From Rhodopseudomonas palustris (GTDB lineage Bacteria; Pseudomonadota; Alphaproteobacteria; Rhizobiales; Xanthobacteraceae), in NCBI RefSeq assembly GCF_034479375.1, contig NZ_CP140155.1:682001-746000 (forward strand): a stretch of 64,000 bases of DNA, given 5' to 3'. Below, piece by piece: positions 1 through 64,000 of this stretch. Below the pieces are notes generated by a model. That model saw nothing but the letters and a program-made list of their open reading frames with translations, did no database searches and was not told where the DNA came from. The position numbers were made by a program, and so were the translations under genes. The stretch's first letter is position 1, and each line of letters opens with the position of its first letter.

Positions 1-1
1 C

Positions 2-1474
2 GGCCGGCTCGGCATCGAAGTCATCGTGCGGATGGTGATCCTGCAACTGGTGCCGACGATCATCGAACTGGCGCTGGTGATGGCGGTGCTGCTGTGGCAG
101 TTCGACTGGCGCTACGTCGCGGTGATCATGGCCACCGTCGTCGTCTACATGTTCTACACCTACAAAGCGACCGAGTGGCGGATCGAGATCCGCCGCCGGA
201 TGAACGATTCCGACAGCGACGCCAACCAGAAGGCGATCGACTCGCTGCTGAATTACGAGACGGTGAAGTATTTCGGCGCCGAGGAGCGCGAGGCGCGGCG
301 CTACGACAAATCGATGGAGCGCTACGAGGGCGCCAGCGTCAGCACCTACACTTCGCTCGCGGTGCTCAATGCGGGGCAGGCGGTGATCTTCACCTTCGGC
401 CTGACCGCGACGATGCTGATGTGCGCCGTCGGCATCCGCAACGGCACCAACACCGTCGGCGATTTCGTCATGATCAACGCGATGATGATTCAGTTCTATC
501 AGCCGTTGAACTTCATGGGTATGGTGTATCGCGAGATCAAGCAGGCGATCATCGACATCGAGAAGATGTTCGCGGTGCTGTCGCGCAATCCCGAGGTCAA
601 GGACAAGCCGAACGCCGAGCCGCTGGTGGTCACCACCGGCACCGTGCAGTTCGAGGACGTCCGCTTCGCCTACGATCCGTCGCGCCCGATCCTGAAGGGC
701 CTCAGCTTCGAGGTGCCGGCCGGCAAGACGGTGGCGATCGTCGGCCCGTCGGGCGCCGGCAAGTCGACGATCTCGCGGCTGCTGTTCCGGCTGTACGACG
801 TCTCCGCCGGCCACATCCGCATCGACGGCCAGGACATTCGCGACGTCACCCAGAACTCGTTGCGGGCTGCGATCGGCATGGTGCCGCAAGACACCGTCCT
901 GTTCAACGACACCATCCGCTACAATATCCGCTACGGCCGTTGGAACGCCACCGACGAAGAGGTCGAGGAAGCGGCGAGGACTGCTCAGATCGACACGTTC
1001 ATCAAGTCGTCGCCGAAGGGCTACGAGACCGAAGTCGGCGAGCGCGGGCTGAAATTGTCCGGCGGCGAAAAGCAGCGTGTCGCGATTGCGCGAACCGTTC
1101 TCAAGTCGCCGCCGATCCTGGTGCTGGACGAAGCCACCTCGGCGCTCGACAGCCATACCGAGCACGAAATTCAGGGCGCGCTGGAGCGCGTGTCACAGAA
1201 CCGCACCTCGCTGGTGATCGCGCACCGGCTGTCGACCATCGTCGGCGCCGACGAGATCATCGTGCTCGATCAGGGCCGGATTTCCGAACGCGGCACGCAT
1301 GCGCAACTGCTCGAGCATGGCGGGCTCTACGCCAGCATGTGGAACAGGCAGCGCGAGGCGGAAGAGGCGCGCGAGCGCCTGGCGATGATCGGGGACGACG
1401 TCGTCCCGAACGATTCACCGGTTCGTTCGCCCGCGATCGACGACGATCTGGCAACTTCCGCGGCGGCGGAGTAA
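2..1474 (+). CDS. Atm1/ABCB7-type ABC exporter, 3' part (5' end outside window)
   Basis: Half-transporter of the heavy-metal/iron-sulfur-related Atm1 family: a membrane domain followed by a nucleotide-binding domain. The reading frame is open from base 2, so the start and first membrane helices lie upstream of the window. The visible part has hydrophobic helices and the conserved intracellular segment NYETVKYFGAE typical of Atm1/HMT1 exporters. The C-terminal ATPase domain has Walker A (GPSGAGKST), signature (LSGGEKQR), Walker B with D-loop (LVLDEATSALDS) and switch His (IAHRLST). The family exports glutathione-linked compounds across the inner membrane. It ends 47 bp before psd on the same strand, but a functional link to psd is not evident. 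Confidence 0.9.
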   Translation, partial: GRLGIEVIVRMVILQLVPTIIELALVMAVLLWQFDWRYVAVIMATVVVYMFYTYKATEWRIEIRRRMNDSDSDANQKAIDSLLNYETVKYFGAEEREARRYDKSMERYEGASVSTYTSLAVLNAGQAVIFTFGLTATMLMCAVGIRNGTNTVGDFVMINAMMIQFYQPLNFMGMVYREIKQAIIDIEKMFAVLSRNPEVKDKPNAEPLVVTTGTVQFEDVRFAYDPSRPILKGLSFEVPAGKTVAIVGPSGAGKSTISRLLFRLYDVSAGHIRIDGQDIRDVTQNSLRAAIGMVPQDTVLFNDTIRYNIRYGRWNATDEEVEEAARTAQIDTFIKSSPKGYETEVGERGLKLSGGEKQRVAIARTVLKSPPILVLDEATSALDSHTEHEIQGALERVSQNRTSLVIAHRLSTIVGADEIIVLDQGRISERGTHAQLLEHGGLYASMWNRQREAEEARERLAMIGDDVVPNDSPVRSPAIDDDLATSAAAE

Positions 1475-1521
1475 TCGTGTTGCAGCTTTCAGCCACTCGT
1501 TTTTGAAGTAGGGGACTTTCC

Positions 1522-2220
1522 ATGTCCGTCGTGAATTCCATCCGTGCCCAGATCCCGCCGATTCATCGGGAAGGCTATCCGTTCATCGGCGCGTTCGCGC
1601 TCGCGACCCTGGTGCTGTTCCTGATCTGGGCCCCGCTCGGCTGGATCGGGACCGTGCTGACGATCTGGTGCGTGCTGTTCTTCCGCGATCCGGTTCGGGT
1701 GACGCCGGTGCGTGAAGGCCTGGTGGTGGCTCCGGCCGACGGCCGGGTGTCGATGGTGGTCCAGATCATCCCGCCGCCGGCGCTCGGGCTCGGCGACAAG
1801 CCGCTGCCGCGCGTCTCGATCTTCATGAGCGTGTTCAACTGCCATGTGAACCGCAGCCCGGTGGCGGGCCGGGTCGAGCGCATCATCTATTCGCCGGGCA
1901 AGTTCATCAACGCCGAACTCGACAAGGCGAGCGAGGACAACGAGCGCAACTCGCTGGTGATCTCGACCCCGGCCGGGCAGATCGGTGTGGTTCAGATCGC
2001 CGGGCTGGTGGCGCGGCGGATCGTCTCGTTCGTCCGCGAAGGCCAGCCGCTGGCCGCCGGCGAACGGTTCGGCCTGATCCGGTTCGGTTCGCGGCTCGAC
2101 GTTTACCTGCCGGAAGGCGCCAAGCCGCTAGTGTCCGAGGGGCAGACGGCGATCGCTGGCGAAACCGTGCTGGCGGACTTCAGTCTCGGCGACGGCGGCC
2201 GCACCTATCGGGCCGATTGA
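1522..2220 (+). CDS. psd: phosphatidylserine decarboxylase proenzyme (short form)
   Basis: Converts phosphatidylserine to phosphatidylethanolamine at the inner membrane. At 232 residues it is the short alphaproteobacterial Psd type. The N-terminal third has membrane segments. Near the C-terminus the sequence [13 protein letters not shown] holds the expected Gly189-Ser190 self-cleavage site, where Ser190 would become the pyruvoyl cofactor. The RBS is weak (GGGGAC about 8 nt before ATG 1522). It is followed 30 bp later by pssA, which supplies its substrate, so the pair forms one phospholipid operon. The identification rests on motif, length and gene order together. Confidence 0.95.
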
Positions 2221-2250
2221 CGCTGTCGGGGCGTCGGCCTGAAGGCTGCC

Positions 2251-3165
2251 ATGATGGCGGCCGAGGATGAGGCTTGCGAGATCAGGGCGATGCCGATGCA
2301 ATATGACGAGACCCCACCCGAGATGCCGCGCCGCCGGTTCGGTCCGATTCCGGTGCGGCTGCTGGTGCCCAACGTCATCACCCTGCTGGCGATCTGCGCC
2401 GGCCTGACGGCGATCCGGCTCTCGACCGAAGGCCGGATGGAACTCGCGGTGGCGGCGATCGTGTTCGCCGCGGTGCTCGACGGCATCGACGGCCGCGTCG
2501 CGCGGATGATCAAGGGTCAGTCGAAATTCGGCGCCGAACTCGACAGCCTGGCTGATTTCGTCAATTTCGGCGTGGCGCCGGGGCTGATCCTGTATTTCTG
2601 GCAGCTCCACGATCTCAACAATGTCGGCTGGATCGCCGCGATGGTGTTTGCGATCAGCGGCGGCCTGCGGCTGGCGCGCTTCAACGCCACCATGGACGAT
2701 CCGAACAAGCCGGCCTTCGCGGCCAATTTCTTCACCGGCGTGCCCGCGCCCGCCGGCGCCATCACCGTTCTGTTGCCGGTTTATATGGCCTTTCTCGGCG
2801 CGCCGACGCCGCCCGCGGTGCTGACGGCGCTGTACACGCTGCTGATCGCGTTCCTGATGGTGTCGCGGCTGCCGGTGTTCTCCGGCAAGACGGTGAAGAT
2901 GCGGGTGGCGCCGGAAATGGTGCTGCCGCTGTTCGTCTCGGTGGTGCTGTTCATCGCACTGCTGATCGGCTACCCGTGGCACATCCTGTCGGCGTGTTCG
3001 GTGCTGTATCTGCTCGGCCTGCCGCTCGGCTGGCGGTCCTATCGCGATCACCAGCGGGCTGCCGCCACGCAGGAGTCTCCGCCGGCATCTCCCGCAGGCA
3101 GCAAGCCGACTCTGGTGATCCCGGAAGCGGCCGCCAAAGACGATCGACCGACCCGGCTGAACTGA
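2251..3165 (+). CDS. pssA: CDP-diacylglycerol--serine O-phosphatidyltransferase
   Basis: Makes phosphatidylserine from CDP-diacylglycerol and serine, the step just before Psd. It is an integral membrane protein with several hydrophobic helices. The CDP-alcohol phosphotransferase signature is complete: D77, D80-G81, A84-R85, G94, D98 and D102 fit D(x)2DG(x)2AR(x)8G(x)3D(x)3D. Length is 304 residues from ATG 2251. An internal ATG at 2290 would remove 13 poorly conserved residues and is also possible. The C-terminal 40 residues are hydrophilic and look like a variable tail. Cotranscription with psd is likely from the 30-bp gap. Confidence 0.95.
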   Translation: MMAAEDEACEIRAMPMQYDETPPEMPRRRFGPIPVRLLVPNVITLLAICAGLTAIRLSTEGRMELAVAAIVFAAVLDGIDGRVARMIKGQSKFGAELDSLADFVNFGVAPGLILYFWQLHDLNNVGWIAAMVFAISGGLRLARFNATMDDPNKPAFAANFFTGVPAPAGAITVLLPVYMAFLGAPTPPAVLTALYTLLIAFLMVSRLPVFSGKTVKMRVAPEMVLPLFVSVVLFIALLIGYPWHILSACSVLYLLGLPLGWRSYRDHQRAAATQESPPASPAGSKPTLVIPEAAAKDDRPTRLN

Positions 3166-3308
3166 GCAGGTCGGCCGCGCCGCCAGCGCTGCCATGCGGC
3201 GGCGTGTCTTGGGCGCTCTCCCGAAATTCGCTATAGCGCATGGGCGTTCGCCGCTCTGAACGGCCTCCGTGACGAGACGGCCGGGTGCGGCGACGCTGGA
3301 GGAAGCCC

Positions 3309-4028
3309 GTGCCCCAATCCGAATCCGGATCTCTGCCCGCCGCCGTGCTCGAAGCGCTGACGCGGTACGACACGCCGACGATCTGCAATGCGATGGAAAT
3401 CGTTGCCCCGGAGCGCCGCGCCATCGGCTTCACGACGCGCCCACTGGTGTGTCCATTTCCCCAATTGCCGCCGATCGTCGGCTATGCCCGCACCGCGACC
3501 ATCCGCGCCACGGTCGCCTCGGGTCTGCCCGCGGCCGAGCAGCAGGCGCAACGGATGGCGTATTACGAGTATGTCGGCTCCGGGCACGGTCCGCGGATCA
3601 GTGTCATCCAGGACATCGACGGCCCGGACGCCGGCTTCGGCGCGTTCTGGGGCGAGGTCCACAGTGCCTTGCATCAGGCGCTGGGGTGTCTCGGCGTGAT
3701 CACCGACGGCTCCGTCCGCGACATCCCGCAATGGGCGCCGGGCTTCCAGGCGCTCGCCGGTTCGATCGGTCCGTCACACGGCCACGTCCACGTCACCGGC
3801 TTTGCCGCGGAAGTCCGCGTCGCCGGCATGACCGTGCATGACGGCGACCTGATCCATGCCGACAGCCATGGTGCGATCGTGATCCCGCATCACCTCGCCG
3901 AGAAACTGCCGGCCGCCGCCGAACTCTGCGGCCGACGCGAGGTGCCGATCCTCGAGATCGCGCGCGATCCGTCGTTCTCGCTGCAGCGGCTGCGCGAGGC
4001 GCTGATCCGGTCCGGGGAGATTCACTGA
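3309..4028 (+). CDS. RraA-like / HMG aldolase-fold family protein
   Basis: A 239-residue protein of the RraA/demethylmenaquinone methyltransferase-like fold. The signature is GVITDGSVRD in the middle of the chain, matching the family's metal/oxyanion-site motif (G..DG..RD). Members are class II aldolases or decarboxylases of oxo-acids, or RNase E regulators, so the substrate cannot be read from sequence. The GTG start at 3309 is chosen because a perfect GGAGGA lies at 3298-3303, 5 nt upstream. An in-frame ATG at 3285 has no such site. It stands alone between pssA and motA. Confidence 0.75.
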   Translation: MPQSESGSLPAAVLEALTRYDTPTICNAMEIVAPERRAIGFTTRPLVCPFPQLPPIVGYARTATIRATVASGLPAAEQQAQRMAYYEYVGSGHGPRISVIQDIDGPDAGFGAFWGEVHSALHQALGCLGVITDGSVRDIPQWAPGFQALAGSIGPSHGHVHVTGFAAEVRVAGMTVHDGDLIHADSHGAIVIPHHLAEKLPAAAELCGRREVPILEIARDPSFSLQRLREALIRSGEIH

Positions 4029-4249
4029 GTCCCCTCGATCGACCCGCAATGGTTATCAGAAGGTTGACGTAGTAAGGCGTGGCACGCTCCAGGCGCCGGG
4101 ACATCGTTCGTCGCCGCAAGGGTTCCCCCCGACGCTTAACCTTTACGCGTCTTTAATGGCGGCTGCTTACGGTGAAGCCGCGCAGCGTAGAATGCACTGC
4201 GCCGCCGTCAGCGCGGGCTGGCGCGCGCGTGCGCGTGTCGGAGTACAAG

Positions 4250-5023
4250 ATGGATATCGCCACACTTATCGGCCTGGTCGCGGGCGCTGCTGTCGTGTCG
4301 TCCCTCATTTTGATGGGCGGCAATTTCGGGATGTTCTACGACGTCCACGCGGTCATCGTCATTTTCGGCGGTTCGGCCGCGGCGACCCTGATCCGTTTTC
4401 CATTGTCGGCGATGTTGCACGGCCTGCCGCTCGGCGCCAAATTCGCCTTCACCATGAGTAACCTGTCGGCCCGCGACCTGGTCGACGAACTGGCCCGGAT
4501 CGCCGAGATCGCCCGCAAATCCGGGCCGGTGGGGCTCGAAAAGGTGGAGGCCGACGATCCCTTTCTGGCGAAGGGTATCCGCTACGTCGCCGATGGTTAC
4601 GACCTCGAATTCATCCGCGACAACCTCGAGCGCGATCGCGACAACTTCCTGCTGCACCTCAACGAGGGATCGAAGATCTATCGCGCGATCGGCGACTGCG
4701 CGCCGGCATTCGGCATGATCGGCACGCTGCTCGGCATGGTGCAGATGTTCTCCAACATGCAGGACCCCTCCAAGCTCGGCCCGTTCATGGCGGTCGCGCT
4801 GCTGGCGACGCTGTACGGCGCGGTCGTGGCGAACCTGATCTGTCTTCCGATCGCCGACAAGCTGCATGGCAAGCTGGTCGACGAGGAAACCAACCGCACG
4901 CTGATCATCGACGGAATTCTGATGATCCGGGACTCCAAGAGTCCGACCCTCGTCAGGGAAATGCTACTCGCCTATCTGCCGGAAAAGCACCGCCACGAGG
5001 AAGACGAAGGCGTGCCCGCTTAG
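4250..5023 (+). CDS. motA: flagellar motor stator protein MotA/PomA type
   Basis: Ion-channel subunit of the flagellar stator. The 257-residue product has four hydrophobic segments: two near the N-terminus, then a charged cytoplasmic loop, then two towards the C-terminus. The third carries the conserved proline in CAPAFGMIGTLLGM, essential for torque coupling in the MotA/TolQ/ExbB superfamily. The start at ATG 4250 fits the family, which begins directly with the first membrane helix. An in-frame upstream ATG at 4172 adds a charged, GC-rich stretch and is unlikely. motB follows after 30 bp. No other flagellar genes are in the window. Confidence 0.9.
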   Translation: MDIATLIGLVAGAAVVSSLILMGGNFGMFYDVHAVIVIFGGSAAATLIRFPLSAMLHGLPLGAKFAFTMSNLSARDLVDELARIAEIARKSGPVGLEKVEADDPFLAKGIRYVADGYDLEFIRDNLERDRDNFLLHLNEGSKIYRAIGDCAPAFGMIGTLLGMVQMFSNMQDPSKLGPFMAVALLATLYGAVVANLICLPIADKLHGKLVDEETNRTLIIDGILMIRDSKSPTLVREMLLAYLPEKHRHEEDEGVPA

Positions 5024-5053
5024 TCGGAGTCGGAAGCAGCCGGAAAGCGCGCC

Positions 5054-5875
5054 ATGGCCAAGAAGAAACGGGAGGAGGCACACGGCGGTCACGGCTGGTT
5101 CGTGACCTTCGCCGATCTGATGGCGCTGCTCCTGGCGTTCTTCGTCATGCTGACGGCATTCTCGACGCAGGACAAGGACAAGCTGAAGGTCGTCGCAGGC
5201 TCGATGCGCGAAGCGTTCGGCGTCCAGTCCGACGCCCGCTATTCAGGCATCATCGAAAACGACGGGCTGCCGACCCGCGGCAAGGTCAAGAACACCGAAC
5301 ACGTCAATCCCGAACTGTCGACCGCCAAGCCGTCGCCCGGCGAGGTCTCCAAGGACGAGGGCATCCAGACCAAGGAGGATCGCGAGTTCGCGCTCGCCTC
5401 GGCGTCGCTGCGGCAGGCGCTGCAGGACATGCCCGAAATCGCCGAGCTCTCCAAGAATGTGATGTTCGAAGAGACCAAGCAGGGCCTCAACCTCGAAATC
5501 ATGGACCAGGACGGACGCGCGATGTTCGCCGACGGCTCCAAGGCTCCGTTCGAGCGCACACGGCGTCTGCTGCAGCGGCTCGCCGGGCCGCTTCGCGCCA
5601 GTCCGCTGCGGCTCACCATCGCCGGCCACACCTCGGCCGGGCTGATGTCGTCGCGAAGCGACTACAACGGCTTCGATCTGTCAGCGGATCGCGCCAATGC
5701 GGTGCGCCAGATCCTCGAACGCGAGGGCGTTCCGACCTCTCATTTCTTTGCGGTCACCGGCCGCTCCGACACCCAGCCGCTGTTCCCCGAGGACCCCGCG
5801 ATCGCCGCCAACCGCCGGGTGACCATCACGCTGATGCGCGAAAGCCCCGCACTGCCGCCGGGGCTCAAGCCGTAA
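5054..5875 (+). CDS. motB: flagellar motor stator protein MotB/PomB type (OmpA domain)
   Basis: Peptidoglycan-anchoring stator subunit, 273 residues. A short basic N-terminus (KKKR) precedes one membrane helix whose start holds the ion-binding aspartate (FVTFADLMALLLAFF, Asp21). A long linker leads to a C-terminal OmpA-like domain with LTIAGHTS and the NRRVTITL segment near the end, which bind peptidoglycan. Pairing with motA 30 bp upstream gives a complete stator unit. Whether it conducts protons or sodium cannot be decided from the residues visible. Confidence 0.9.
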   Translation: MAKKKREEAHGGHGWFVTFADLMALLLAFFVMLTAFSTQDKDKLKVVAGSMREAFGVQSDARYSGIIENDGLPTRGKVKNTEHVNPELSTAKPSPGEVSKDEGIQTKEDREFALASASLRQALQDMPEIAELSKNVMFEETKQGLNLEIMDQDGRAMFADGSKAPFERTRRLLQRLAGPLRASPLRLTIAGHTSAGLMSSRSDYNGFDLSADRANAVRQILEREGVPTSHFFAVTGRSDTQPLFPEDPAIAANRRVTITLMRESPALPPGLKP

Positions 5876-6112
5876 CCGCGAACCGGACGGAAGGCCGCGG
5901 CCACAGAGCGGGTCCACGATGCGGCGTTCGCGTTCGACCAATGGGGCGGTGCATTTCCTTCGCCGCCGGACTATCCACCCGGCATGACCGCACTCGTTTT
6001 CCGAAGCTTGATTTTCCTCGCGCTAGGCGCGACTTTGGCGATGCAATGGCCGAGCGTCGTTCTCGTTGTTGCACAATTGGGTCCAGGCAGTGCAATCGCG
6101 GGAGAGACGAGA

Positions 6113-6439
6113 GTGGTTGGCCAGGTTGAGGATTTGACGCCGCAGGACGTCGCCAAAGGGATCGCGGAGGGGCGCTATCTTCTGGTCGACGTGCGCGAGC
6201 CGAACGAAGTGGCGGCAGAAGCCTATCCGGACGCGGTGGTGGTTCCACTGTCGAGTTTCGATCCCAGGGCCATCCCCGATCCGGCCGGCAAGCAGGTCGT
6301 GTTCGCCTGCCGTTCCGGCAAACGCTCGGTGACCGCGTCGCAAGCGGCGCAGATGGCCGGCCTCGCCTATGACAAGCATCTCGCCGGCGGCATCCTCGGT
6401 TGGAAAGCGGCGGGCCTGCCGACCAAGCCCGGCGGCTGA
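6113..6439 (+). CDS. single-domain rhodanese-like sulfurtransferase
   Basis: A rhodanese domain of about 108 residues with catalytic Cys66 in the active-site loop CRSGKRS and the upstream LLVDVREPNE motif. The CR-GKR-type loop is typical of sulfur-transferring rhodaneses. The GTG start at 6113 is favoured by GGGAGAG at 6100-6106. An ATG at 5984 would add 43 residues that resemble a weak signal or membrane segment, so export cannot be excluded. It lies 7 bp before the aminotransferase gene and probably shares its transcript. Confidence 0.8.
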   Translation: MVGQVEDLTPQDVAKGIAEGRYLLVDVREPNEVAAEAYPDAVVVPLSSFDPRAIPDPAGKQVVFACRSGKRSVTASQAAQMAGLAYDKHLAGGILGWKAAGLPTKPGG

Positions 6440-6446
6440 TGGCGCG

Positions 6447-7601
6447 ATGAACAGGGTCTTCGCCGATCTGCCCGTTACCGTGTTCGAGGCGATGTCGCAG
6501 CTCGCGCGCGACAACGACGCGATCAATCTCGGCCAGGGGTTCCCGGACGATCCGGGCCCGGAGGATATCCGCCGCGCCGCCGCGGATGCAGTGCTCAACG
6601 GCTACAACCAGTATCCCTCGATGATGGGGATCCCCGAGCTGCGGCAGGCGATCGCGGCCCATTACGCGCATTGGCACGGCGTCAATCTCGACCCGATGAC
6701 CGAGGTGATGGTGACCTCGGGCGCGACCGAGGCACTGGCGAGTGCGATCCTGTCGGTGGTCTCGCCCGGCGACGAAGTCATCGTGTTCCAGCCGGTCTAT
6801 GATTCCTACTTGCCGATCATCCGGCAGGCCGGCGGCATTCCGCGGCTGGTCCGGCTCGAGCCGCCGCATTGGCGCGTCACCGAGGAGGCGCTGCGCGAGG
6901 TCTTCAGTCACAAGACCAAGGCGATCGTGTTCAACAATCCGCTCAATCCCGCTGCGGTGGTCTATCCGCGCGAGGATCTCGAATTGCTGGCGCGGTTTTG
7001 CCAGGAGTTCGACGCGGTCGCGATCTGCGACGAGGTCTGGGAGCACGTCACCTTCGACGGCCTCGGCCACATCCCGCTGATTGCGATCGAGGGGATGCGC
7101 GACCGCACCATCAAGATCGGCTCGGCCGGCAAGATCTTTTCACTGACCGGCTGGAAGGTCGGCTTCGTCTGCGCCGCGCCGTCGCTGCTGAGGGTCGCGG
7201 CCAAGGTGCATCAGTTCCTCGCTTTCACCACGGCGCCCAATCTCCAGGTCGCGGTGGCGTACGGACTCGGCAAGAGCGACGATTACTTCCTGCAGATGCG
7301 CAAGGGCCTTGCCAAGAGCCGCGACCGGCTGGCGCAGGGGTTGTCCAGCATCGGCTTTCCGGTGATCCAGTCGCAGGGCACGTATTTCCTCACCGTCGAT
7401 CTGTCGCCGCTCGGCCTCAACGAGACCGACGAGGAATTCTGCAAACGGATCGTCAACGAGTACAAGGTCGCCGCGATTCCGGTGTCGGCGTTCTACGAGG
7501 AAGAGCCGGTCACCTCGGTGGTGCGGTTCTGTTTCGCCAAGAAGGATCAGACGCTCGACACCGCTCTCGAGCGGCTGTCGGACGCGGTGCACAGGCGTTA
7601 G
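6447..7601 (+). CDS. class I/II PLP-dependent aminotransferase
   Basis: Fold-type I aminotransferase, 384 residues. The PLP lysine is Lys229 in SAGKIFSLTGWKVGF, with the cofactor-binding Asp195 (CDEVWEH) and Asn168 region (NNPLNP). The pattern INLGQGFPDDPGP and the SLTGWKVG context resemble the methionine/kynurenine aminotransferase group (YbdL/KAT-like) more than aspartate transaminases. The exact amino donor is not resolved. The ATG at 6447 is 7 bp after the rhodanese stop, suggesting translational coupling. A sulfur-related role (methionine-type substrate) would fit the rhodanese neighbour but is inference. Confidence 0.85.
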   Translation: MNRVFADLPVTVFEAMSQLARDNDAINLGQGFPDDPGPEDIRRAAADAVLNGYNQYPSMMGIPELRQAIAAHYAHWHGVNLDPMTEVMVTSGATEALASAILSVVSPGDEVIVFQPVYDSYLPIIRQAGGIPRLVRLEPPHWRVTEEALREVFSHKTKAIVFNNPLNPAAVVYPREDLELLARFCQEFDAVAICDEVWEHVTFDGLGHIPLIAIEGMRDRTIKIGSAGKIFSLTGWKVGFVCAAPSLLRVAAKVHQFLAFTTAPNLQVAVAYGLGKSDDYFLQMRKGLAKSRDRLAQGLSSIGFPVIQSQGTYFLTVDLSPLGLNETDEEFCKRIVNEYKVAAIPVSAFYEEEPVTSVVRFCFAKKDQTLDTALERLSDAVHRR

Positions 7602-7611
7602 GGTCTCGACG

Positions 7612-8724
7612 ATGCGACACGAATTGTTCCCGCGAGCGTGGCTTGTCGGTGTGGCCCTGGCACTGTCGACGAGCCTCGGCGCGCCGGCGCTGGCGCAGGA
7701 TCGCGTGGTGAATTTCTACAACTGGTCGAACTACGTCGCGCCGGGCGTGCTGGAGGAGTTCACCCGCGAGACCGGGATCAAGGTGGTCTACGACACCTTC
7801 GACGGCAACGAGACGCTGGAGACCAAGCTGCTCGCCGGCAAGTCGGGTTACGATGTCGTGGTGCCGACCGCGTATTTCCTGCAGCGCCAGATCGGTGCGA
7901 AGGTGTTCCAGAAGCTCGATCCCTCGAAACTGCCGAACCTGAAGAACGCCTGGGACGTGGTGACGAAGAAGCTCGCGCTGTACGATCCCGGCAATCAATA
8001 TGCCGCGAACTACATGTGGGGCACCACCGGGATCGGCTACAACGCCGCAGCGGTGAAGCGCATTCTCGGCGAGGGGGCGGCGATCGACAGCTGGGACATC
8101 GTGTTCAAGCCGGAGAATCTGGCGAAGTTCAAGGACTGCGGCGTGCAGATGTTGGACTCGGCCGACGATATCCTGCCCGCGGCGCTGACTCATCTCGGCC
8201 TCGATCCGAATTCGACCAGGCAGACCGATCTGGAGAAGGCCGCCGACGCCGTCGCCAAGGTTCGGCCGTCGGTGCGCAAATTTCACTCGTCCGAATATCT
8301 CAATGCGCTCGCGACCGGAGAGATCTGCCTGGTTGTCGGCTGGTCCGGCGACATCAAGCAGGCGCAAGCGCGCGCCACCGAAGCCAACAACGGCGTCGAG
8401 ATCGGCTACGCGATCCCGAAGGAGGGAGCGCAGATGTTCTTCGACAATCTCGCGATCCCGGCCGACGCCAGGAACGTCGCCGAGGCGCACGAACTGATCA
8501 ATTTCCTCTATCGCCCGGAGATCGCCGCGCGCAATTCCGACTTCCTGTCCTACGCCAACGGCAACAAGGCGAGCCAGGAGTTCGTCAACGCCCGCGTGCT
8601 GAACGACAAGACGATCTATCCGGACGAGGCGATGCAGTCGCGCCTGTTCGTCATCACCGCGCGCGACGCGGCGACGCAGCGGGTGATCAACCGGTTGTGG
8701 ACGCGGGTCAAGACGGGACGGTGA
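7612..8724 (+). CDS. periplasmic putrescine/polyamine-binding protein (PotF/PotD family)
   Basis: Substrate-binding protein of a polyamine ABC transporter, 370 residues. A signal peptide ends near PALAQ (about residue 29), followed by the PotF/PotD hallmark VNFYNWSNYVAPGVLEEF. The remainder (YDVVVPTAYFLQRQ, MWGTTGIGYN, LINFLYRPEIA) is colinear with the family. No transporter ATPase or permease genes are adjacent, so it is an orphan here. It starts 10 bp after the aminotransferase. Only 12 bp separate its stop from the convergent radical SAM gene. A decayed homologue of its 3' third lies beyond that gene. Confidence 0.9.
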   Translation: MRHELFPRAWLVGVALALSTSLGAPALAQDRVVNFYNWSNYVAPGVLEEFTRETGIKVVYDTFDGNETLETKLLAGKSGYDVVVPTAYFLQRQIGAKVFQKLDPSKLPNLKNAWDVVTKKLALYDPGNQYAANYMWGTTGIGYNAAAVKRILGEGAAIDSWDIVFKPENLAKFKDCGVQMLDSADDILPAALTHLGLDPNSTRQTDLEKAADAVAKVRPSVRKFHSSEYLNALATGEICLVVGWSGDIKQAQARATEANNGVEIGYAIPKEGAQMFFDNLAIPADARNVAEAHELINFLYRPEIAARNSDFLSYANGNKASQEFVNARVLNDKTIYPDEAMQSRLFVITARDAATQRVINRLWTRVKTGR

Positions 8725-8736
8725 AATCGTCCCTGG

Positions 8737-10698
8737 TCAGGCAGTCCCCGCCATGTCCCGCGCGGACGCTTCGCGAACGGCAGGCTTTCCGATATCGCTG
8801 AAATTGATCGTGCCGGGGAGCGCGTGATCGGACGGCTTGCCGCCGACGCCGCGCATCGGAATCGGACTGACGGGCGTGCGATCATATCGTTGGATATCTT
8901 GCCGAAACAGCCGCCATGCCCATCCCGCCGTTCGGCGGTAGGTCTGGACCAGTCCGATCATGCCGTAGATCTGCGCGCCGGCATCGATCAGATGGGCCCG
9001 CACCCTGAGCTCGGCGCGGCGCAGCATCTTCTTGGAGGCCGAGTAATCCTTGACCTCTTCCGCCGTCCTCGTTTCGGCGCTCGAGAACACCCCCGCCGAC
9101 TTCGAGAATATCAGCGCGCTTAGAAAGCGAACCGGATTGAAGAAATAGGTGTAGGCGATCAGCAGATTGACCTGCTTGATCCAGGGGCGGGGATGTTTCG
9201 AGGCGACGACATAGTTGCCGTCCATGATGTGGGGCTCGACCGCGACGTCGCCCGCCTTGCTGAAAGCCATCCCCGAATCGAACACGTTCTCGTACCATTT
9301 CGATCCGGGGGCCGGCGTCAGCATCATCACTTGCGTGGTGATCGATCCGGCCTTCCGCAGCAACCTGATCTGGTTGAGAAGACCGTAGTTCGACTTCCAT
9401 GTCACCAGCGGCTGGCTGTCGTGGTGCATCATCATCGGCATCGGCAGAATGTTGTTCTCGCGCAGCAATCGGAATGCGAGTTCGGTCTTGTCCTTGTCCT
9501 GCGCCTTCTTGACCAGCGTCGCCGTCATGTCCTCGACGCCGAGCCACACTGCCGCGAATCCCGCCTCCCTGATCAGCGGCAGGTGATCGCGCATCCCGAC
9601 CGTGTCGTGCACCGTGACTTCGGTTCCGATCCGGATCTTGCAGAACGGTCGGCCGGCCCGGGCCTTGCGGGCGAGGGTTCCGGCAATATCGAGCGTGCGT
9701 TTGGTGTTGTTGAAGAAATTGTCGTCGGCGCCGAAGAAATTATAAAGGCCGAAAGTGGTGGCGATCTGCCCGATTTCCTCAGCGATGCGTTCGCCGCTCT
9801 TGGCCCGAAACTGCGACTGATTGTAAGCGGGAATCGGACAGTACGAACAACGAAACTTGCAGCCGGCCGTCATGACGATCCCGGCGATCGGGCTGTGCTT
9901 TCTCACGCGATTGGCGGGCAACGCATGGCTTGCCAGCGTCATCTCGTTGCTGGGCGGCTCCAGCAGTTTGTAGCCGTGCACCGAGTCCGGAAGCTCGTCG
10001 AGATCGCCGAGAAGACGCTGCACGCCGGTGTCCACCAGTTCCTCGATCGGTCCGCCGCGCGGCGCAGTGCGGCCGAAGACGATCCCCGGAATCTGATCGA
10101 GTGCGCCGCCGTCGCGTGCGCGTGCGAACACCGACCGCATCGATTCGCCGGCCGCCCGCATCGACAGCAGGACGTCCAGCAGTTCGAGGAAGACATATTC
10201 CTCGCCGGTGACGGCCACGTCCGCGGCCCAGTTCGCGTTCCGATCTGCGCCGAAGACGTGCCAGGGCTCGTACCGGATCCGCGGACCGCCCACGATGATC
10301 AGCGGCCGCTTGTCGGGCTCGATCCGGCAGGCTTCCTGGATCAGCCGGTCGCATTCCGCCGAATGCAGGTGCATGCTCGAAACCAGGAACAGATCCGGGA
10401 TGCGGCCATCGAGGCGCATGTGCAACGGACTGAAGTTGCGGTTCCATTGCTGCAGAACGATCCGCGTCTTGTCGAAGCCGACATCGACCAGCGCCGAACC
10501 GATCGCCCGCACGCCGCCGGGGGCCATGCGGGTATCGGCCAGAATGAAGGGTAGGACACGGGTCCTATGATCGAAGGCGCTGACGATGACTGTGGCGAGG
10601 TCGTGCCTTGCGGAAAGATGTCGCAGCCGCTGTCGCAGCGCCAGCATCTTGCCGGGAATCAGTAGTTCGTCACCACGGGCACGCCTGGGAAGTTCCAT
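8737..10698 (-). CDS. radical SAM protein with B12-binding-like N-terminal region, function unknown
   Basis: A 653-residue radical SAM enzyme. The 4Fe-4S cysteine motif is C280-x3-C284-x2-C287 (AGCKFRCSYCP). The first 240 residues look like a Rossmann-type cobalamin-binding region (LFLVSSMHLHSAE, LIIVGGPR, VTGEEY) but lack a clear DxHxxG motif, so cobalamin use is uncertain. The TIM-barrel part contains NFFGADDNFF, LGVEDMTATLVKKAQ and MMLTPAPGSKWYE, as in B12-type radical SAM methylases and ring-formation enzymes. The C-terminal 170 residues are family-specific. A strong RBS (GAGG) lies about 8 nt before ATG 10698. It is monocistronic and flanked by potF and a potF remnant, suggesting insertion. 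The substrate is unknown. Confidence 0.8.
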   Translation of the reverse strand: MELPRRARGDELLIPGKMLALRQRLRHLSARHDLATVIVSAFDHRTRVLPFILADTRMAPGGVRAIGSALVDVGFDKTRIVLQQWNRNFSPLHMRLDGRIPDLFLVSSMHLHSAECDRLIQEACRIEPDKRPLIIVGGPRIRYEPWHVFGADRNANWAADVAVTGEEYVFLELLDVLLSMRAAGESMRSVFARARDGGALDQIPGIVFGRTAPRGGPIEELVDTGVQRLLGDLDELPDSVHGYKLLEPPSNEMTLASHALPANRVRKHSPIAGIVMTAGCKFRCSYCPIPAYNQSQFRAKSGERIAEEIGQIATTFGLYNFFGADDNFFNNTKRTLDIAGTLARKARAGRPFCKIRIGTEVTVHDTVGMRDHLPLIREAGFAAVWLGVEDMTATLVKKAQDKDKTELAFRLLRENNILPMPMMMHHDSQPLVTWKSNYGLLNQIRLLRKAGSITTQVMMLTPAPGSKWYENVFDSGMAFSKAGDVAVEPHIMDGNYVVASKHPRPWIKQVNLLIAYTYFFNPVRFLSALIFSKSAGVFSSAETRTAEEVKDYSASKKMLRRAELRVRAHLIDAGAQIYGMIGLVQTYRRTAGWAWRLFRQDIQRYDRTPVSPIPMRGVGGKPSDHALPGTINFSDIGKPAVREASARDMAGTA

Positions 10699-10880
10699 GT
10701 AATGCCTCGTTCCTCGCCGACCTATTTATCCTATCAGTTTGAAGTTAATACGCGCCTGGGTCAAGTTGACGGCCGCCTGGCGCGGTCCGTGGGGCATGAA
10801 TGGCCCTCAGCGTTCCCAGCGCACACGCGTTGCAGGTGCTGTTTGCACTCGGTCGCCAAATGCCCTCAGTGGCGTGATGG

Positions 10881-11056
10881 GGCGAACACCGGCGTCGATA
10901 TCCGCTACGCGATCGGTCGCGGCGTTGCAGGATCTGACCAACTTGCTGCATCGCCCGAAAATCGCTCTTGAAGTGATGCAAGGCTGCTCGTGATCTCCGC
11001 TCGCGACGCAGCGCATCATCGACCGGCTGTGGATGCGGGTGAGGACGGGGCGGTCA
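10881..11056 (+). pseudogene. decayed 3' remnant of a PotF-like polyamine-binding protein gene
   Basis: This stretch has no intact gene but aligns in patches with the potF-like gene at 7612-8724. GGCGTCGATATCCGCTACGC matches the NGVEIGYA codons. CTGACCAACTTGCTGCATCG matches LINFLYR. CTCGTGATCTCCGCTCGCGA matches LFVITARD. The end reads ATQRIIDRLWMRVRTGR against ATQRVINRLWTRVKTGR. Internal deletions and a frame change separate the patches. It occupies most of the 317-bp space between the radical SAM gene and the diguanylate cyclase gene, and its last bases overlap the 3' end of the latter on the other strand. Confidence 0.8.
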
Positions 11057-12185
11057 GGCGAGCCCGTTCCGGCAGCCGATCTGCCTGATGGGTTCGGTTG
11101 GAATCGTCTTCCACATCGATGCCCGCCTGTTCGTACTGAGGATCAGAATGAAACACCGCAACGCTCGGCGCGCATTCGCGCTGAACGCGGCAGATCACCC
11201 GATTGCGGCCGGCGTGCTTTGCGTCGTAGAGAGCTCGATCTGCCGCCGTGACCAGATCGGATACCTCGTGCATCGCCGGCGTAGAAGTCGCAACGCCGAT
11301 GCTGACCGTGGCTGAGACCGGGCGCGAGGCCACCACCATCGCGTTCGCGGCGACCTCTCGCCGCAATCGCTCCGCGACGATCCTTGCCTGTTGCAAATCC
11401 GTTTCCGGCATCAGCAGAGCGAACTCTTCGCCGCCGATCCGCGCGAGAACGTCGTATTGACGCTTGCAGCCGCGCGCGAGGTTCGCCAGGTGCACGATGA
11501 CGTCGTCGCCCACCTGGTGGCCGAAACCGTCGTTGATCGATTTGAAGTAATCGATGTCGATCATCAGGAACGACACCGGCCATCCATTGTGACGAGCTCT
11601 GGCCCACTCACGATTCGCCAGGGTCATAAAGTGGCGGCGATTGTAGACGCCCGTCATGCCGTCCGTCGTCGCCAGCCGCTCGAGTTCCTGCGCATTTCGC
11701 ACGATGTCGGTGACATTGCTGTAGATCAGCATTCGCCCACCGCCGGGCAGGACGGCTAGGTGACAGCGCAGCGTCGTCCCGTCCGCCATCGTCAGATCCA
11801 TCGGTCTCGGATCGCCGGACCGGACCCATGCCAGGCGCCGCTCGACGTAGTCTTCGAGGTTCACCGCGACCGCCTGGGCAGCGGCACCGAGCATGTCCGC
11901 ATATCGCGGTCGCTCCGTCCGGATCTCCTCCGTGCTGTTGGCCCTGAACATCACGTGAAGCACCGGATTGCTGTAGATCGCGCGGAGGTCTTGGTCGAGG
12001 ATCAGCAGGCCGCTATCGACGTTGTCGAGGGCGCTGTAGAGCGTCTCGAGGGCCTGCTTGGCTTCGGTGAGCTCGCGATTCAGGCGCGCGAATCCTACCG
12101 GATCCGCGTTCGATCCGTTCGAGCTTTCCGTTTCCTCCACCGGTCCTTGACCACTCTGCATGGTGATCGCCTCCGCGACGCGCAT
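11016..12185 (-). CDS. PAS-GGDEF diguanylate cyclase
   Basis: Makes cyclic di-GMP from two GTP. The 389-residue protein has an N-terminal coiled region, a PAS-like sensor (about residues 45-165, ALDNVDSGLLILDQDLRAIYSN) and a GGDEF domain (about 172-330). The catalytic signature is GGEEF at 251-255. The product-inhibition site RxxD (R242-D245) lies five residues before it, so the enzyme should be active and feedback-controlled. No membrane segment is visible, so it is probably cytosolic. The last dozen residues (SSPASTAGR) are antisense to the potF remnant, so this tail is probably acquired and not conserved. A second start at 12161 (MQSGQ) is possible. Confidence 0.9.
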   Translation of the reverse strand: MRVAEAITMQSGQGPVEETESSNGSNADPVGFARLNRELTEAKQALETLYSALDNVDSGLLILDQDLRAIYSNPVLHVMFRANSTEEIRTERPRYADMLGAAAQAVAVNLEDYVERRLAWVRSGDPRPMDLTMADGTTLRCHLAVLPGGGRMLIYSNVTDIVRNAQELERLATTDGMTGVYNRRHFMTLANREWARARHNGWPVSFLMIDIDYFKSINDGFGHQVGDDVIVHLANLARGCKRQYDVLARIGGEEFALLMPETDLQQARIVAERLRREVAANAMVVASRPVSATVSIGVATSTPAMHEVSDLVTAADRALYDAKHAGRNRVICRVQRECAPSVAVFHSDPQYEQAGIDVEDDSNRTHQADRLPERARLTAPSSPASTAGR

Positions 12186-12297
12186 CGATCAATACACTAT
12201 CGGTTGTGTAACGACCGACAACAACCTGTCGATGGGCGAGCGAAATTCGGAGTAGGTAGTTAATGCACGACTAACTCAGGCGTCGATATCCGGCTGA

Positions 12298-13230
12298 CTA
12301 GCGCCACCGTCGATGCAGCCACAGCCACTGCTCGGGCGTCTCGCGGATCCAGCCTTCGATCACCGACGTCGCCGCCTGCATCGTGCCTTGGATGTCGATC
12401 TGGCCGTCGGCGTCGCGCACGGGTTGGATCTGTTCGGTGAGTTCGGCGCGGAAACGATGGCCGGGCAGGCGGATGACGCGGGCGCCGTGCAGCGGGCAGT
12501 CGATCTGGCGCAGCAGTCGCGCGAGCATCGGGTTGGCCTTGCAGGTGCGGCCGAAGAAGGTGACGTCGACGCCCCTGGTGTAGTGCTGATCGATCAGCAT
12601 GCCGACGTGCTTGCCCTCTTGCAGGGCCTGCGCCAGCTTGAACGGCGCGGTGCCGCCGGCGGCGACGAGTTGGCCCATCTTGACCGAGCGGATTTCCTCG
12701 ACGATCCGATCCGCGGCTGCGATGTTCGGCCGGCGATACAGCACCGCGGTGTCGAGTCCATGCGCGACGGCAGCGACGGCGGGCAGTTCCCAATTGCCGA
12801 GGTGGCTGGCGAAGATCAGCGCCGGCTTGCCGTCGGTGCGGAGCTGCTCGAACAATTCGAGCGAGCGGGGTGTGACTTCGACGCGGCTTTGCTCCGGATG
12901 TTCGGGGTCGTAATCCCACACCGAATCCAGATGCGCGAATTCCGCCCCGGCGCGGCCGAGATTGTCCCAGACGCCGGCGAGGATCGCCTCGATCTCCTCG
13001 GGCGACTTCTCGGGGAAGGCGGCGGTGAGATTGGCGCGGCCGATCCGCTGCTCGGGCAATCGCGGGCCGAGCTTGCGCACCAGGGCGCCGAAGAAGTCGG
13101 CGGTCTTGGTCGGATCGAATTTCCGCGCCAGATGCAATGCCCCGATCGCCGCCGAGCCGGCGACATTACCGGCAGCCGTCTTGGCCGCGCGTTGCGCACG
13201 CAGCTTGGCGCGGAGCAGGTGTAGTTTCAT
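12298..13230 (-). CDS. lpxXL: lipid A acyltransferase LpxXL (HtrB/LpxL family)
   Basis: Transfers a secondary acyl chain to lipid A at the cytoplasmic face of the inner membrane. The 310-residue protein carries the HX4E acyltransferase motif (H143-LGNW-E148) and conserved DQHYTRGV and LYRRP blocks. It is the last gene of the acpXL operon: its ATG overlaps the TGA of the dehydrogenase gene by one base (TGATG). In rhizobia this position is held by LpxXL, which attaches the 27-hydroxyoctacosanoyl or similar very-long-chain group carried by AcpXL. That specificity is inferred from gene context, not from residues. Confidence 0.88.
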   Translation of the reverse strand: MKLHLLRAKLRAQRAAKTAAGNVAGSAAIGALHLARKFDPTKTADFFGALVRKLGPRLPEQRIGRANLTAAFPEKSPEEIEAILAGVWDNLGRAGAEFAHLDSVWDYDPEHPEQSRVEVTPRSLELFEQLRTDGKPALIFASHLGNWELPAVAAVAHGLDTAVLYRRPNIAAADRIVEEIRSVKMGQLVAAGGTAPFKLAQALQEGKHVGMLIDQHYTRGVDVTFFGRTCKANPMLARLLRQIDCPLHGARVIRLPGHRFRAELTEQIQPVRDADGQIDIQGTMQAATSVIEGWIRETPEQWLWLHRRWR

Positions 13231-14252
13231 CAGAAGTGGACGATGATCTTGCCGAACACCTGGCGGCTTTCCATCCGCTTCAGTGCGGCGCCGACGTCGT
13301 CGAGCGGCACCTCGGTGTCGATCACCGGCAGCATCCCTGCGGCCATCTTGTCGAGGCTTTCGGCGATGTTCTTCATCGTCGCGCCGAACGAGCCGAAGAT
13401 GCGGTACTGCTGCTGGAACAGCTGCATCAGATTGATGGTCGCGGTCGGGCCCGAGGTCGAGCCGCAGGTCACGAGCCTGCCGCCGCGCTTCATCACCAGC
13501 AGCGAGCCGTTGAAGGTGTCGGCGCCGACGTGTTCGAACACGACGTCGACGCCCTTCTTCTTGGTGATCTTTCGCGTCTCGTGCTCGAAGCGGTCGTTGC
13601 GGTAGTTGATGACGTAGTCCGCGCCGAGCTTCTTGACGCCTTCGATCTTGCTGTCGTCGCCGACCGTGGTGATCACGGTGCAGCCGATCGCCTTGGCCAT
13701 CATGATCGCGACGGTGCCGATGCCCGAGCCGCCGGCATGCACCAGAATGGTCTCTCCCGGCTGCAGTTTGGCGTTGTCGAACAGCATGTGCTGCACGGTG
13801 GAGAACGCGATCGGCGCGCAGGCGGCGTCGCGCAGGCTGACGCCGTCCGGCACCGGGATCACCAGCCGAGCCGGGATGTTCATCAGTTCGCGCGCGAAGC
13901 CGTCGACGTGGAAGCCGATCAGTCCGCCGACATTCTCACAGAAATTATCGCGGCCTTCGAGGCACGGCTTGCAGTGGCCGCAGGTCAGCGCGCCATACAT
14001 CACGACTTTCTGACCGGGTGCAAAGCGCGTGACGCCGTCGCCGACCGCCTCGATCGTGCCCGACGCTTCGGCGCCGACCACGATCGGCAGCTTGCGCTTG
14101 ACGAAGGCCATGCCGCGATAGCCCCAGACGTCGATGTGGTTGAGCGCGACCGCGGCGACGCGGATCTGCACCTCGCCGGCCGCGGGCGGCGGGGGAGGCG
14201 GCAGATCGGAGACCGCGAGATCGCGATCGGCAACGAGAGTGAGCGCGCGCAT
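13230..14252 (-). CDS. zinc-type alcohol dehydrogenase of the acpXL cluster
   Basis: Medium-chain dehydrogenase/reductase, 340 residues. The structural-zinc cysteines are C91, C94, C97 and C105. A Rossmann loop reads HAGGSGIGTVA. The usual catalytic-zinc Cys near residue 38 is replaced by LNHID, as in quinone-oxidoreductase-like members. It is the conserved adh2XL-position gene between the ketosynthases and lpxXL in rhizobial very-long-chain lipid A clusters. A role in reduction during very-long-chain acyl synthesis is presumed. The stop codon overlaps the lpxXL start, implying translational coupling. Confidence 0.85.
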   Translation of the reverse strand: MRALTLVADRDLAVSDLPPPPPPAAGEVQIRVAAVALNHIDVWGYRGMAFVKRKLPIVVGAEASGTIEAVGDGVTRFAPGQKVVMYGALTCGHCKPCLEGRDNFCENVGGLIGFHVDGFARELMNIPARLVIPVPDGVSLRDAACAPIAFSTVQHMLFDNAKLQPGETILVHAGGSGIGTVAIMMAKAIGCTVITTVGDDSKIEGVKKLGADYVINYRNDRFEHETRKITKKKGVDVVFEHVGADTFNGSLLVMKRGGRLVTCGSTSGPTATINLMQLFQQQYRIFGSFGATMKNIAESLDKMAAGMLPVIDTEVPLDDVGAALKRMESRQVFGKIIVHF

Positions 14253-14286
14253 GAATCGTGTCCGAAGCAGTTGCGTCCTGACGCGG

Positions 14287-15567
14287 CTAGACCGGCTCGC
14301 GCGTCAGGATCAGGGAAGCGTTCTGGCCGCCGAACCCGAACGAGTTCGACATCACCGCGGTGACGCGGGCGTCGCGCGCCTTGTTCGGTACCACGTCGAG
14401 CGGGATCAGCGGATCCGGCACGTCGTAATTGATGGTCGGCGGAATCCGTTGATGCTCGAGCGTCAGCAGCGAGAAGATCGCCTCGACCGCGCCGGCGGCG
14501 GACAAAGTGTGGCCGACCATCGACTTGTTCGACGACACCGGAATCGTCGAGGCGCGTTCGCCGAACATCGCGGAGATGCCGTTGTATTCCATCTTGTCGT
14601 TTTCGGGCGTTCCGGTGCCGTGGGCGTTGATGTAGTCGATCTGCTCGACGCCGAGGCCGGCGTCGGCGAGCGTCTTCTTGATGCAGCCGATGATCGGCTT
14701 GCCGTCGGGGCTCGAGCGGGTGCGGTGAAACGAGTCGGCGAGTTCGCCGCAGCCGGCGACGACGCCGAGAATGGCCGCGCCGCGCGCCACCGCGGATTCG
14801 TAGCTTTCGAGCACCAGCGCGCCGGCGCCTTCCGCCATCACGAAGCCGTCGCGGTTCTTGGCGAACGGCTTGGCCGAGGCCTGCGGCGGGTCGTTCTGGG
14901 TCGAAAGCGCCGACAGCAGCGAGAACCGGATCAGCGCCTCGGCGTTGACCGAGCCGTCGGTGGCGACGCACAGCGCGGCGTCGGCTTCACCACGGCGGAT
15001 CGCCTCGACGCCGAGCTGGATCGCGCTCGCGCCCGAGGCGCAGGCGGTCGACAGCGAGATCGGCGAACCCTTGGTGCCGAACGTTTCGGCGAGATGATCG
15101 GCGACCGAGCCGAACTGGAAGCGGCGGTGATAGTGCGTGAACCGTCCGCCGCCGCTGACGCGGAGCAGGGCGTCGTAGTCGATCGCGGTGTTGGCGCCGG
15201 TGGCGCGCGCCAGTTCCTGGCGCGGCTGCCATTCGAGCTCGACCGGGGCCACGGCGAGAAACAGCGGGCCGGGGAAGTCGCCCTTGCGGCCGATGCCGGC
15301 CTGCGCGATCGCTTCCTCGGTGGCGATGTCGGCGAGCTTTTCGCCGAGCACGGTGGAGGAGAACGGCTCCACCGGGACGAAATCCACGGTGCCGGCCATC
15401 GTGGTTTTCAGGCCGTCGATCGGAAACCGCGTGATGGTGCGGATGCCGGATTCGCCCGCGGTGAGCTTGGACCAATTGTCGGTCTTGCCGGCGCCGAGCG
15501 ATGTCACCACGCCCATGCCGGTGACGACCACGATCGGCCTGCCGAATTTGTCGTGCGTCGCGGTCAT
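14287..15567 (-). CDS. beta-ketoacyl-ACP synthase II-type, active subunit of the very-long-chain pathway
   Basis: Condensing enzyme that elongates acyl chains on the dedicated carrier AcpXL. From ATG 15567 it is 426 residues, with GAGGGGAA just upstream as RBS. A longer frame to 15828 is only read-through of the neighbouring gene's other frame. The full Cys-His-His triad is present: Cys176 (STACASG), His316 (NAHGTGTPEND) and His353 (GHTLSAAG), plus Lys348. It corresponds to the fabF gene of rhizobial acpXL clusters. Its partner immediately upstream lacks the active-site cysteine. Confidence 0.9.
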   Translation of the reverse strand: MTATHDKFGRPIVVVTGMGVVTSLGAGKTDNWSKLTAGESGIRTITRFPIDGLKTTMAGTVDFVPVEPFSSTVLGEKLADIATEEAIAQAGIGRKGDFPGPLFLAVAPVELEWQPRQELARATGANTAIDYDALLRVSGGGRFTHYHRRFQFGSVADHLAETFGTKGSPISLSTACASGASAIQLGVEAIRRGEADAALCVATDGSVNAEALIRFSLLSALSTQNDPPQASAKPFAKNRDGFVMAEGAGALVLESYESAVARGAAILGVVAGCGELADSFHRTRSSPDGKPIIGCIKKTLADAGLGVEQIDYINAHGTGTPENDKMEYNGISAMFGERASTIPVSSNKSMVGHTLSAAGAVEAIFSLLTLEHQRIPPTINYDVPDPLIPLDVVPNKARDARVTAVMSNSFGFGGQNASLILTREPV

Positions 15568-15595
15568 CGCGTTCCCCTCGCTCGGTCGGTCGAGC

Positions 15596-16798
15596 TCACC
15601 GAATGGCCTCGACCAGCGCCATGCCTTCGCCGCGCCAATGGCCGGCGCCGACCACCACAATCTGGTCCGGGGCCGTCGCGGTTTCAATCTCCAGCCCGCT
15701 CGGATCGTTGGCCGGAAACAGCGCGCCGCGCGACAGCGACAGCGCCGCGAGTGCGATGCCGAGCGGAAACTGCGCTTCCATGACGTGCCCGAACGCCGTG
15801 CCCGTCGCGCGGACCGGATGAGCGGCATGCGCCCGCAGGAATGCGGCTTCTTCAGCCGTCGCCGGCTCAGCGCCGGTCGCGCCGGTGATGATCGCGGCGT
15901 TGTCGTGCAACGGGCCTAGCTGCGCCCACAGCTTGTCCATCGAAACGGTGACGTCGCCCGGCGCGCGCCGGCGCGACATGTCGGCGACGACATTGGTCAG
16001 CCGCGCATAGGGCTTGGCGCCGCGCGCCTCGGCATGCGCCTTCGATTCGATCACCAGGAAGGCGCCACCGGAGCCGAGCGCGAACCCGCCTTTGTCGCCG
16101 CGCGAAAACACCGGCGCGTAGTTGTCCTTGAGATTGAAGTCGCCGAATTCGTAGAGCATCAGCAGGTCTTTGCGCTCGCCGTTCTGCGCGGCGCCGATCA
16201 GCGCGATGTCGCTCTGTCCGGCGGCGATGCGCGCCAGCGCGATTCTCGCCGCGTCGACGCCGGCTTCTTCCTCGCCCATGAAGGTGCGCGACGAGCCGGT
16301 CACGCCGTGGACGATGGCGATGTTGCCGGCGAGCAGGTTGGAAAGCTGCGCCAGAAACAGCGTCGGCCGCAGGTCGTTCATCAGCCGCTCGTTGAGCGCG
16401 CCGGGCGGAGAATCGCCGTGGGCCTCGGAGTTGAGCACCGCGGAGTCGACCGAAAGATCGCGCTCGCCGCCGCCGGCGGCGACGATCATGTCGGTCCGCG
16501 ACAGGATCTCGGTGTTGCCCTTGATCCCCGCCGAATCCAGCGCGAGGCCGGCCGCATAGGTGCCGATCCGCTGCCAGGCTTCCATCTGGCGCTGATCGCC
16601 CTTCTTTGGAATCTGCTTGTCGAAACTCAGCGGCGCCAGCGGGTGCACGATGTAGGGCGCAAAGCCGGTGGTGTCGACGTTGACGCGGCGCTGCGCCAGC
16701 ACGTCCCAATGCGCGTCGAGGCCTTCGGCCAACGAGGTCGCGAGACCGATGCCGGTGATCCAGGCTTCCACAGGTTGTTTGTGCGACGTCTCAGCCAT
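15596..16798 (-). CDS. ketosynthase-like protein lacking the catalytic Cys (chain-length-factor-like)
   Basis: A 400-residue member of the KAS II fold. Where KAS II has its catalytic Cys (TAC-SG), this protein reads HGVTGSS (residues 164-170), so the nucleophile is missing. The first active-site His motif (NAHGTGT) is replaced by ITGATGAEP, while the second (GHVMEA) is kept. This is the pattern of a chain-length factor or non-catalytic KAS beta subunit. It overlaps the fabZ stop by 8 bp and precedes the intact ketosynthase by 28 bp, so equal synthesis of the two is likely. A heterodimer setting very long chain length is inference. Confidence 0.85.
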   Translation of the reverse strand: MAETSHKQPVEAWITGIGLATSLAEGLDAHWDVLAQRRVNVDTTGFAPYIVHPLAPLSFDKQIPKKGDQRQMEAWQRIGTYAAGLALDSAGIKGNTEILSRTDMIVAAGGGERDLSVDSAVLNSEAHGDSPPGALNERLMNDLRPTLFLAQLSNLLAGNIAIVHGVTGSSRTFMGEEEAGVDAARIALARIAAGQSDIALIGAAQNGERKDLLMLYEFGDFNLKDNYAPVFSRGDKGGFALGSGGAFLVIESKAHAEARGAKPYARLTNVVADMSRRRAPGDVTVSMDKLWAQLGPLHDNAAIITGATGAEPATAEEAAFLRAHAAHPVRATGTAFGHVMEAQFPLGIALAALSLSRGALFPANDPSGLEIETATAPDQIVVVGAGHWRGEGMALVEAIR

Positions 16799-17261
16799 GG
16801 ATCATCTGCTCCGGAAATCCGATCTGTCTGGCCATCACTTCCATGTGCCCGCGCAGATCCGGATGAGGGAAGGGCACGTGGCGAAAGGTCAGCGTCGCGT
16901 TGCACGCCAGCTTGCCGCCGCTTTTGATGTTCGCTTCGGTCATGGTGTAGCCCGAGCCCTCGTGGATCACCGTGGCCTCGACTGACAGCGTCTCGCCGGG
17001 CGTGACGAAGCTGCGCATCTTGGCTTCCTTGACCGCGGCGAGAAACGGCATGCGCTGGAACTGCATCAGCGCGATCAGCAGCCAGCCCGATGTCTGCGCC
17101 ATCGTCTCGATCAGCAGCACGCCCGGCATCAGCGGATAGCCGGGGAAATGACCTTCGAAGATCGTGCTCGTCTGGGGTACGAGCGCTTCGACCGTGATGC
17201 TGCGTTGCTCGATACGAAGCTCGGCGATCCGATCGATCAGATGGAAATATTCGAGGTTCAT
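16791..17261 (-). CDS. fabZ: 3-hydroxyacyl-ACP dehydratase of the acpXL cluster (FabZ family)
   Basis: Hot-dog-fold dehydratase, 156 residues, removing water from 3-hydroxyacyl-AcpXL. Active-site His38 (FEGHFPGYPLMPG) and Glu52 (LIETMAQ) are present as in FabA/FabZ. The C-terminus is longer than housekeeping FabZ and the sequence is divergent, fitting a specialised paralogue. It lies 25 bp after acpXL and overlaps the next gene by 8 bp (ATGGCTGA). Confidence 0.88.
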   Translation of the reverse strand: MNLEYFHLIDRIAELRIEQRSITVEALVPQTSTIFEGHFPGYPLMPGVLLIETMAQTSGWLLIALMQFQRMPFLAAVKEAKMRSFVTPGETLSVEATVIHEGSGYTMTEANIKSGGKLACNATLTFRHVPFPHPDLRGHMEVMARQIGFPEQMIHG

Positions 17262-17286
17262 GGCGCGGGCGGCTTTCGAACCGCCA

Positions 17287-17568
17287 CTACGCGCCCTTGG
17301 CGGCGACCAATTCGTCGATGCGGGCGGCGAGATTGCTCAGGACGAAATACTGTTCGGTGGTCGCCTTGCCGTCGTTGACCTCCTGGGTCCACTTTTCGAG
17401 CGGCAGTTTGATACCGAACGCCTTGTCGATCGCGAAGGCGATGTCGAGGAAGTCCAGGCTGTCGATCCCCAGATCATCGATCGCGTGGCTTTCCGGGGTG
17501 ATCGTGTCGCGCGGGATGTCGCAGGTTTCCGCGATGATGGTGGCCACCCGATCGAATGTGGAAGTCAT
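17287..17568 (-). CDS. acpXL: acyl carrier protein AcpXL for very-long-chain fatty acids
   Basis: Specialised acyl carrier protein, 93 residues. The phosphopantetheine attachment site is Ser37 in [12 protein letters not shown]. The following [16 protein letters not shown] and YFVL blocks are hallmark AcpXL residues that separate it from housekeeping AcpP. The start is taken at ATG 17568. The adjacent ATG 17571 is equivalent, and longer forms reach into non-coding sequence. It is the first gene of the six-gene very-long-chain lipid A operon running leftward to lpxXL. Confidence 0.93.
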
Positions 17569-17735
17569 CATTAAGCCTTTGAAATTGTGTCGGAAATGGC
17601 CGCCCACGTCGAGCGCGGCGGTGGTCGTGACGACAGGTGAATGCCCGTATAACGGAGCGCTGCCCCGAGTTCAATGGCACGTGGGCCACAGCCCCTTTGG
17701 CCCGGCTTTGGCCCATTTGTGCCGGTTTCAGGGAA

Positions 17736-18056
17736 TCAGCCCGGCGGCGTCGCAATCTGCGCGCAATTGCTTCGGCCCATCAATACGCAATCCTGTGTCT
17801 TGCGCAGGTCGGCGATGCTGGTGGCGAGCCAGAACCCGACCGCCGTCAATACGATGGTGAAGGCCAGCGCGGCGATGTTCGTCAGCATCCGGTGACGGAA
17901 ATCGTCCTGAGATTCGTCGTGGCCGCGCTCGTAGGCGGCCAGATCGTTCTGGACCGGCGGGAGTTTCCCGACATGGGCGGTGGGGCCCGTCCTCCGTGGC
18001 CGGAACGGCAGCACGCGGTGGTCGTCGTCGGGGAGGCTGAGGCGGTGGTTTTTCAT
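17736..18056 (-). CDS. small single-pass membrane protein, unknown function
   Basis: A 106-residue product from ATG 18056. The first 65 residues are basic and proline-rich (RPRRTGPTAHVGKLPP) and should face the cytoplasm. One clear membrane helix follows (IAALAFTIVLTAVGFWLA), then a short tail with two Cys (QDCVLMGRSNCAQ) that could form a periplasmic disulfide. Such N-in proteins with a Cys-pair tail recur in Rhodopseudomonas/Bradyrhizobium genomes as hypothetical proteins. Longer frames up to 18203 include sequence without coding character. I do not recognise a family. Confidence 0.6.
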   Translation of the reverse strand: MKNHRLSLPDDDHRVLPFRPRRTGPTAHVGKLPPVQNDLAAYERGHDESQDDFRHRMLTNIAALAFTIVLTAVGFWLATSIADLRKTQDCVLMGRSNCAQIATPPG

Positions 18057-18244
18057 GGCGGCCGGCCCTCGCGGCGGCGAGATTGTTCGATCGGTTATCC
18101 TAGTGGATGTAGGTCGCGAGGCAAACTCCGCAACTTGACGGAAGTGCGTTTGTCGCGCGCTGTGCCTCGCGCGACCCGACGAGACGCATTTGAATCCCAC
18201 CACGGCAGCACAGCATCAGGCTCCCGCTGCGATCGGCAGCGTCA

Positions 18245-18823
18245 TCACTTCGGCAGCCGTCCCATCAGATAGAACTCGTCGTTCGGCCGCATCCCGGTGA
18301 CATTGGCCATGCGGTTGGACAGCGCAAAGAACGCCGCGATCGCTGCGATGTCCCAGATGTCGTCGTCGCCGAAGCCGTGTTCCCTGAGCGTATCGAAATC
18401 CGCGTCGCCGACCCGCTCGGCCTCGCGGCTCACCTTCATGGCGAAGTCGAGCATCGCCCGCTGCCGTTCGGTGATCTCGGCCTTGCGATAGTTGACGGCG
18501 ATCTGGTCGGCGATCCGGGGATTCTTGGCGCGGATGCGCAGGATCGCGCCGTGCGCGATCACGCAATACTGGCACTGATTGGCCGCCGAAGTCGCGACCA
18601 CGATCATCTCGCGCTCGGCCTTCGACAGCCCGCTGTCCTTCTCCATCAGCGCGTCGTGATAGGCGAAGAAGGCTCGGAACTCGTCCGGCCGGCCGGCCAG
18701 CGACAGAAACACGTTCGGCACGAAGCCGGACTTCTCCTGCACGCCGAGGATCCGGGTGCGGATGTCGTCGGGCATATCGGCAAGCGCAGGGACGGGAAAA
18801 CGGGAGACGGCTGCTGATGTCAT
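18245..18823 (-). CDS. AhpD-like / peroxidase-related carboxymuconolactone decarboxylase-fold protein
   Basis: A 192-residue all-helical protein with the redox CxxC pair and following histidine, C84-QY-C87-VIA-H91, characteristic of AhpD-type and 'uncharacterized peroxidase-related' enzymes. C87 would be the peroxidatic or thiol-exchange residue. The start at 18823 (MTSAAVS) is chosen; an ATG at 18847 would add eight residues. It is placed alone between the small membrane gene and the HerA-type ATPase, both on the same strand. A function in peroxide or alkyl hydroperoxide reduction follows from the family only. Confidence 0.85.
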   Translation of the reverse strand: MTSAAVSRFPVPALADMPDDIRTRILGVQEKSGFVPNVFLSLAGRPDEFRAFFAYHDALMEKDSGLSKAEREMIVVATSAANQCQYCVIAHGAILRIRAKNPRIADQIAVNYRKAEITERQRAMLDFAMKVSREAERVGDADFDTLREHGFGDDDIWDIAAIAAFFALSNRMANVTGMRPNDEFYLMGRLPK

Positions 18824-18910
18824 CGAAGGTTCCGCAAGGCGCGACATGCGCTGCGCGGAGCTTAGGCGATCGGCGCGCGCGCGGCAAAGCGCGCGCGATG
18901 TTGCACTGCG

Positions 18911-20662
18911 TCAGCGCAGCGGCTTCTTCAGCAGCGAGAAGCGGTCGGGATCGAGCCCGAGCGACGGCTGCAACATCGGCGCTTCGACCGTGCGGGCCAG
19001 CGGACGTTCGATCGTGCCGGGATCATTCGGCACGTCGCGGTGCGAGGTGGCGCCGCGCCAGCGTTCGAGCACGGCGCTGACGAAGTGCATGTCGTGCCCC
19101 GCGGCGGTCGACGGCACCGTCGAGGTCGCGGCTTCCGAGCGCGGCAATTGCTGCGGCGGCACTTCCTTGAAGCGCAGCCGCGTCGGCAGCGCGACGCCTT
19201 CGCCGAACGCCAGCACTTCGCGGGTGCCGAGCGAGGGCACGAACGACAGCAGATTGGCGGCCGCGTCCGACACCGCCGAGCGCAGCAGCGATTGATCGCG
19301 GTCGTTGGCGAGCCGCATCGCGAACAGCGTATTGCATTGCGACAGGATGGTGGCGTCGAGTTCGGCCGGGCGTTGCGTCACCAGACCGAGATAGACGCCG
19401 TATTTGCGGCCCTCCTTGGCGATCCGCGACACCGCCTTGCGGGTCGGGCCGAAGCCGATCGCGCGATCGGCGCTGGCGTAGCGATGCGCCTCTTCGCAGA
19501 CGAACAGCAGCGGCGAGACGCCGTCGCTCCACAGCCCGAAGTCGAACGCCATCCGGCACAGCACCGACACCACCGAGTCGACGACTTCGGCCGGGAAGCC
19601 GGCGAGCTGCATGATCGTCATCGGGCGGCCATTGGCCGGCAGCCGGAACAGATGACTGATCACCTCCGCCATGGTGTCGCCGCCGACATTGGCGTTGTCG
19701 AACATGAAGGCGTAGCGCGGGTCGTTGCGCACCGTCTCGATGCGCGAGATCAGCTTGTGATAGATGATGCGCGACGAGCGGTTCTCGAGCTTGCCCATGC
19801 GCTCGTCGATCAGCGAGATCAGGTCGACCAGGCGATACGGCACCGGCGTGTCGGCGGTGTAGCCGACCGATTTCGGATCGACCCGCTTCAGCCCGAGCCG
19901 GTCGGCGCTGGTGTATTGCACATACAGGCCCTTGGCGATCGGGATCACTTCGGCGAGCACGTCGAGTTCTTCCGGCACGCCGGGGCGGCCGGCGAACAGC
20001 ACGTCGACGATCTCGTCGAAATTGAACAGCCAGAACGGCAGCTTCAGATTGCGCGGATTGAGCACCAGCGCCTTGTCGCCGAAGCAGCGGCCGTATTCGT
20101 TGTGGACGTCGAGCAGGAAGATCCGCAGCGCCGGCCGCGACTTCAGGATTTCGTTGAGCAGCAGCGACACGCCACTCGATTTGCCGACGCCGGTGGAGCC
20201 CAGCACGGCGAAGTGCTTCGACAGCATTTCCTCGATGTCGACATAGGCGATCACCGAAGGATCCTGCTGCAGCATGCCGACATTGATCTGGTCGGAGCCG
20301 GTCGGCGCGTAGACGATGCGCAGATCTTCGCTCGAGATCAGTTCGACAGCGTCGCCGATCGTCGGATAGTTGGTGACGCCGCGCTGAAACTTCGCGCGCA
20401 CCGGACCGGGCAGGATTTCGCCGAGCAGATCGACCGACGCGATCGCGATATGGGGCTCGTTCGGCGAGATGTTCTCGCTCGTCGCCTCGGTGATCATCGC
20501 GATGATGGTCGAGGTCGCGGTGCGGATGCTGATGAAACGTCCGACCGTGGCGCGCAACGCGGCGGGCGACAGCCGGCTTTCGGGCATCAGCCCGGCGCGC
20601 GCCATCGACCCGCGCACCGAGATGATCTTGCCGAACGCCGGCTGGGACTTAGTTTCTACCAT
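18911..20662 (-). CDS. HerA/DUF87-type hexameric ATPase
   Basis: A 583-residue P-loop ATPase of the HerA-FtsK clade. An N-terminal beta-barrel-like HAS domain (residues 1-120) precedes Walker A at 155-162 (GSTGVGKS). Walker B with catalytic glutamate is LLFVCEEAHRY, and TQRPAELDATILSQCNT is the sensor region. HerA proteins translocate DNA and often work with NurA nucleases. No nuclease gene is adjacent, so its partner, if any, is elsewhere. The RBS before ATG 20662 is not obvious. The gene is first after the long gene-free region and is probably monocistronic. Confidence 0.88.
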   Translation of the reverse strand: MVETKSQPAFGKIISVRGSMARAGLMPESRLSPAALRATVGRFISIRTATSTIIAMITEATSENISPNEPHIAIASVDLLGEILPGPVRAKFQRGVTNYPTIGDAVELISSEDLRIVYAPTGSDQINVGMLQQDPSVIAYVDIEEMLSKHFAVLGSTGVGKSSGVSLLLNEILKSRPALRIFLLDVHNEYGRCFGDKALVLNPRNLKLPFWLFNFDEIVDVLFAGRPGVPEELDVLAEVIPIAKGLYVQYTSADRLGLKRVDPKSVGYTADTPVPYRLVDLISLIDERMGKLENRSSRIIYHKLISRIETVRNDPRYAFMFDNANVGGDTMAEVISHLFRLPANGRPMTIMQLAGFPAEVVDSVVSVLCRMAFDFGLWSDGVSPLLFVCEEAHRYASADRAIGFGPTRKAVSRIAKEGRKYGVYLGLVTQRPAELDATILSQCNTLFAMRLANDRDQSLLRSAVSDAAANLLSFVPSLGTREVLAFGEGVALPTRLRFKEVPPQQLPRSEAATSTVPSTAAGHDMHFVSAVLERWRGATSHRDVPNDPGTIERPLARTVEAPMLQPSLGLDPDRFSLLKKPLR

Positions 20663-21149
20663 GGATTGAGCTCGTCCGGTCTGTCTGTTCAGGTTGCGAC
20701 TATGCGGACGCCTTGCTGAGAAAATGTTAAGTGGCGGCGGTCACACAGCGTCCGCGCAGCGCCGAACGTGGTATGCGGCTGGAGGTTGTGCTCGCTTTTG
20801 CGGACAATGCGTCGCGGCCGGGCGCGTCGGCGTTAACCCGGCGTTGACCATGCGGAAAACTGGTGCGCCGCCTGGCCGGTGACGGGAGATGACGGAAGAG
20901 CGTGATGCGCCTTCGCGGGCGTCGTCGCAATCCGCCTCATCGTGGGCTTCGATTCGATTGTCAAACAGCCACGACGATTTGCTCTCGCGGCTCTGCCGAG
21001 CCCGAGCTGTGCACCCGTCGCTGTCACAGCGAGGGGTGGGGGCGCGCCGCGTGGCGCGGGTTGTGGTGGTTCTCGCGATCACTTCTTGCGAAGGATCGCG
21101 CGACGCCTCGTCGGCGCGCCCACCTGCGGCGATTTTAGGCTGTCAGGCC

Positions 21150-21446
21150 CGTGCTTCCGGGGACAGGCAAGGGTAATGAAACCCCACGGATCCGGCGGAT
21201 TACGCCGCCTTCACCTGCCCCCGTCCAGCGAACTAACAAGTCGCAGAGCCTCGTAGTAGGCCCGGACGGGTACCCGAAGCCTCCCGGACGCGCGGGTGCG
21301 AACCGCAACGCGCAGGACGCCGCATCAATCCGATTCCACCGGCACAGCGCCGGCTTGATCGAACCATCGTTCCGGACCGGTTGCCCGGCCCGCCGATCTG
21401 TCCCGCTTGTACGACGCCTCGCGAAGCGCCCCTCACGGACAGGACG
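21150..21446 (-). ncRNA. candidate structured non-coding RNA, no known family recognised
   Basis: The sequence just downstream of the promoter folds into many GC-rich helices on the reverse strand. The 5' CTGTCC pairs with GGGACAG about 35 nt later. A 7-bp hairpin (GGGCCGG with CCGGTCC) has a GCAA tetraloop. A CCGGC/GCCGG hairpin sits inside an ATCAA/TTGAT helix. A 9-bp long-range helix GGGGGCAGG with CCTGTCCCC closes the 3' part (21156-21220). I found none of the signatures of RNase P, tmRNA (no tag or GATTCGAC), SRP or 6S RNA. The 3' end is a guess. Confidence 0.45.
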
Positions 21447-21452
21447 ATGCGG

Positions 21453-21480
21453 ACTATAATCATAATAGGAATGTTGTCAA
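21453..21480 (-). promoter_or_regulatory. strong housekeeping promoter (reverse strand)
   Basis: On the reverse strand a perfect -35 TTGACA (21475-21480) and -10 TATAGT (21453-21458) are separated by 16 bp of AT-rich sequence that is unusual for this genome. Transcription would start near 21446 and run leftward. The first protein gene in that direction is the HerA-type ATPase, almost 800 bp away, which argues for a stable RNA product. Confidence 0.7.
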
Positions 21481-21536
21481 GCGATGCAACGAAGGATTGC
21501 GGCGCTCGCCGATCCACCCATGCCTTCGCGTTCGTC

Positions 21537-21586
21537 ATTCCGGGGCGCGCCGACGCGCGGTCACGCGCGTCGGCGCGCCCCGGAAT
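21537..21586. repeat. perfect 23-bp inverted repeat (REP-like)
   Basis: Two perfect 23-bp arms beginning ATTCCGGGGCGCGCC face each other across a 4-bp spacer (GTCA). The ends ATTCCGGGG/CCCCGGAAT are shared with the palindromes at 21661 and 23615, marking one repeat family. Confidence 0.9.
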
Positions 21587-21660
21587 CTATAGCCACCGTC
21601 GTTGCGTAGTCGGCAGGCCGCCTGTCAGGCCGTGCCTCAACGCGTCGACCGGGGTTATGG

Positions 21661-21698
21661 ATTCCGGGTTCGCGAGCTGCGCTCGCGCCCCGGAATGA
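21661..21698. repeat. REP-like palindrome, same family
   Basis: Arms ATTCCGGGTTCGCGAGC and GCTCGCGCCCCGGAAT form a hairpin with near-perfect pairing. The outer ends match the neighbouring repeat at 21537 and the pair at 23615. Confidence 0.85.
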
Positions 21699-21795
21699 CG
21701 AACGAGAGGAGGTGCGCCGCGGGAAAAAGAGCGTGTTTGTCTCGCGTGGGTGCGTCGCTGCGCTACTTTGCCAACCCTACGGACTGCTGAGCATA

Positions 21796-22689
21796 CTAAT
21801 CGCCGACGAATTCGCTGCGCTTGTAGCCTTGCGCGTAGAGCAGTGCGGTGAGGTCGGCGTGGTCGATGCGGGCGTGGGCGCTGGCGGCGACGGCGGGCTT
21901 GGCGTGATAGGCGATGCCGAGGCCGGCGGCCTGGATCATGCCGAGGTCGTTGGCGCCGTCGCCGATCGCCAGCGTGTCGATGGCGTCGAGGTCGTCGGCC
22001 TCGCGCAGTTCCAGCAGCGTCGCCAGCTTGGCTTCGCGGCCGAGGATCGGCTCGGCGACGCGGCCGGTGAGCATGCCGTCCTCGCTCAGCAATTCGTTGG
22101 CGCGATGCTCGGCGAAGCCGAGGCGCTCCGCCACCGCGTGAGTGAACTGGGTGAAGCCGCCGGAGACGAGGCAGGTATAGGCGCCGTTTGCGCGCATCGT
22201 CTGCACCAGCGCGCGGCCGCCGGGATTGAGCGTGATGCGGGTCGCCAACACCTTGTCGATGATGTCGAGCGAAAGCCCCTTCAGCAGCGCCACGCGCTCG
22301 CGCAGCGCCGGCTCGAACTCGATCTCGCCGCGCATCGCGCGTTCGGTGATCGCGGCGACGTGGCTCTTCAGCCCGACGAAGTCGGCGAGTTCGTCGATGC
22401 ACTCCTGGCCGATCATGGTCGAATCCATGTCGGCGAGAAAAAGCTTCTTGCGCCTTGTGGCGAGAGGCTGCACCACGACGTCGATCGGCAGATCGCCGCG
22501 TGCTTCGCGCAGCCGGTCGGCGAGGGCCAGGGGGGTTTCGTCGCTGCTGAAGCTGATGTCGGCGGCGACCTCGTCGTGCAGCCAGACCGCGGCATTCGGC
22601 TGCGGCAGCACGGCGCGCGCGCCTTCGAGCACGGTGGAATCCAGCGCGGGACTGTTCGGATTGCAGATGAGCGTGGCGACGAGCGACAT
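21796..22689 (-). CDS. serB: phosphoserine phosphatase
   Basis: Last step of serine synthesis, hydrolysing phosphoserine. The HAD-type motif I is DMDST at 87-91 (Asp87 nucleophile, Asp89 acid/base). Motif II is [10 protein letters not shown] and motif [28 protein letters not shown]. An N-terminal region of about 80 residues matches SerB proteins with a regulatory domain. Length is 297 residues from ATG 22689. The start codon interlocks with that of divergent miaA (shared CATG at 22687-22690), leaving no separate intergenic promoter space. Confidence 0.93.
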
Positions 22690-23635
22690 GGGGAAAACGG
22701 TTCCGGAGCAGGGGCAAAAGCCGGCGGCCGTGCTTATCGCAGGGCCGACCGCCAGCGGCAAGTCGGCGCTGGCGCTGCGGCTGGCGCAGGCGCATGGCGG
22801 CGTCATCATCAACACCGATTCGATGCAGATGTACCGCGATCTGCGGATCATCACCGCCCGGCCGACCCCGGCCGAGGAGGCGCTGGTCCCGCATCGGCTC
22901 TATGGCACGGTGGACGCCGCGGTGAATTTCTCCGCCGGCGCCTATGTCGAGGCGGCGGCCGGGGCACTGGCCGAGGCGCGCGCTTCGGGCCGGCTGCCGA
23001 TCTTCATCGGCGGCACCGGGCTGTATTTCAAGGCGCTGACCCGCGGGCTGTCTCTGGTGCCACCGGTTGCCGCCGAGGTCCGCGACGCGGTCCGGCTGCG
23101 GCTCGACCGCGACGGCGTGGCGGCGTTGCACGCCGAACTGGCCCGGCACGATCCGGCCGCAGCCGAGCGGCTGGCGCCGGCGGATCGTTCGCGCATTGCG
23201 CGGGCGCTGGAGGTGGTGCTGGCGACCGGTCGGCCATTGGCCGACTGGCATGGCGAGGCCTCGCCGCCGCTGCTGCCGCTAGACGGCGTTACCGCGGTGT
23301 TTCTCGCCCCCGAGCGGGAGGCGCTGTACGCCCGGATCGACGCCCGATTCGCCGCGATGCTGCGGGCCGGCGCGCTGGACGAAGTCGCGGCGCTGGCCGC
23401 GCGCGATCTCGATCCGCTGCTGCCGGCGATGAAGGCCCACGGCGTCCCGGCGCTGATCCGGCATCTGCGGGGAGAACTGTCGCTGGACGAGGCCGCCGTC
23501 ATCGGCGCCGCCGACACGCGGCACTACGCCAAGCGGCAGTTCACCTGGTTCCGGCACCAGTTACCGGAGTTTCGCTGGGTGACGCCGGAGGAGGCGGGGA
23601 GGGCGCTGGAGGATGTCATTCCGGGGCGCGCGTGA
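22688..23635 (+). CDS. miaA: tRNA dimethylallyltransferase
   Basis: Adds a dimethylallyl group to A37 of tRNAs reading UNN codons. The P-loop is GPTASGKS at 19-26, followed by the family's [12 protein letters not shown] motif, PHRLYGTVD and [25 protein letters not shown] lies near the end. Length is 315 residues from ATG 22688, which shares CATG with the serB start. The last eight codons (DVIPGRA and stop) lie inside a REP-like repeat, so the C-terminus was shaped by the repeat. No strong RBS is visible. Confidence 0.92.
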
Positions 23636-23733
23636 AACGCGCGAACCCGGAATCTCGATGTTGTGGAGGCATGCCGAGTGCGCCGAACTTCGAGATTCCG
23701 GGTTCACGCGCTTTGCGCGTGCCCCGGAATGAC
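23615..23733. repeat. BIME-like pair of inverted REP units
   Basis: Two hairpin units in opposite orientation: GTCATTCCGGGGCGCGCG...GAACCCGGAATC on the left and GATTCCGGGTTC...GTGCCCCGGAATGAC on the right, with about 35 bp between. The whole block is itself an inverted repeat. The left unit overlaps the 3' end of miaA. Confidence 0.9.
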
Positions 23734-23825
23734 CCGGCTATCAATCGCACCCGCCTGCACCTATTTACCGCTCGCGAGGGCGCCGAAATCCGGCTAAGGT
23801 TTGATCCTTACGGCGTTTCACCGCC

Positions 23826-23853
23826 TTGACATTGGAAGTTTGAGCGGTATGGT
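23826..23853 (+). promoter_or_regulatory. ilvI leader promoter
   Basis: TTGACA at 23826-23831 and TATGGT at 23848-23853 with a 16-bp spacer. The predicted start near 23860 is about 27 nt before the leader-peptide ATG. Confidence 0.7.
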
Positions 23854-23886
23854 CCCGCGCAACCTTTGGGAAGCCGAGCTGGCCAC

Positions 23887-23952
23887 ATGCGACACAAAAT
23901 TACCGATCTGCTTCTCGTCATCGTACCCAGGCGCACCGCCGGGGATGGCTAG
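23887..23952 (+). CDS. ilvI attenuator leader peptide (21 aa)
   Basis: A short frame ATG 23887 to TAG 23950-23952 encodes 21 residues with a run of branched-chain residues: Leu8, Leu9, Leu10, Val11, Ile12, Val13, plus Ile5. Seven of the 21 residues are thus end products of the ilv/leu pathways. It lies between a good promoter and a rho-independent terminator and ends 130 bp before ilvI. This is the arrangement of ribosome-mediated attenuators described for ilv operons in proteobacteria. The peptide itself has no other expected role. Confidence 0.85.
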   Translation: MRHKITDLLLVIVPRRTAGDG

Positions 23953-24005
23953 AGTCCATCCCGCGAACGGACGGTGCGCTGAGGGCCTTTCTGGGGCCCT
24001 TTTTT
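23931..24005 (+). promoter_or_regulatory. ilvI transcription attenuator
   Basis: Downstream of the leader codons GCGCACCG (23931-23938) pairs with CGGTGCGC (23972-23979), enclosing GGGATGG/CCATCCC. A separate intrinsic terminator follows: AGGGCC (23982-23987), 7-nt loop, GGCCCT and a run of T to 24005. Stalling at Leu/Val/Ile codons would alter the first hairpins and allow read-through into ilvI. The exact antiterminator pairing is not worked out. Confidence 0.8.
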
Positions 24006-24082
24006 ATTGTCCGAACGCTTTCGACCCGAACCTGTCCGAACCACCCGAACGTCAGCGCCAGACGGCGCCCCCGGAGCCCACC

Positions 24083-25861
24083 ATGAGCGACAGCACCAGC
24101 CACGATCCCAACCAGATGACCGGCGCCGCGATGATCGTCCGCGCGATGAAGGATCACGGCGTCGAGCACATCTTCGGCTATCCCGGCGGCGCGGTGCTTC
24201 CGATCTATGACGAGATCTTCCAGCAGTCCGACGTGCAGCACATCCTGGTCCGCCACGAGCAGGGCGCCGGCCATGCCGCCGAGGGCTATGCGCGCTCGAC
24301 CGGCAAGCCGGGCGTCGTGCTGGTGACCTCGGGCCCGGGCGCCACCAACATGGTGACGCCGCTCGCCGATGCGCTGATGGATTCGATCCCGATCGTCTGC
24401 ATCACCGGACAAGTTCCCACTCACCTGATCGGCAACGACGCCTTCCAGGAATGCGACACCGTCGGCATCACCCGGCCGTGCACCAAGCACAACTGGCTGG
24501 TGCGGGACATCAAGGATCTGGCGCGCGTGCTGCACGAGGCGTTCTACGTCGCGACCTCCGGCCGTCCGGGCCCGGTCGTGGTCGACGTGCCGAAGGACGT
24601 GCAGTTCGCCACCGGCACCTATCACCCGCCGCGCAAGGACGACGTCCACGTCTCCTACAAGCCGGTCACCAAGGGCGATCCGAACCAGATCCGCAAGGCG
24701 GTGGCGATGCTCGCCGCCGCCAAGCGGCCGGTGATCTATTCCGGCGGCGGCGTGGTCAATTCCGGCGACGAGGCGTGCCGCCTGCTGCGCGAACTGGTCG
24801 AGGTCACCGACTTCCCGATCACTTCGACGCTGATGGGGCTCGGCGCGTATCCGGCGTCCGGCAAGAACTGGCTCGGCATGCTCGGCATGCACGGCACCTA
24901 CGAAGCCAACATGACGATGCACGGTTGCGACGTCATGCTGTGCATCGGCGCGCGCTTCGACGACCGCATCACCGGCCGCACCGACGCGTTCGCGCCGACC
25001 GCCAAGAAGATCCACATCGATATCGACCCGTCGTCGATCAACAAGAACATCCGCGTCGACGTGCCGATCATCGGCGACGTCGCCAGCGTGCTGACCGATC
25101 TGCTCGCGGTGTTCAAGGCCGAGGCGAAGAAGCCCGACATCAAGCCGTGGTGGCAGCAGGTCGCGACCTGGCGCGCGCGCAATTCGCTGGCGTACAAGAA
25201 GAACAACGACCTGATCATGCCGCAATACGCGATCCAGCGGCTGTACGAGGCGACGCGCGGCCGCGACACCTACATCACCACCGAAGTCGGCCAGCATCAG
25301 ATGTGGGCGGCGCAGTTCTTCGGCTTCGAACAGCCGAAGCGCTGGATGACCTCGGGCGGGCTCGGCACCATGGGCTACGGCCTGCCGGCGGCGCTCGGCG
25401 TCCAGGTCGCGCATCGCGATTCGCTGGTGATCGATATCGCCGGCGACGCCTCGGTGCAGATGACGATGCAGGAGATGGCGACGGCGGTGCAGTACGAACT
25501 GCCGATCAAGATCTTCATCCTCAACAATCAGTACATGGGGATGGTGCGGCAGTGGCAGCAATTGCTGCACGGCAACCGGCTGTCGCATTCCTACACCGAG
25601 GCGATGCCGGACTTCGTCAAGCTCGCCGAGGCCTATGGCGGCGTCGGCATGCAGGTGACCAAGCCGGCCGATCTCGACGGCGCCATCATGGACATGATCA
25701 AGGTCAACAAGCCGGTGCTGTTCGACTGCCGCGTCGCCGCGCTGGAGAACTGCTTCCCGATGATCCCGTCTGGCAAGGCCCACAACGAAATGCTGCTGCC
25801 GGCGGAAGCCACCGACGAAGCCACCGCGGCGGCCTTCGCCGGCGGCAAGGCGCTGGTGTGA
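24083..25861 (+). CDS. ilvI: acetolactate synthase large (catalytic) subunit
   Basis: First common enzyme of valine, leucine and isoleucine synthesis, ThDP- and FAD-dependent. The 592-residue protein has the ThDP glutamate in LVRHEQGAGHAAEGYAR, the central FAD domain (about residues 205-360) and the C-terminal ThDP/Mg motif starting GDASVQMT and ending NNQYMG. MTGAAMIVRAMKDHGVEHIFGYPGGAV is colinear with IlvB/IlvI N-termini. The ATG at 24083 is preferred over a frame extending to 23801 that would run through the attenuator. It is regulated by the upstream leader; ilvH follows after 186 bp containing a repeat. Confidence 0.95.
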   Translation: MSDSTSHDPNQMTGAAMIVRAMKDHGVEHIFGYPGGAVLPIYDEIFQQSDVQHILVRHEQGAGHAAEGYARSTGKPGVVLVTSGPGATNMVTPLADALMDSIPIVCITGQVPTHLIGNDAFQECDTVGITRPCTKHNWLVRDIKDLARVLHEAFYVATSGRPGPVVVDVPKDVQFATGTYHPPRKDDVHVSYKPVTKGDPNQIRKAVAMLAAAKRPVIYSGGGVVNSGDEACRLLRELVEVTDFPITSTLMGLGAYPASGKNWLGMLGMHGTYEANMTMHGCDVMLCIGARFDDRITGRTDAFAPTAKKIHIDIDPSSINKNIRVDVPIIGDVASVLTDLLAVFKAEAKKPDIKPWWQQVATWRARNSLAYKKNNDLIMPQYAIQRLYEATRGRDTYITTEVGQHQMWAAQFFGFEQPKRWMTSGGLGTMGYGLPAALGVQVAHRDSLVIDIAGDASVQMTMQEMATAVQYELPIKIFILNNQYMGMVRQWQQLLHGNRLSHSYTEAMPDFVKLAEAYGGVGMQVTKPADLDGAIMDMIKVNKPVLFDCRVAALENCFPMIPSGKAHNEMLLPAEATDEATAAAFAGGKALV

Positions 25862-25898
25862 GGATGATGGCGTCGCGCACCGCTTCGCAACATTGACG

Positions 25899-25992
25899 GC
25901 GTCATGCGCGGGCTCGACCCGCGCATCCATCGCTCTTCGCAAAATCGACTTTCCGAAGCGGATGGATTGCCGGGTCAAGCCCGGCAATGACG
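25899..25992. repeat. intergenic palindromic repeat between ilvI and ilvH
   Basis: An imperfect long palindrome: GTCATGCGCGGGCTCGACCC...GCGCATCCATC on the left and GATGGATTGCCGGG...AAGCCCGGCAATGAC on the right. It belongs to a different family from the CCCCGGAAT repeats. Confidence 0.8.
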
Positions 25993-26047
25993 GCAAACAA
26001 CAGAATGACGGCCAAGAATAATTCGGCTCAAACCTGAGAACGCCACA

Positions 26048-26590
26048 ATGACCCAGCCCGCATCCGCCTATTTCATGGAAGATCGCCACGACCCGAACGA
26101 GACCCACACGCTGTCCGTCCTGGTGCAGAACGAGCCCGGCGTGCTGGCGCGGGTGATCGGGCTGTTTTCGGGGCGCGGCTACAATATCGAGAGCCTCACC
26201 GTCTCGGAGACCGAGAACCAGAAACATCTGTCGCGCGTCACCATCGTCACCACCGGCACGCCGATGGTGATCCAGCAGATCAAGAATCAGCTCGACCGCA
26301 TGGTCCCGGTGTATCGCGTGGTCGACATGACGCTGACCGGCCGCTCGATCGAGCGCGAGCTGGCAATGGTCAAGCTGCGCGGCACCGGCGACCACCGCGT
26401 CGAATCGCTGCGGCTCGCCGAGGCGTTCCGTGCCCGGGTGATCGATGCCTCGACCGAGAGCTTCGTGTTCGAGATCACCGGCAACACGTCGAAGATCAAT
26501 CAGTTCATCGAACTGATGCGGCCGCTCGGCCTGGTCGAAGTGGTCCGCACCGGCGTCGCCGCGATCGGCCGCGGCGCGGAGGGGATGTAA
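26048..26590 (+). CDS. ilvH: acetolactate synthase small (regulatory) subunit
   Basis: Regulatory subunit conferring feedback inhibition on IlvI. The N-terminal ACT domain (THTLSVLVQNEPGVLARVIGLFSGRGYNIESL) and C-terminal ALS_ss domain are complete; length is 180 residues. It starts at ATG 26048. Distance from ilvI is 186 bp, filled partly by a palindromic repeat that may change mRNA stability or the relative amounts of the two subunits. Confidence 0.95.
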   Translation: MTQPASAYFMEDRHDPNETHTLSVLVQNEPGVLARVIGLFSGRGYNIESLTVSETENQKHLSRVTIVTTGTPMVIQQIKNQLDRMVPVYRVVDMTLTGRSIERELAMVKLRGTGDHRVESLRLAEAFRARVIDASTESFVFEITGNTSKINQFIELMRPLGLVEVVRTGVAAIGRGAEGM

Positions 26591-26599
26591 GCGGGGGAG

Positions 26600-26998
26600 C
26601 TACGCCGCGATCGCCTCGGCGATGTCGTCGAACGAACTGTTGGTGTAGTCCTTCGCCAGCGAGCGGATCAGCGAGGCTTCGACGGTCTTGTGCAGGATCG
26701 GGCGCATCTGGCCGAGCGTCTGCGGGTCGGCGATCAGCACCAGACTGTCGAACTCGCCGGCGAGCTTCATCTTGTTGATCAGCAGGCTGAGCTGCTTGGC
26801 GAAGGTGGCTTCGTCGGTCTGGCTCTGGGTCTGATCCTCGGGGCGCGAGCCCGACGGGCCGTCGTCATCGAGATTTTCCGGCGCCAGCCTGCGTTCTTCG
26901 CGCAGCACAACGCTGGCCGGTTTGCCGGTGTTTCGAAGCAGAATCGCTCCGCCGCCATCGGCCACGACGATCAGTGCGTTGTGCGGAATAAGGGTCAT
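26600..26998 (-). CDS. host attachment family / bacterial eRF1-like protein
   Basis: A 132-residue protein resembling the 'protein required for attachment to host cells' family, related to the archaeal/eukaryotic release factor 1 middle domain (baeRF). Features are the N-terminal HNALIVVADGGGAILLRNTG strand-loop and LVLIADPQTLGQMRPILHKTV. It has an RBS (AGGAG) about 11 nt before ATG 26998. It is convergent with ilvH (10-bp gap). A general-stress type promoter lies upstream, which fits frequent induction of this family under stress. Molecular function is unknown. Confidence 0.8.
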   Translation of the reverse strand: MTLIPHNALIVVADGGGAILLRNTGKPASVVLREERRLAPENLDDDGPSGSRPEDQTQSQTDEATFAKQLSLLINKMKLAGEFDSLVLIADPQTLGQMRPILHKTVEASLIRSLAKDYTNSSFDDIAEAIAA

Positions 26999-27058
26999 GG
27001 GGGAAGCTCTCCTGGTGATTTCGCCGGCCGCAGTCGCGGCCGCCGGCTCAACCGAGGC

Positions 27059-27083
27059 AACCGGCTGTGCCGGCCTTGGTTCC
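27059..27083 (-). promoter_or_regulatory. EcfG-like general stress promoter for the eRF1-like gene
   Basis: On the reverse strand GGAAC (27079-27083), 16 bp, GGTT (27059-27062), close to the alphaproteobacterial EcfG consensus GGAAC-N16/17-CGTT. The ATG is about 60 nt downstream. The same GGAAC-N16-GGTT occurs before the Mn-catalase fusion. Confidence 0.5.
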
Positions 27084-27214
27084 GCCGTTCCGGTCGCGCC
27101 ATCGTCGCGCGGGAGGCTGTTCCGCGCGGACGGCGGGTGACGCATCAGCGCGGGATCGGCTACGAACCCGGCAACGGCGCGCGCAACGCGCGGCCGATTC
27201 AGGGCGGAGACATC

Positions 27215-29288
<2,074 letters not shown>

Positions 29289-29310
29289 GCGAGGGCAACC
29301 ACGCGCTCAC

Positions 29311-29420
29311 CGTCATCCTGAGGCGCCACCGCGAAGCGGTGGCCTCGAAGGATGGGCCGCTTGCACCCGCCGCCGCATCCTTCGAGGCTCGCCCTGCCGG
29401 GCGAGCACCTCAGGATGACG
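29311..29420. repeat. palindromic repeat downstream of ilvC
   Basis: Outer ends CGTCATCCTGAGG and CCTCAGGATGACG are inverted, with inner GCCTCGAAGGATG / CATCCTTCGAGGC, giving a long compound hairpin. The same family occurs at 46464 and 46686. The 376-bp space between ilvC and the GntR gene holds this repeat, a terminator, a second repeat and an operator. Confidence 0.88.
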
Positions 29421-29444
29421 ACACGATGATGGTGGCAATCGAAG

Positions 29445-29472
29445 CGGGACCGCGGCGACGCGGTCCCGTTTT
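29445..29472 (+). terminator. rho-independent terminator after ilvC
   Basis: A perfect 10-bp stem (CGGGACCGCG) with GCGA loop is followed by TTTT and further T-rich sequence. A close relative of this terminator stands at 31872. Confidence 0.8.
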
Positions 29473-29494
29473 CGTTTGCGACGGGTTTGCCTCC

Positions 29495-29585
29495 GTAGGG
29501 CGGATAAGCCGAAGGCGCCATCCGCTGTTTTGCGCGTGGGGCCGGAGTGGCGGATGGCGGCGCAAGGGCGCCTTATCCGCCCTAC
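29495..29585. repeat. GTAGGGCGGATAAGCC-type palindrome
   Basis: Starts GTAGGGCGGATAAGCCGAAG and ends with the inverted CTTATCCGCCCTAC, with inner GGCGCCATCCGC/GCGGATGGCG arms. A second copy is at 32806. Confidence 0.88.
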
Positions 29586-29634
29586 GAGGCACTGCCCAAA
29601 ACGCGGTGCAATCCGCCGCAGCCTCGGTGTCTTG

Positions 29635-29651
29635 ATCTGGTCAGACCAGAT
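29635..29651. promoter_or_regulatory. FadR/FCD-type operator
   Basis: The 17-bp palindrome ATCTGGTCAGACCAGAT contains TGGTCAGACCA, the classic FadR-subfamily GntR half-site arrangement. It ends 14 bp before the ATG of the GntR-family gene, so autoregulation is likely. Confidence 0.8.
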
Positions 29652-29665
29652 TGGTAGGGTCAGTT

Positions 29666-30430
29666 ATGGCGACCCCGCTCAATTCCGAAGCCACCCACAC
29701 GGTCCGCAGGACGCTCGAATTCGTGCAGCACCATCGGCTGGCGAAGGGCGACCGGTTGCCGTCGGAGCGGGAATTGTCGGAGCGGTTCGGCGTGGCGCGC
29801 AGTTCGGTGCGCGAGGCGCTGGCGGTGCTGGACGCGATGCGGATCACCGAGCGCAGGCCGAAATCGGGCATCTTCCTGCGCAACGCGGTCGAGGACGGCG
29901 GGCTCGATGCGCTGGTGCTGCAGGCCGATCTCGGGCTGGCGTTCGATCCTCAGGTGACGCGCGACGTCACCGAGGCGCGGATCATCTGTGAAGAGCAGGC
30001 GCTGCGGCTGGCCTGCCGGCGGCGGACCGAGGCCGACCTGGCGAAGCTGCACCGATTGCTCGATGCCTATGCGGCGCTGGTCGACGCCGACCGCAATCCG
30101 TCCGATGCCGATGTCGAGTTTCACCTCGCTTTGGTCGCCGCCAGCCAGAACCGCATTCTGGTGCGCACGCTGACGCCGCTGATGCTGATGAGCACGACCT
30201 GGCGGCGGCGCTATTTCGACTCGGCTGCGATCCGCCGCCGCTCGCTCGACGATCACCGCGCCTTCGTGGCCGCCGTGGAAGCGCGCGACGAAGCGGCCGC
30301 AGCGTCGCTGGTGCAGCGCCACGTCCAGACCGCCGCCGCGGACGTGCGGGCACTGGCGGAGCAGGGCGGCGCGACCGCGACCGACACGCCACCCAAATCA
30401 GACACGCGCGCATCCGACGCGCCGACCTAA
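29666..30430 (+). CDS. GntR-family transcriptional regulator, FadR/FCD subfamily
   Basis: A 254-residue regulator. The N-terminal winged helix-turn-helix (about 15-75) includes LPSERELSERFGVARSSVREALAVLDAMRI. The C-terminal FCD ligand domain has the metal-binding pattern EFHLALVAAS and DDHRAFVAAVEARD. ATG 29666 is chosen; a TTG at 29651 would lie inside the operator. It precedes a branched-chain-type substrate-binding protein gene by 69 bp and probably controls it, with an organic acid or amino acid as effector. Confidence 0.88.
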   Translation: MATPLNSEATHTVRRTLEFVQHHRLAKGDRLPSERELSERFGVARSSVREALAVLDAMRITERRPKSGIFLRNAVEDGGLDALVLQADLGLAFDPQVTRDVTEARIICEEQALRLACRRRTEADLAKLHRLLDAYAALVDADRNPSDADVEFHLALVAASQNRILVRTLTPLMLMSTTWRRRYFDSAAIRRRSLDDHRAFVAAVEARDEAAAASLVQRHVQTAAADVRALAEQGGATATDTPPKSDTRASDAPT

Positions 30431-30499
30431 CCCCGGTCAACGGGAGAACTTCGCGCGGCCGACAGCCGCTTCGGGGAAACGCAAAAAGAAGGATCAAAA

Positions 30500-31732
30500 A
30501 TGCGTATCAAGACGACTTCCGTAGCCGCTTTTGCGGCTGCGATCGCGATGCTGGCCGCGAGCCCGGCATTGGCCCAGAAGAAATACGGCCCCGGCGCCAG
30601 CGACACCGAGATCAAGCTCGGCAACACCGTGCCCTATAGCGGCCCGGCCTCGGCCTACGGCATTCTGGGCAAGACCTATGCGGCCTATTTCAAGAAGATC
30701 AACGACGAGGGCGGCATCAACGGCCGCAAGATCAACCTGATCTCCTATGACGACGCCTATTCGCCGCCGAAGACGGTCGAGCAGACCCGCAAGCTGGTCG
30801 AGAGCGACGAGGTGCTGGCGATCGTCGGCAATGTCGGCACCGCCTCGAACATCGCGATCCAGAAATATCTCAACGCCAAGAAGACCCCGCAACTGTTCCT
30901 CGCCACCGGCGCGTCGCGCTGGAACGACCCCAAGGCGTTTCCGTGGACGATGGGCTGGCTGCCGAGCTACCAGGCCGAAGCCGCCGCCTACGCGAAGTAT
31001 CTCTTGAAGGAAAAGCCCGACGCCAAGATCGGCGTGTTCTACCAGAACGACGATTTCGGCAAGGACTACGTTCGCGGTCTCAAGGATGGCCTCGGCGACA
31101 AGGCGGCGACGATGATCGTGGCCGAATCCAGCTACGAGGTCTCCGAGCCGACGGTGGATTCCCACATCGTCAAGATGAAGGCGGCCGGCGCCGACACGCT
31201 GCTCTCGTTCGCGACCGGCAAGTTCGCCGCGCAGGCGATCAAGAAGGTCGCCGAACTCGGCTGGAAGCCGCTGCACATCGTGCCGAACGCCAGCTCGTCG
31301 CTCGGCAGCGTGCTGCGCCCGGCCGGCCTCGACAATGCGCAGGATCTGGTGTCCGCGACCTTCGCCAAGGACCCGACCGATCCGCAGTGGAACGAGGATC
31401 CGGGGATGAAGGTCTTCCACGCCTTCGTCGAGAAGTACATTCCCGAAGGCAAGGCGATGGAGAGCACCGTGCTGTCCGGCTACAGCATCGCCCAGACCAT
31501 GGCCGAGGCGCTGCGGATGTGCGGCGACGATCTCAGCCGCGCGAACCTGATGAAGCAGGCCGCGAGCATGAAGGACGTCAAGCTCGACGGCCTCTTGCCG
31601 GGCGTGACCGTCAACACCAGCGCGACCGACTTTTCGCCGATCGATCAGTTCCAGATGATGTCCTTCAAGGGCGAACGCTGGCAGCGTTTCGGCGACGTCA
31701 TCAAGGGCGAAGTCGCGGTCGCGGGACAGTAA
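30500..31732 (+). CDS. periplasmic substrate-binding protein, LivK/Peripla_BP_6 type
   Basis: A 410-residue secreted binding protein of the branched-chain amino acid/aromatic acid ABC transporter class. A signal peptide ends at SPALAQ (about residue 26). Then IKLGNTVPYSGPASAYGILGKTYAAYFKKINDEGGINGR follows the family consensus, with YDDAYSPPKTVEQTRKLVE and FYQNDDFGKDYVRGLKDGL. No permease or ATPase genes are beside it, so it is an orphan partner of a distant transporter. It lies directly after the FCD regulator. RBS AAGAAGGA precedes ATG 30500. Confidence 0.88.
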   Translation: MRIKTTSVAAFAAAIAMLAASPALAQKKYGPGASDTEIKLGNTVPYSGPASAYGILGKTYAAYFKKINDEGGINGRKINLISYDDAYSPPKTVEQTRKLVESDEVLAIVGNVGTASNIAIQKYLNAKKTPQLFLATGASRWNDPKAFPWTMGWLPSYQAEAAAYAKYLLKEKPDAKIGVFYQNDDFGKDYVRGLKDGLGDKAATMIVAESSYEVSEPTVDSHIVKMKAAGADTLLSFATGKFAAQAIKKVAELGWKPLHIVPNASSSLGSVLRPAGLDNAQDLVSATFAKDPTDPQWNEDPGMKVFHAFVEKYIPEGKAMESTVLSGYSIAQTMAEALRMCGDDLSRANLMKQAASMKDVKLDGLLPGVTVNTSATDFSPIDQFQMMSFKGERWQRFGDVIKGEVAVAGQ

Positions 31733-31740
31733 GCGCGAGG

Positions 31741-31829
31741 GTGAGGGGGCGTCTCGGCGGAGCCGAGAGCCAGCGACTCGTGTCGCCCCTCACCCCACCC
31801 CTCTCCCCGCAAGAGCGGGGCGAGGGAGC
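31741..31829. repeat. GC-rich palindromic repeat
   Basis: Contains GTGAGGGGGCG near the start and CGCCCCTCAC further on as inverted arms, then CTCTCCCCGCAAGAGCGGGG. The CTCCCCGCAAG core recurs in the repeat at 36172. Confidence 0.65.
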
Positions 31830-31871
31830 TCGCCGTGCTCGGCGCAAGACTTCGCGTCACATCCAATGCGA

Positions 31872-31900
31872 ACGGGATCGCGGTGACGCGGTCCCGTTTT
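31872..31900 (+). terminator. rho-independent terminator
   Basis: An 11-bp stem (ACGGGATCGCG with CGCGGTCCCGT, one G-T pair), GTGA loop and a T run. It is similar in sequence to the terminator after ilvC, suggesting a shared origin. It ends the binding-protein transcript. Confidence 0.75.
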
Positions 31901-31942
31901 CATTTGGCTGTGCTACGGTCATGCGTTCGAGAGGAGCGGATC

Positions 31943-32794
31943 ATGCCATCTGTCGTCGTCACCGGGGTCTCCACCGGGATCGGTCACGCCATCGCGAAGC
32001 TGCTGCTGGACAAGGGTTTTCGCGTGTTCGGCAGCGTCCGCAAGCCGGCGGATGCGGAGCGGCTGATTCATGAATTCGGCGCGAACTTCACGCCGCTGAT
32101 CTTCGACGTCACCGACGAGGCGGCGGTGCACGCTGCAGCGGCCGAGGTGCGCGCCGCGCTCGGCGGTGAGCGGCTCGCCGGGCTGATCAACAATGCCGGC
32201 ATCGCGGTGTCGGGCGCGGTGATCGATCTGTCGGCGGATGATTTCCGCCGGCAGTTCGAGGTCAATGTGATCGGCCCGATCGTGGCGACGCAGGCGTTCG
32301 CGCCGCTGCTCGGCACCGACGATACGCTGCGCGGGTCGCCGGGGCGGATCGTGATGATGTCGTCGATCGCAGGTAAATTCGGCAATCCGCTGATGGCGGC
32401 GTATTCGGCGTCGAAGCACGCGCTCAACGGCCTGTCCGACGGGCTGCGCCGCGAGATGATGCTGTTCGGCATCGACGTGGTGATCGTTGCGCCCGGCGCG
32501 GTGAAGACGCCGATCTGGGCCAAGGCCGAGCAGGAGGACGTCTCGCGTTTCGCGAATTCGCCGTTCTATCCGGCGCTGCTGAAGATCCGCGCGATGCTGC
32601 CGAAAATGGATGAAAGCGGGCTGCCGCCGGAGACGATCGCGCAGCACGTCCTCGACGCGCTGACGTCGCCGAAGCCGAAGGCCCACGACGTGATCACGCC
32701 AGGGCCGCTGCAATTCTGGCTCTCGACCAAGTTGCCGCCGCGATGGGTGGACAGGATCGTCGCGCGCAGGTTGGGGCTGCAGCCGGCGAAGTAA
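31943..32794 (+). CDS. short-chain dehydrogenase/reductase
   Basis: Classical SDR of 283 residues: cofactor motif TGVSTGIG (7-14), NNAG (83-86), catalytic Ser141, Tyr154 and Lys158 (YSASK). An acidic residue after beta-2 is absent and SVRKP is present, favouring NADP(H). The C-terminus extends past the catalytic core with WLSTKLPPRWVDRI, as in retinol/steroid-type SDRs. The substrate is unknown. GAGAGGAG is an excellent RBS for ATG 31943. Confidence 0.87.
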   Translation: MPSVVVTGVSTGIGHAIAKLLLDKGFRVFGSVRKPADAERLIHEFGANFTPLIFDVTDEAAVHAAAAEVRAALGGERLAGLINNAGIAVSGAVIDLSADDFRRQFEVNVIGPIVATQAFAPLLGTDDTLRGSPGRIVMMSSIAGKFGNPLMAAYSASKHALNGLSDGLRREMMLFGIDVVIVAPGAVKTPIWAKAEQEDVSRFANSPFYPALLKIRAMLPKMDESGLPPETIAQHVLDALTSPKPKAHDVITPGPLQFWLSTKLPPRWVDRIVARRLGLQPAK

Positions 32795-32805
32795 GCGAAT
32801 GTCCG

Positions 32806-32890
32806 GTAGGGCGGACAAGCCGAAGGCGCCATCCGCCGCCTTGCGAGTCGAAGCGTAGGTGGCGGATGGCGCTTCGCTTATCCGCCCTAC
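32806..32890. repeat. GTAGGGCGGA-type palindrome, second copy
   Basis: GTAGGGCGGACAAGCCGAAG and TTATCCGCCCTAC face each other around GGCGCCATCCGCC/GGCGGATGGCG arms, matching the copy at 29495. It overlaps the stop codon of the convergent transporter gene. Confidence 0.88.
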
Positions 32891-34434
32891 GGCTTCACCT
32901 TCTCCCACAGCGCTCGCGACACCACGTCCGGCGTCTTGCCCGACCCTGCTTGCAGATTGGCTTCGCGCATCGCGTCGATGCCGACCCGGCCGAGCAGCGG
33001 CGTCAGCGCGGCGCGCAGCTTCGCATCGCCGGCGCGTTGCGGCGACAGCAGCAGCACCGCGTCGTAAGGCGGGATCGCGGCGCGCGGATCGTCGAGCACG
33101 ACGAGATCGTATCTGGCGATCAGCCCGTCCGAGGTGTAGCCGGCGATGACGTCGACCTCGCCGGAGGCGACGGCGGCGTACATGAAATCGGGCTGCATCT
33201 GCCGCTCGGTCTCGAAGGCGAGGCCGTAGGCCTTGCGCAAATTGGCCCATTCCGGCCGGGAGAAGAATTCGTAGTCGCCGGCGATGGTCAGCGTCGGCGC
33301 GCGGGCGGCGAGATTGGCGATCGAGCGAATGCCCTGCGCCTCGGCCCTGGCGCGCGGCATCACCAGCGCATAGGCGTTGGCGAAGCCGAGATCGCCGAGC
33401 AAAGTGACACCGTCCTTGGCGAGATCCTGCTTCAGATCGGCCAGCACCTGTTCGCGCGCGGCGATGCCGGGGTGCTTGAACTGATTCGCCCACAGCGTGC
33501 CGGAGTAGTCGACATAGGCGTCGATGTCGCCGCTCTTCAGCGCGTCGTAGATCACGCTGGAGCCGAGGCCGGCGCGGGTCGTGGCCGACAGCCCGGCGGC
33601 TTCGAGCCGTTGCTGGAGGAGGGCCGCGAGCACATATTGCTCGGTGAAGGTCTTGGCGCCGACGACGTAGGTCGATCGCGTGCCGGCCAGCGAAGGCGCC
33701 AGCGTCGCGATCACCAGCGCGGCGAGGCCGACGCCGCCGAGGGCTGTGCGGACACGGCTGCGCAGCCGCAGGCCGGTCTCGATCAGCGCCAGCAGTTGAT
33801 CGACCGCGAGCGCCAGCACCGCGGCGGCGGCGCAGCCGAACAGCACCAGCACCCAGTTCTGCGTCTGCAGCCCGGCGAAGATGTAGTTGCCGAGGCTGGT
33901 CTGGCCAATGGGAGTGGACAGCGTCGCGGTGCCGATCACCCACACCGCACTGGTGCGGATGCCGGCCATGATCACGGGCAGCGCCAGCGGCAGCTCGACC
34001 ATCGTCAACGTCTGCCGCGGCGTCATGCCGACGCCTTGCGCGGCCTCGAGCAGCGCTGGATCGACGCCGTCGAGCCCGGTGATGGTGTTGCGCAGCACCG
34101 GCAGCATCGCATACAGCGCCAGCGCCAGCACCGCGGGCAGGAAGCCGAACGCCGAGAAGCCGACGCCGAAAGCGCTCAGGCTCAGCGCCGCCAGCGCCAG
34201 CAGCAGCGGATAGAACAGCGCGAGAAGCGCCAGGCCGGGAATGGTCTGCACCACACCGGCGAAGCCGAGCAGGGCGCCGCGCAAGATCGCGTTGCGTCGC
34301 GTGACCATCGCCAGCGGCAGGCTGATCGCGAGGCCGAGCGTCAGCGCGGCGAGGCTGACGCGGACATGCGCGCCGAGGTAGTTGGGCAGATTGGCCAGCG
34401 CCTCGCTCCAGCGCGGATCGCCGAACAGGCTCAT
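32887..34434 (-). CDS. osmolyte-type ABC transporter: permease fused to substrate-binding domain (OpuB/OpuC-like)
   Basis: A 515-residue fusion. Residues 1-235 form a ProW/OpuBB-type permease with about six helices and the EAA loop (EAAQGVGMTPRQTLTMVELPLALP). After one more helix, residues from about 258 (YVVGAKTFTEQYVLAALL) are an OpuAC/OsmF-like binding domain for quaternary ammonium compounds (glycine betaine, choline or similar). Such fusions are known in this family. Its ATG overlaps the stop of the ATPase gene by 4 bp (ATGA). The ligand is inferred only from family. Confidence 0.9.
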   Translation of the reverse strand: MSLFGDPRWSEALANLPNYLGAHVRVSLAALTLGLAISLPLAMVTRRNAILRGALLGFAGVVQTIPGLALLALFYPLLLALAALSLSAFGVGFSAFGFLPAVLALALYAMLPVLRNTITGLDGVDPALLEAAQGVGMTPRQTLTMVELPLALPVIMAGIRTSAVWVIGTATLSTPIGQTSLGNYIFAGLQTQNWVLVLFGCAAAAVLALAVDQLLALIETGLRLRSRVRTALGGVGLAALVIATLAPSLAGTRSTYVVGAKTFTEQYVLAALLQQRLEAAGLSATTRAGLGSSVIYDALKSGDIDAYVDYSGTLWANQFKHPGIAAREQVLADLKQDLAKDGVTLLGDLGFANAYALVMPRARAEAQGIRSIANLAARAPTLTIAGDYEFFSRPEWANLRKAYGLAFETERQMQPDFMYAAVASGEVDVIAGYTSDGLIARYDLVVLDDPRAAIPPYDAVLLLSPQRAGDAKLRAALTPLLGRVGIDAMREANLQAGSGKTPDVVSRALWEKVKP

Positions 34435-35225
34435 GCCGCGCCGTCCTGCGGCAGCAGTGCCGATAGCTTTTGCGCCTGCCGGCGCGGCGTCTGCAGCAGT
34501 TCGGTGACATAAGGATCGGTGCTGTGCGCCAGCTCCGCGGCGCTGCCTTGCGCCAGCAGGTGGCCGGCGCGCATCACCGCGATGCGGTCGGCCAGCAGCA
34601 GCGCCTCGGTGATGTCGTGGGTGATCAGCACGGTGGTGAGCCCGAGCCGTTCGTGCAGCGCGCGAAAATCCGTGGCCAGCGCGTCGCGGGTCAAGGGATC
34701 GAGCGCGCCGAACGGTTCGTCCATCAGCACGATGGCGGGTTTCGCGGCGAGCGCGCGGGCGACGCCGACGCGCTGGCGCTGGCCGCCGGAGAGTTCGTGC
34801 GGAAAGCGGTTGCGATATTGAGCGGGGTCGAGCCGCACCAGATCGAGCAGTTCGTCGATGCGGGCGGCGATCCTGTCGCGCGGCCAGCCGAGCAGCTTCG
34901 GCGTGATGCCGATATTGCCGGCGACGGACAGATGCGGGAACAGCGCCCCGGCCTGAAATACGATGCCGATGCGCCGGCGCAGCGCGATCGGATCGGCGGC
35001 GCGGATGTCCTCGCCATCGATCGTGATCGTGCCGGTGTCGGCGTCGATCAGCCGGTTGGCGAGCCGCAGCAGCGTGGTCTTGCCCGAGCCGGAGCCGCCG
35101 ACGATGGCGAGCAACTCGCCGCGCGCGACGCCGAGCGAGAGGCCGTCGACCGCCTTGGTCCGGCCGCCGTCGAAGCTCTTGTCGACGCGGTCATAGGCGA
35201 TCATCGGCGTGGCGTCGCGCATCAT
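34431..35225 (-). CDS. osmolyte-type ABC transporter ATP-binding protein
   Basis: ATPase of the OpuBA/ProV type, 264 residues, without the C-terminal CBS domains of full-length ProV. Walker A GGSGSGKTT, signature LSGGQRQRVGVARAL, Walker B VLMDEPFGALDP and the switch THDITEAL are intact. The start is uncertain: ATG 35225, 35222 or 35204, none with a strong RBS. It is translationally coupled to the permease-binding protein fusion. Confidence 0.9.
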   Translation of the reverse strand: MMRDATPMIAYDRVDKSFDGGRTKAVDGLSLGVARGELLAIVGGSGSGKTTLLRLANRLIDADTGTITIDGEDIRAADPIALRRRIGIVFQAGALFPHLSVAGNIGITPKLLGWPRDRIAARIDELLDLVRLDPAQYRNRFPHELSGGQRQRVGVARALAAKPAIVLMDEPFGALDPLTRDALATDFRALHERLGLTTVLITHDITEALLLADRIAVMRAGHLLAQGSAAELAHSTDPYVTELLQTPRRQAQKLSALLPQDGAA

Positions 35226-35321
35226 GCCGGCTACATGACGGCGGGTCGCGGCAAAGCGCAAGCCGCACTTGCAGTTTGCCACGCGGCGTTGAATGGTCCG
35301 CGCGGGAATGGAGGACGAGGC

Positions 35322-36131
35322 GTGGGCGGAAAGGCATCGACGGCAATCGCTTTGCGGGACGCGACGGTGGCGTTCAGGCTCGCCGACGGCCGCATCTACA
35401 CCGCCGTCGAGAAGGCGTCGCTCGAAATCGCCGATGGCGAGTTCGTCGCCATCGTGGGACCGACGGGCTGCGGCAAGTCCACGCTGCTCAACGTCGCCGC
35501 CGGGCTGCTGCGGCCGGTGGCGGGCGAGGCGCGGATCTTCGGCGCGCCGCTCGACGGGCTCAATCGCGACGCCGGCTATCTGTTTCAGGCCGACGCGCTG
35601 TTTCCGTGGAAGACCGCGATCGACAATGTCGCGATCGGCCTCGACGTCGTCGGCACGCCGCGCGCCGAGGCGCTGAGCCGGGCGCAGGGCTGGCTCGAGA
35701 CGGTCGGGCTCGGCGCCTTCGCCGGCCGCTATCCGCACATGCTGTCGGGCGGCCAGCGCAAGCGCGTCGGCCTCGCGCAGGTGCTGATCCGCGATCCGAA
35801 GATCCTGCTGATGGACGAGCCGTTCGGCCCGCTCGACGCGCAGACGCGGCAGATCATGGGCAATCTGTTGCTGCAGCTCTGGAGCGCGCATCGCAAGGCG
35901 GTGCTGTTCGTCACGCATGATCTCGAGGAGGCGATCGCGCTGGCCGATCGGGTGGTGATCATGTCGTCGGGGCCGTCGTCGCGCATCATCGGGGACTGGC
36001 GCGTCGAGCTGCCGCGGCCGCGCGACATTTTCGAGATCAGGCTGACGCACGAGTTCCACGCGCTGCATCGCGAGATCTGGGGCGTGCTGCGTGAGCAGGT
36101 GATGAAGGCGTATGGGCAGGCGGTGGCGTGA
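35322..36131 (+). CDS. NitT/TauT-type ABC transporter ATP-binding protein
   Basis: A 269-residue ATPase of the nitrate/sulfonate/taurine class: Walker A GPTGCGKST, LFQADALFPWKTAIDNVAIGL, signature LSGGQRKRVGLAQ, Walker B LLMDEPFGPLDAQT. The GTG start at 35322 has GGAGGACGAGG just upstream. It is divergent from the osmolyte ATPase with about 96 bp between. A 110-bp palindromic repeat sits between it and the permease gene. Confidence 0.9.
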   Translation: MGGKASTAIALRDATVAFRLADGRIYTAVEKASLEIADGEFVAIVGPTGCGKSTLLNVAAGLLRPVAGEARIFGAPLDGLNRDAGYLFQADALFPWKTAIDNVAIGLDVVGTPRAEALSRAQGWLETVGLGAFAGRYPHMLSGGQRKRVGLAQVLIRDPKILLMDEPFGPLDAQTRQIMGNLLLQLWSAHRKAVLFVTHDLEEAIALADRVVIMSSGPSSRIIGDWRVELPRPRDIFEIRLTHEFHALHREIWGVLREQVMKAYGQAVA

Positions 36132-36171
36132 TGGGAGTGTTCGTGAAGGCCGCTGACTTGACCCTCGCACG

Positions 36172-36281
36172 GCGAACTCCCTCCCCCCTTGCGGAGGAGG
36201 GTTGGGGTGGGGGGTGGCGACGGGCTCAGTGCCCGTTGACCCCCACCCCCGACCCCTCCCCGCAAGGGGGAGGGGAGTACG
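36172..36281. repeat. purine/pyrimidine-rich palindromic repeat inside the transporter operon
   Basis: CTCCCTCCCCCCTTGCGGAGGAGGGTTGGGGTGGGGGGTG on the left is inverted by CCCCCACCCC...CTCCCCGCAAGGGGGAGG on the right around GACGGGC/GCCCGTT. It is strongly strand-asymmetric and shares CTCCCCGCAAG with the repeat at 31741. Confidence 0.8.
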
Positions 36282-36294
36282 CGGGGGCCTCGCC

Positions 36295-37092
36295 ATGTCG
36301 CGGCTGAAGCTCCTGTCGTTGCAGCTCCTCGTCGCGGTTGTCGCGCTCGGCGTGTGGCAGTTGCTCACCACCGTGCCGATCGCCGGCAAATTGCTGCTGC
36401 CGCCGTTCTTCTTTTCCAATCCAGTGGACGTCGCCAAGCAGGTCTATGCCTGGTTCGCCTCGGGCGTGATCTGGAAGCATCTCATGATCACGCTGTGGGA
36501 ATCGCTGCTGGCGTTCGTGATCGGCTCCGTGGCGGGGGTGCTGGTCGGGTTCTGGTTCGCGCGGCAGCCGCGGGTCGCGGCGGTGTTCGATCCCTATGTG
36601 AAGATGTTCAACGCGCTGCCGCGCGTCGTGCTGGCGCCGATCTTCACGCTGTGGCTCGGCCTCGGGATCTGGTCGAAGGTCGCGCTCGGCGTGACCCTCG
36701 TCTTCTTCGTGGTGTTCTTCAACGTCTATCAGGGCGTCAAGGAAACCAGCGCGACGCTGGTCGACAATGCGCGGATGCTGGGGATGAGCGAGCGGCAGAT
36801 GATGCGGCACGTGTTCTGGCCGTCGGCGCTGTCGTGGATGTTCTCGTCGCTGCACACCGCGGTCGGATTCGCCGTGGTCGGCGCGGTGGTCGGCGAATAT
36901 CTCGGCGCCGCCGCCGGGCTCGGCTATCTGATCCAGCAGGCTGAAGGCAGCTTCGACGTCGCCGGCGTGTTCGCCGGCATGTTCGTGCTGTCGGTATTCG
37001 TGATCCTGATCGACCTGGTGGTCAGCCTGGTCGAAAAGCGGCTGCTGGTGTGGCGGCCGCAGCCGGGCGGCGCCGTCCAGCAGACCGACTAG
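36295..37092 (+). CDS. NitT/TauT-type ABC transporter permease
   Basis: A 265-residue inner-membrane permease with about six helices and the BPD_transp_1 EAA-like loop (NARMLGMSERQMMRHVFWPSALSWMFSSL). It starts at ATG 36295, only a few bases after the repeat. It forms one transport unit with the ATPase upstream and the binding protein 53 bp downstream. Confidence 0.9.
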   Translation: MSRLKLLSLQLLVAVVALGVWQLLTTVPIAGKLLLPPFFFSNPVDVAKQVYAWFASGVIWKHLMITLWESLLAFVIGSVAGVLVGFWFARQPRVAAVFDPYVKMFNALPRVVLAPIFTLWLGLGIWSKVALGVTLVFFVVFFNVYQGVKETSATLVDNARMLGMSERQMMRHVFWPSALSWMFSSLHTAVGFAVVGAVVGEYLGAAAGLGYLIQQAEGSFDVAGVFAGMFVLSVFVILIDLVVSLVEKRLLVWRPQPGGAVQQTD

Positions 37093-37145
37093 AGTCCTCG
37101 GCGGCTTTCGCCTATCCTGCACCGCTTCGTTCCGGGAGAAACGTC

Positions 37146-38168
37146 ATGAAAACGATACTCGCCAAGGTCGCCGCGCTGCTGTCGGCGCTGCTGCTGACGA
37201 CCACGCTCGCGGCCGCGCAGAGCAAGGTGACGATCGCGATCGGCGGCGGGGCGTGCCTGTGCTATCTGCCGACGGTGCTGGCCAAGCAGCTCGGCGAATA
37301 CGACAAGGCCGGACTGAGCGTCGAACTGGTCGACCTCAAGGGCGGCTCCGATGCGCTGAAGGCGGTGCTCGGCGGCAGCGCCGACGTCGTCTCCGGCTAT
37401 TTCGACCACACCGTCAATCTCGCCGCCAAGAAGCAGGAGATGCAGTCCTTCGTGGTCTACGACCGCTATCCGGGGCTGGTGCTGGTGGTGTCGCCGCGGC
37501 ACACCGCGGAGGTCAAGTCGGTCAAGGACCTCGCCGGCAAGAAGGTCGGCGTCAGCGCGCCGGGCTCGTCGACCGATTTTTTCCTGAAGTATCTGTTGAA
37601 GAAGAACGGCGTCGATCCGAACGACGTCTCGGTGATCGGCGTCGGCCTCGGCGCCACCGCGGTGGCGGCGATTCAGCAGGGCCAGATCGACGCCGCGGTG
37701 ATGCTCGATCCGGCGGTGACGATCCTGCAGGCGGCACACGCCGATCTGCGCATCCTCAGCGACACCAGGACCGAGCACGACACCCGCGAGGTGTTCGGCG
37801 GCGACTATCCCGGCGGCGCGCTGTATTCGACGGTGGCGTGGATCAAGGCGCATCCGAAGGAGGCGCAGGGCCTGACCAACGCGATCCTGAATACGCTGAA
37901 CTGGATCCACGCGCATTCGGCCGAAGAGATCGCCGACAAGATGCCGCCGAACATCGTCGGCAAGGACAAGGCGCAATACGTCGCCGCGCTGAAGAACACG
38001 ATCCCGATGTATTCGACCACCGGATTGATGGACCCGAAGGGCGCCGACGCGGTGCTCGCGGTGTTCAGCACCAGCTCGCCGGATGTGGCGAAGGCCAATA
38101 TCGACGTCACCAGGACCTACACCAACGCCTTCGTCGAGCAGGCGAAGACGTCGGGTGTGGCGAAGTAG
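37146..38168 (+). CDS. NitT/TauT/NMT1-type periplasmic binding protein
   Basis: A 340-residue secreted protein with signal peptide ending near LAAAQS (about residue 24). The mature part begins TIAIGGGACLCYLPTVLAKQLGEYDKAGLSVELVDLKGGSDALKAV, matching NMT1/SsuA-like proteins that bind nitrate, sulfonates, or pyrimidine (thiamine) precursors. Two Cys lie close together at ACLC. RBS GGGAGAAA precedes ATG 37146. The Nudix gene follows after 11 bp. Confidence 0.88.
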   Translation: MKTILAKVAALLSALLLTTTLAAAQSKVTIAIGGGACLCYLPTVLAKQLGEYDKAGLSVELVDLKGGSDALKAVLGGSADVVSGYFDHTVNLAAKKQEMQSFVVYDRYPGLVLVVSPRHTAEVKSVKDLAGKKVGVSAPGSSTDFFLKYLLKKNGVDPNDVSVIGVGLGATAVAAIQQGQIDAAVMLDPAVTILQAAHADLRILSDTRTEHDTREVFGGDYPGGALYSTVAWIKAHPKEAQGLTNAILNTLNWIHAHSAEEIADKMPPNIVGKDKAQYVAALKNTIPMYSTTGLMDPKGADAVLAVFSTSSPDVAKANIDVTRTYTNAFVEQAKTSGVAK

Positions 38169-38179
38169 CAGCGACCGCG

Positions 38180-38896
38180 ATGAGCGCGTCCGCGCCGGTC
38201 ACGATCCATCGTGTGACGCAACTCGACCTGTGGGTCGACGACCATGCGTGGCCGTTCGCGCAAACGCACCGGTCGAAGATCGATGGATACTTCGCGGCGC
38301 GGCAGTTGGAGCAGCCGAAGCTGTGGAACGGCCGCGTGCTGATGGGGCGCCGGCCGCGCTTCGAGGGCGGCCGCTTCAGCGCCGACTATTTCGAGACCGA
38401 CTTCGCCAGCTTCCTGTGCTGGCGCGAATGGGAGTTTCCGGATCTGTCGGTGTTCAACGGCTTCGGCATGGGGGTGATCCGCTCGAGCGACGGCGCGATC
38501 GTGCTCGGCGAGATGGGCGCGCACACCGCCAATGCCGGCAAGGTGTATTTCGCCGGCGGCACGCCCGACCCGTCCGACGTCCGCGGCAAGCGGCTCGATA
38601 TTCCCGCCAGTGTCGCGCGCGAGGTCGAGGAGGAGACCGGGTTGCGGCGTTCGGATTATCGCGCGGCCGATCATTGGCACTGCGTCGAGGCCGGCCCCTA
38701 TGTGGCGATGCTGCGCCTGCTGGATGTCTATCTGCCCGGCGAGGCGCTGCAGTCGCGGATCGAGGCGCATCTGGCGCGCGACGCGCACCCGGAATTCAGC
38801 CGGGTGCATCTGGTGCGGTCGGAGGCCGATCTTCTGCCATCGATGCCGCGCTTCGTCACCGCCTACCTCACGATGCTGCTGCACGGCGAGGATTAG
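38180..38896 (+). CDS. Nudix hydrolase, last gene of the NitT/TauT-type transporter operon
   Basis: A 238-residue protein with a Nudix box (GG...REVEEETGL) near residues 135-160, with a spacer longer than canonical. The N-terminal half (WPFAQTHRSKIDGYFAARQ, LMGRRP) is family-specific and resembles Nudix proteins of unknown substrate in alphaproteobacteria. Coupling with a NMT1-like transporter recalls sets where Nudix enzymes clean up thiamine or nucleotide-type compounds. That role is inference. It starts at ATG 38180, 11 bp after the binding-protein stop. Confidence 0.8.
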   Translation: MSASAPVTIHRVTQLDLWVDDHAWPFAQTHRSKIDGYFAARQLEQPKLWNGRVLMGRRPRFEGGRFSADYFETDFASFLCWREWEFPDLSVFNGFGMGVIRSSDGAIVLGEMGAHTANAGKVYFAGGTPDPSDVRGKRLDIPASVAREVEEETGLRRSDYRAADHWHCVEAGPYVAMLRLLDVYLPGEALQSRIEAHLARDAHPEFSRVHLVRSEADLLPSMPRFVTAYLTMLLHGED

Positions 38897-38912
38897 TCGC
38901 CACCATCAAACC

Positions 38913-38956
38913 GTCGTGGCCGGGCTCGTCCCGCCGGGATGAAGCCCGGCCATGAC
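38913..38956. repeat. short palindrome between the Nudix and bioB genes
   Basis: GTCGTGGCCGGGCT and AAGCCCGGCCATGAC form a hairpin around CCCGCCGGG. It sits between convergent genes and may act as a bidirectional transcription end. Confidence 0.75.
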
Positions 38957-38975
38957 GAACTTTGTCGTCCGGGCC

Positions 38976-39986
38976 TCAGCCGTGGGCGTGGACGCCGAGG
39001 TCGTCGCGCGGGGTGATGCCGAGGCGGGCGAACAGCGCGCGGTCCCTGCTGTCGCCGGGATTCGGCGTGGTCAGCAGCGTGTCGCCGATGAAGATCGAAT
39101 TGGCGCCGGCGAGGAAGCACAGCGCCTGCATCTCGTCGCTCATCGCGGTGCGGCCGGCGGCCAGCCGCACGTCCGACTTCGGCATCATGATCCGCGCCAG
39201 CGCGATGGTGCGGACGAATTCGAACGGATCGACCGGCTTGGCGGTCGACGCGATCGGCGTGCCCTCGATCGGGATCAGCATGTTGATCGGCACGCTCTCC
39301 GGATGCTGCGGCAGGTTGGCGAGGGTGCGCAGCATCTCGACGCGGTCGGTCGGCTTCTCGCCGAGGCCGAGGATGCCGCCGCAGCAGACCTTGATGCCGG
39401 CGTCGTGCACCTTCGCCAGGGTGTCGAGCCGGTCGCCGAAGCTGCGGGTCTTCACCACCGACGAGTAGAACTCTTCCGAGGTGTCGATGTTGTGGTTGTA
39501 GTAGTCGAGGCCGGCGTCGGCGAGCTGCTGCGCCTGATCCTCGGTGAGCATGCCGAGCGTCATGCAGGCTTCCATGCCGAGCGCCTTGACGCCCTTCACC
39601 ATCTCGATGACCGGTGCCATGTCGCGCTCTTTCGGCGATCGCCAGGCCGCGCCCATGCAATAGCGCGTGGCGCCGGCGTCGCGCGCGGCCTTGGCGCCCT
39701 CGATCACCTTCTGCGGGTCCATCAGCTTGGAGGCGGGCAGGGCGGTGTCGTGATGCGCCGACTGGCTGCAATAGCCGCAATCCTCGGCGCAGCCGCCGGT
39801 CTTGACGTTGAGCAACTGATTGCACTGCACCGCGTTGGCGTCGAAGCTCTGGCGGTGAATGGTCTGCGCCCGGAAGATCAGGTCGGCGAACGGCGAGTTA
39901 TAGATCTCGGCGGCTTCTTCCCGGGTCCAGTCATGGCGCAGGGTCGGGGTGGCGGCGGCCAGCGAGGCCAGATCGATCGAGTTCAA
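38976..39986 (-). CDS. bioB: biotin synthase
   Basis: Radical SAM enzyme inserting sulfur into dethiobiotin. The cluster motif is [14 protein letters not shown] (Cys-x3-Cys-x2-Cys). The [2Fe-2S] ligands lie in [18 protein letters not shown] and [15 protein letters not shown] and the Arg region are also present. A TTG start at 39986 gives 336 residues, the usual BioB length, and has GGAG 8 nt upstream. The frame is open 71 codons further to 40199 but that extension looks non-conserved. No other biotin genes are present. Confidence 0.93.
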
Positions 39987-40241
39987 CGCATCGCTCCATG
40001 CTGTGTTGTCAGCTTGCGCAAAGCCATAAGGGGTTTCGCCCAGAGAGGAAACCCGCTCCGGCGCAGGGGCGGGCCGACGATGGTTTAGGTCAGGATTTCT
40101 GACGTTTATTCGCGGATTTTGTCCATCATTTGCCGTTGCGAACCCTCGGTGAGGTCGTCTAGAAGGATAACTGTCCGGTCCGTCGGCGACTTGCGTCAAC
40201 TCTCTTTCGTCAACCTTCCGTTATGGGTTGTCGCGCACGAT

Positions 40242-40415
40242 ATGGACCTCAAGGTGTCGGATATGGCGATTCGCGGCGACAAGGCTGGGATGAAGAGGAC
40301 GGTGGCGATCGCCGCGTCCGCGATTCCGGCTGCGCCGATCGGTCAGGCCGCGCTTCAGACCCTCGCGCTGATCACCCTCGCGCTTGGCGGGCTGCTTCTG
40401 CTTATTCGCCCCTGA
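40242..40415 (+). CDS. leucine-rich small ORF upstream of leuA (candidate leader peptide)
   Basis: A 57-codon frame from ATG 40242 (or 41 codons from ATG 40290, which has AAGG upstream). The last 20 residues before the stop hold nine Leu and two Ile, including four consecutive Leu; four of the nine Leu codons are CTT, uncommon in this GC-rich sequence. It ends 108 bp before leuA, inside one arm of a hairpin. This could be a leucine-sensing leader, or a tiny membrane protein (the same stretch is a plausible helix). Confidence 0.45.
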   Translation: MDLKVSDMAIRGDKAGMKRTVAIAASAIPAAPIGQAALQTLALITLALGGLLLLIRP

Positions 40416-40450
40416 GGGCCGTCTGGGCGCATGCGCCTGGGCACTCAGGG
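40409..40450 (+). promoter_or_regulatory. hairpin at the end of the leucine-rich ORF
   Basis: CCCCTGAG (40409-40416, containing the ORF stop) pairs with CTCAGGGG (40443-40450); a GGCGCATGCGCC palindrome lies inside. No T run follows, so it is not a standard terminator. It could be a pause or antiterminator structure for leuA. Confidence 0.45.
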
Positions 40451-40523
40451 GATCGCAAGAATGCCAGACCCACTCGCGCCGAAATCTCCGCAGAGACGGC
40501 GCACCGAACCAAGGAAATCTCTC

Positions 40524-42098
40524 ATGACCACGACCCCGAAGTCCGAGCAGGACCGCGTCATCATTTTCGACACCACCTTGCGCGACGGCGAGCAGTGCCC
40601 CGGCGCCACCATGACCTTCGAAGAGAAGCTGAACGTCGCCAAGATGCTCGACGACATGGGCGTCGACGTGATCGAGGCGGGCTATCCATTTGCTTCGGAC
40701 GGTGACTTCGAGGCGGTACACGAAATCGCCAAGCGTTCGAAGAATTCGGTGATCTGTGGATTGTCCCGCGCGGCGCACAAGGACATCGACCGCTGCGCCG
40801 AGGCGATCAAGCCGGCCGAGCGCGGCCGCATCCACACCTTCCTGTCCACCTCGCCGGTGCACATGAAGTACAAGCTGAAGATGGAAGCGCCGGAAGTCTA
40901 CGAGATGGTGATCTCGTCGGTGACGCGGGCGCGCAACCACACCGACGATGTCGAGTGGTCGGCCGAGGACTCCACCCGCACCGATTTCGACTTCCTGTGC
41001 CGCTGCATCGAGGCCGCGATCAAGGCCGGCGCCACCACCATCAACCTGCCGGACACGGTTGGCTATGCGGTGCCCGAGGAATATCGCGAGATGTTCCGCA
41101 AGGTGCGCGAGACGGTGCCGAACGCCGACAAGGCGAGGTTCTCGGTGCACTGTCACGACGACCTCGGCATGGCGGTGGCGAATTCGATCGCCGGCGTGCA
41201 GGGCGGGGCGCGCCAGATCGAGTGCACTATCAACGGCATCGGCGAGCGCGCCGGCAATGCCGCGCTGGAAGAAGTGGTGATGGCGATGCGGGTGCGTCAG
41301 GACTCGCTGCCCTACTGGAACAACATCGAGAGCAAGATGCTGACCCACGCCTCCAAGACGGTGTCGGCGGCGACCTCGTTCCCGGTGCAGTACAACAAGG
41401 CGATCGTCGGCCGTAACGCGTTCGCCCACGAGAGCGGCATCCATCAGGACGGCATGATCAAGAACGCACAGACCTACGAGATCATGACGCCGGAGACGGT
41501 GGGCGTGAAGGGCACCTCGCTGGTGATGGGCAAGCATTCCGGCCGGGCCGGCCTGATCCACAAGATGGAAGAGCTGGGCTACAAATTGTCGCGCAACCAG
41601 ATCGAGGACGTGTTCGTGCGGTTCAAGGCGCTGGCCGACCGCAAGAAGGACGTCTACGACGAGGACATTGAGGCGCTGGTCGACGAGCAGTTGCTGCACG
41701 GTCAGGACCAGATCAAGCTGGTATCGCTGACGGTGATCGCCGGCACCCATGGCCCGCAGCGCGCCACCATGAAGCTCGACGTCGACGGCCAGATCCGGAT
41801 CGAGGAAGCCGAGGGCAACGGCCCGGTCGACGCGGTGTTCAACTGCATCAAGGCGCTGGTGCCGCACGAGGCCAAGCTGGAGCTGTATCAGGTCCACGCC
41901 GTCACCGAAGGCACCGATGCCCAGGCCGAAGTCTCGGTCCGGCTGTCGCACGAGGGCCGCTCGATGACCGCGCGGGCCGCTGATCCCGATACCTTGGTAG
42001 CGTCGGCCAAGGCCTATCTGGGGGCGCTCAACAAGATCGTCGCCAAGCGCCAGCGCGACGTCCGTCAGGACGCGCCGGCGGTCGCCGTGGCCGGCTGA
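40524..42098 (+). CDS. leuA: 2-isopropylmalate synthase
   Basis: First enzyme specific to leucine synthesis, condensing acetyl-CoA with 2-ketoisovalerate. The 524-residue protein has the catalytic TIM barrel ([16 protein letters not shown]; metal-binding [15 protein letters not shown] and [17 protein letters not shown]) and a C-terminal LeuA regulatory domain (about 390-510), so it should be leucine-inhibited. ATG 40524 has AAGGAAA upstream. It is followed by a strong terminator and preceded by the leucine-rich ORF. Confidence 0.96.
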
Positions 42099-42130
42099 TC
42101 GGCATCGGTCACGCGACCCGCAAAACGACC

Positions 42131-42158
42131 GAGGCGGTGCATGTTGCACCGCCTTTTT
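42131..42158 (+). terminator. rho-independent terminator after leuA
   Basis: An 8-bp stem (GGCGGTGC/GCACCGCC), ATGTT loop and five T, 35 bp after the leuA stop. Confidence 0.88.
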
Positions 42159-42249
42159 GCGTTGCAGCAACTTTTTGCCGCGCCCCTGCTAAAGGGGCAA
42201 TAGCCTTTCGTAGCGCTTCTCTATATTGGTGCGGCTGGTAGTCGAATGA

Positions 42250-43293
<1,044 letters not shown>

Positions 43294-43322
43294 TCGAGCG
43301 CTATCGATCGATCGATTGAATG

Positions 43323-43352
43323 ACGGCGGTCGCGGAATTCCGCGGCCGCCGT
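43323..43352 (+). promoter_or_regulatory. intercistronic hairpin between dctP and dctQ
   Basis: ACGGCGG-T-CGCGG and CCGCG-G-CCGCCGT form a 12-bp stem with AATT loop. No T run follows. Such hairpins often stabilise the binding-protein mRNA relative to the membrane genes. Confidence 0.7.
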
Positions 43353-43378
43353 TGTGACGACCTTGGGGGAGGAAGCCG

Positions 43379-43939
43379 GTGACGTTGCGGACGCTGTTCC
43401 ATCGCATCGAGGAGGGGCTGATCGCCCTGATCCTCGGCGCGATGACGATTCTGACATTCGTGCAGGTCGTCCTGCGCTACGGCTTCAACTCCGGCTTCAT
43501 CTGGGCGCTCGAGGCGAACTTCTATCTGTTCGCCTGGCTGGTGATGATCGGCATCGCCTATTGCGTCCGCGTCCGGGCCCATATCGGCGTCGATGCGGCC
43601 GTCAATCTGCTGCCCGCGGGCGGCCGGCGCATCGTCGGCCTGATCGTCGTGGCGCTGGCGCTGCTCTATGCCGGCCTGATGGTCTACGGCTCCTACGAAT
43701 ACATCAACCGCCTGATGATCATCGACGTCGAGGCCGAGGATATTCCGGTCAAGCGCTGGATTCTCAGCATCTGCCTGCCGCTCGGCTTCGCGGCGCTGTT
43801 CATCCGTCTGCTCGAAATGGGATGGCGGATCATCACCGGGCAATCCGGCGGTTATGAACTCGCCAACGAGGCCCAGGAAGCGGTGGAGCATCACCTCCCC
43901 AATCATCAAGAACTCGACGCCACGACGGTGCAGCGATGA
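43379..43939 (+). CDS. dctQ: TRAP transporter small membrane subunit
   Basis: Four-helix DctQ protein of 186 residues: helices around ALILGAMTILTFVQVVLRYG, NFYLFAWLVMIGIAYCVR, IVVALALLYAGLMVYGSY and the last near FAALFIRLLEMGWRI. The GTG start at 43379 has GGGGGAGGAA upstream. Its stop overlaps the dctM start by 4 bp, so the two are translationally coupled. Confidence 0.93.
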   Translation: MTLRTLFHRIEEGLIALILGAMTILTFVQVVLRYGFNSGFIWALEANFYLFAWLVMIGIAYCVRVRAHIGVDAAVNLLPAGGRRIVGLIVVALALLYAGLMVYGSYEYINRLMIIDVEAEDIPVKRWILSICLPLGFAALFIRLLEMGWRIITGQSGGYELANEAQEAVEHHLPNHQELDATTVQR

Positions 43940-45231
43940 ACACCGTCTTTCTGTTCGCCGCGCTGTTCGCGATGCTCGGCCTCGGCATGCCGATCGCGAT
44001 GTCGCTCGGCCTGTCGTCGATCCTGACCATCCTGCTGTTCCAGAACGACAGTCTGGCCTCGCTGTCGCTCAAGTTCTTTCAGACCACCGAGCAGTTCACG
44101 CTGCTGGCGATTCCCTTCTTCATTCTGGCCGGCAATTTTCTCACCACCGGCGGCGTCGCCAAGCGGATGATCAATTTCGCGATCTCCGCCGTAGGCCATC
44201 TGCCGGGCGGCCTGGCGATCGCTTCGGTGCTGGCCTGCATGCTGTTCGCGGCGGTGTCGGGATCGTCGCCGGCTACCGTGGTGGCGATCGGCTCGATCGT
44301 GATCGCCGGCATGGTCAAGGTCGGCTACACCCAGTCCTTCGCCACCGGCGTGATCGTGAACGCCGGCACGCTCGGCATTCTGATCCCGCCCTCGATCGTG
44401 ATGGTGGTGTTTGCGGCGGCCACCGAATCGTCGGTGGGGCGGCTGTTCATCGCCGGCATCATTCCCGGCCTGCTGCTCGGCCTCGCGCTGATGGTGGCGA
44501 TCTATGTCACGGCGCGGATCAAGAAGCTGCCGCGACAGCCCAAGGCCTCCTGGGGCGAGCGGCTGTCGCTGTTCGGCCAGGCCTCGTGGGGGCTGCTGCT
44601 GATCCTGATCGTGATGGGCGGCATCTATGGCGGCATCTTCACGCCGACCGAAGCCGCCGCGGTGGCCGCGGTCTATGCCTTCGTCGCTGCCGTGTTCATC
44701 TATCGCGACCTCAAGATCGTCGAGGTGCCGCGGGTGCTGCTGGATTCCGGCCGGGTCTCGGTGATGCTGATGTTCATCATCTGCAACGCCTTCCTGTTCG
44801 CCCACGTCCTGACCACGGCGCAAATTCCGCAGGACATCGCCCGGCTGATCACCGACGCCCAGCTGCAGCCGTGGCACTTCCTGCTGATCGTCAACATCAT
44901 CCTGCTGGTCGCCGGCAATTTCATGGATCCGACCGCGATCGTGCTGATCACCGCGCCGATCCTGTTCCCGACCGCGATGCAGCTCGGCATCGATCCGATC
45001 CATCTCGGTATCATCTATGTCGTGAACATGGAGATCGGGCTGGTGACCCCACCTGTCGGGCTCAATCTGTTCGTCGCCTCAGGCATCACAGGCATGCCGC
45101 TCACCAAGGTGGTGCGCGCGGCCGCGCCTGCTGGTGCTGCTCAGCTTCCTGATGATCATCACCTACATTCCGGAGATCTCCACCTTCCTGCCCAATCTCG
45201 TGTTCGGGCCGGCGATCAAGTAGGCGCGTGA
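43936..45231 (+). CDS. dctM: TRAP transporter large membrane subunit, frameshifted near the 3' end
   Basis: Twelve-helix DctM permease, 431 residues as read. Family features are intact up to GLNLFVASGITGMPLTKVVRAA. After base 45120 this frame gives a hydrophilic, abnormal tail of about 37 residues. One base later (from 45122) the other frame reads LLVLLSFLMIITYIPEIST and ends FGPAIK at TAG 45221-45223, exactly the expected DctM C-terminus. A single extra base in the GC run GCGCGCGGCCGCGCC explains it. Sequencing error or true mutation cannot be told apart; if true the last helix is lost. Confidence 0.85.
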   Translation: MNTVFLFAALFAMLGLGMPIAMSLGLSSILTILLFQNDSLASLSLKFFQTTEQFTLLAIPFFILAGNFLTTGGVAKRMINFAISAVGHLPGGLAIASVLACMLFAAVSGSSPATVVAIGSIVIAGMVKVGYTQSFATGVIVNAGTLGILIPPSIVMVVFAAATESSVGRLFIAGIIPGLLLGLALMVAIYVTARIKKLPRQPKASWGERLSLFGQASWGLLLILIVMGGIYGGIFTPTEAAAVAAVYAFVAAVFIYRDLKIVEVPRVLLDSGRVSVMLMFIICNAFLFAHVLTTAQIPQDIARLITDAQLQPWHFLLIVNIILLVAGNFMDPTAIVLITAPILFPTAMQLGIDPIHLGIIYVVNMEIGLVTPPVGLNLFVASGITGMPLTKVVRAAAPAGAAQLPDDHHLHSGDLHLPAQSRVRAGDQVGA

Positions 45232-45375
45232 CGGAATGTTGCGATTGCTTCCGAACGCGGTCGATATGTTTCCGCCGGATTACATCTTGGTAATCAGCGG
45301 CATTCTGTCGAAACCGTAAGTTGATCGGGCGCCGGGCGGACCACATCTTCAGGGCACCTTTGCAAGGAGGCTTCC

Positions 45376-46023
45376 ATGAAGAAGGTTCTGTTCGCCGGCG
45401 CCACCGCGCTGGTTCTCGCCGGGACGTCCGCCGCCTATGCGCAGCACCGCGGCTGGCTCGATCATCATCGCGATCATCGCGCTGATCGTTCCTGGGCCAG
45501 CGCGGAGGACCGCGCCGCCTTCGCCGATGCGCGGATCGCAGCGGTGAGGGCGGGGCTCCGGCTCACGCCGGATCAGGAGAAGCTCTGGCCGCCGCTCGAA
45601 ACCGCCGTCAAGGAACTCGCCAAGCTGCGGATCGACCGCGCCGAGGCGCGGATGAAGGCGCGCGACGACGACCGCGACAGCCGCGGGCCGGGCAATCCGG
45701 TTGAGCGGCTGCGCGACCGCGCCGACGGCATGGCCGCCACCGCCGCGGCAATGAAGAAGATCGCCGACGCCGCCGATCCGCTCTACAAGTCGCTCGACGA
45801 CGCCCAGAAGCGCCGGCTGCGGGCATTGACACGGTTCGAAGGCGCCCACCACGGCTGGGGCATGGGGCGGCACCATCCGCGATTCATGCACGATGACGGC
45901 GACCGCGACCGGCGCCGGGATCGCGACTGGGATCGTGACGGTGATCGTGACCGTGGCTCCCGCCCCGGCATGATGGACGACCGCGACGACATCGACGACG
46001 GTCCGGGCCCGCGCCAGCTCTGA
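45376..46023 (+). CDS. Spy/CpxP-like periplasmic protein (LTxxQ motif)
   Basis: A 215-residue secreted protein. The signal peptide ends at AAYAQ (about 22). A helical core holds one LTPDQEKLWPPLETAVKELA motif and an RADGMAATAAAMKKIADAADPLYKSLDDAQKRRL repeat-like helix, as in Spy/CpxP chaperone-type proteins. The tail from about residue 155 is low-complexity, rich in Asp, Arg and His (DRDRRRDRDWDRDGDRDR), and may bind metals. AAGGAGG precedes ATG 45376. Envelope-stress or metal-related function is inferred. Confidence 0.8.
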   Translation: MKKVLFAGATALVLAGTSAAYAQHRGWLDHHRDHRADRSWASAEDRAAFADARIAAVRAGLRLTPDQEKLWPPLETAVKELAKLRIDRAEARMKARDDDRDSRGPGNPVERLRDRADGMAATAAAMKKIADAADPLYKSLDDAQKRRLRALTRFEGAHHGWGMGRHHPRFMHDDGDRDRRRDRDWDRDGDRDRGSRPGMMDDRDDIDDGPGPRQL

Positions 46024-46049
46024 GTGCGGCGCCAGCCCTGTCGGCCGCG

Positions 46050-46075
46050 AAAACCGCCGGGCGTCCGGCGGTTTT
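46050..46075 (+). terminator. rho-independent terminator after the Spy-like gene
   Basis: An 11-bp perfect stem (AAAACCGCCGG/CCGGCGGTTTT) with GCGT loop. The A and T tracts make it potentially bidirectional. Confidence 0.82.
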
Positions 46076-46121
46076 CCGCCTTCCAAAAAGATCGATCCGG
46101 AGCGGGAAAAAGTCGCCCGGC

Positions 46122-46151
46122 TTGCTGGACATCCCCGGCCTGCTTTGCTAA
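46122..46151 (+). promoter_or_regulatory. possible tRNA-Lys promoter
   Basis: TTGCTG (46122-46127) and TGCTAA (46146-46151) with 18-bp spacing, about 38 bp before the tRNA. Weak match. Confidence 0.35.
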
Positions 46152-46189
46152 ACGCAGCCGTCCCGCACGGGAAATTCCGGATCGGTTCC

Positions 46190-46265
<76 letters not shown>

Positions 46266-46463
46266 TGTTTCCCTGAGAAATCAAACACTTCACTAAACGC
46301 GACCTGGCATTTGCCCGGGCGATCAGCGGGCATGTGACATGCCTTTGACGTTGTGTTTGCGTGATGTCTCGCGAAGACCTCGACCCAAGAGGTCGGTGCG
46401 GGGGACGGTTAGGGCCGTTCTGGTTTAGGTGGCATCAGGATTGATGATGCGCAGCCACCACTA

Positions 46464-46573
46464 CATCCTCATGGTGAGGAGGCGCGCAGCGCCGTCTCGA
46501 ACCATGCGCCACCGGCACTGCGTTGCCCCATCCTTCGAGACGCCCGGCTTCGCCGGGCTCCTCAGGATGAGGA
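46464..46573. repeat. palindromic repeat, CATCCT-family
   Basis: CATCCTCATGGTGAGGAGGCGC...GCCGTCTCGAACCATG on the left and CATCCTTCGAGACG...CTCCTCAGGATG on the right. It is the same family as the repeat at 29311. The 666-bp space between tRNA-Lys and the catalase gene holds this copy, a second one, and no gene I can support. Confidence 0.85.
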
Positions 46574-46685
46574 CTCAGTGCCTCTGGAAAGGCCGGATTG
46601 CTTCAATCAATCGATGAAGCGCTCAAGAGCCGTTCTGTCTCCAATGGAATCAGCATTGGAGTTCAGGGATACTCGCCGCAGCAAA

Positions 46686-46826
46686 CCTCATGGTGAGGAG
46701 GCGCGAAGCGCCGTCTCGAACCATGCGCCCCATACGGCGCCTCTGGATTGCTTCGCTTCGCTCGCAGACGGGTTAGGGCGTTGATCTGGCGGCCGTCATT
46801 TCCGGTCAGGCTCTCAGGGTGAGGGG
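46686..46826. repeat. second, partly decayed copy of the CATCCT-family repeat
   Basis: The left half CCTCATGGTGAGGAGGCGCG and GCCGTCTCGAACCATGCGCC match the copy at 46464. The right end survives only as CTCTCAGGGTGAGG near 46809-46824, with unrelated sequence between. Confidence 0.7.
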
Positions 46827-46901
46827 TCCGTGCATCCGGTGAGAGCCATATCGGTTCAATCAATCGATCAAACGCTCCTGTGCGTCCGTCGGCGGGAAGG
46901 C

Positions 46902-46925
46902 GGAGCCGGCGCGGACGCCGGCTCC
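46902..46925 (-). terminator. hairpin just after the catalase gene
   Basis: GGAGCCGGC and GCCGGCTCC form a 9-bp stem 6 bp beyond the stop. No T run follows on the reverse strand, so it may act as an mRNA end structure instead of a classic terminator. Confidence 0.5.
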
Positions 46926-46931
46926 GTTGAG

Positions 46932-48212
46932 TCAAGCTTCCTCGGTCTGCTCGATGGCCGCCGGCATTTTCGCCACCGACATCAGCGAGCGTGCGATTTG
47001 GTTGAGCAACTGATCTGCATTCTGCTCCTCGGCCAATGATTTGGACAGCAGCGCAACCACCGCGGAGTGGCGGAGTTGCTGAGCCAGATTCTTCGCCGTG
47101 GTGTAGCCGGAAATCTCGTAGTGCTCGACCCGCTGGGCGGCGCCGATCAGCGAAAGGTCCGCTGCGGCGTCGGTCTTCTCCTGGCCATCCGCCATGATCT
47201 CTTGTCCCTCTTCGACGAGACCCATCATGCCTTTGCAGGGTTTGGCGCGGGCGTTGACGCCGAGCAGCGAAAAGCACTCGTTGAGACGCTCGATCTGCTG
47301 CTCGGTTTCGTGGAGGTGGAGCTCGAACAACTCGCGAAGCTGATCGAAGCGCGCGGCCTTCGCCATTTTCGGCAACGCCTTGATGAGCTGCTTTTCACCA
47401 TGCAGGATGTCGCGAAGCTCGTCGATCAGCAGGTCGTCCAGCCCGTCGGGGGCGGTCGGCGGCGAGCTTTCGGTGCGGATCGAACTCGCGGCCTCGGCGT
47501 CGCTGGATTGTTGCAGTGCGGGGGAATCGACCAGTTCCCAATCGCCGCCCTCATTCCACGGACCCCGGGTATCAAGCTCGCCCTCATCGCCGACGCCGGT
47601 CGAATCGTTGAAGTACTGATTCACCAGGCCCGGTGTCGGCGCGATCGCGCCGATCGAGAAGGCCGGCTTCTTCATGCTTTCGAGCGCGGCGGCGAACGCC
47701 TTCATATGCGTGATTTCGCGCGTCATCAGAAACTGCAACGCGTCCTTGGTGCCGGAATCGTCGCAGAAATTGATCAGCCTTTCGTAGACGATCTTGGCGC
47801 GCGCCTCGGCCGCGATGTTGCTACGCAGATCGACATCCAGCTCTCCGGTGATTTTCAGATAGTCGGCCGTCCATGGATTGCCCTGGGAGTTGAAGAGATT
47901 GACGCCACCGCCGCCGGCGATGGCGATCAACGGATCGGTCTCCGCCGCCTGCCGGTCGAACTTCGACGGCTTGAGGTGCAATCGCGCCAGGCAGCCCACC
48001 ACTTCGAGGTGGCTGAGCTCCTCTGTGCCGATGTCCATCAGCAGATCCTTGCGGTCGGGATCTTCGCAGTTGAGCCCCTGAATCGAGTACTGCATCGCGG
48101 CCGCGAGTTCGCCATTGGCGCCGCCGAATTGTTCCAGCAACATATTGCCGAAACGCACATCGGGTTCATCGACACGTACGGTGTACATGAGTTTTTTCAC
48201 GTGGTGATACAT
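46932..48212 (-). CDS. manganese catalase fused to a DUF892 (YciF-like) ferritin-type domain
   Basis: A 426-residue two-domain protein. Residues 1-240 are a manganese catalase. Candidate dimanganese ligands are Glu35 (GGANGELAAAM), Glu65 and His68 (TEELSHLE), Glu136 and His169 (REITHMKAF), spaced as in Lactobacillus-type enzymes with a 12-residue shift. A linker rich in Ser/Asp follows. From about 262 (LDDLLIDELRDILHGEKQLIKALPKMA) a DUF892 four-helix domain runs to the end. It probably degrades hydrogen peroxide; the second domain's role is unknown. A stress-type promoter lies upstream. Confidence 0.88.
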   Translation of the reverse strand: MYHHVKKLMYTVRVDEPDVRFGNMLLEQFGGANGELAAAMQYSIQGLNCEDPDRKDLLMDIGTEELSHLEVVGCLARLHLKPSKFDRQAAETDPLIAIAGGGGVNLFNSQGNPWTADYLKITGELDVDLRSNIAAEARAKIVYERLINFCDDSGTKDALQFLMTREITHMKAFAAALESMKKPAFSIGAIAPTPGLVNQYFNDSTGVGDEGELDTRGPWNEGGDWELVDSPALQQSSDAEAASSIRTESSPPTAPDGLDDLLIDELRDILHGEKQLIKALPKMAKAARFDQLRELFELHLHETEQQIERLNECFSLLGVNARAKPCKGMMGLVEEGQEIMADGQEKTDAAADLSLIGAAQRVEHYEISGYTTAKNLAQQLRHSAVVALLSKSLAEEQNADQLLNQIARSLMSVAKMPAAIEQTEEA

Positions 48213-48256
48213 GGCCAGGCCTTCTTGAGTGTTTGCGCGACGGGAAGTTCTTGCTC

Positions 48257-48281
48257 AACCGTCTCCACTGTCGGACGTTCC
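48257..48281 (-). promoter_or_regulatory. EcfG-like general stress promoter for the catalase fusion
   Basis: Reverse-strand GGAAC (48277-48281), 16 bp, GGTT (48257-48260), about 45 nt before ATG 48212. It is identical in hexamers and spacing to the site before the eRF1-like gene. The rest of the 302-bp space 48213-48514 shows nothing else recognisable. Confidence 0.5.
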
Positions 48282-48514
48282 GCCGGGAGGATGCGAACGT
48301 CTGGATGGAACGGGCGCCGGCCCGAAACGGAACGATGATCGTGTACCGATGACGCCCGCAAACGGCTGCAGTCGCGGCGCCGCACGGCGCTCGCGTCTCA
48401 AATGAGCCGGTCTCGCCGGCGGGGAACGCGATCCGGCGCCTGTCGTTCAACAATCACCCGACGAGAACGCGCCGGGACCTCGCGCCGTTCAACGGCGGTG
48501 CCCCGGCCGCGGCC

Positions 48515-50092
48515 TCATCGCGCCAGCGCCAGCAGGGCGTCGAGATCGAGATTGTCCTCGCAATGGTCGGCAAGGGTGTCGAGCGCGTCTTCGACGCGGC
48601 GCTCGAAGTCGAGGCCGGAGGTCGCGGCGCCGAGTTCGGTCAGCCACGCCGAGCGGAACGCGTCGCCACCGAACAGGCCGTGCAGATACGCGCCCATGAC
48701 GCGCCCGTCCGGCGACACCGCGCCTTCGGGCCGCGGTTCGCCGCGGCCGTCGTCGAGCAGCAGCCACGGCCGCGCCAGGCCCGCGCCGGTGGTGCGCCCC
48801 ATGTGCATTTCGTAGCCGGTGACGCGACAGCCGCCGCGCCGGTCGATGGCGTCGATCTCGGTCAGGCGCTTGTCGTCCGAGATCTCGGTCTCGACATCGA
48901 GCAGGCCGAGGCCGGGCGTTTCGCCCGCCGGCCCCTCGATGCCCAGCGGATCGCGCACGACCCGTCCGAGCATCTGAAAACCCGCGCACAGGCCGATCAC
49001 CCGGCCGCCGCGGCGCACATGCGCGCGGATGTCGATATCCCAGCCTTCGCGCCGGATCAGGTCGAGTTCGGTGCGCGTCGCCTTCGAGCCCGGCAGCACC
49101 ACGACATCGACGTCGCCGGGGATCGGCGAACCGGGCTGAATCCAGCGCAGATCGACGTCGGGTTCGGCCGCCAGCGGATCGAGATCGTCGAAATTCGCCA
49201 CGCGCTGCAGCCGCGGCACCGCAATCTTCACCCGGCCGCGGCTCGCGGCCGCGGCGCGCTCGAGCGCCAGCGAGTCTTCCGCCGGCAATCGATCGGCACC
49301 GGGAAACCAGCGCAGCACGCCGAGAAACGGCCAGCCGGTCTGTTCGGTGATGGTGCGGCAGCCGGGCTCGAACAGCGAGAAGTCGCCGCGGAATTTGTTG
49401 ATCAGATAGCCGGCGACGCGGGCGCGGTCGCCGTCGTTCAGCAGCACGTAGCTGCCGACCAGCGCCGCCATCGTGCCGCCGCGGTCGATATCGGAGAGGA
49501 ACACGACCGGCAGATCGGCGGCCTCGGCGAAGCGCATATTGGTGATGTCCGAGGCGCGCAGATACACCTCGGCGCCGCTGCCGGCGCCTTCCACCAGCAC
49601 GAGATCGGCCTCGCCGGCGAGCCGCTCGAAGCTGTCGAGCACCGCCGGGATCAGCCGCTGCCGCATGTGGTGATAGATCCGCGCCGGACAATTGCCGAGC
49701 ACGCGGCCGCGCAGCACCACCTGCGCGCCGATCTCGGTTTGCGGCTTGAGCAGCACCGGGTTCATGTGGATCGACGGCGCGGTCCGGCAGGCCCGCGCCT
49801 GCAGCGCCTGGGCGCGGCCGATCTCGCCGCGCGCGGCCTCGCCGTCGGGGCCGGGCGGCAGATCGGGATCGCCGGCGACCGCCGCGTTGTTGCTCATGTT
49901 CTGCGCCTTGAACGGACGCACCACCAGCCCGCGGCGGCTGTAGGCGCGGCACAGGCCGGCGACCACCATGCTCTTGCCGACGTCGCTGCTGGTGCCCTGG
50001 ATCATCAGCGCGCGGGCGCGCCGCGGACCTGCGCTCGCGCGCGGCGTGAACTGGATGCGGGAGATCAACTCATCGACGTCGGGTGCGGTCAT
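48515..50092 (-). CDS. cobQ: cobyric acid synthase
   Basis: Amidates four carboxyl groups of adenosylcobyrinic a,c-diamide using glutamine. The 525-residue protein has the DTBS-like ATP domain ([39 protein letters not shown]) and a class I-type glutaminase domain with nucleophile Cys in [10 protein letters not shown] and the His in AYLHGLF near the end. ATG 50092 is used; the frame runs on to 50203 without homology. It is divergent from the phosphatase-like gene, with about 100 bp between. Confidence 0.95.
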
Positions 50093-50195
50093 GGGGAAAC
50101 TCGTCAGGGGAGGGAAGCAAAATGGGTGCGGAGGAATCGCGAGGCGATCCAAAGCCGGCTTGACGCCGGCGCGGCGTCGGCGATACGACGCCGGC

Positions 50196-50729
50196 GTGAT
50201 CATCGTCAGCGCCCTCAGCCATGCTCAGGATCTCGTCGCGCGGCTGCGGCCGGCGCGCTCGCTGTCGCTGATGGCGCCGTGGCAGCGCGTCGTCTTCAAC
50301 GAAGACTGGCTGCCCGAACAACGGCTGATCCTCGCTTTCAACGACGTCGTCGAGACCGGCTCCGTCCATGTCGCGCCGGACGATGCGATCGTGCGCAGGA
50401 TCATCGATTTCGCGCACGGTTGCGAAAGCGGTGAGGACGTTCTGGTGCATTGCTGGATGGGCGTCAGCCGCTCGCCGGCCGCGGCCTATATCATCGCCTG
50501 CGCGCGCGCGCCGGGAGACGAGCACGCGATCGCCGAGGAACTGCGCCGCTGTTCGCCGGTCGCGACGCCGAACCGGCTGATGGTCGCGATCGCCGACGAC
50601 ATTCTCGCGCGCAACGGCCGCATGGTCGAGGCGATCGAGCGCATCGGGCGGGGCTGCGAGTACGACGGCGAAGCGAGCCCGTTCTGCCTGCCGCTCGACT
50701 GGCGCGACGGTCCGGCGCATCAGATCTGA
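50196..50729 (+). CDS. tyrosine/dual-specificity phosphatase-like protein in the cobalamin cluster
   Basis: A 177-residue protein with the CX5R phosphatase P-loop [10 protein letters not shown] (Cys86, Arg92) and an upstream NDV region suited to the general acid. Small phosphatases of this kind recur beside cobalamin genes in alphaproteobacteria; the substrate is unknown. One speculative role is dephosphorylating a cobalamin intermediate. The GTG start at 50196 lacks a clear RBS, and in-frame codons upstream are possible. Its 3' end overlaps convergent cobS by 10 bp. Confidence 0.78.
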
Positions 50730-51496
50730 CCCCCGCCTGCAATCGCGGCGACGCCGAGCAGCAGTCCGATCTCGGCGAGTTGTTCGGTGGCGCCGAGCAC
50801 GTCGCCGACATAGCCGCCGAGCAGACGCTGCGCCGCCAAGGCTGGTAATAGTGCCAGGGTCACAGCGCCGGCCAGTCCGAAGATCGCGGCCGCAGGGGCG
50901 GCGATCGCCAGCCATAGCAGGCCGAGCACGGTGAACGCCGCGGCCGCTGCTGCGCCGCCGCCGCCGATCCGCGCGGTCGGGTAGTTCAATTTGGCGGTCG
51001 CGACATTGCCCGCATAGGGCAGCAGCGACATCACCAGCACGATGCCGGCACGACCGAGGCTGTGGCCTGCCACCAGCGCCGCGGCGCCGAGCCAGGGAGG
51101 CAGGCTCGCAAGGAGCACGATGCGGAGAACGAGGCTCGCCACCAGCGTCACCGCGCCGTAGCTGCCGATCCGGCTGTCCTTGATGATCGAGAGCCGCTGC
51201 TCGCGCGTCCGGCCACCAAACAGCCCGTCGGCGGTGTCGGCGACGCCGTCTTCGTGCAGCGCGCCGGTGAGGATCACGCCGGCGAGCACCGCGAGCGTGG
51301 CGGGCACTAGGCCCGTCCAGATCGTGGAGGCAATCAGCAGCACGCCGCCGCTAACGAGCCCGATCAGCGCGCCGACCAGAGGGAAGTACTTGGCGGCGGG
51401 CAGCACCCAGTCGTCGTCGAGGCGCGAGGCGCCCATCGTCGGAATCAGCGTCATGAACTGGATCGCGTTCAGCAGAGGCTGCAGCCGGCGGATCAC
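50720..51496 (-). CDS. cobS: cobalamin-5'-phosphate synthase (adenosylcobinamide-GDP ribazoletransferase)
   Basis: Integral membrane enzyme joining adenosylcobinamide-GDP with alpha-ribazole (phosphate). The 258-residue product has about six hydrophobic segments and the family motif LTGALHEDGVADTADGLFGG (about 95-115), followed by IIKDSRIGSYGA. The GTG start at 51496 overlaps the cobT stop in GTGA, which makes the two genes translationally coupled and supports this start. Confidence 0.93.
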   Translation of the reverse strand: MIRRLQPLLNAIQFMTLIPTMGASRLDDDWVLPAAKYFPLVGALIGLVSGGVLLIASTIWTGLVPATLAVLAGVILTGALHEDGVADTADGLFGGRTREQRLSIIKDSRIGSYGAVTLVASLVLRIVLLASLPPWLGAAALVAGHSLGRAGIVLVMSLLPYAGNVATAKLNYPTARIGGGGAAAAAAFTVLGLLWLAIAAPAAAIFGLAGAVTLALLPALAAQRLLGGYVGDVLGATEQLAEIGLLLGVAAIAGGGQI

Positions 51497-52557
51497 GAAC
51501 GCTGCCCGATCGTGCCGGCCAGAACGTCGGAGAGGTCGGCGAATTCGGTGAGGATCCCGGCGGCGGCGCGGACCAGCGGGATCGCCATCAGCGCGCCGGT
51601 GCCTTCGCCGAGCCGCAGGCCGAGATCGAGATAGGGCGTCGCCGCCATCGTCTCGAGCAGGACCTTGTGACCGCGCTCGGCCGAGCGATGCGAGAACACG
51701 CAATAATCCCGTGCCTCGGGATGCAGCCGCACCGCGACCAGCGCTGCGGCGCTGGCGATGAAGCCGTCGATCACCACCGGACGGCGCCGCGCCGCCGCCG
51801 CCAGCACGGCGCCGGCCATCATCGCGATTTCATAACCGCCGAATTCGGCGAGGACGTCGAGCGGGGCGGTGGCAGTCGTCCGCGCCGCCGCTCGCTCCGC
51901 CACGGCGCGCTTGTGGGCGACGCCGGCGTCGTCGAGCCCCGCGCCGCGGCCGACGCAGTCGGCGATCGGCGCCGCGGCGAGACGATGGGTGATCAGCGCG
52001 GCCGAGGTGGTGTTGCCGATGCCCATCTCGCCGATCGCGACGATGTCCACGCCGCCGTCGATCTCATCGGCAACCAGTGTGACTGCGGTGTCGATCGCGC
52101 GCCGCGCCTCGTCAATGGTCATCGCCGGCTCGCGGCTGGCATTGCGGGTGCCGCGCCGGATCTTGCGATCGATCAGCCCGGGGCAGGGCGGCAGGTCGTC
52201 GTCGATCCCCGCATCGACCACGCAGACATCGGCGCCTGTGGCTTTCGCCAGGACATTCACGCCGACGCATCCGGCGAGATAGGCGCTGACCATCGACCGC
52301 GTCACGCTCACCGGATAGGGCGACACGCTTTCGGCCGCGATCCCGTGATCGCTGGCGAAGATGAAAACCGTGGCGCGGTCCGCGCGCGGCGGCGCCGGAT
52401 GCCAGATCAGCCCGAGTTGCACGGCGAGGTCTTCCAGCCGGCCGAGCGAGCCCGGCGGTTTTGCCTTGGCGTCGATCCGGCTGCGTAGCAGCGGCTCGAG
52501 CGCGTGATCGACGGCCGTGATCGTGCAGAAACGCGGGTCGCTTGGTGGTGCGTGCAT
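51493..52557 (-). CDS. cobT: nicotinate-nucleotide--dimethylbenzimidazole phosphoribosyltransferase
   Basis: Makes alpha-ribazole phosphate for the lower ligand of B12. The 354-residue protein shows PPGSLGRLEDLAVQLG, FASDHGIAAESVSPYP, IGEMGIGNTTSAA and the catalytic-Glu region RLGEGTGALMA. ATG 52557 is preferred. It lies about 210 nt downstream of a reverse-strand cobalamin riboswitch, which should repress cobT-cobS when adenosylcobalamin is plentiful. Confidence 0.95.
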   Translation of the reverse strand: MHAPPSDPRFCTITAVDHALEPLLRSRIDAKAKPPGSLGRLEDLAVQLGLIWHPAPPRADRATVFIFASDHGIAAESVSPYPVSVTRSMVSAYLAGCVGVNVLAKATGADVCVVDAGIDDDLPPCPGLIDRKIRRGTRNASREPAMTIDEARRAIDTAVTLVADEIDGGVDIVAIGEMGIGNTTSAALITHRLAAAPIADCVGRGAGLDDAGVAHKRAVAERAAARTTATAPLDVLAEFGGYEIAMMAGAVLAAAARRRPVVIDGFIASAAALVAVRLHPEARDYCVFSHRSAERGHKVLLETMAATPYLDLGLRLGEGTGALMAIPLVRAAAGILTEFADLSDVLAGTIGQRS

Positions 52558-52770
52558 GGGGCTGCGAGAGTGAGGAGGAGACAAGCGCGTACCTCCGCGC
52601 AGGCGGAAGACGCTTCGAAGTCGTCGGACAAACATCTCCGCGCCGTCGCGAGCAGGCTCGGACAGCATCGACGGAACGAATTCGACGACGATGATGAGGG
52701 CGCTACGTGGAAAGCTGATGCGGCATCTGAACGTCCTTCTTCGACCCACCGTCGAATGGCATTGCACGGA

Positions 52771-52955
52771 TCTACGGCCGGTCTCCTGGCTCGCGGATGT
52801 TGTCCCGATCGCCTTCCCGAAGCCGCTTCGGCGGTCTCAGTGGCGCGTGTGATCGGAAGCGATCCGCTTACAGTTGCGGGGGCAGCCGCGGCTTTGGCGC
52901 TTTCGCGCCGCACCGCATTCCCTGTTTCACCTCTCTTCCGAGAGGCACCGTAGAC
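52771..52955 (-). promoter_or_regulatory. cobalamin riboswitch controlling cobT-cobS
   Basis: Reverse-strand aptamer with GGTGCCTCTCGG at the 5' end, GAAACAGGGAATGCGGTG, the core GCTGCCCCCGCAACTGTAAG, GCCACTG and the B12 box GAGCCAGGAGACCGGCC. These are the conserved blocks of the cobalamin riboswitch family in order. Confidence 0.93.
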
Positions 52956-53142
52956 GGACCGACAACAGCACGATGCCCCGGCGGACGCAAGACGAGAGGA
53001 GGCTCGAGGCGGCCTGTCAGACGAAGGTGCAAGCGATCCTGCTGATCGTGCGCGGCGGGCTCCCGGCGCGCATCTTGGTAGTCGTTTCCGAATCCGGATC
53101 GCGCTTGCGTGGGGACGCGAGGCGTGCTCTGGTTGCATTGCC

Positions 53143-53325
53143 TTCGGTGCCTCTCGGAAGAGAGGTGAAACAGGGAATGCGGTGCGGCGAGCGATCGCCA
53201 ATTCCGCGGCTGCCCCCGCAACTGTAGGCGGATCGTCCGCGATCAAGCTGCCACTGAGCGATCGTTGTCGCGCTCGGGAAGGCGATCCGGACCATATCCG
53301 CGAGCCAGGAGACCGGCCGCAGGCA
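53143..53325 (+). promoter_or_regulatory. cobalamin riboswitch controlling the Cys-rich protein gene
   Basis: Forward-strand copy with the same blocks: GGTGCCTCTCGG, GAAACAGGGAATGCGGTG, GCCCCCGCAACTGTAGGCGG, GCCACTGAG and GAGCCAGGAGACCGGCC. Its 5' half is almost identical to the divergent copy at 52771-52955. The gene it controls starts at 53559. Confidence 0.93.
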
Positions 53326-53558
53326 ATCGTCCACTTGATGTCGACGGCGGGTCGACAGCGGAGAACCTCATGATGATTCAGACGTAGTTCGAAGTCGTCG
53401 CAGCGCAGATCGCCGCTATCGCCTGACCGATCGCTGATAGCGCATCGCGGGCATTCGCCGTGCGTTGGCCGTCACCAGAACGGCGGTTCGCGCGACGCAC
53501 GCCGGTGCGTCGATGCGATGCCGCCGAGCGATGGAGAGGGCCTTGCCATGGAGTGGAC

Positions 53559-53885
53559 ATGGAACCCAAAGACACGACGACGAACGAGGCCTTCAAGGGC
53601 TTCACCAACGAGGCCTGCCCGTTCCTGCCGTGCCATCAGGGCGTCGCGCGGGAGTTCAACTGCCTGTTCTGCTACTGCCCGCTGATCGCCTATGAGTGCC
53701 CCGGGCCCTATCAGGTGTTCACCGATCGCAACGGCCTGAAGCGCAAGGACTGCAGCGCCTGCACGCTGCCTCACAACGGCTATCGCCGCTCGTGGAATTT
53801 CATCCAGCGGTGGCTCGAGAAGCCGAAGCTGTGGGATGGCGGCGATCAGGATCCGAAGCGGATCAAGGAGGCGTCGCAAGAATGA
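53559..53885 (+). CDS. cysteine-rich small domain protein (cobalamin-associated)
   Basis: A 108-residue protein with eight cysteines in CPFLPC...CLFCYCP...ECPGPY...DCSACTLPHNGY, the pattern of the cysteine-rich small domain found in cobalamin-synthesis loci, probably binding zinc or an iron-sulfur cluster. ATG 53559 has GGAG 5 nt upstream; the frame is open to 53460 but without homology. A cobalamin riboswitch about 230 bp upstream supports a B12-related role. Biochemical function is unknown. Confidence 0.85.
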   Translation: MEPKDTTTNEAFKGFTNEACPFLPCHQGVAREFNCLFCYCPLIAYECPGPYQVFTDRNGLKRKDCSACTLPHNGYRRSWNFIQRWLEKPKLWDGGDQDPKRIKEASQE

Positions 53886-53919
53886 CGCCCCCGCCGCTGC
53901 GCGACGCGCGCAGGCCTCG

Positions 53920-54813
53920 TCAGGGATGCTGCCGGGGCACGGAGGCGTCCTCGTCCTGGTGAATCCGCGCGATCGAATCGGCGAGTTGGTCGAGTGCATC
54001 GGGCAGCATCGGCCCGCCGCACATCGTCAGTTGATCCGGGAAGACGAGACGGCGATTCGGCGGGTAGGCGCGCTGGATCGCCGGGTGGAGCAGCAGCGCC
54101 TTGCCTTGATCTTCCGCGAAAGGCTTGTCGTCTGCGACGAGCAGCAGATCCGGCCGCGACGCGACGATCGTTTCGAGCGACGCGAAACCGCCATAGGTCA
54201 GGCCGATCTCCGCCGCCGCATTGGAGAGGCCGGCGACCTCCAGCAGCGAGCTCAGCAAGCCGTCGCTGCCCGCGATCCAGCCGCGTCGCGACACCGGAAG
54301 AATGCGGTCGCGCCAACGCGACGCCATCGCTCGGGTGCGCGCGACGGATCGATCGATCCGCGCGATGATCGCGTCGGCCCGTTCGGGGTGGCCTGCGAGA
54401 TCGCCGACACGCCGGATCTGCGCCTTCACGTCGTCGATGTTGCGCGGGACGTCGAATTCTTCGATCGCGATTCCATTGCTGCGCAACAGCTCGCGCGTCG
54501 CCGCCTTGCCGTAGCGCCCGGCGAGAACGATGTCGGGCGCCAGCAGCAACAGGTCTTCGGCTTCGCCCGACAGCCGTGGAAAACTGCGCGCTTGCTTCGC
54601 CGACCAGGACAGATGTGGGTCGCGGGCATAGGGGCCGAGGCCGACGATCTGCACCGGATCGGCCAATGCGATCAGAAGCTGATCGGTGCACATGTTGATC
54701 GAGGCGATCCGGGCGCTGGCTGCGATCGCCGGGCCGGGCAGCGCAGTGCCGGCGGCCAAGACGAGCGCGCCGAACAGCAGCACGCGCTTCAGATGCCTGA
54801 TCGGGGAATTCAT
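53920..54813 (-). CDS. BtuF-like periplasmic binding protein (vitamin B12 or metal-chelate type)
   Basis: A 297-residue secreted class III binding protein. A signal peptide ends near PAIAA (about 32), then ARIASINMCTDQLLIALADPVQIVGLG matches the BtuF/FhuD fold. Lobes are joined by a long helix around residues 140-165. The position next to riboswitch-controlled cobalamin genes suggests B12 or cobinamide as ligand, but no riboswitch precedes this gene and no permease is adjacent. It is convergent with the Cys-rich gene. Confidence 0.8.
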   Translation of the reverse strand: MNSPIRHLKRVLLFGALVLAAGTALPGPAIAASARIASINMCTDQLLIALADPVQIVGLGPYARDPHLSWSAKQARSFPRLSGEAEDLLLLAPDIVLAGRYGKAATRELLRSNGIAIEEFDVPRNIDDVKAQIRRVGDLAGHPERADAIIARIDRSVARTRAMASRWRDRILPVSRRGWIAGSDGLLSSLLEVAGLSNAAAEIGLTYGGFASLETIVASRPDLLLVADDKPFAEDQGKALLLHPAIQRAYPPNRRLVFPDQLTMCGGPMLPDALDQLADSIARIHQDEDASVPRQHP

Positions 54814-55272
54814 GGCGCGACGTCCAAGTCCTTAGTTCAGTCGAGACCTTGACCCCGAGGCCGGGGCGTCCGCTGTGGCGGCTTCGGTCCGGCGGCGCGA
54901 GACGCGGCCGCGTTGCGTTCGGAATCTCACTGCTCGCGCGTGGCTTCGATGCGGTGCACGGACTAAGCACGTCCGTTCCTTCTCGCACTTGATTTGACGC
55001 AAGACACCGACGCCGTCGGGCGGGGGCCGGCGAGTTTCGACAGATTCTGCGGACGCGGCGTCGATCGGGCCTCGATCAGCAACCGCAGCCGCGCCAATTC
55101 TGCTATCTCTCTGATCGATGCTCCGCGCCACGGGCGCGCGCGTGCGACCACCCGTTCCGCACGGTCTGTTCCCCTCGCGCAGATGGCTGCCGACGCGAAT
55201 CTGTACAAACGGCTCTTTCTGTACGACAAGGTCGACTGCCTCTCGGCCGCGACAATCCAGGGAGTTGAAACC
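54814..55272. other. 459-bp intergenic region between the BtuF-like and MarR-type genes
   Basis: Divergent genes bound this stretch. The frame of the MarR gene is open back to 54994 but this part shows no family similarity. A repeated CTGTACAA/CTGTACGA pair near 55200-55225 is the only pattern noticed. No RNA gene is evident. Confidence 0.5.
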
Positions 55273-55833
55273 TTGCGCCGCCCAACCGTTTCGAAATCAG
55301 AACTGATGCCGGGAGGGGACGATCGGATCTTCCGGACCTTCATTCATGATTTCCTCGCGTTCAGCGCGCGGGTGGACCAATGCCGCGCCGGGTTCGGCGA
55401 TCGGCTTGGTATCTCCGGGATCGCCTACACGACCCTGATTTCGGTGGCGCATCTGCAGGGCGAAGAGGGAGTCGGAGTGAGTCGCGTGGCCGAACATCTG
55501 CATCTCTCCGGCGCCTTCGTCACGATCGAGGTATCGAAACTCGTCAAGGCCGGTCTGCTCCACAAGCGGGCCAATCAGGAAGATCGTCGGCGCGTCCTTC
55601 TCACCGTGACGCCGAAGGCCCGGAAGCTGCTCGACCAGTTGGTCGAGATGCAGGCGCCGGTGAACGACGCGCTGTTCGACTGCCTGAGCGCGTCGGAATT
55701 CCGGCAATTGTCCTCGATGATGGCGCGACTGGTGCCGTGCGGCGACAAGGCGGTGACGCTGATGAGCTTCCTGACCGCGCCCTCGGCTCCGGCTGTGCCG
55801 GAAGTGCCGCGCAAGGTCGCCCGCCGGCGCTGA
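55273..55833 (+). CDS. MarR-family transcriptional regulator
   Basis: A 186-residue regulator with a winged helix-turn-helix in the middle (VSRVAEHLHLSGAFVTIEVSKLVKAGLLHKRANQEDRRRVLLTVTPKA), matching MarR including the DRR wing motif. The start is uncertain: TTG 55273 has GGGAG upstream and is used here; ATG 55306 is the alternative. It lies 182 bp upstream of the monooxygenase-transporter operon on the same strand, with two perfect palindromes between, so it probably represses that operon until a phenolic ligand appears. Confidence 0.82.
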   Translation: MRRPTVSKSELMPGGDDRIFRTFIHDFLAFSARVDQCRAGFGDRLGISGIAYTTLISVAHLQGEEGVGVSRVAEHLHLSGAFVTIEVSKLVKAGLLHKRANQEDRRRVLLTVTPKARKLLDQLVEMQAPVNDALFDCLSASEFRQLSSMMARLVPCGDKAVTLMSFLTAPSAPAVPEVPRKVARRR

Positions 55834-55938
55834 CGCCGCCGCAGTTCTTCCCATCCCCGACATGACGGCCGGCTGCCGCGCGCGGCGGCCGATGCGCCAT
55901 TGCCCGTTTTGATGCCGCGCTGCCGCATCTTTTTTGGG

Positions 55939-55955
55939 CGAATGCATCGCATTCG
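55939..55955. promoter_or_regulatory. palindrome 1 upstream of the monooxygenase operon (candidate operator)
   Basis: CGAATGCATCGCATTCG: 7-bp perfect arms with a 3-bp spacer, the size of MarR-family sites. It lies 61 bp before the first gene, just upstream of a TTGACT hexamer (55959-55964). Confidence 0.55.
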
Positions 55956-55976
55956 CGCTTGACTGGCTTTGGAAGA

Positions 55977-55995
55977 TAGCTTTGGATCAAAGCTA
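55977..55995. promoter_or_regulatory. palindrome 2 upstream of the monooxygenase operon (candidate operator)
   Basis: TAGCTTTGGATCAAAGCTA: 8-bp perfect arms with a 3-bp spacer, placed where a -10 element would be and 20 bp before the flavin reductase ATG. Binding here should block transcription. Confidence 0.6.
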
Positions 55996-56015
55996 GTTGA
56001 GGTCGCGGGTCATCG

Positions 56016-56537
56016 ATGAGTCTGGATCAGAGAAGCTTTCGTTCGGCGTTGTCGCAGTTCGCGACGGGCGTGGCGGTCATCACCGCCCGCGGCGAAGCGA
56101 ACGCCTTAATCGGGATGACGATGAGTTCGTTCAACTCGGTCTCGCTCGATCCGCCGCTGATTCTGTTCAGCGTCGACCGCCGCGCGCTGAGCCTGGCGGC
56201 GATGCAGGCCGCCGACGGCTACGCGGTCAACATCCTGAGCCGCGGGCAGGAGGCGCTGTCCAATCAGTTCGCCAAGGCGTCCAGCGACAAATGGAGCAAC
56301 GTCTCGCATTCGATAGGACACGCCGAGGCGCCGCTGCTGGCGGGGGCGCTCGCGCACTTCGAATGCGCGCCCTATGCGCAATACGACGGCGGGGATCACG
56401 TCATCTTCGTCGGCCGGGTGGTGCGCTTCGGCGTTCGCGAAGACGAGGAGCCGTTGGTGTTCTTCCGCGGCAAATATCAGTGCCTCGGTCGGCAGGGAGG
56501 CAGCGAGCCGATGTGGCCGCTGCCGATTCACTACTGA
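56016..56537 (+). CDS. flavin reductase component (HpaC-like)
   Basis: A 173-residue NAD(P)H:flavin oxidoreductase of the HpaC/StyB type: N-terminal RSALSQFATGVAVITARG, FNSVSLDPPLILFSVDR for flavin binding and GGDHVIFVGRVV with the GDH motif for NAD(P)H. It supplies reduced FAD to the two-component monooxygenase encoded 34 bp downstream. It is the first gene of the operon. Confidence 0.92.
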   Translation: MSLDQRSFRSALSQFATGVAVITARGEANALIGMTMSSFNSVSLDPPLILFSVDRRALSLAAMQAADGYAVNILSRGQEALSNQFAKASSDKWSNVSHSIGHAEAPLLAGALAHFECAPYAQYDGGDHVIFVGRVVRFGVREDEEPLVFFRGKYQCLGRQGGSEPMWPLPIHY

Positions 56538-56571
56538 TCGACGACGGGCAAAGCAAAGGAAACGACGGACG

Positions 56572-58044
56572 ATGAAGACAGGAAATCAGCATATCGCAGG
56601 GCTCCGCGACGGGCGCGCCGTGTTCATCGACGGTCGCAAGGTGGATGACACCACGCGGCATCCGGCGTTCCAGCGGTCGATCCGCTCGGTCGCAAAGCTG
56701 TTCGATTTCGCGACGGACGAAGGCAACCGCGATCTGATGACCTTCGCGACGCCGACCGGCGAGCGGGCGAACCGGATCTGGCAGTTGCCGGAGAGCTTCG
56801 AGGAACTGCGGGACCGGCGCCGCGCGTTGGAGGCCTGGGGCGGCTTGCATGCCGGCTTCCTCGGACGGGCTCCCGATCACGTCGCTTCCTGCATCGCCGG
56901 GATGTACATGGGGCTCGATCAGTTCGAGGCCTACGACGAGGCGCGCGCCAAGGCGCTGGCGGACTACTACGCCTACGCCCGCGACCGGGACCTCTATCTG
57001 ACCTACGTCATCATCAATCCGCAGGCGGACCGGTCGAAGAGCGCCAGCCAGCAGAAGGACGCTTTCCTGACCACGGGCGTGGTCGATCAGGACGCGGAAG
57101 GCATCACGGTGCGCGGCGCCAAGATGCTGGCCACCGGCGGCATCATGGCCGACGAGGTGTTCGTCACCTGCATTCAGCCGCTGCAGCCGGGCGACGAAGC
57201 CTACGCGCTGTCCTTCGCGATTCCGATGAACACCAAGGGCCTGTCGATCCTCTCGCGCAAATCCTACGAAGCGTCGTCGCCGTCAGTGTTCGACAATCCG
57301 CTGTCCAGCCGGTTCGACGAGAACGACGCCGTGCTGCACTTCGAAGACGTCAAGGTGCCGTGGGATCGCATCTTCGTCTTCAAGAACATCGAGATGTGCC
57401 AGAAGCAGTTCCATGCGACTCCGGCGCACGTCTATCAGAACTATCAGGCGATGGTGCGGCTGTCGGTCAAGGTTCGCTTTCTGATCGGCCTGGCGCGCCG
57501 GACCGCCGAAATCAACGGCGTGCTCGGCTTCCCGCAGGTTCGCGAAACGTTGGGGCAGCTCGCCGCGGAAGGCGGCATGATCGACGCGTTCGTCGCCGCG
57601 ATGGAGGCAAAGGGCGTTCACTACGGGCGCTACTTCGTGCCGGACCGGCACACGTTGTACGCCGCGCAGACGCTCACCCAGCAGCTCTATCCGAAGATCC
57701 TGAATACGCTGCGCGATCTCGCCGGCGGCGGCATGATCATGTTGCCGTCGTCGATCCAGGACCTCGCCAATCCGGAGATCGCCGCGCTGGTGGAGCGCAC
57801 CCAGCAATCGCCGGCCGCGAGTGCGATCGACAAGGTCAAGTTCTACAAGCTCGCCTGGGACGCCGTCGGTTCCGAATTCGCGTCGCGTCACCAGCAATAC
57901 GAGATGTTCTACGCCGGCGCGACCTTCGTGACCAAGGGACATTCGTTCCGCTGCTACGACTGGGACGGCGCGGGATCGCTCGTCGACGGAATGCTGTCCG
58001 GCTACCAGCTCGCCGACGAGCTCCAGACCTCTCAAGCCGCCTGA
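56572..58044 (+). CDS. FADH2-dependent monooxygenase, HpaB/4-BUDH family
   Basis: A 490-residue protein of the 4-hydroxyphenylacetate 3-monooxygenase oxygenase type with the acyl-CoA dehydrogenase-like fold. Conserved parts include YLTYVIINPQADRSKSA, GVVDQDAEGITVRGAKMLATGG, VPWDRIFVFKN and a C-terminal GAGSLVDGMLSGYQ. The pairing with an HpaC-like reductase makes a two-component hydroxylase. The downstream genes are not the hpa meta-cleavage genes, so the aromatic or heteroaromatic substrate is probably different from 4-hydroxyphenylacetate. Starts at ATG 56572. Confidence 0.9.
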   Translation: MKTGNQHIAGLRDGRAVFIDGRKVDDTTRHPAFQRSIRSVAKLFDFATDEGNRDLMTFATPTGERANRIWQLPESFEELRDRRRALEAWGGLHAGFLGRAPDHVASCIAGMYMGLDQFEAYDEARAKALADYYAYARDRDLYLTYVIINPQADRSKSASQQKDAFLTTGVVDQDAEGITVRGAKMLATGGIMADEVFVTCIQPLQPGDEAYALSFAIPMNTKGLSILSRKSYEASSPSVFDNPLSSRFDENDAVLHFEDVKVPWDRIFVFKNIEMCQKQFHATPAHVYQNYQAMVRLSVKVRFLIGLARRTAEINGVLGFPQVRETLGQLAAEGGMIDAFVAAMEAKGVHYGRYFVPDRHTLYAAQTLTQQLYPKILNTLRDLAGGGMIMLPSSIQDLANPEIAALVERTQQSPAASAIDKVKFYKLAWDAVGSEFASRHQQYEMFYAGATFVTKGHSFRCYDWDGAGSLVDGMLSGYQLADELQTSQAA

Positions 58045-58059
58045 TCCAGGGAGAACAAC

Positions 58060-58440
58060 ATGGCTGTCAACAAGATCCACGACGAATTCCGGGCGGTCGA
58101 CATGACGACCGGGTGGGAAGTGCCGGCGGGCTATCCCAAGGGCATTCAGCAGAAGATTCTGTCCGGCGGCCTCGACGAAGAGAACCGCCGCGGCTCGCGC
58201 AGCCGGCTCCTTCGCTTCGAGCCCGGCGAGTTCACCACCAAGCCGTTCGTCCACGAGTATTGGGAAGAAGTGTTTCTGGTTTCCGGCGACCTGACGGTCG
58301 GCAATGACGAGAACGGAAACGGCGGCGAGAGCTTCAAGCCGTTCACCTATGCCTGCCGTCCGCCGGGGGCGTTCCACGGACCGTTCAAGTCGGAGCAGGG
58401 CTGCGTGCTGTTCGAACTCCATTACTTCGATCCGGTTTGA
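58060..58440 (+). CDS. cupin-domain protein
   Basis: A 126-residue single-cupin protein with LLRFEPGEFTTKPFVHEYWEEVFLVSGDLTVG (metal-ligand motif 1 with one His and two Glu) and CRPPGAFHGPFKSEQGCVLFEL (motif 2). It could be a dioxygenase, isomerase or sensor of the ring-oxidised product. It lies 15 bp after the monooxygenase gene, so it is in the same operon. Function is not known. Confidence 0.85.
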   Translation: MAVNKIHDEFRAVDMTTGWEVPAGYPKGIQQKILSGGLDEENRRGSRSRLLRFEPGEFTTKPFVHEYWEEVFLVSGDLTVGNDENGNGGESFKPFTYACRPPGAFHGPFKSEQGCVLFELHYFDPV

Positions 58441-58579
58441 TGCCCGCCGCGATGCCGACAGTCATCACGACCATTCGCCTTGCGGACGGGCGCGCTGCCG
58501 TTCGCTCCTCCGCGGAATCTCGCCGCCACTTGGCGCTCGGCGGAGAGCTGCGGCGCGTCGTCCGCCGGAGGCGTGTGGC

Positions 58580-59452
58580 ATGATCGCCCAGCAGCTCATC
58601 AACGGCGTGATGCTCGGCTCGATCTACGTGCTGGTGGGCGTGTCGTTCACGCTGGCGATCGGTATCCTCAACTTCCTCAATTTCTCCATTCCCGGCCTGT
58701 TCATGGTGGGGGGAATGGTGACCTGGGTGATGCTCACCGGCGGGTGGCACTGGGCGTTCGCGATCGGCGCCGCGCTCGCGGCGGCGGCGCTGGTCTCGCT
58801 GGCGGTCGAGCAATTGTCTTATCGCCGGACCCGGGGCGCCGACCCGGAAGTGCCGCTGGTGTCGTCGCTCGGTTTCCTCGTGCTGCTCGAGAATCTGGCG
58901 CTGCTCGGCGTCGGCTCGGACCAGCAGGCGTTTCCGTCGTTGCTGGGTGATTTCAATTTCCGCATCGGCGGCCTCGTCATCGGCGCCGCGCAAGCCATCA
59001 GCCTGGTCGTGACGTTCCTGCTCGTGATCGGCCTGTCAATCGTGCTGGGCCGGACCAATCTCGGGCGGCAGATCAGGGCGATCGCCGAGAGCCGAAGCAC
59101 CGCCGTCCTTCTCGGCGTCGACGTCGGGCGGCTGGTGCCGAAGATCTTCGTGCTGACCGCCATGTTCACCGCGCTCGGCGGCGTGATGTTCGCGCTCAGC
59201 TATCTCCAGGTCTCGCCGTTCATGGGGGAGGGCGTCGGCTTCAAGGGCGTCGCCGCGATGATCATCGGCGGCATGGGAAGCGTCTGGGGCGCGGTGATCG
59301 GCGGCCTGATCATCGGCGTGATCGAAGTCGGATCGATCTGGGCGTTCGGCGCCGACACCGTCAACATCGCGGTGTACGGCTCTCTGCTCGCCCTTCTGAT
59401 CTTGCGGCCCCACGGTCTGTTCGGCCGGCCGGCGATCCGGGAGAAGCTCTGA
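58580..59452 (+). CDS. livH: branched-chain-type ABC transporter permease LivH-like
   Basis: A 290-residue inner-membrane permease with about eight helices. The N-terminus LINGVMLGSIYVLVGVSFTLAIGILNFLNFS and the loop ALGGVMFALSYLQVSPFMGEGVGFKGVAAMIIGGMGSVWGAVIGG are LivH signatures. The start at ATG 58580 is 139 bp after the cupin gene; no separate promoter was seen in the gap. It belongs to a full LIV-type transporter, here probably for an aromatic acid. Confidence 0.92.
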   Translation: MIAQQLINGVMLGSIYVLVGVSFTLAIGILNFLNFSIPGLFMVGGMVTWVMLTGGWHWAFAIGAALAAAALVSLAVEQLSYRRTRGADPEVPLVSSLGFLVLLENLALLGVGSDQQAFPSLLGDFNFRIGGLVIGAAQAISLVVTFLLVIGLSIVLGRTNLGRQIRAIAESRSTAVLLGVDVGRLVPKIFVLTAMFTALGGVMFALSYLQVSPFMGEGVGFKGVAAMIIGGMGSVWGAVIGGLIIGVIEVGSIWAFGADTVNIAVYGSLLALLILRPHGLFGRPAIREKL

Positions 59453-59453
59453 G

Positions 59454-60314
59454 ATGAGCGGCTACCAGACCGGCGTTCTGATCATCCTCTGCTTCAACAT
59501 CATGGCGGCCTATGCGGTGTATCTGCCGCTGGTCGCCGGGCAGCTCAATCTCGGCATCGCCGGCTTCATGGCGATCGGTGCCTATACGGCGGCGTATCTC
59601 ACCACCGAGACGGGCTGGCCGCTGGCAGCCGCGCTTCCGATGGGCGGCGCTGCGGCGGGCGCGATCGCGCTGGTCGTGGCCATTCCGATCCTGCGCACCC
59701 ACGGTATCTATCTGGCGCTCGCCACCTTTGCGCTCGGCCAGGTGATTTCGGCCGTGTTCCTGAATCTCGAAGTCGTCGGTGCCGCGGCCGGCTATCAGGT
59801 CCCGCTCTACGCGCCGCCGATCGCGGTCTATGCGATGACGGCCGCCGTGGTGTTGTTCGTGGTCGCGCTGTCGCAGACCCGCTTCACGCTCTATCTGACC
59901 GCGATCAAGAACGATCGCCTGGTCGCCGATCTGCTGGGGCTGAGGGTTCGCGCCCTGCAGGTCGCCGCCTTCACGATCGGCGCGGTGATCGCCGGCATCG
60001 GCGGTGGTCTCTACGCCCATCACTTCAGCTTCATCGAGGCGCAGCATTTCAGCGTCAGCCTGAGCATCTACACCGTGTTGTACGTGTTGCTGGGCGGCAC
60101 GCAGACGGTCTGGGGTCCGCTGGTCGGGGCGATCTTCTTCAGTCTGGCCCCGGAACTGCTGCGAGCCGGAGAATCCTGGCGCTACGTTCTGTTCGCGGCC
60201 CTGATCGTCGCCTTCATGGCGGTTCGTCCGCAGGGGCTCGTCACCCCGACGGGAATCCGCGCTCTGTTCCGCGCCGTCGGACGGCGTGCTGCGACGTCGC
60301 GGGTGCGGTCATGA
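59454..60314 (+). CDS. livM: branched-chain-type ABC transporter permease LivM-like
   Basis: A 286-residue second permease. YAVYLPLVAGQLNLGIAGFMAIGAYTAAYLTT near the N-terminus and FTIGAVIAGIGGGLYAHHFSFIEAQHFSVSLSIYTVLYVLLGGTQTVWGPLVGA are LivM hallmarks. It begins one base after the livH stop and overlaps livG by 4 bp (ATGA). Confidence 0.92.
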   Translation: MSGYQTGVLIILCFNIMAAYAVYLPLVAGQLNLGIAGFMAIGAYTAAYLTTETGWPLAAALPMGGAAAGAIALVVAIPILRTHGIYLALATFALGQVISAVFLNLEVVGAAAGYQVPLYAPPIAVYAMTAAVVLFVVALSQTRFTLYLTAIKNDRLVADLLGLRVRALQVAAFTIGAVIAGIGGGLYAHHFSFIEAQHFSVSLSIYTVLYVLLGGTQTVWGPLVGAIFFSLAPELLRAGESWRYVLFAALIVAFMAVRPQGLVTPTGIRALFRAVGRRAATSRVRS

Positions 60315-61081
60315 GCGCGGCCGCCCCGCTTCTCGCGCTCGACGGCGTCGGCAAGTCGTTCGGCGGCGTTCGTGTCATTCGCGATCTCGGCTTCGCCGTC
60401 GCGCGCGGCCAGACCGTCGGACTGATCGGGCCCAACGGCGCCGGCAAGACCACCGCCTTCAACATCGTCAGCGGCGTGTTCCGTCCCGATGCCGGCAAAG
60501 TCACCTTCGACGGGCGTGATATCACGTCCGTTCCATCACGCCGCCGGATCGCGCTGGGAATCGCGCGCAGCTTCCAGAACGTCCGGTTGATGCAGCATCT
60601 CACGGTCTGGGAAAACCTGCTGGTCGGGCAGCACGTCCGCACTTCCGGACTGGTCGATCTGCTGACGCCGTTTCGGCCGTTTCGCAATCACCGCTGGCGG
60701 CAGGAGGCGGTCGCTGCGCTCGCCGAGATGGGGCTGGACGGCTATGCGGACGCGATGGTCGGCGAACTTCCCTACGGCATTCGCAAGCGGATCGATCTGG
60801 TGCGGGCGACGCTCGCCGGGGCCTCGCTGCTGATGCTCGACGAGCCGGCCGCGGGCCTCAATCCCGTCGAGACGCAGGGCCTGACCTCGCATCTCGAACT
60901 GCTCAAGGCGCGCGGCGTGACGCTGCTGATCGTCGAGCACGACATGCACTTCGTCGACAAGATCTGCGACCACGTCGTCGTGCTCAATTTCGGCGAGAAG
61001 ATCGCGGAGGGGCCGCTTTCGCTGGTTCAGCGCGATGCGGTGGTCCGCGCGGCCTATCTCGGATCGGAGGCGGCGGCATGA
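60311..61081 (+). CDS. livG: branched-chain-type ABC transporter ATPase LivG-like
   Basis: A 256-residue ATPase: Walker A GPNGAGKTT, RSFQNVRLMQHLTVWENLLVGQH, a degenerate signature (LPYGIRKRIDLVRA) as usual for LivG, Walker B LLMLDEPAAGLNP and switch VEHDMHFV. It overlaps both livM and livF by 4 bp, indicating coupled translation. Confidence 0.92.
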   Translation: MSAAAPLLALDGVGKSFGGVRVIRDLGFAVARGQTVGLIGPNGAGKTTAFNIVSGVFRPDAGKVTFDGRDITSVPSRRRIALGIARSFQNVRLMQHLTVWENLLVGQHVRTSGLVDLLTPFRPFRNHRWRQEAVAALAEMGLDGYADAMVGELPYGIRKRIDLVRATLAGASLLMLDEPAAGLNPVETQGLTSHLELLKARGVTLLIVEHDMHFVDKICDHVVVLNFGEKIAEGPLSLVQRDAVVRAAYLGSEAAA

Positions 61082-61839
61082 CGGCCATCCTCTCGGTTTC
61101 GGATTTGACCGTGGCCTACGGCGGGGTGACCGCCATCGACGGCGTATCGCTGTCCGTCGACGACGGCGAGATCGTCACGGTGCTCGGAGCGAACGGCGCC
61201 GGCAAGACCACGCTGTTGCTGGCGATCATGGGCGCCGTCCCGGCGAGCCGGGGACGGATCGCATTGCGGGGAACGGATGTGTCGCGCTCCCGCGCGCACC
61301 ACCGCCTGGCGCAGGGACTGGTGCTCGTTCCCGAGGGCCGGCAGGTTCTGGTGTCGCTGACCGTCGAAGAAAATCTCCTGCTCGGCGCGCATCTGCGCCG
61401 CGACCGGCAGGCGGTCCGCAACGAGATCGCCGCGATCTATGAACGCTTTCCGAATTTGGGCCAGCGCCGGCACACGGCCGCCGCCACGCTGTCGGGCGGC
61501 GAGCAGCAGATGGTGGCGATCGGCCGGGCGATGGTCGCGCGGCCGCAGGTGCTGATGCTCGACGAACCCTCCCTCGGGCTGTCGCCGCTGTTCGTCTCGA
61601 AGGTGTTCGATCTGATCGAGGAGATGAATCGCAGCGGCCTGACGATCGTGCTGGTCGAGCAGAACACCGGCAAGGCGCTGTCGGTTGCGCACAGTGCGAC
61701 CGTGCTCGAACTCGGCAAGGTCGCGATCGCCGGCCCGTCGGAGGCGCTGCGGAACGATCACAGGTTGCTGGAAGCCTATCTCGGCGGAGCCGCGGACATT
61801 GCGGACGAGCCTTCGTCGATGCGAGCGAACTCTCAATGA
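61078..61839 (+). CDS. livF: branched-chain-type ABC transporter ATPase LivF-like
   Basis: A 253-residue ATPase: Walker A GANGAGKTT, LVPEGRQVLVSLTVEENLLLGA, signature LSGGEQQMVAIGRAM, Walker B LLMLDEPSLGLSP-type (LMLDEPSLGLSPLF) and VEQNTGKAL. Partner of LivG in the same transporter. The binding-protein gene follows after 19 bp. Confidence 0.92.
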   Translation: MTAILSVSDLTVAYGGVTAIDGVSLSVDDGEIVTVLGANGAGKTTLLLAIMGAVPASRGRIALRGTDVSRSRAHHRLAQGLVLVPEGRQVLVSLTVEENLLLGAHLRRDRQAVRNEIAAIYERFPNLGQRRHTAAATLSGGEQQMVAIGRAMVARPQVLMLDEPSLGLSPLFVSKVFDLIEEMNRSGLTIVLVEQNTGKALSVAHSATVLELGKVAIAGPSEALRNDHRLLEAYLGGAADIADEPSSMRANSQ

Positions 61840-61858
61840 AGCAAAAGGAGCAGGGGTG

Positions 61859-63037
61859 ATGAAAGCAAACGGCGTCTTGGCGGCGGGTGTCGCACTGGGA
61901 CTGACATTGGTTTCGACGGGAGCGACACGAGCGGCGGATCTCATCCTCGGCTTTTCAATGGCGAAGACGGGACCCTATGTCAGTCTCGCGAACACCAACG
62001 AGGTCGCCGTCGATCTCGCGGTCGACGAGATCAACGCCAAGGGGGGCATCGGCGGCCGCAAGCTCAAGCTGGTGAAGTTCGACACCGGCGGCGATCCGAA
62101 GCAGGCGGCGCTCGCGGTGCGCCAGTTCGCCGAGGACAACAAGGCGCTGGCGGTGATCGGACCGTTCAGCTCCGGCGAAGTGCGTGTGGCGTTCCCGGCC
62201 GGCGAGCGTCTCGGCATCGTGCAGATGTCGATGTCGTCGTCGGCGCCCGGGCTGACGAAAGGCTTCAGCTACGCCTTCCGCAACACCCGTGACGAAAAGA
62301 CGGTGATCGACGAGGTGCTGGCGGCGCTGCGCGACAAGAAGCTGCCGATGGGCACGGCCGCCACGGCCTTCGCGACCGACGACACGGTGTCCAAAGCGAT
62401 CGGCACGGCGGTGCTGCCCGTCTTGTTGAAGAAATACGGCATCGACAACAAGGGGGCGGTGGACTTCCAGTACAATGCGTTCGATCTGTCGCCGCAGGTT
62501 TCGCAACTGGCACAGATGAAGCCGGACATCATCGGTCTTGGCGCTCCGCCGGAAGCGGCGATCAACCTCGCCAAGGAGCTGAAGCGCCAGGGCGTCAGCG
62601 CGCGACTGATCGGCGGCACCACGGTCGCCGATCCGGATCTGCCGCGCCGGATGGCGGGAGCCGGAAATTCGATGACCATCGGCACCACGTTCTTCGCCGA
62701 TCTCAACGACCGGACCAGATCCTTCGCCAAGCAGTTCGCGGCCAAGACCTCGGCCGCAGGGATGACCCGGCACGAGCCGAACCAGCAGGATGCATCCGCG
62801 TACGACATCGTCTATCTGTTCGCAGAAGCCATCAAGGTTGCGGCGGTCACCGGCGAGCCGGACAAGGTGGCCGCGGATCGGACCGCGATCCGGGACGCGC
62901 TGGCGAAGCTGAAGGGCTTTCCCGCTCTCGAGGGCGAGATCTCGTTCGGCGATGACCACGACTCCATCAAGCCGATCTACGTGATCGAAGCGCGCGACGC
63001 GCAGTGGAGCCTGCTCGACACCCGCAAGGGCGAATAG
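61859..63037 (+). CDS. periplasmic binding protein of the LIV-type transporter (LivK/Peripla_BP_6)
   Basis: A 392-residue secreted protein. The signal peptide ends at ATRAAD (about 26); mature residues ILGFSMAKTGPYVSLANTNEVAVDLAVDEINAKGGIGGRKLKLVKFDTGGDPKQA fit the family. Binding-pocket residues differ from true Leu-binding proteins, and the operon context points to an aromatic or phenolic acid as ligand. AAAAGGAG precedes ATG 61859. Confidence 0.9.
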   Translation: MKANGVLAAGVALGLTLVSTGATRAADLILGFSMAKTGPYVSLANTNEVAVDLAVDEINAKGGIGGRKLKLVKFDTGGDPKQAALAVRQFAEDNKALAVIGPFSSGEVRVAFPAGERLGIVQMSMSSSAPGLTKGFSYAFRNTRDEKTVIDEVLAALRDKKLPMGTAATAFATDDTVSKAIGTAVLPVLLKKYGIDNKGAVDFQYNAFDLSPQVSQLAQMKPDIIGLGAPPEAAINLAKELKRQGVSARLIGGTTVADPDLPRRMAGAGNSMTIGTTFFADLNDRTRSFAKQFAAKTSAAGMTRHEPNQQDASAYDIVYLFAEAIKVAAVTGEPDKVAADRTAIRDALAKLKGFPALEGEISFGDDHDSIKPIYVIEARDAQWSLLDTRKGE

Positions 63038-63132
63038 CCCGCAGCGTTCGGCAGCGCCCGCGGAGGCAGCCGAGCCCCCGCGGGTCGCCGAATCCGGTCG
63101 GCGTCGTTCCGTCATTCGTCACGAGAGAAACC

Positions 63133-63825
63133 ATGCATTCCGTGCCAATCGACTTCGTCATTCACGATCAGGACCGACAGGTCACGCGATCCCTGCAGTT
63201 CGATGCGTTGATCATCGCGGGCTGGACCGGCCGCGATCCGGTGGCTCGCGACAAGCACATTGCCGAACTCGCGGAGCTCGGAATCGCGCCGCCCGCCTCG
63301 ACGCCGATCTACTACCGTGTGGCGGCGAGCCGGCTGACGACGAGGCCGGCGATCGAAGTCAGCGACGAGCATTCGAGCGGCGAGGTCGAATTCGTGCTGA
63401 TGCGCTTCGATGGACGGATGTATGTCGGCGTCGGCTCCGATCACACCGATCGCAAGGTCGAGACCTACAACATCACCGTCTCGAAGCAGATGTGCGACAA
63501 GCCGATCGCCCCCGAATTGTGGTGCTTCGACGACGTCGCGAACCACTGGGACCAGCTCGTGCTGCGCTCCTACGCGACGATCGCCGACAAGCGGGTGCTC
63601 TATCAGGAGGGCACGCTCGCGGGCATGCTGCCGCCCGCCGATCTGATCGTCCGCGGCTTCGGCGGTTCCGGGCTTCCGGAGCGAGCCGCGATCTTCGGCG
63701 GAACCTTCGCGGCGAAAGGCGGCATCAGGCCGGCTTCGCGCTTCGACTACGAACTCTTCGATCCCGTTCTGGGCCGTCGCATCGCGCACGGCTACGATGT
63801 CGAGACGCTGCCGGTGCTCGGCTGA
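63133..63825 (+). CDS. DUF2848 family protein
   Basis: A 230-residue protein of the DUF2848 type, distantly related to the fumarylacetoacetate hydrolase fold. Features are IAGWTGRDPVARDKHIAELAELGIAPP, PIYYRVAASRLTT, the conserved GSDHTDRKVE and a C-terminal FDPVLGRRIAHGYDV segment. Such proteins are found beside aromatic-acid transport and degradation genes, and hydrolysis of a ring-fission or dioxo product is plausible but unproven. It is the last gene of the operon, before a terminator. Confidence 0.8.
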   Translation: MHSVPIDFVIHDQDRQVTRSLQFDALIIAGWTGRDPVARDKHIAELAELGIAPPASTPIYYRVAASRLTTRPAIEVSDEHSSGEVEFVLMRFDGRMYVGVGSDHTDRKVETYNITVSKQMCDKPIAPELWCFDDVANHWDQLVLRSYATIADKRVLYQEGTLAGMLPPADLIVRGFGGSGLPERAAIFGGTFAAKGGIRPASRFDYELFDPVLGRRIAHGYDVETLPVLG

Positions 63826-63878
63826 TCGGCGAGCGTCGTCGCGGTTCGAGTTGATAGCAATTCTCCGACAGGCTGAAG

Positions 63879-63905
63879 CGCCCGGTGCTCGTCACCGGGC
63901 GTTTT
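63879..63905 (+). terminator. rho-independent terminator of the monooxygenase-transporter operon
   Basis: A 9-bp stem (CGCCCGGTG/CACCGGGCG) with CTCGT loop and TTTT, 54 bp after the DUF2848 stop. The remaining 95 bp of the window show no gene. Confidence 0.9.
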
Positions 63906-64000
63906 CGATTCTTGCTGCCGCAAGGACTGTCTTCTGTCGTTTCAGGGCTGCGTTCGGTTACGGGCGGTGCGAATGCAACACAATCGCGCAACTCTCTTGA

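Follow-up and report, generated by a model that had tools for sequence, protein, structure and literature searches.

Pyrrole-2-carboxylate is degraded by way of 5-hydroxypyrrole-2-carboxylate to 2-oxoglutarate and ammonia. The phenol site of HpaB, the oxygenase of 4-hydroxyphenylacetate 3-hydroxylase, is formed by Arg100, Tyr104 and His142 in Thermus numbering, according to the accessible text of PMC10537072. Here we analyse an operon of Rhodopseudomonas palustris that encodes an HpaB-like protein, located in a window of 64,000 nucleotides (the whole stretch of DNA analysed). We uphold its reading as an uptake-and-hydroxylation operon and consider it rather likely that the operon is catabolic, is repressed by MarR and serves a small N-heteroaromatic carboxylic acid. 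Among the literature matches listed, no title or abstract opening described the operon or its gene set (subscription journals could contain one) and no characterised pathway matched. The same matches gave no corresponding operon for pyrrole-2-carboxylate catabolic genes, no sequence of the characterised pyrrole-2-carboxylate monooxygenase, and no result for HmfF with pyrrole dicarboxylates or for trichloropyridinol genes.

Layout of the operon and its putative operator

The initial annotation counted eight tightly spaced genes. Inspection of the locus revealed ten on the plus strand, between 55306 and 63825, in the order marR, hpaC, hpaB, cupin, livH, livM, livG, livF, livK and DUF2848, and Pfam recovered every family that had been named (Table 1). 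Six of the gaps are indeed tight (-4 to 34 bp), but three are not: 182 bp between marR and hpaC, the widest, with a palindrome inside it; 139 bp between cupin and livH; and 95 bp between livK and DUF2848. The MarR start had been placed at TTG 55273, in frame upstream of ATG 55306; the ATG is the likelier start, giving a protein of 175 aa beside relatives of 174-175 aa (L001-L006). The terminator is real, since none of 200 shuffles was equally stable; a generic scan did not report it, returning a weaker stem immediately downstream instead, and found no sigma-70-type promoter. Six loci akin to this one (L001-L005 and L008) retain the same ten-gene order, and portions of it occur in many other genera (DUF2848 being represented in that comparison by cluster c5, which includes the window protein); thus the arrangement goes beyond chance.

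Table 1. Features of the operon, in window positions.
Feature	Position	Strand	Evidence
marR, MarR-family regulator	55306..55833	+	Pfam MarR_2 1.7e-06
Candidate MarR operator TAGCTTTGGATCAAAGCTA	55977..55995	.	Conserved palindrome; ends 20 bp before hpaC start codon
hpaC-like flavin reductase, 173 aa, 18.7 kDa	56016..56537	+	Pfam Flavin_Reduct 9.1e-43
hpaB-like FADH2-dependent monooxygenase, 490 aa, 54.4 kDa	56572..58044	+	Pfam HpaB_N 5.8e-90, HpaB 9.6e-57
Cupin_7 (ChrR-like) cupin, 126 aa	58060..58440	+	Pfam 7.5e-07
livH-type permease	58580..59452	+	Pfam BPD_transp_2 1.9e-34
livM-type permease	59454..60314	+	Pfam BPD_transp_2 5.3e-28
livG-type ATPase	60311..61081	+	Pfam ABC_tran 1.6e-27
livF-type ATPase	61078..61839	+	Pfam ABC_tran 2.1e-29
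livK-type periplasmic solute-binding protein, 392 aa	61859..63037	+	Pfam Peripla_BP_6 8.8e-51
DUF2848 protein, 230 aa, FAH fold	63133..63825	+	Pfam DUF2848
Rho-independent terminator	63875..63905	+	13-bp stem, -22.6 kcal/mol, z -3.8

The palindrome is conserved, the control for this being one single mononucleotide shuffle, and it is the sole site at up to one mismatch in the 5.3-Mb genome. A conserved palindrome beside a regulator gene is what a MarR-operator pair should present, and from its sequence we regard this one as a putative operator, with MarR likely the repressor of the operon; its conservation makes the regulon directly testable. Toxic aromatics are often signals for MarR regulators, and the operon is patchily distributed (seven of 16 genus members), both of which would suit a role in detoxification or signal quenching instead of growth. 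Nutrition is better suited by the presence of a dedicated importer, which in four loci has the palindrome in a promoter region of its own, and we consider a detoxification role to be very improbable.

The HpaB-like enzyme and its partner genes

The adjacent reductase and oxygenase genes (56016-58044) bear out the annotated two-component FADH2-type monooxygenase, an HpaB_N/HpaB oxygenase with a separate, adjoining flavin reductase as in group D. The oxygenase scores below both NCBIfam HpaB cut-offs (348.9 of 480.2 bits for TIGR02309, 289.6 of 885.2 bits for TIGR02310) and carries R99/H103/Y145 in place of the phenol-site triad; Tyr104 and His142 are exchanged in its clade. On scores and active site we reject a classic hpa operon, and, as first annotated, hpa ring-cleavage genes are absent from it: Pfam detected no known ring-cleavage family among the ten genes, the cupin's reaction being unassigned. 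Could the substrate nevertheless be a phenolic acid, handled by an hpa-like operon whose ring-cleavage genes lie at another place in the genome? Membership of the HpaB family, the conserved Arg99 and the nearest solved structures, 4-hydroxyphenylacetate hydroxylases (1.7e-80), speak for this, and the exchanged residues alone do not exclude a phenol; the sub-threshold scores, the exchange in the clade and the C-N hydrolases that are the usual partner enzymes elsewhere make it quite improbable. Two relatives that keep the canonical R-Y-H site, L131 and L134, were chosen for contrast. Their seven scanned neighbours are regulators, a binding protein and disulphide reductases, without ring-cleavage or C-N hydrolase genes, and hence provide no clean contrast.

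The initial annotation also took the pathway to be self-contained, which we have dropped. An amidase accompanies the operon in many other genera, and here a closely akin one (G000:C1:397278-398624) is encoded about 340 kb away, adjoining a second DUF2848 gene. Several observations weigh against the N-heteroaromatic reading developed below. This amidase-DUF2848 pair occurs in all nine Rhodopseudomonas-group genomes without this HpaB and so must serve something else too; a genome scan found no palindrome site at its locus. No C-N or imine hydrolase lies within 10 kb in 30 of 77 loci, including Rhodopseudomonas L002-L005, and a sister clade (seven loci at 50-64%) has neither cupin nor DUF2848 within 10 kb. 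In these counts a gene was named only at 40% identity or more to one reference, and absences are less sure than presences. Close strains were counted apart and the counts are not independent events: L014 and L096 are one contig, and the window protein stands twice in the signature alignment (as itself and as L093). Three loci in which no HpaB was called (L043, L100 and L108) were left out of the neighbourhood and signature counts, and the 650-bit HpaB cut, which gives 11/24, was set post hoc after inspection of the data.

In the cupin, H65, E69, E70, H106 and E119 are conserved across 207 aligned sequences, which suggests a probable metal enzyme. These residues (H65, E69, E70 and H106 in particular) would also suit an amino-aromatic substrate such as anthranilate, converted to 3-hydroxyanthranilate; the cupin would cleave the ring, and the acid would come from an amide split by the amidase. 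One relative, P0102, is named an anthranilate 3-monooxygenase component, and 2-aminobenzoate 3-monooxygenase is likewise assigned to flavoenzyme group D in the accessible part of the source. Against this, the cupin belongs to the ChrR type, matches solved cupins only weakly and matches no named ring-cleaving family in Pfam and NCBIfam, the operon has no aminomuconate-type genes, and HyuAB would be left unexplained; we judge anthranilate to be distinctly improbable.

Candidate substrates and a proposed route

For the substrate, the initial annotation had offered a phenolic or a heteroaromatic acid. Because the phenol-binding residues are exchanged in the clade and its usual partners are C-N hydrolases, we favour the N-heteroaromatic side and disfavour the phenolic one, while no result fixes the substrate. 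We propose that the LivK-HMGF transporter imports the acid and that the acid or an intermediate frees MarR from the palindrome. HpaC would provide FADH2 with which the HpaB-like enzyme, a monooxygenase by its sequence class, may hydroxylate the ring. The product could tautomerise to a lactam, an isomerisation that the cupin may catalyse, and a C-N hydrolase would open the lactam, the candidate here, by kinship, being the distant amidase. A carboxylate adjacent to the ring nitrogen would give a 2-oxo acid, which DUF2848 might then handle. A confident structure model gives DUF2848 the FAH fold, in keeping with its annotation as FAH-like, and E84, E86 and D103, invariant in 45 sequences, are candidate metal ligands. 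In a profile alignment built on five FAH sequences, one a weak member, D103 pairs with the FAH Asp, and the E-x-E motifs of the two families lie four columns apart. Neither DUF2848 locus is among the six PF01557 matches in the genome, and the open-licence literature searched yielded no paper naming DUF2848.

Within the N-heteroaromatic reading, pyrrole-2-carboxylate is the leading single candidate, though taken by itself rather unlikely. UbiD is present in few loci, and the nearest enzymes to the single UbiD compared act on five-membered or fused five-membered rings; as far as the accessible texts go, AnInD is inactive on pyrrole-2-carboxylate (PMC8988006) and a UbiD specificity residue is discussed in PMC7976604. 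The same reading also covers a six-membered, pyridine-type acid, hydroxylated and opened to a maleamate-like amide, then passed to the amidase and isomerised to fumarate. In its favour, an isochorismatase-family gene and a weak AMDase-type match come after a relative at 37% (L132), and relatives at 54-56% in Rhizobium-type loci stand with an amidase, an 8-oxoguanine-deaminase-like amidohydrolase and an EutA/AMDase-type protein. However, isochorismatase-, deaminase-like and AMDase-type genes were not seen beside HpaB of the window protein's own clade, and the UbiD comparison points to the smaller ring; a pyridine-type acid thus seems unlikely.

More broadly, we tentatively raise the possibility of an undescribed, widespread aerobic route for N-heteroaromatic alpha-carboxylates. 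It would comprise an Arg-His-Tyr sub-class of HpaB, a MarR/TAGCTTT-N5-AAAGCTA regulon spread over many genera, lactam openers that can stand in for one another (amidase, HyuAB or nitrilase) and DUF2848 as an FAH-fold 2-oxo-acid enzyme. If true, DUF2848 would gain a function, one class of the nitrogen-ring turnover that goes on in soil and sea would have its genes named, and many "4-hydroxyphenylacetate hydroxylases" of the public record would have another role.

Comparison with described systems

Compared with branched-chain amino acid (LIV) ABC transporters, the operon has the complete five-gene set, but its proteins score far under the NCBIfam Liv cut-offs, which leaves room for a ligand other than a branched-chain amino acid; the closest solved chain to the LivK-type protein is 4gnr (1.8e-20), and no ligand is named for its relatives. 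DUF2848 shares the FAH fold with the fumarylpyruvate hydrolase/FAH superfamily, at 18% identity and in a Pfam family of its own. The pyrrole-2-carboxylate monooxygenase (EC 1.14.13.130) is also a group D flavoenzyme in the accessible text of PMC6165268, a likeness of class. Finally, the operon resembles HpaBC, likewise group D, in both components and their families, with Arg99 equivalent to Thermus Arg100, and differs from it in its HpaB scores below the curated cut-offs, in His103 and Tyr145 replacing Tyr104 and His142, and in its lack of ring-cleavage genes.

Composition and distribution of the operon

By Pfam families, the operon consists of ten genes in the order marR, hpaC, hpaB, cupin, livH, livM, livG, livF, livK and DUF2848. 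The window (G000:C1:682001-746000, where G000 is the host genome and C1 its contig) comes from a complete genome of 5.31 Mb, in all of which a profile search with the HpaB family model gave a single match. HpaB at 87-100% identity is present in only seven of 16 Rhodopseudomonas-group genomes, and the operon is thus an accessory trait. Among the matches listed, the nearest named HpaB proteins are a Bradyrhizobium liaoningense record (91%) and, next, Rhodopseudomonas proteins (89-90%).

Features of the window and of the host contig
Feature	Position	Remarks
Operon, marR to DUF2848 with terminator	window 55306-63905 (+)	
hpaB	window 56572-58044	490 aa
Perfect palindrome TAGCTTTGGATCAAAGCTA	window 55977-55995	candidate MarR operator, within the 182-bp marR-hpaC gap
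Second perfect palindrome GCGAATGCATCGCATTCGC	window 55938-55956	ends 20 bp before the main palindrome; absent from the palindrome listing of other loci
Terminator hairpin	window 63875-63905	13-bp stem, z -3.8; closes the operon
Reading frame	window 53920-54813 (-)	by eye, periplasmic binding protein of vitamin B12 or siderophore type
Reading frame	window 53460-53885 (+)	by eye, short Cys-rich protein, beside the binding protein frame
Amidase	G000:C1:397278-398624	
Second DUF2848	G000:C1:398674-399303	directly 3' of the amidase

Related loci were taken from genome contigs (the best 80 of 180 found), plasmids (eight) and members of the order (20 stretches). Neighbours within 10 kb of hpaB were counted in 77 loci, each of at least 15 kb and with an HpaB at least 64% identical: a cupin is present in 71, HpaC in 64, MarR in 61, DUF2848 in 52, an amidase-signature amidase in 39, HyuA/HyuB with an aldehyde dehydrogenase in six, UbiD in five and RidA in two. 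Annotated plasmids of Roseateles (whose cupin is annotated DUF4437), Caballeronia and Thioclava carry flavin reductase, HpaB, cupin and amidase in that order, with DUF2848, LIV transporter and MarR nearby. Since CN-hydrolase, DUF2848, HpaB, cupin and HpaC stand in a single row on an Arthrobacter plasmid whose HpaB is only 42% identical, the core gene set is old. The Arthrobacter cupin also shares H65, E69, E70, H106 and E119, each of them conserved in at least 97% of 207 aligned sequences; the cupin is likely a metal enzyme and may act as an isomerase or in ring opening.

Neither cupin nor DUF2848 was found within 10 kb in seven loci of a sister clade (HpaB 50-64%); other C-N hydrolases were present in those scanned. 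Rhizobium-type operons with a sister-clade HpaB (54-56%; L087, L109 and L111, gene families scanned for L111 only) hold an amidase, PuuE-like deacetylases, an 8-oxoguanine-deaminase-like enzyme and an EutA/AMDase-type protein, and are another candidate N-ring route. In six loci from MAGs, several marine by name (L062, L068-L072), HpaB is accompanied by HyuA/HyuB, a succinate-semialdehyde-dehydrogenase-like enzyme and a binding protein of the NMT1 type; in this variant the lactamase is ATP-dependent. At three loci (L009, L015, L057), a fumarate-reductase/aspartate-oxidase-like flavoprotein directly follows HpaB or the cupin, where others have the amidase.

A candidate amidase and the proposed route

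The window genome's best match to the operon amidases of other loci adjoins a second DUF2848 gene. It is 46-65% identical to 21 amidases encoded near HpaB elsewhere (20 if a duplicate contig is left out), 40-44% to the Bradyrhizobium/Afipia-type operon amidases and at most 34% to three other amidases compared from its own genome, and is a candidate for the operon's missing amidase. All 16 genus members have a counterpart. The sole DUF2848 adjoins this amidase in the nine genus genomes without this HpaB and lies inside the operon in five operon-bearing ones; the window genome has DUF2848 at both places, and none was found in operon-bearing G013, an assembly of many contigs. Because DUF2848 alternates in this way between the two places, it and the amidase appear to be functionally paired. 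The pair is kept in HpaB-less genomes and must therefore have an HpaB-independent role as well.

In the route that we propose, an N-heteroaromatic acid would be hydroxylated beside the ring nitrogen to give a lactam tautomer, which an amidase, HyuAB or a nitrilase would hydrolyse; RidA would remove the enamine nitrogen, and the FAH-fold enzyme would act on the 2-oxo acid so formed. That the operon handles such an acid by a hydroxylase and then a C-N hydrolase is, in our judgement, rather probable. A C-N or imine hydrolase lies within 10 kb of hpaB in 47 of the 77 loci; against this reading stand the 30 loci in which none was found within that distance, and the existence of the amidase-DUF2848 pair independently of HpaB. 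Five-membered heteroaromatic acids join the picture because UbiD occurs in a few loci, and for the one tested the nearest solved enzymes are HmfF (furandicarboxylate) and AnInD (indole-3-carboxylate). The product of pyrrole-2-carboxylate monooxygenase is converted to 2-oxoglutarate and ammonia. Within the N-heteroaromatic reading, pyrrole-2-carboxylate itself is the leading single candidate, though of rather low probability; its monooxygenase is listed, in a passage of PMC6165268, in the same flavoenzyme group as HpaB.

A palindrome upstream of hpaC

The pattern TAGCTTT-N5-AAAGCTA, with up to two mismatches, has 94 sites in 2.06 Mb of loci, versus none in one shuffle and one in the reversed sequence. 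Most lie upstream of hpaC or marR, while some precede the transporter (L010, L020, L057, L098) and sites with two mismatches lie between UbiD and DUF2848 in L016 and ahead of an amidohydrolase set in L079. The palindrome in the marR-hpaC gap is the window genome's only site at one mismatch or fewer; the backwards control pattern likewise occurs once. All seven operon-bearing genus members have the site upstream of hpaC (four exact, three with one mismatch), and the exact site was found in none of the nine HpaB-less members (control pattern, one of 16 genomes). A one-mismatch site occurs in one of three HpaB-less members tested; since the control gives four places in three of eight genomes, lone one-mismatch sites mean little without position.

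Across 297 genomes of the order, the exact site is present in 11 of 40 with HpaB (E <= 1e-100) versus two of 257 others, and the control pattern in eight of 297. With an HpaB cut of 650 bits, chosen post hoc, the counts are 11 of 24 versus two of 273 (Fisher 5e-12). The 11 sites adjoin MarR, HpaC or Liv genes; no such gene was found in the stretch examined around the other two. We infer that MarR may bind the palindrome.

Five Rhodopseudomonas loci (L001-L005) have, upstream of hpaC, an extra overlapping copy with two mismatches. It begins 13 bp ahead of the main palindrome, an arrangement that would suit a second MarR dimer; the window has no such copy. In three sister-clade loci (L112-L114), which encode HpaB, HyuA/HyuB and an AstE/DoeB-like deacylase, the TAGCTTT palindrome, at one or two mismatches, precedes hpaB, so that the candidate operator predates the window's clade.

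The oxygenase and its exchanged phenol-site residues

The window HpaB scores below the cut-offs of both the HpaB-1 model (348.9 bits against 480.2) and the HpaB-2 model (289.6 against 885.2). According to a passage of PMC10537072, Arg100, Tyr104 and His142 of Thermus HpaB bind the phenol hydroxyl of the substrate and are highly conserved; in an alignment to 2yyg, their equivalents are Arg99, His103 and Tyr145. On both counts, model score and phenol-site residues, the oxygenase falls outside the 4-hydroxyphenylacetate hydroxylases.

All 105 sequences aligned have His103 and Tyr145; 95 of them belong to the near clade (the window protein being counted twice), eight are about 48-63% identical and two are more distant. 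Of seven remoter homologues, three show this exchange, two carry Arg-Tyr-His and the remaining two fit neither pattern. Given this invariance and the mixed states outside it, the exchange is, by alignment, a clade marker, and it may affect substrate choice. Compared with Thermus HpaB, the window enzyme thus keeps the arginine and has histidine and tyrosine in place of Tyr104 and His142.
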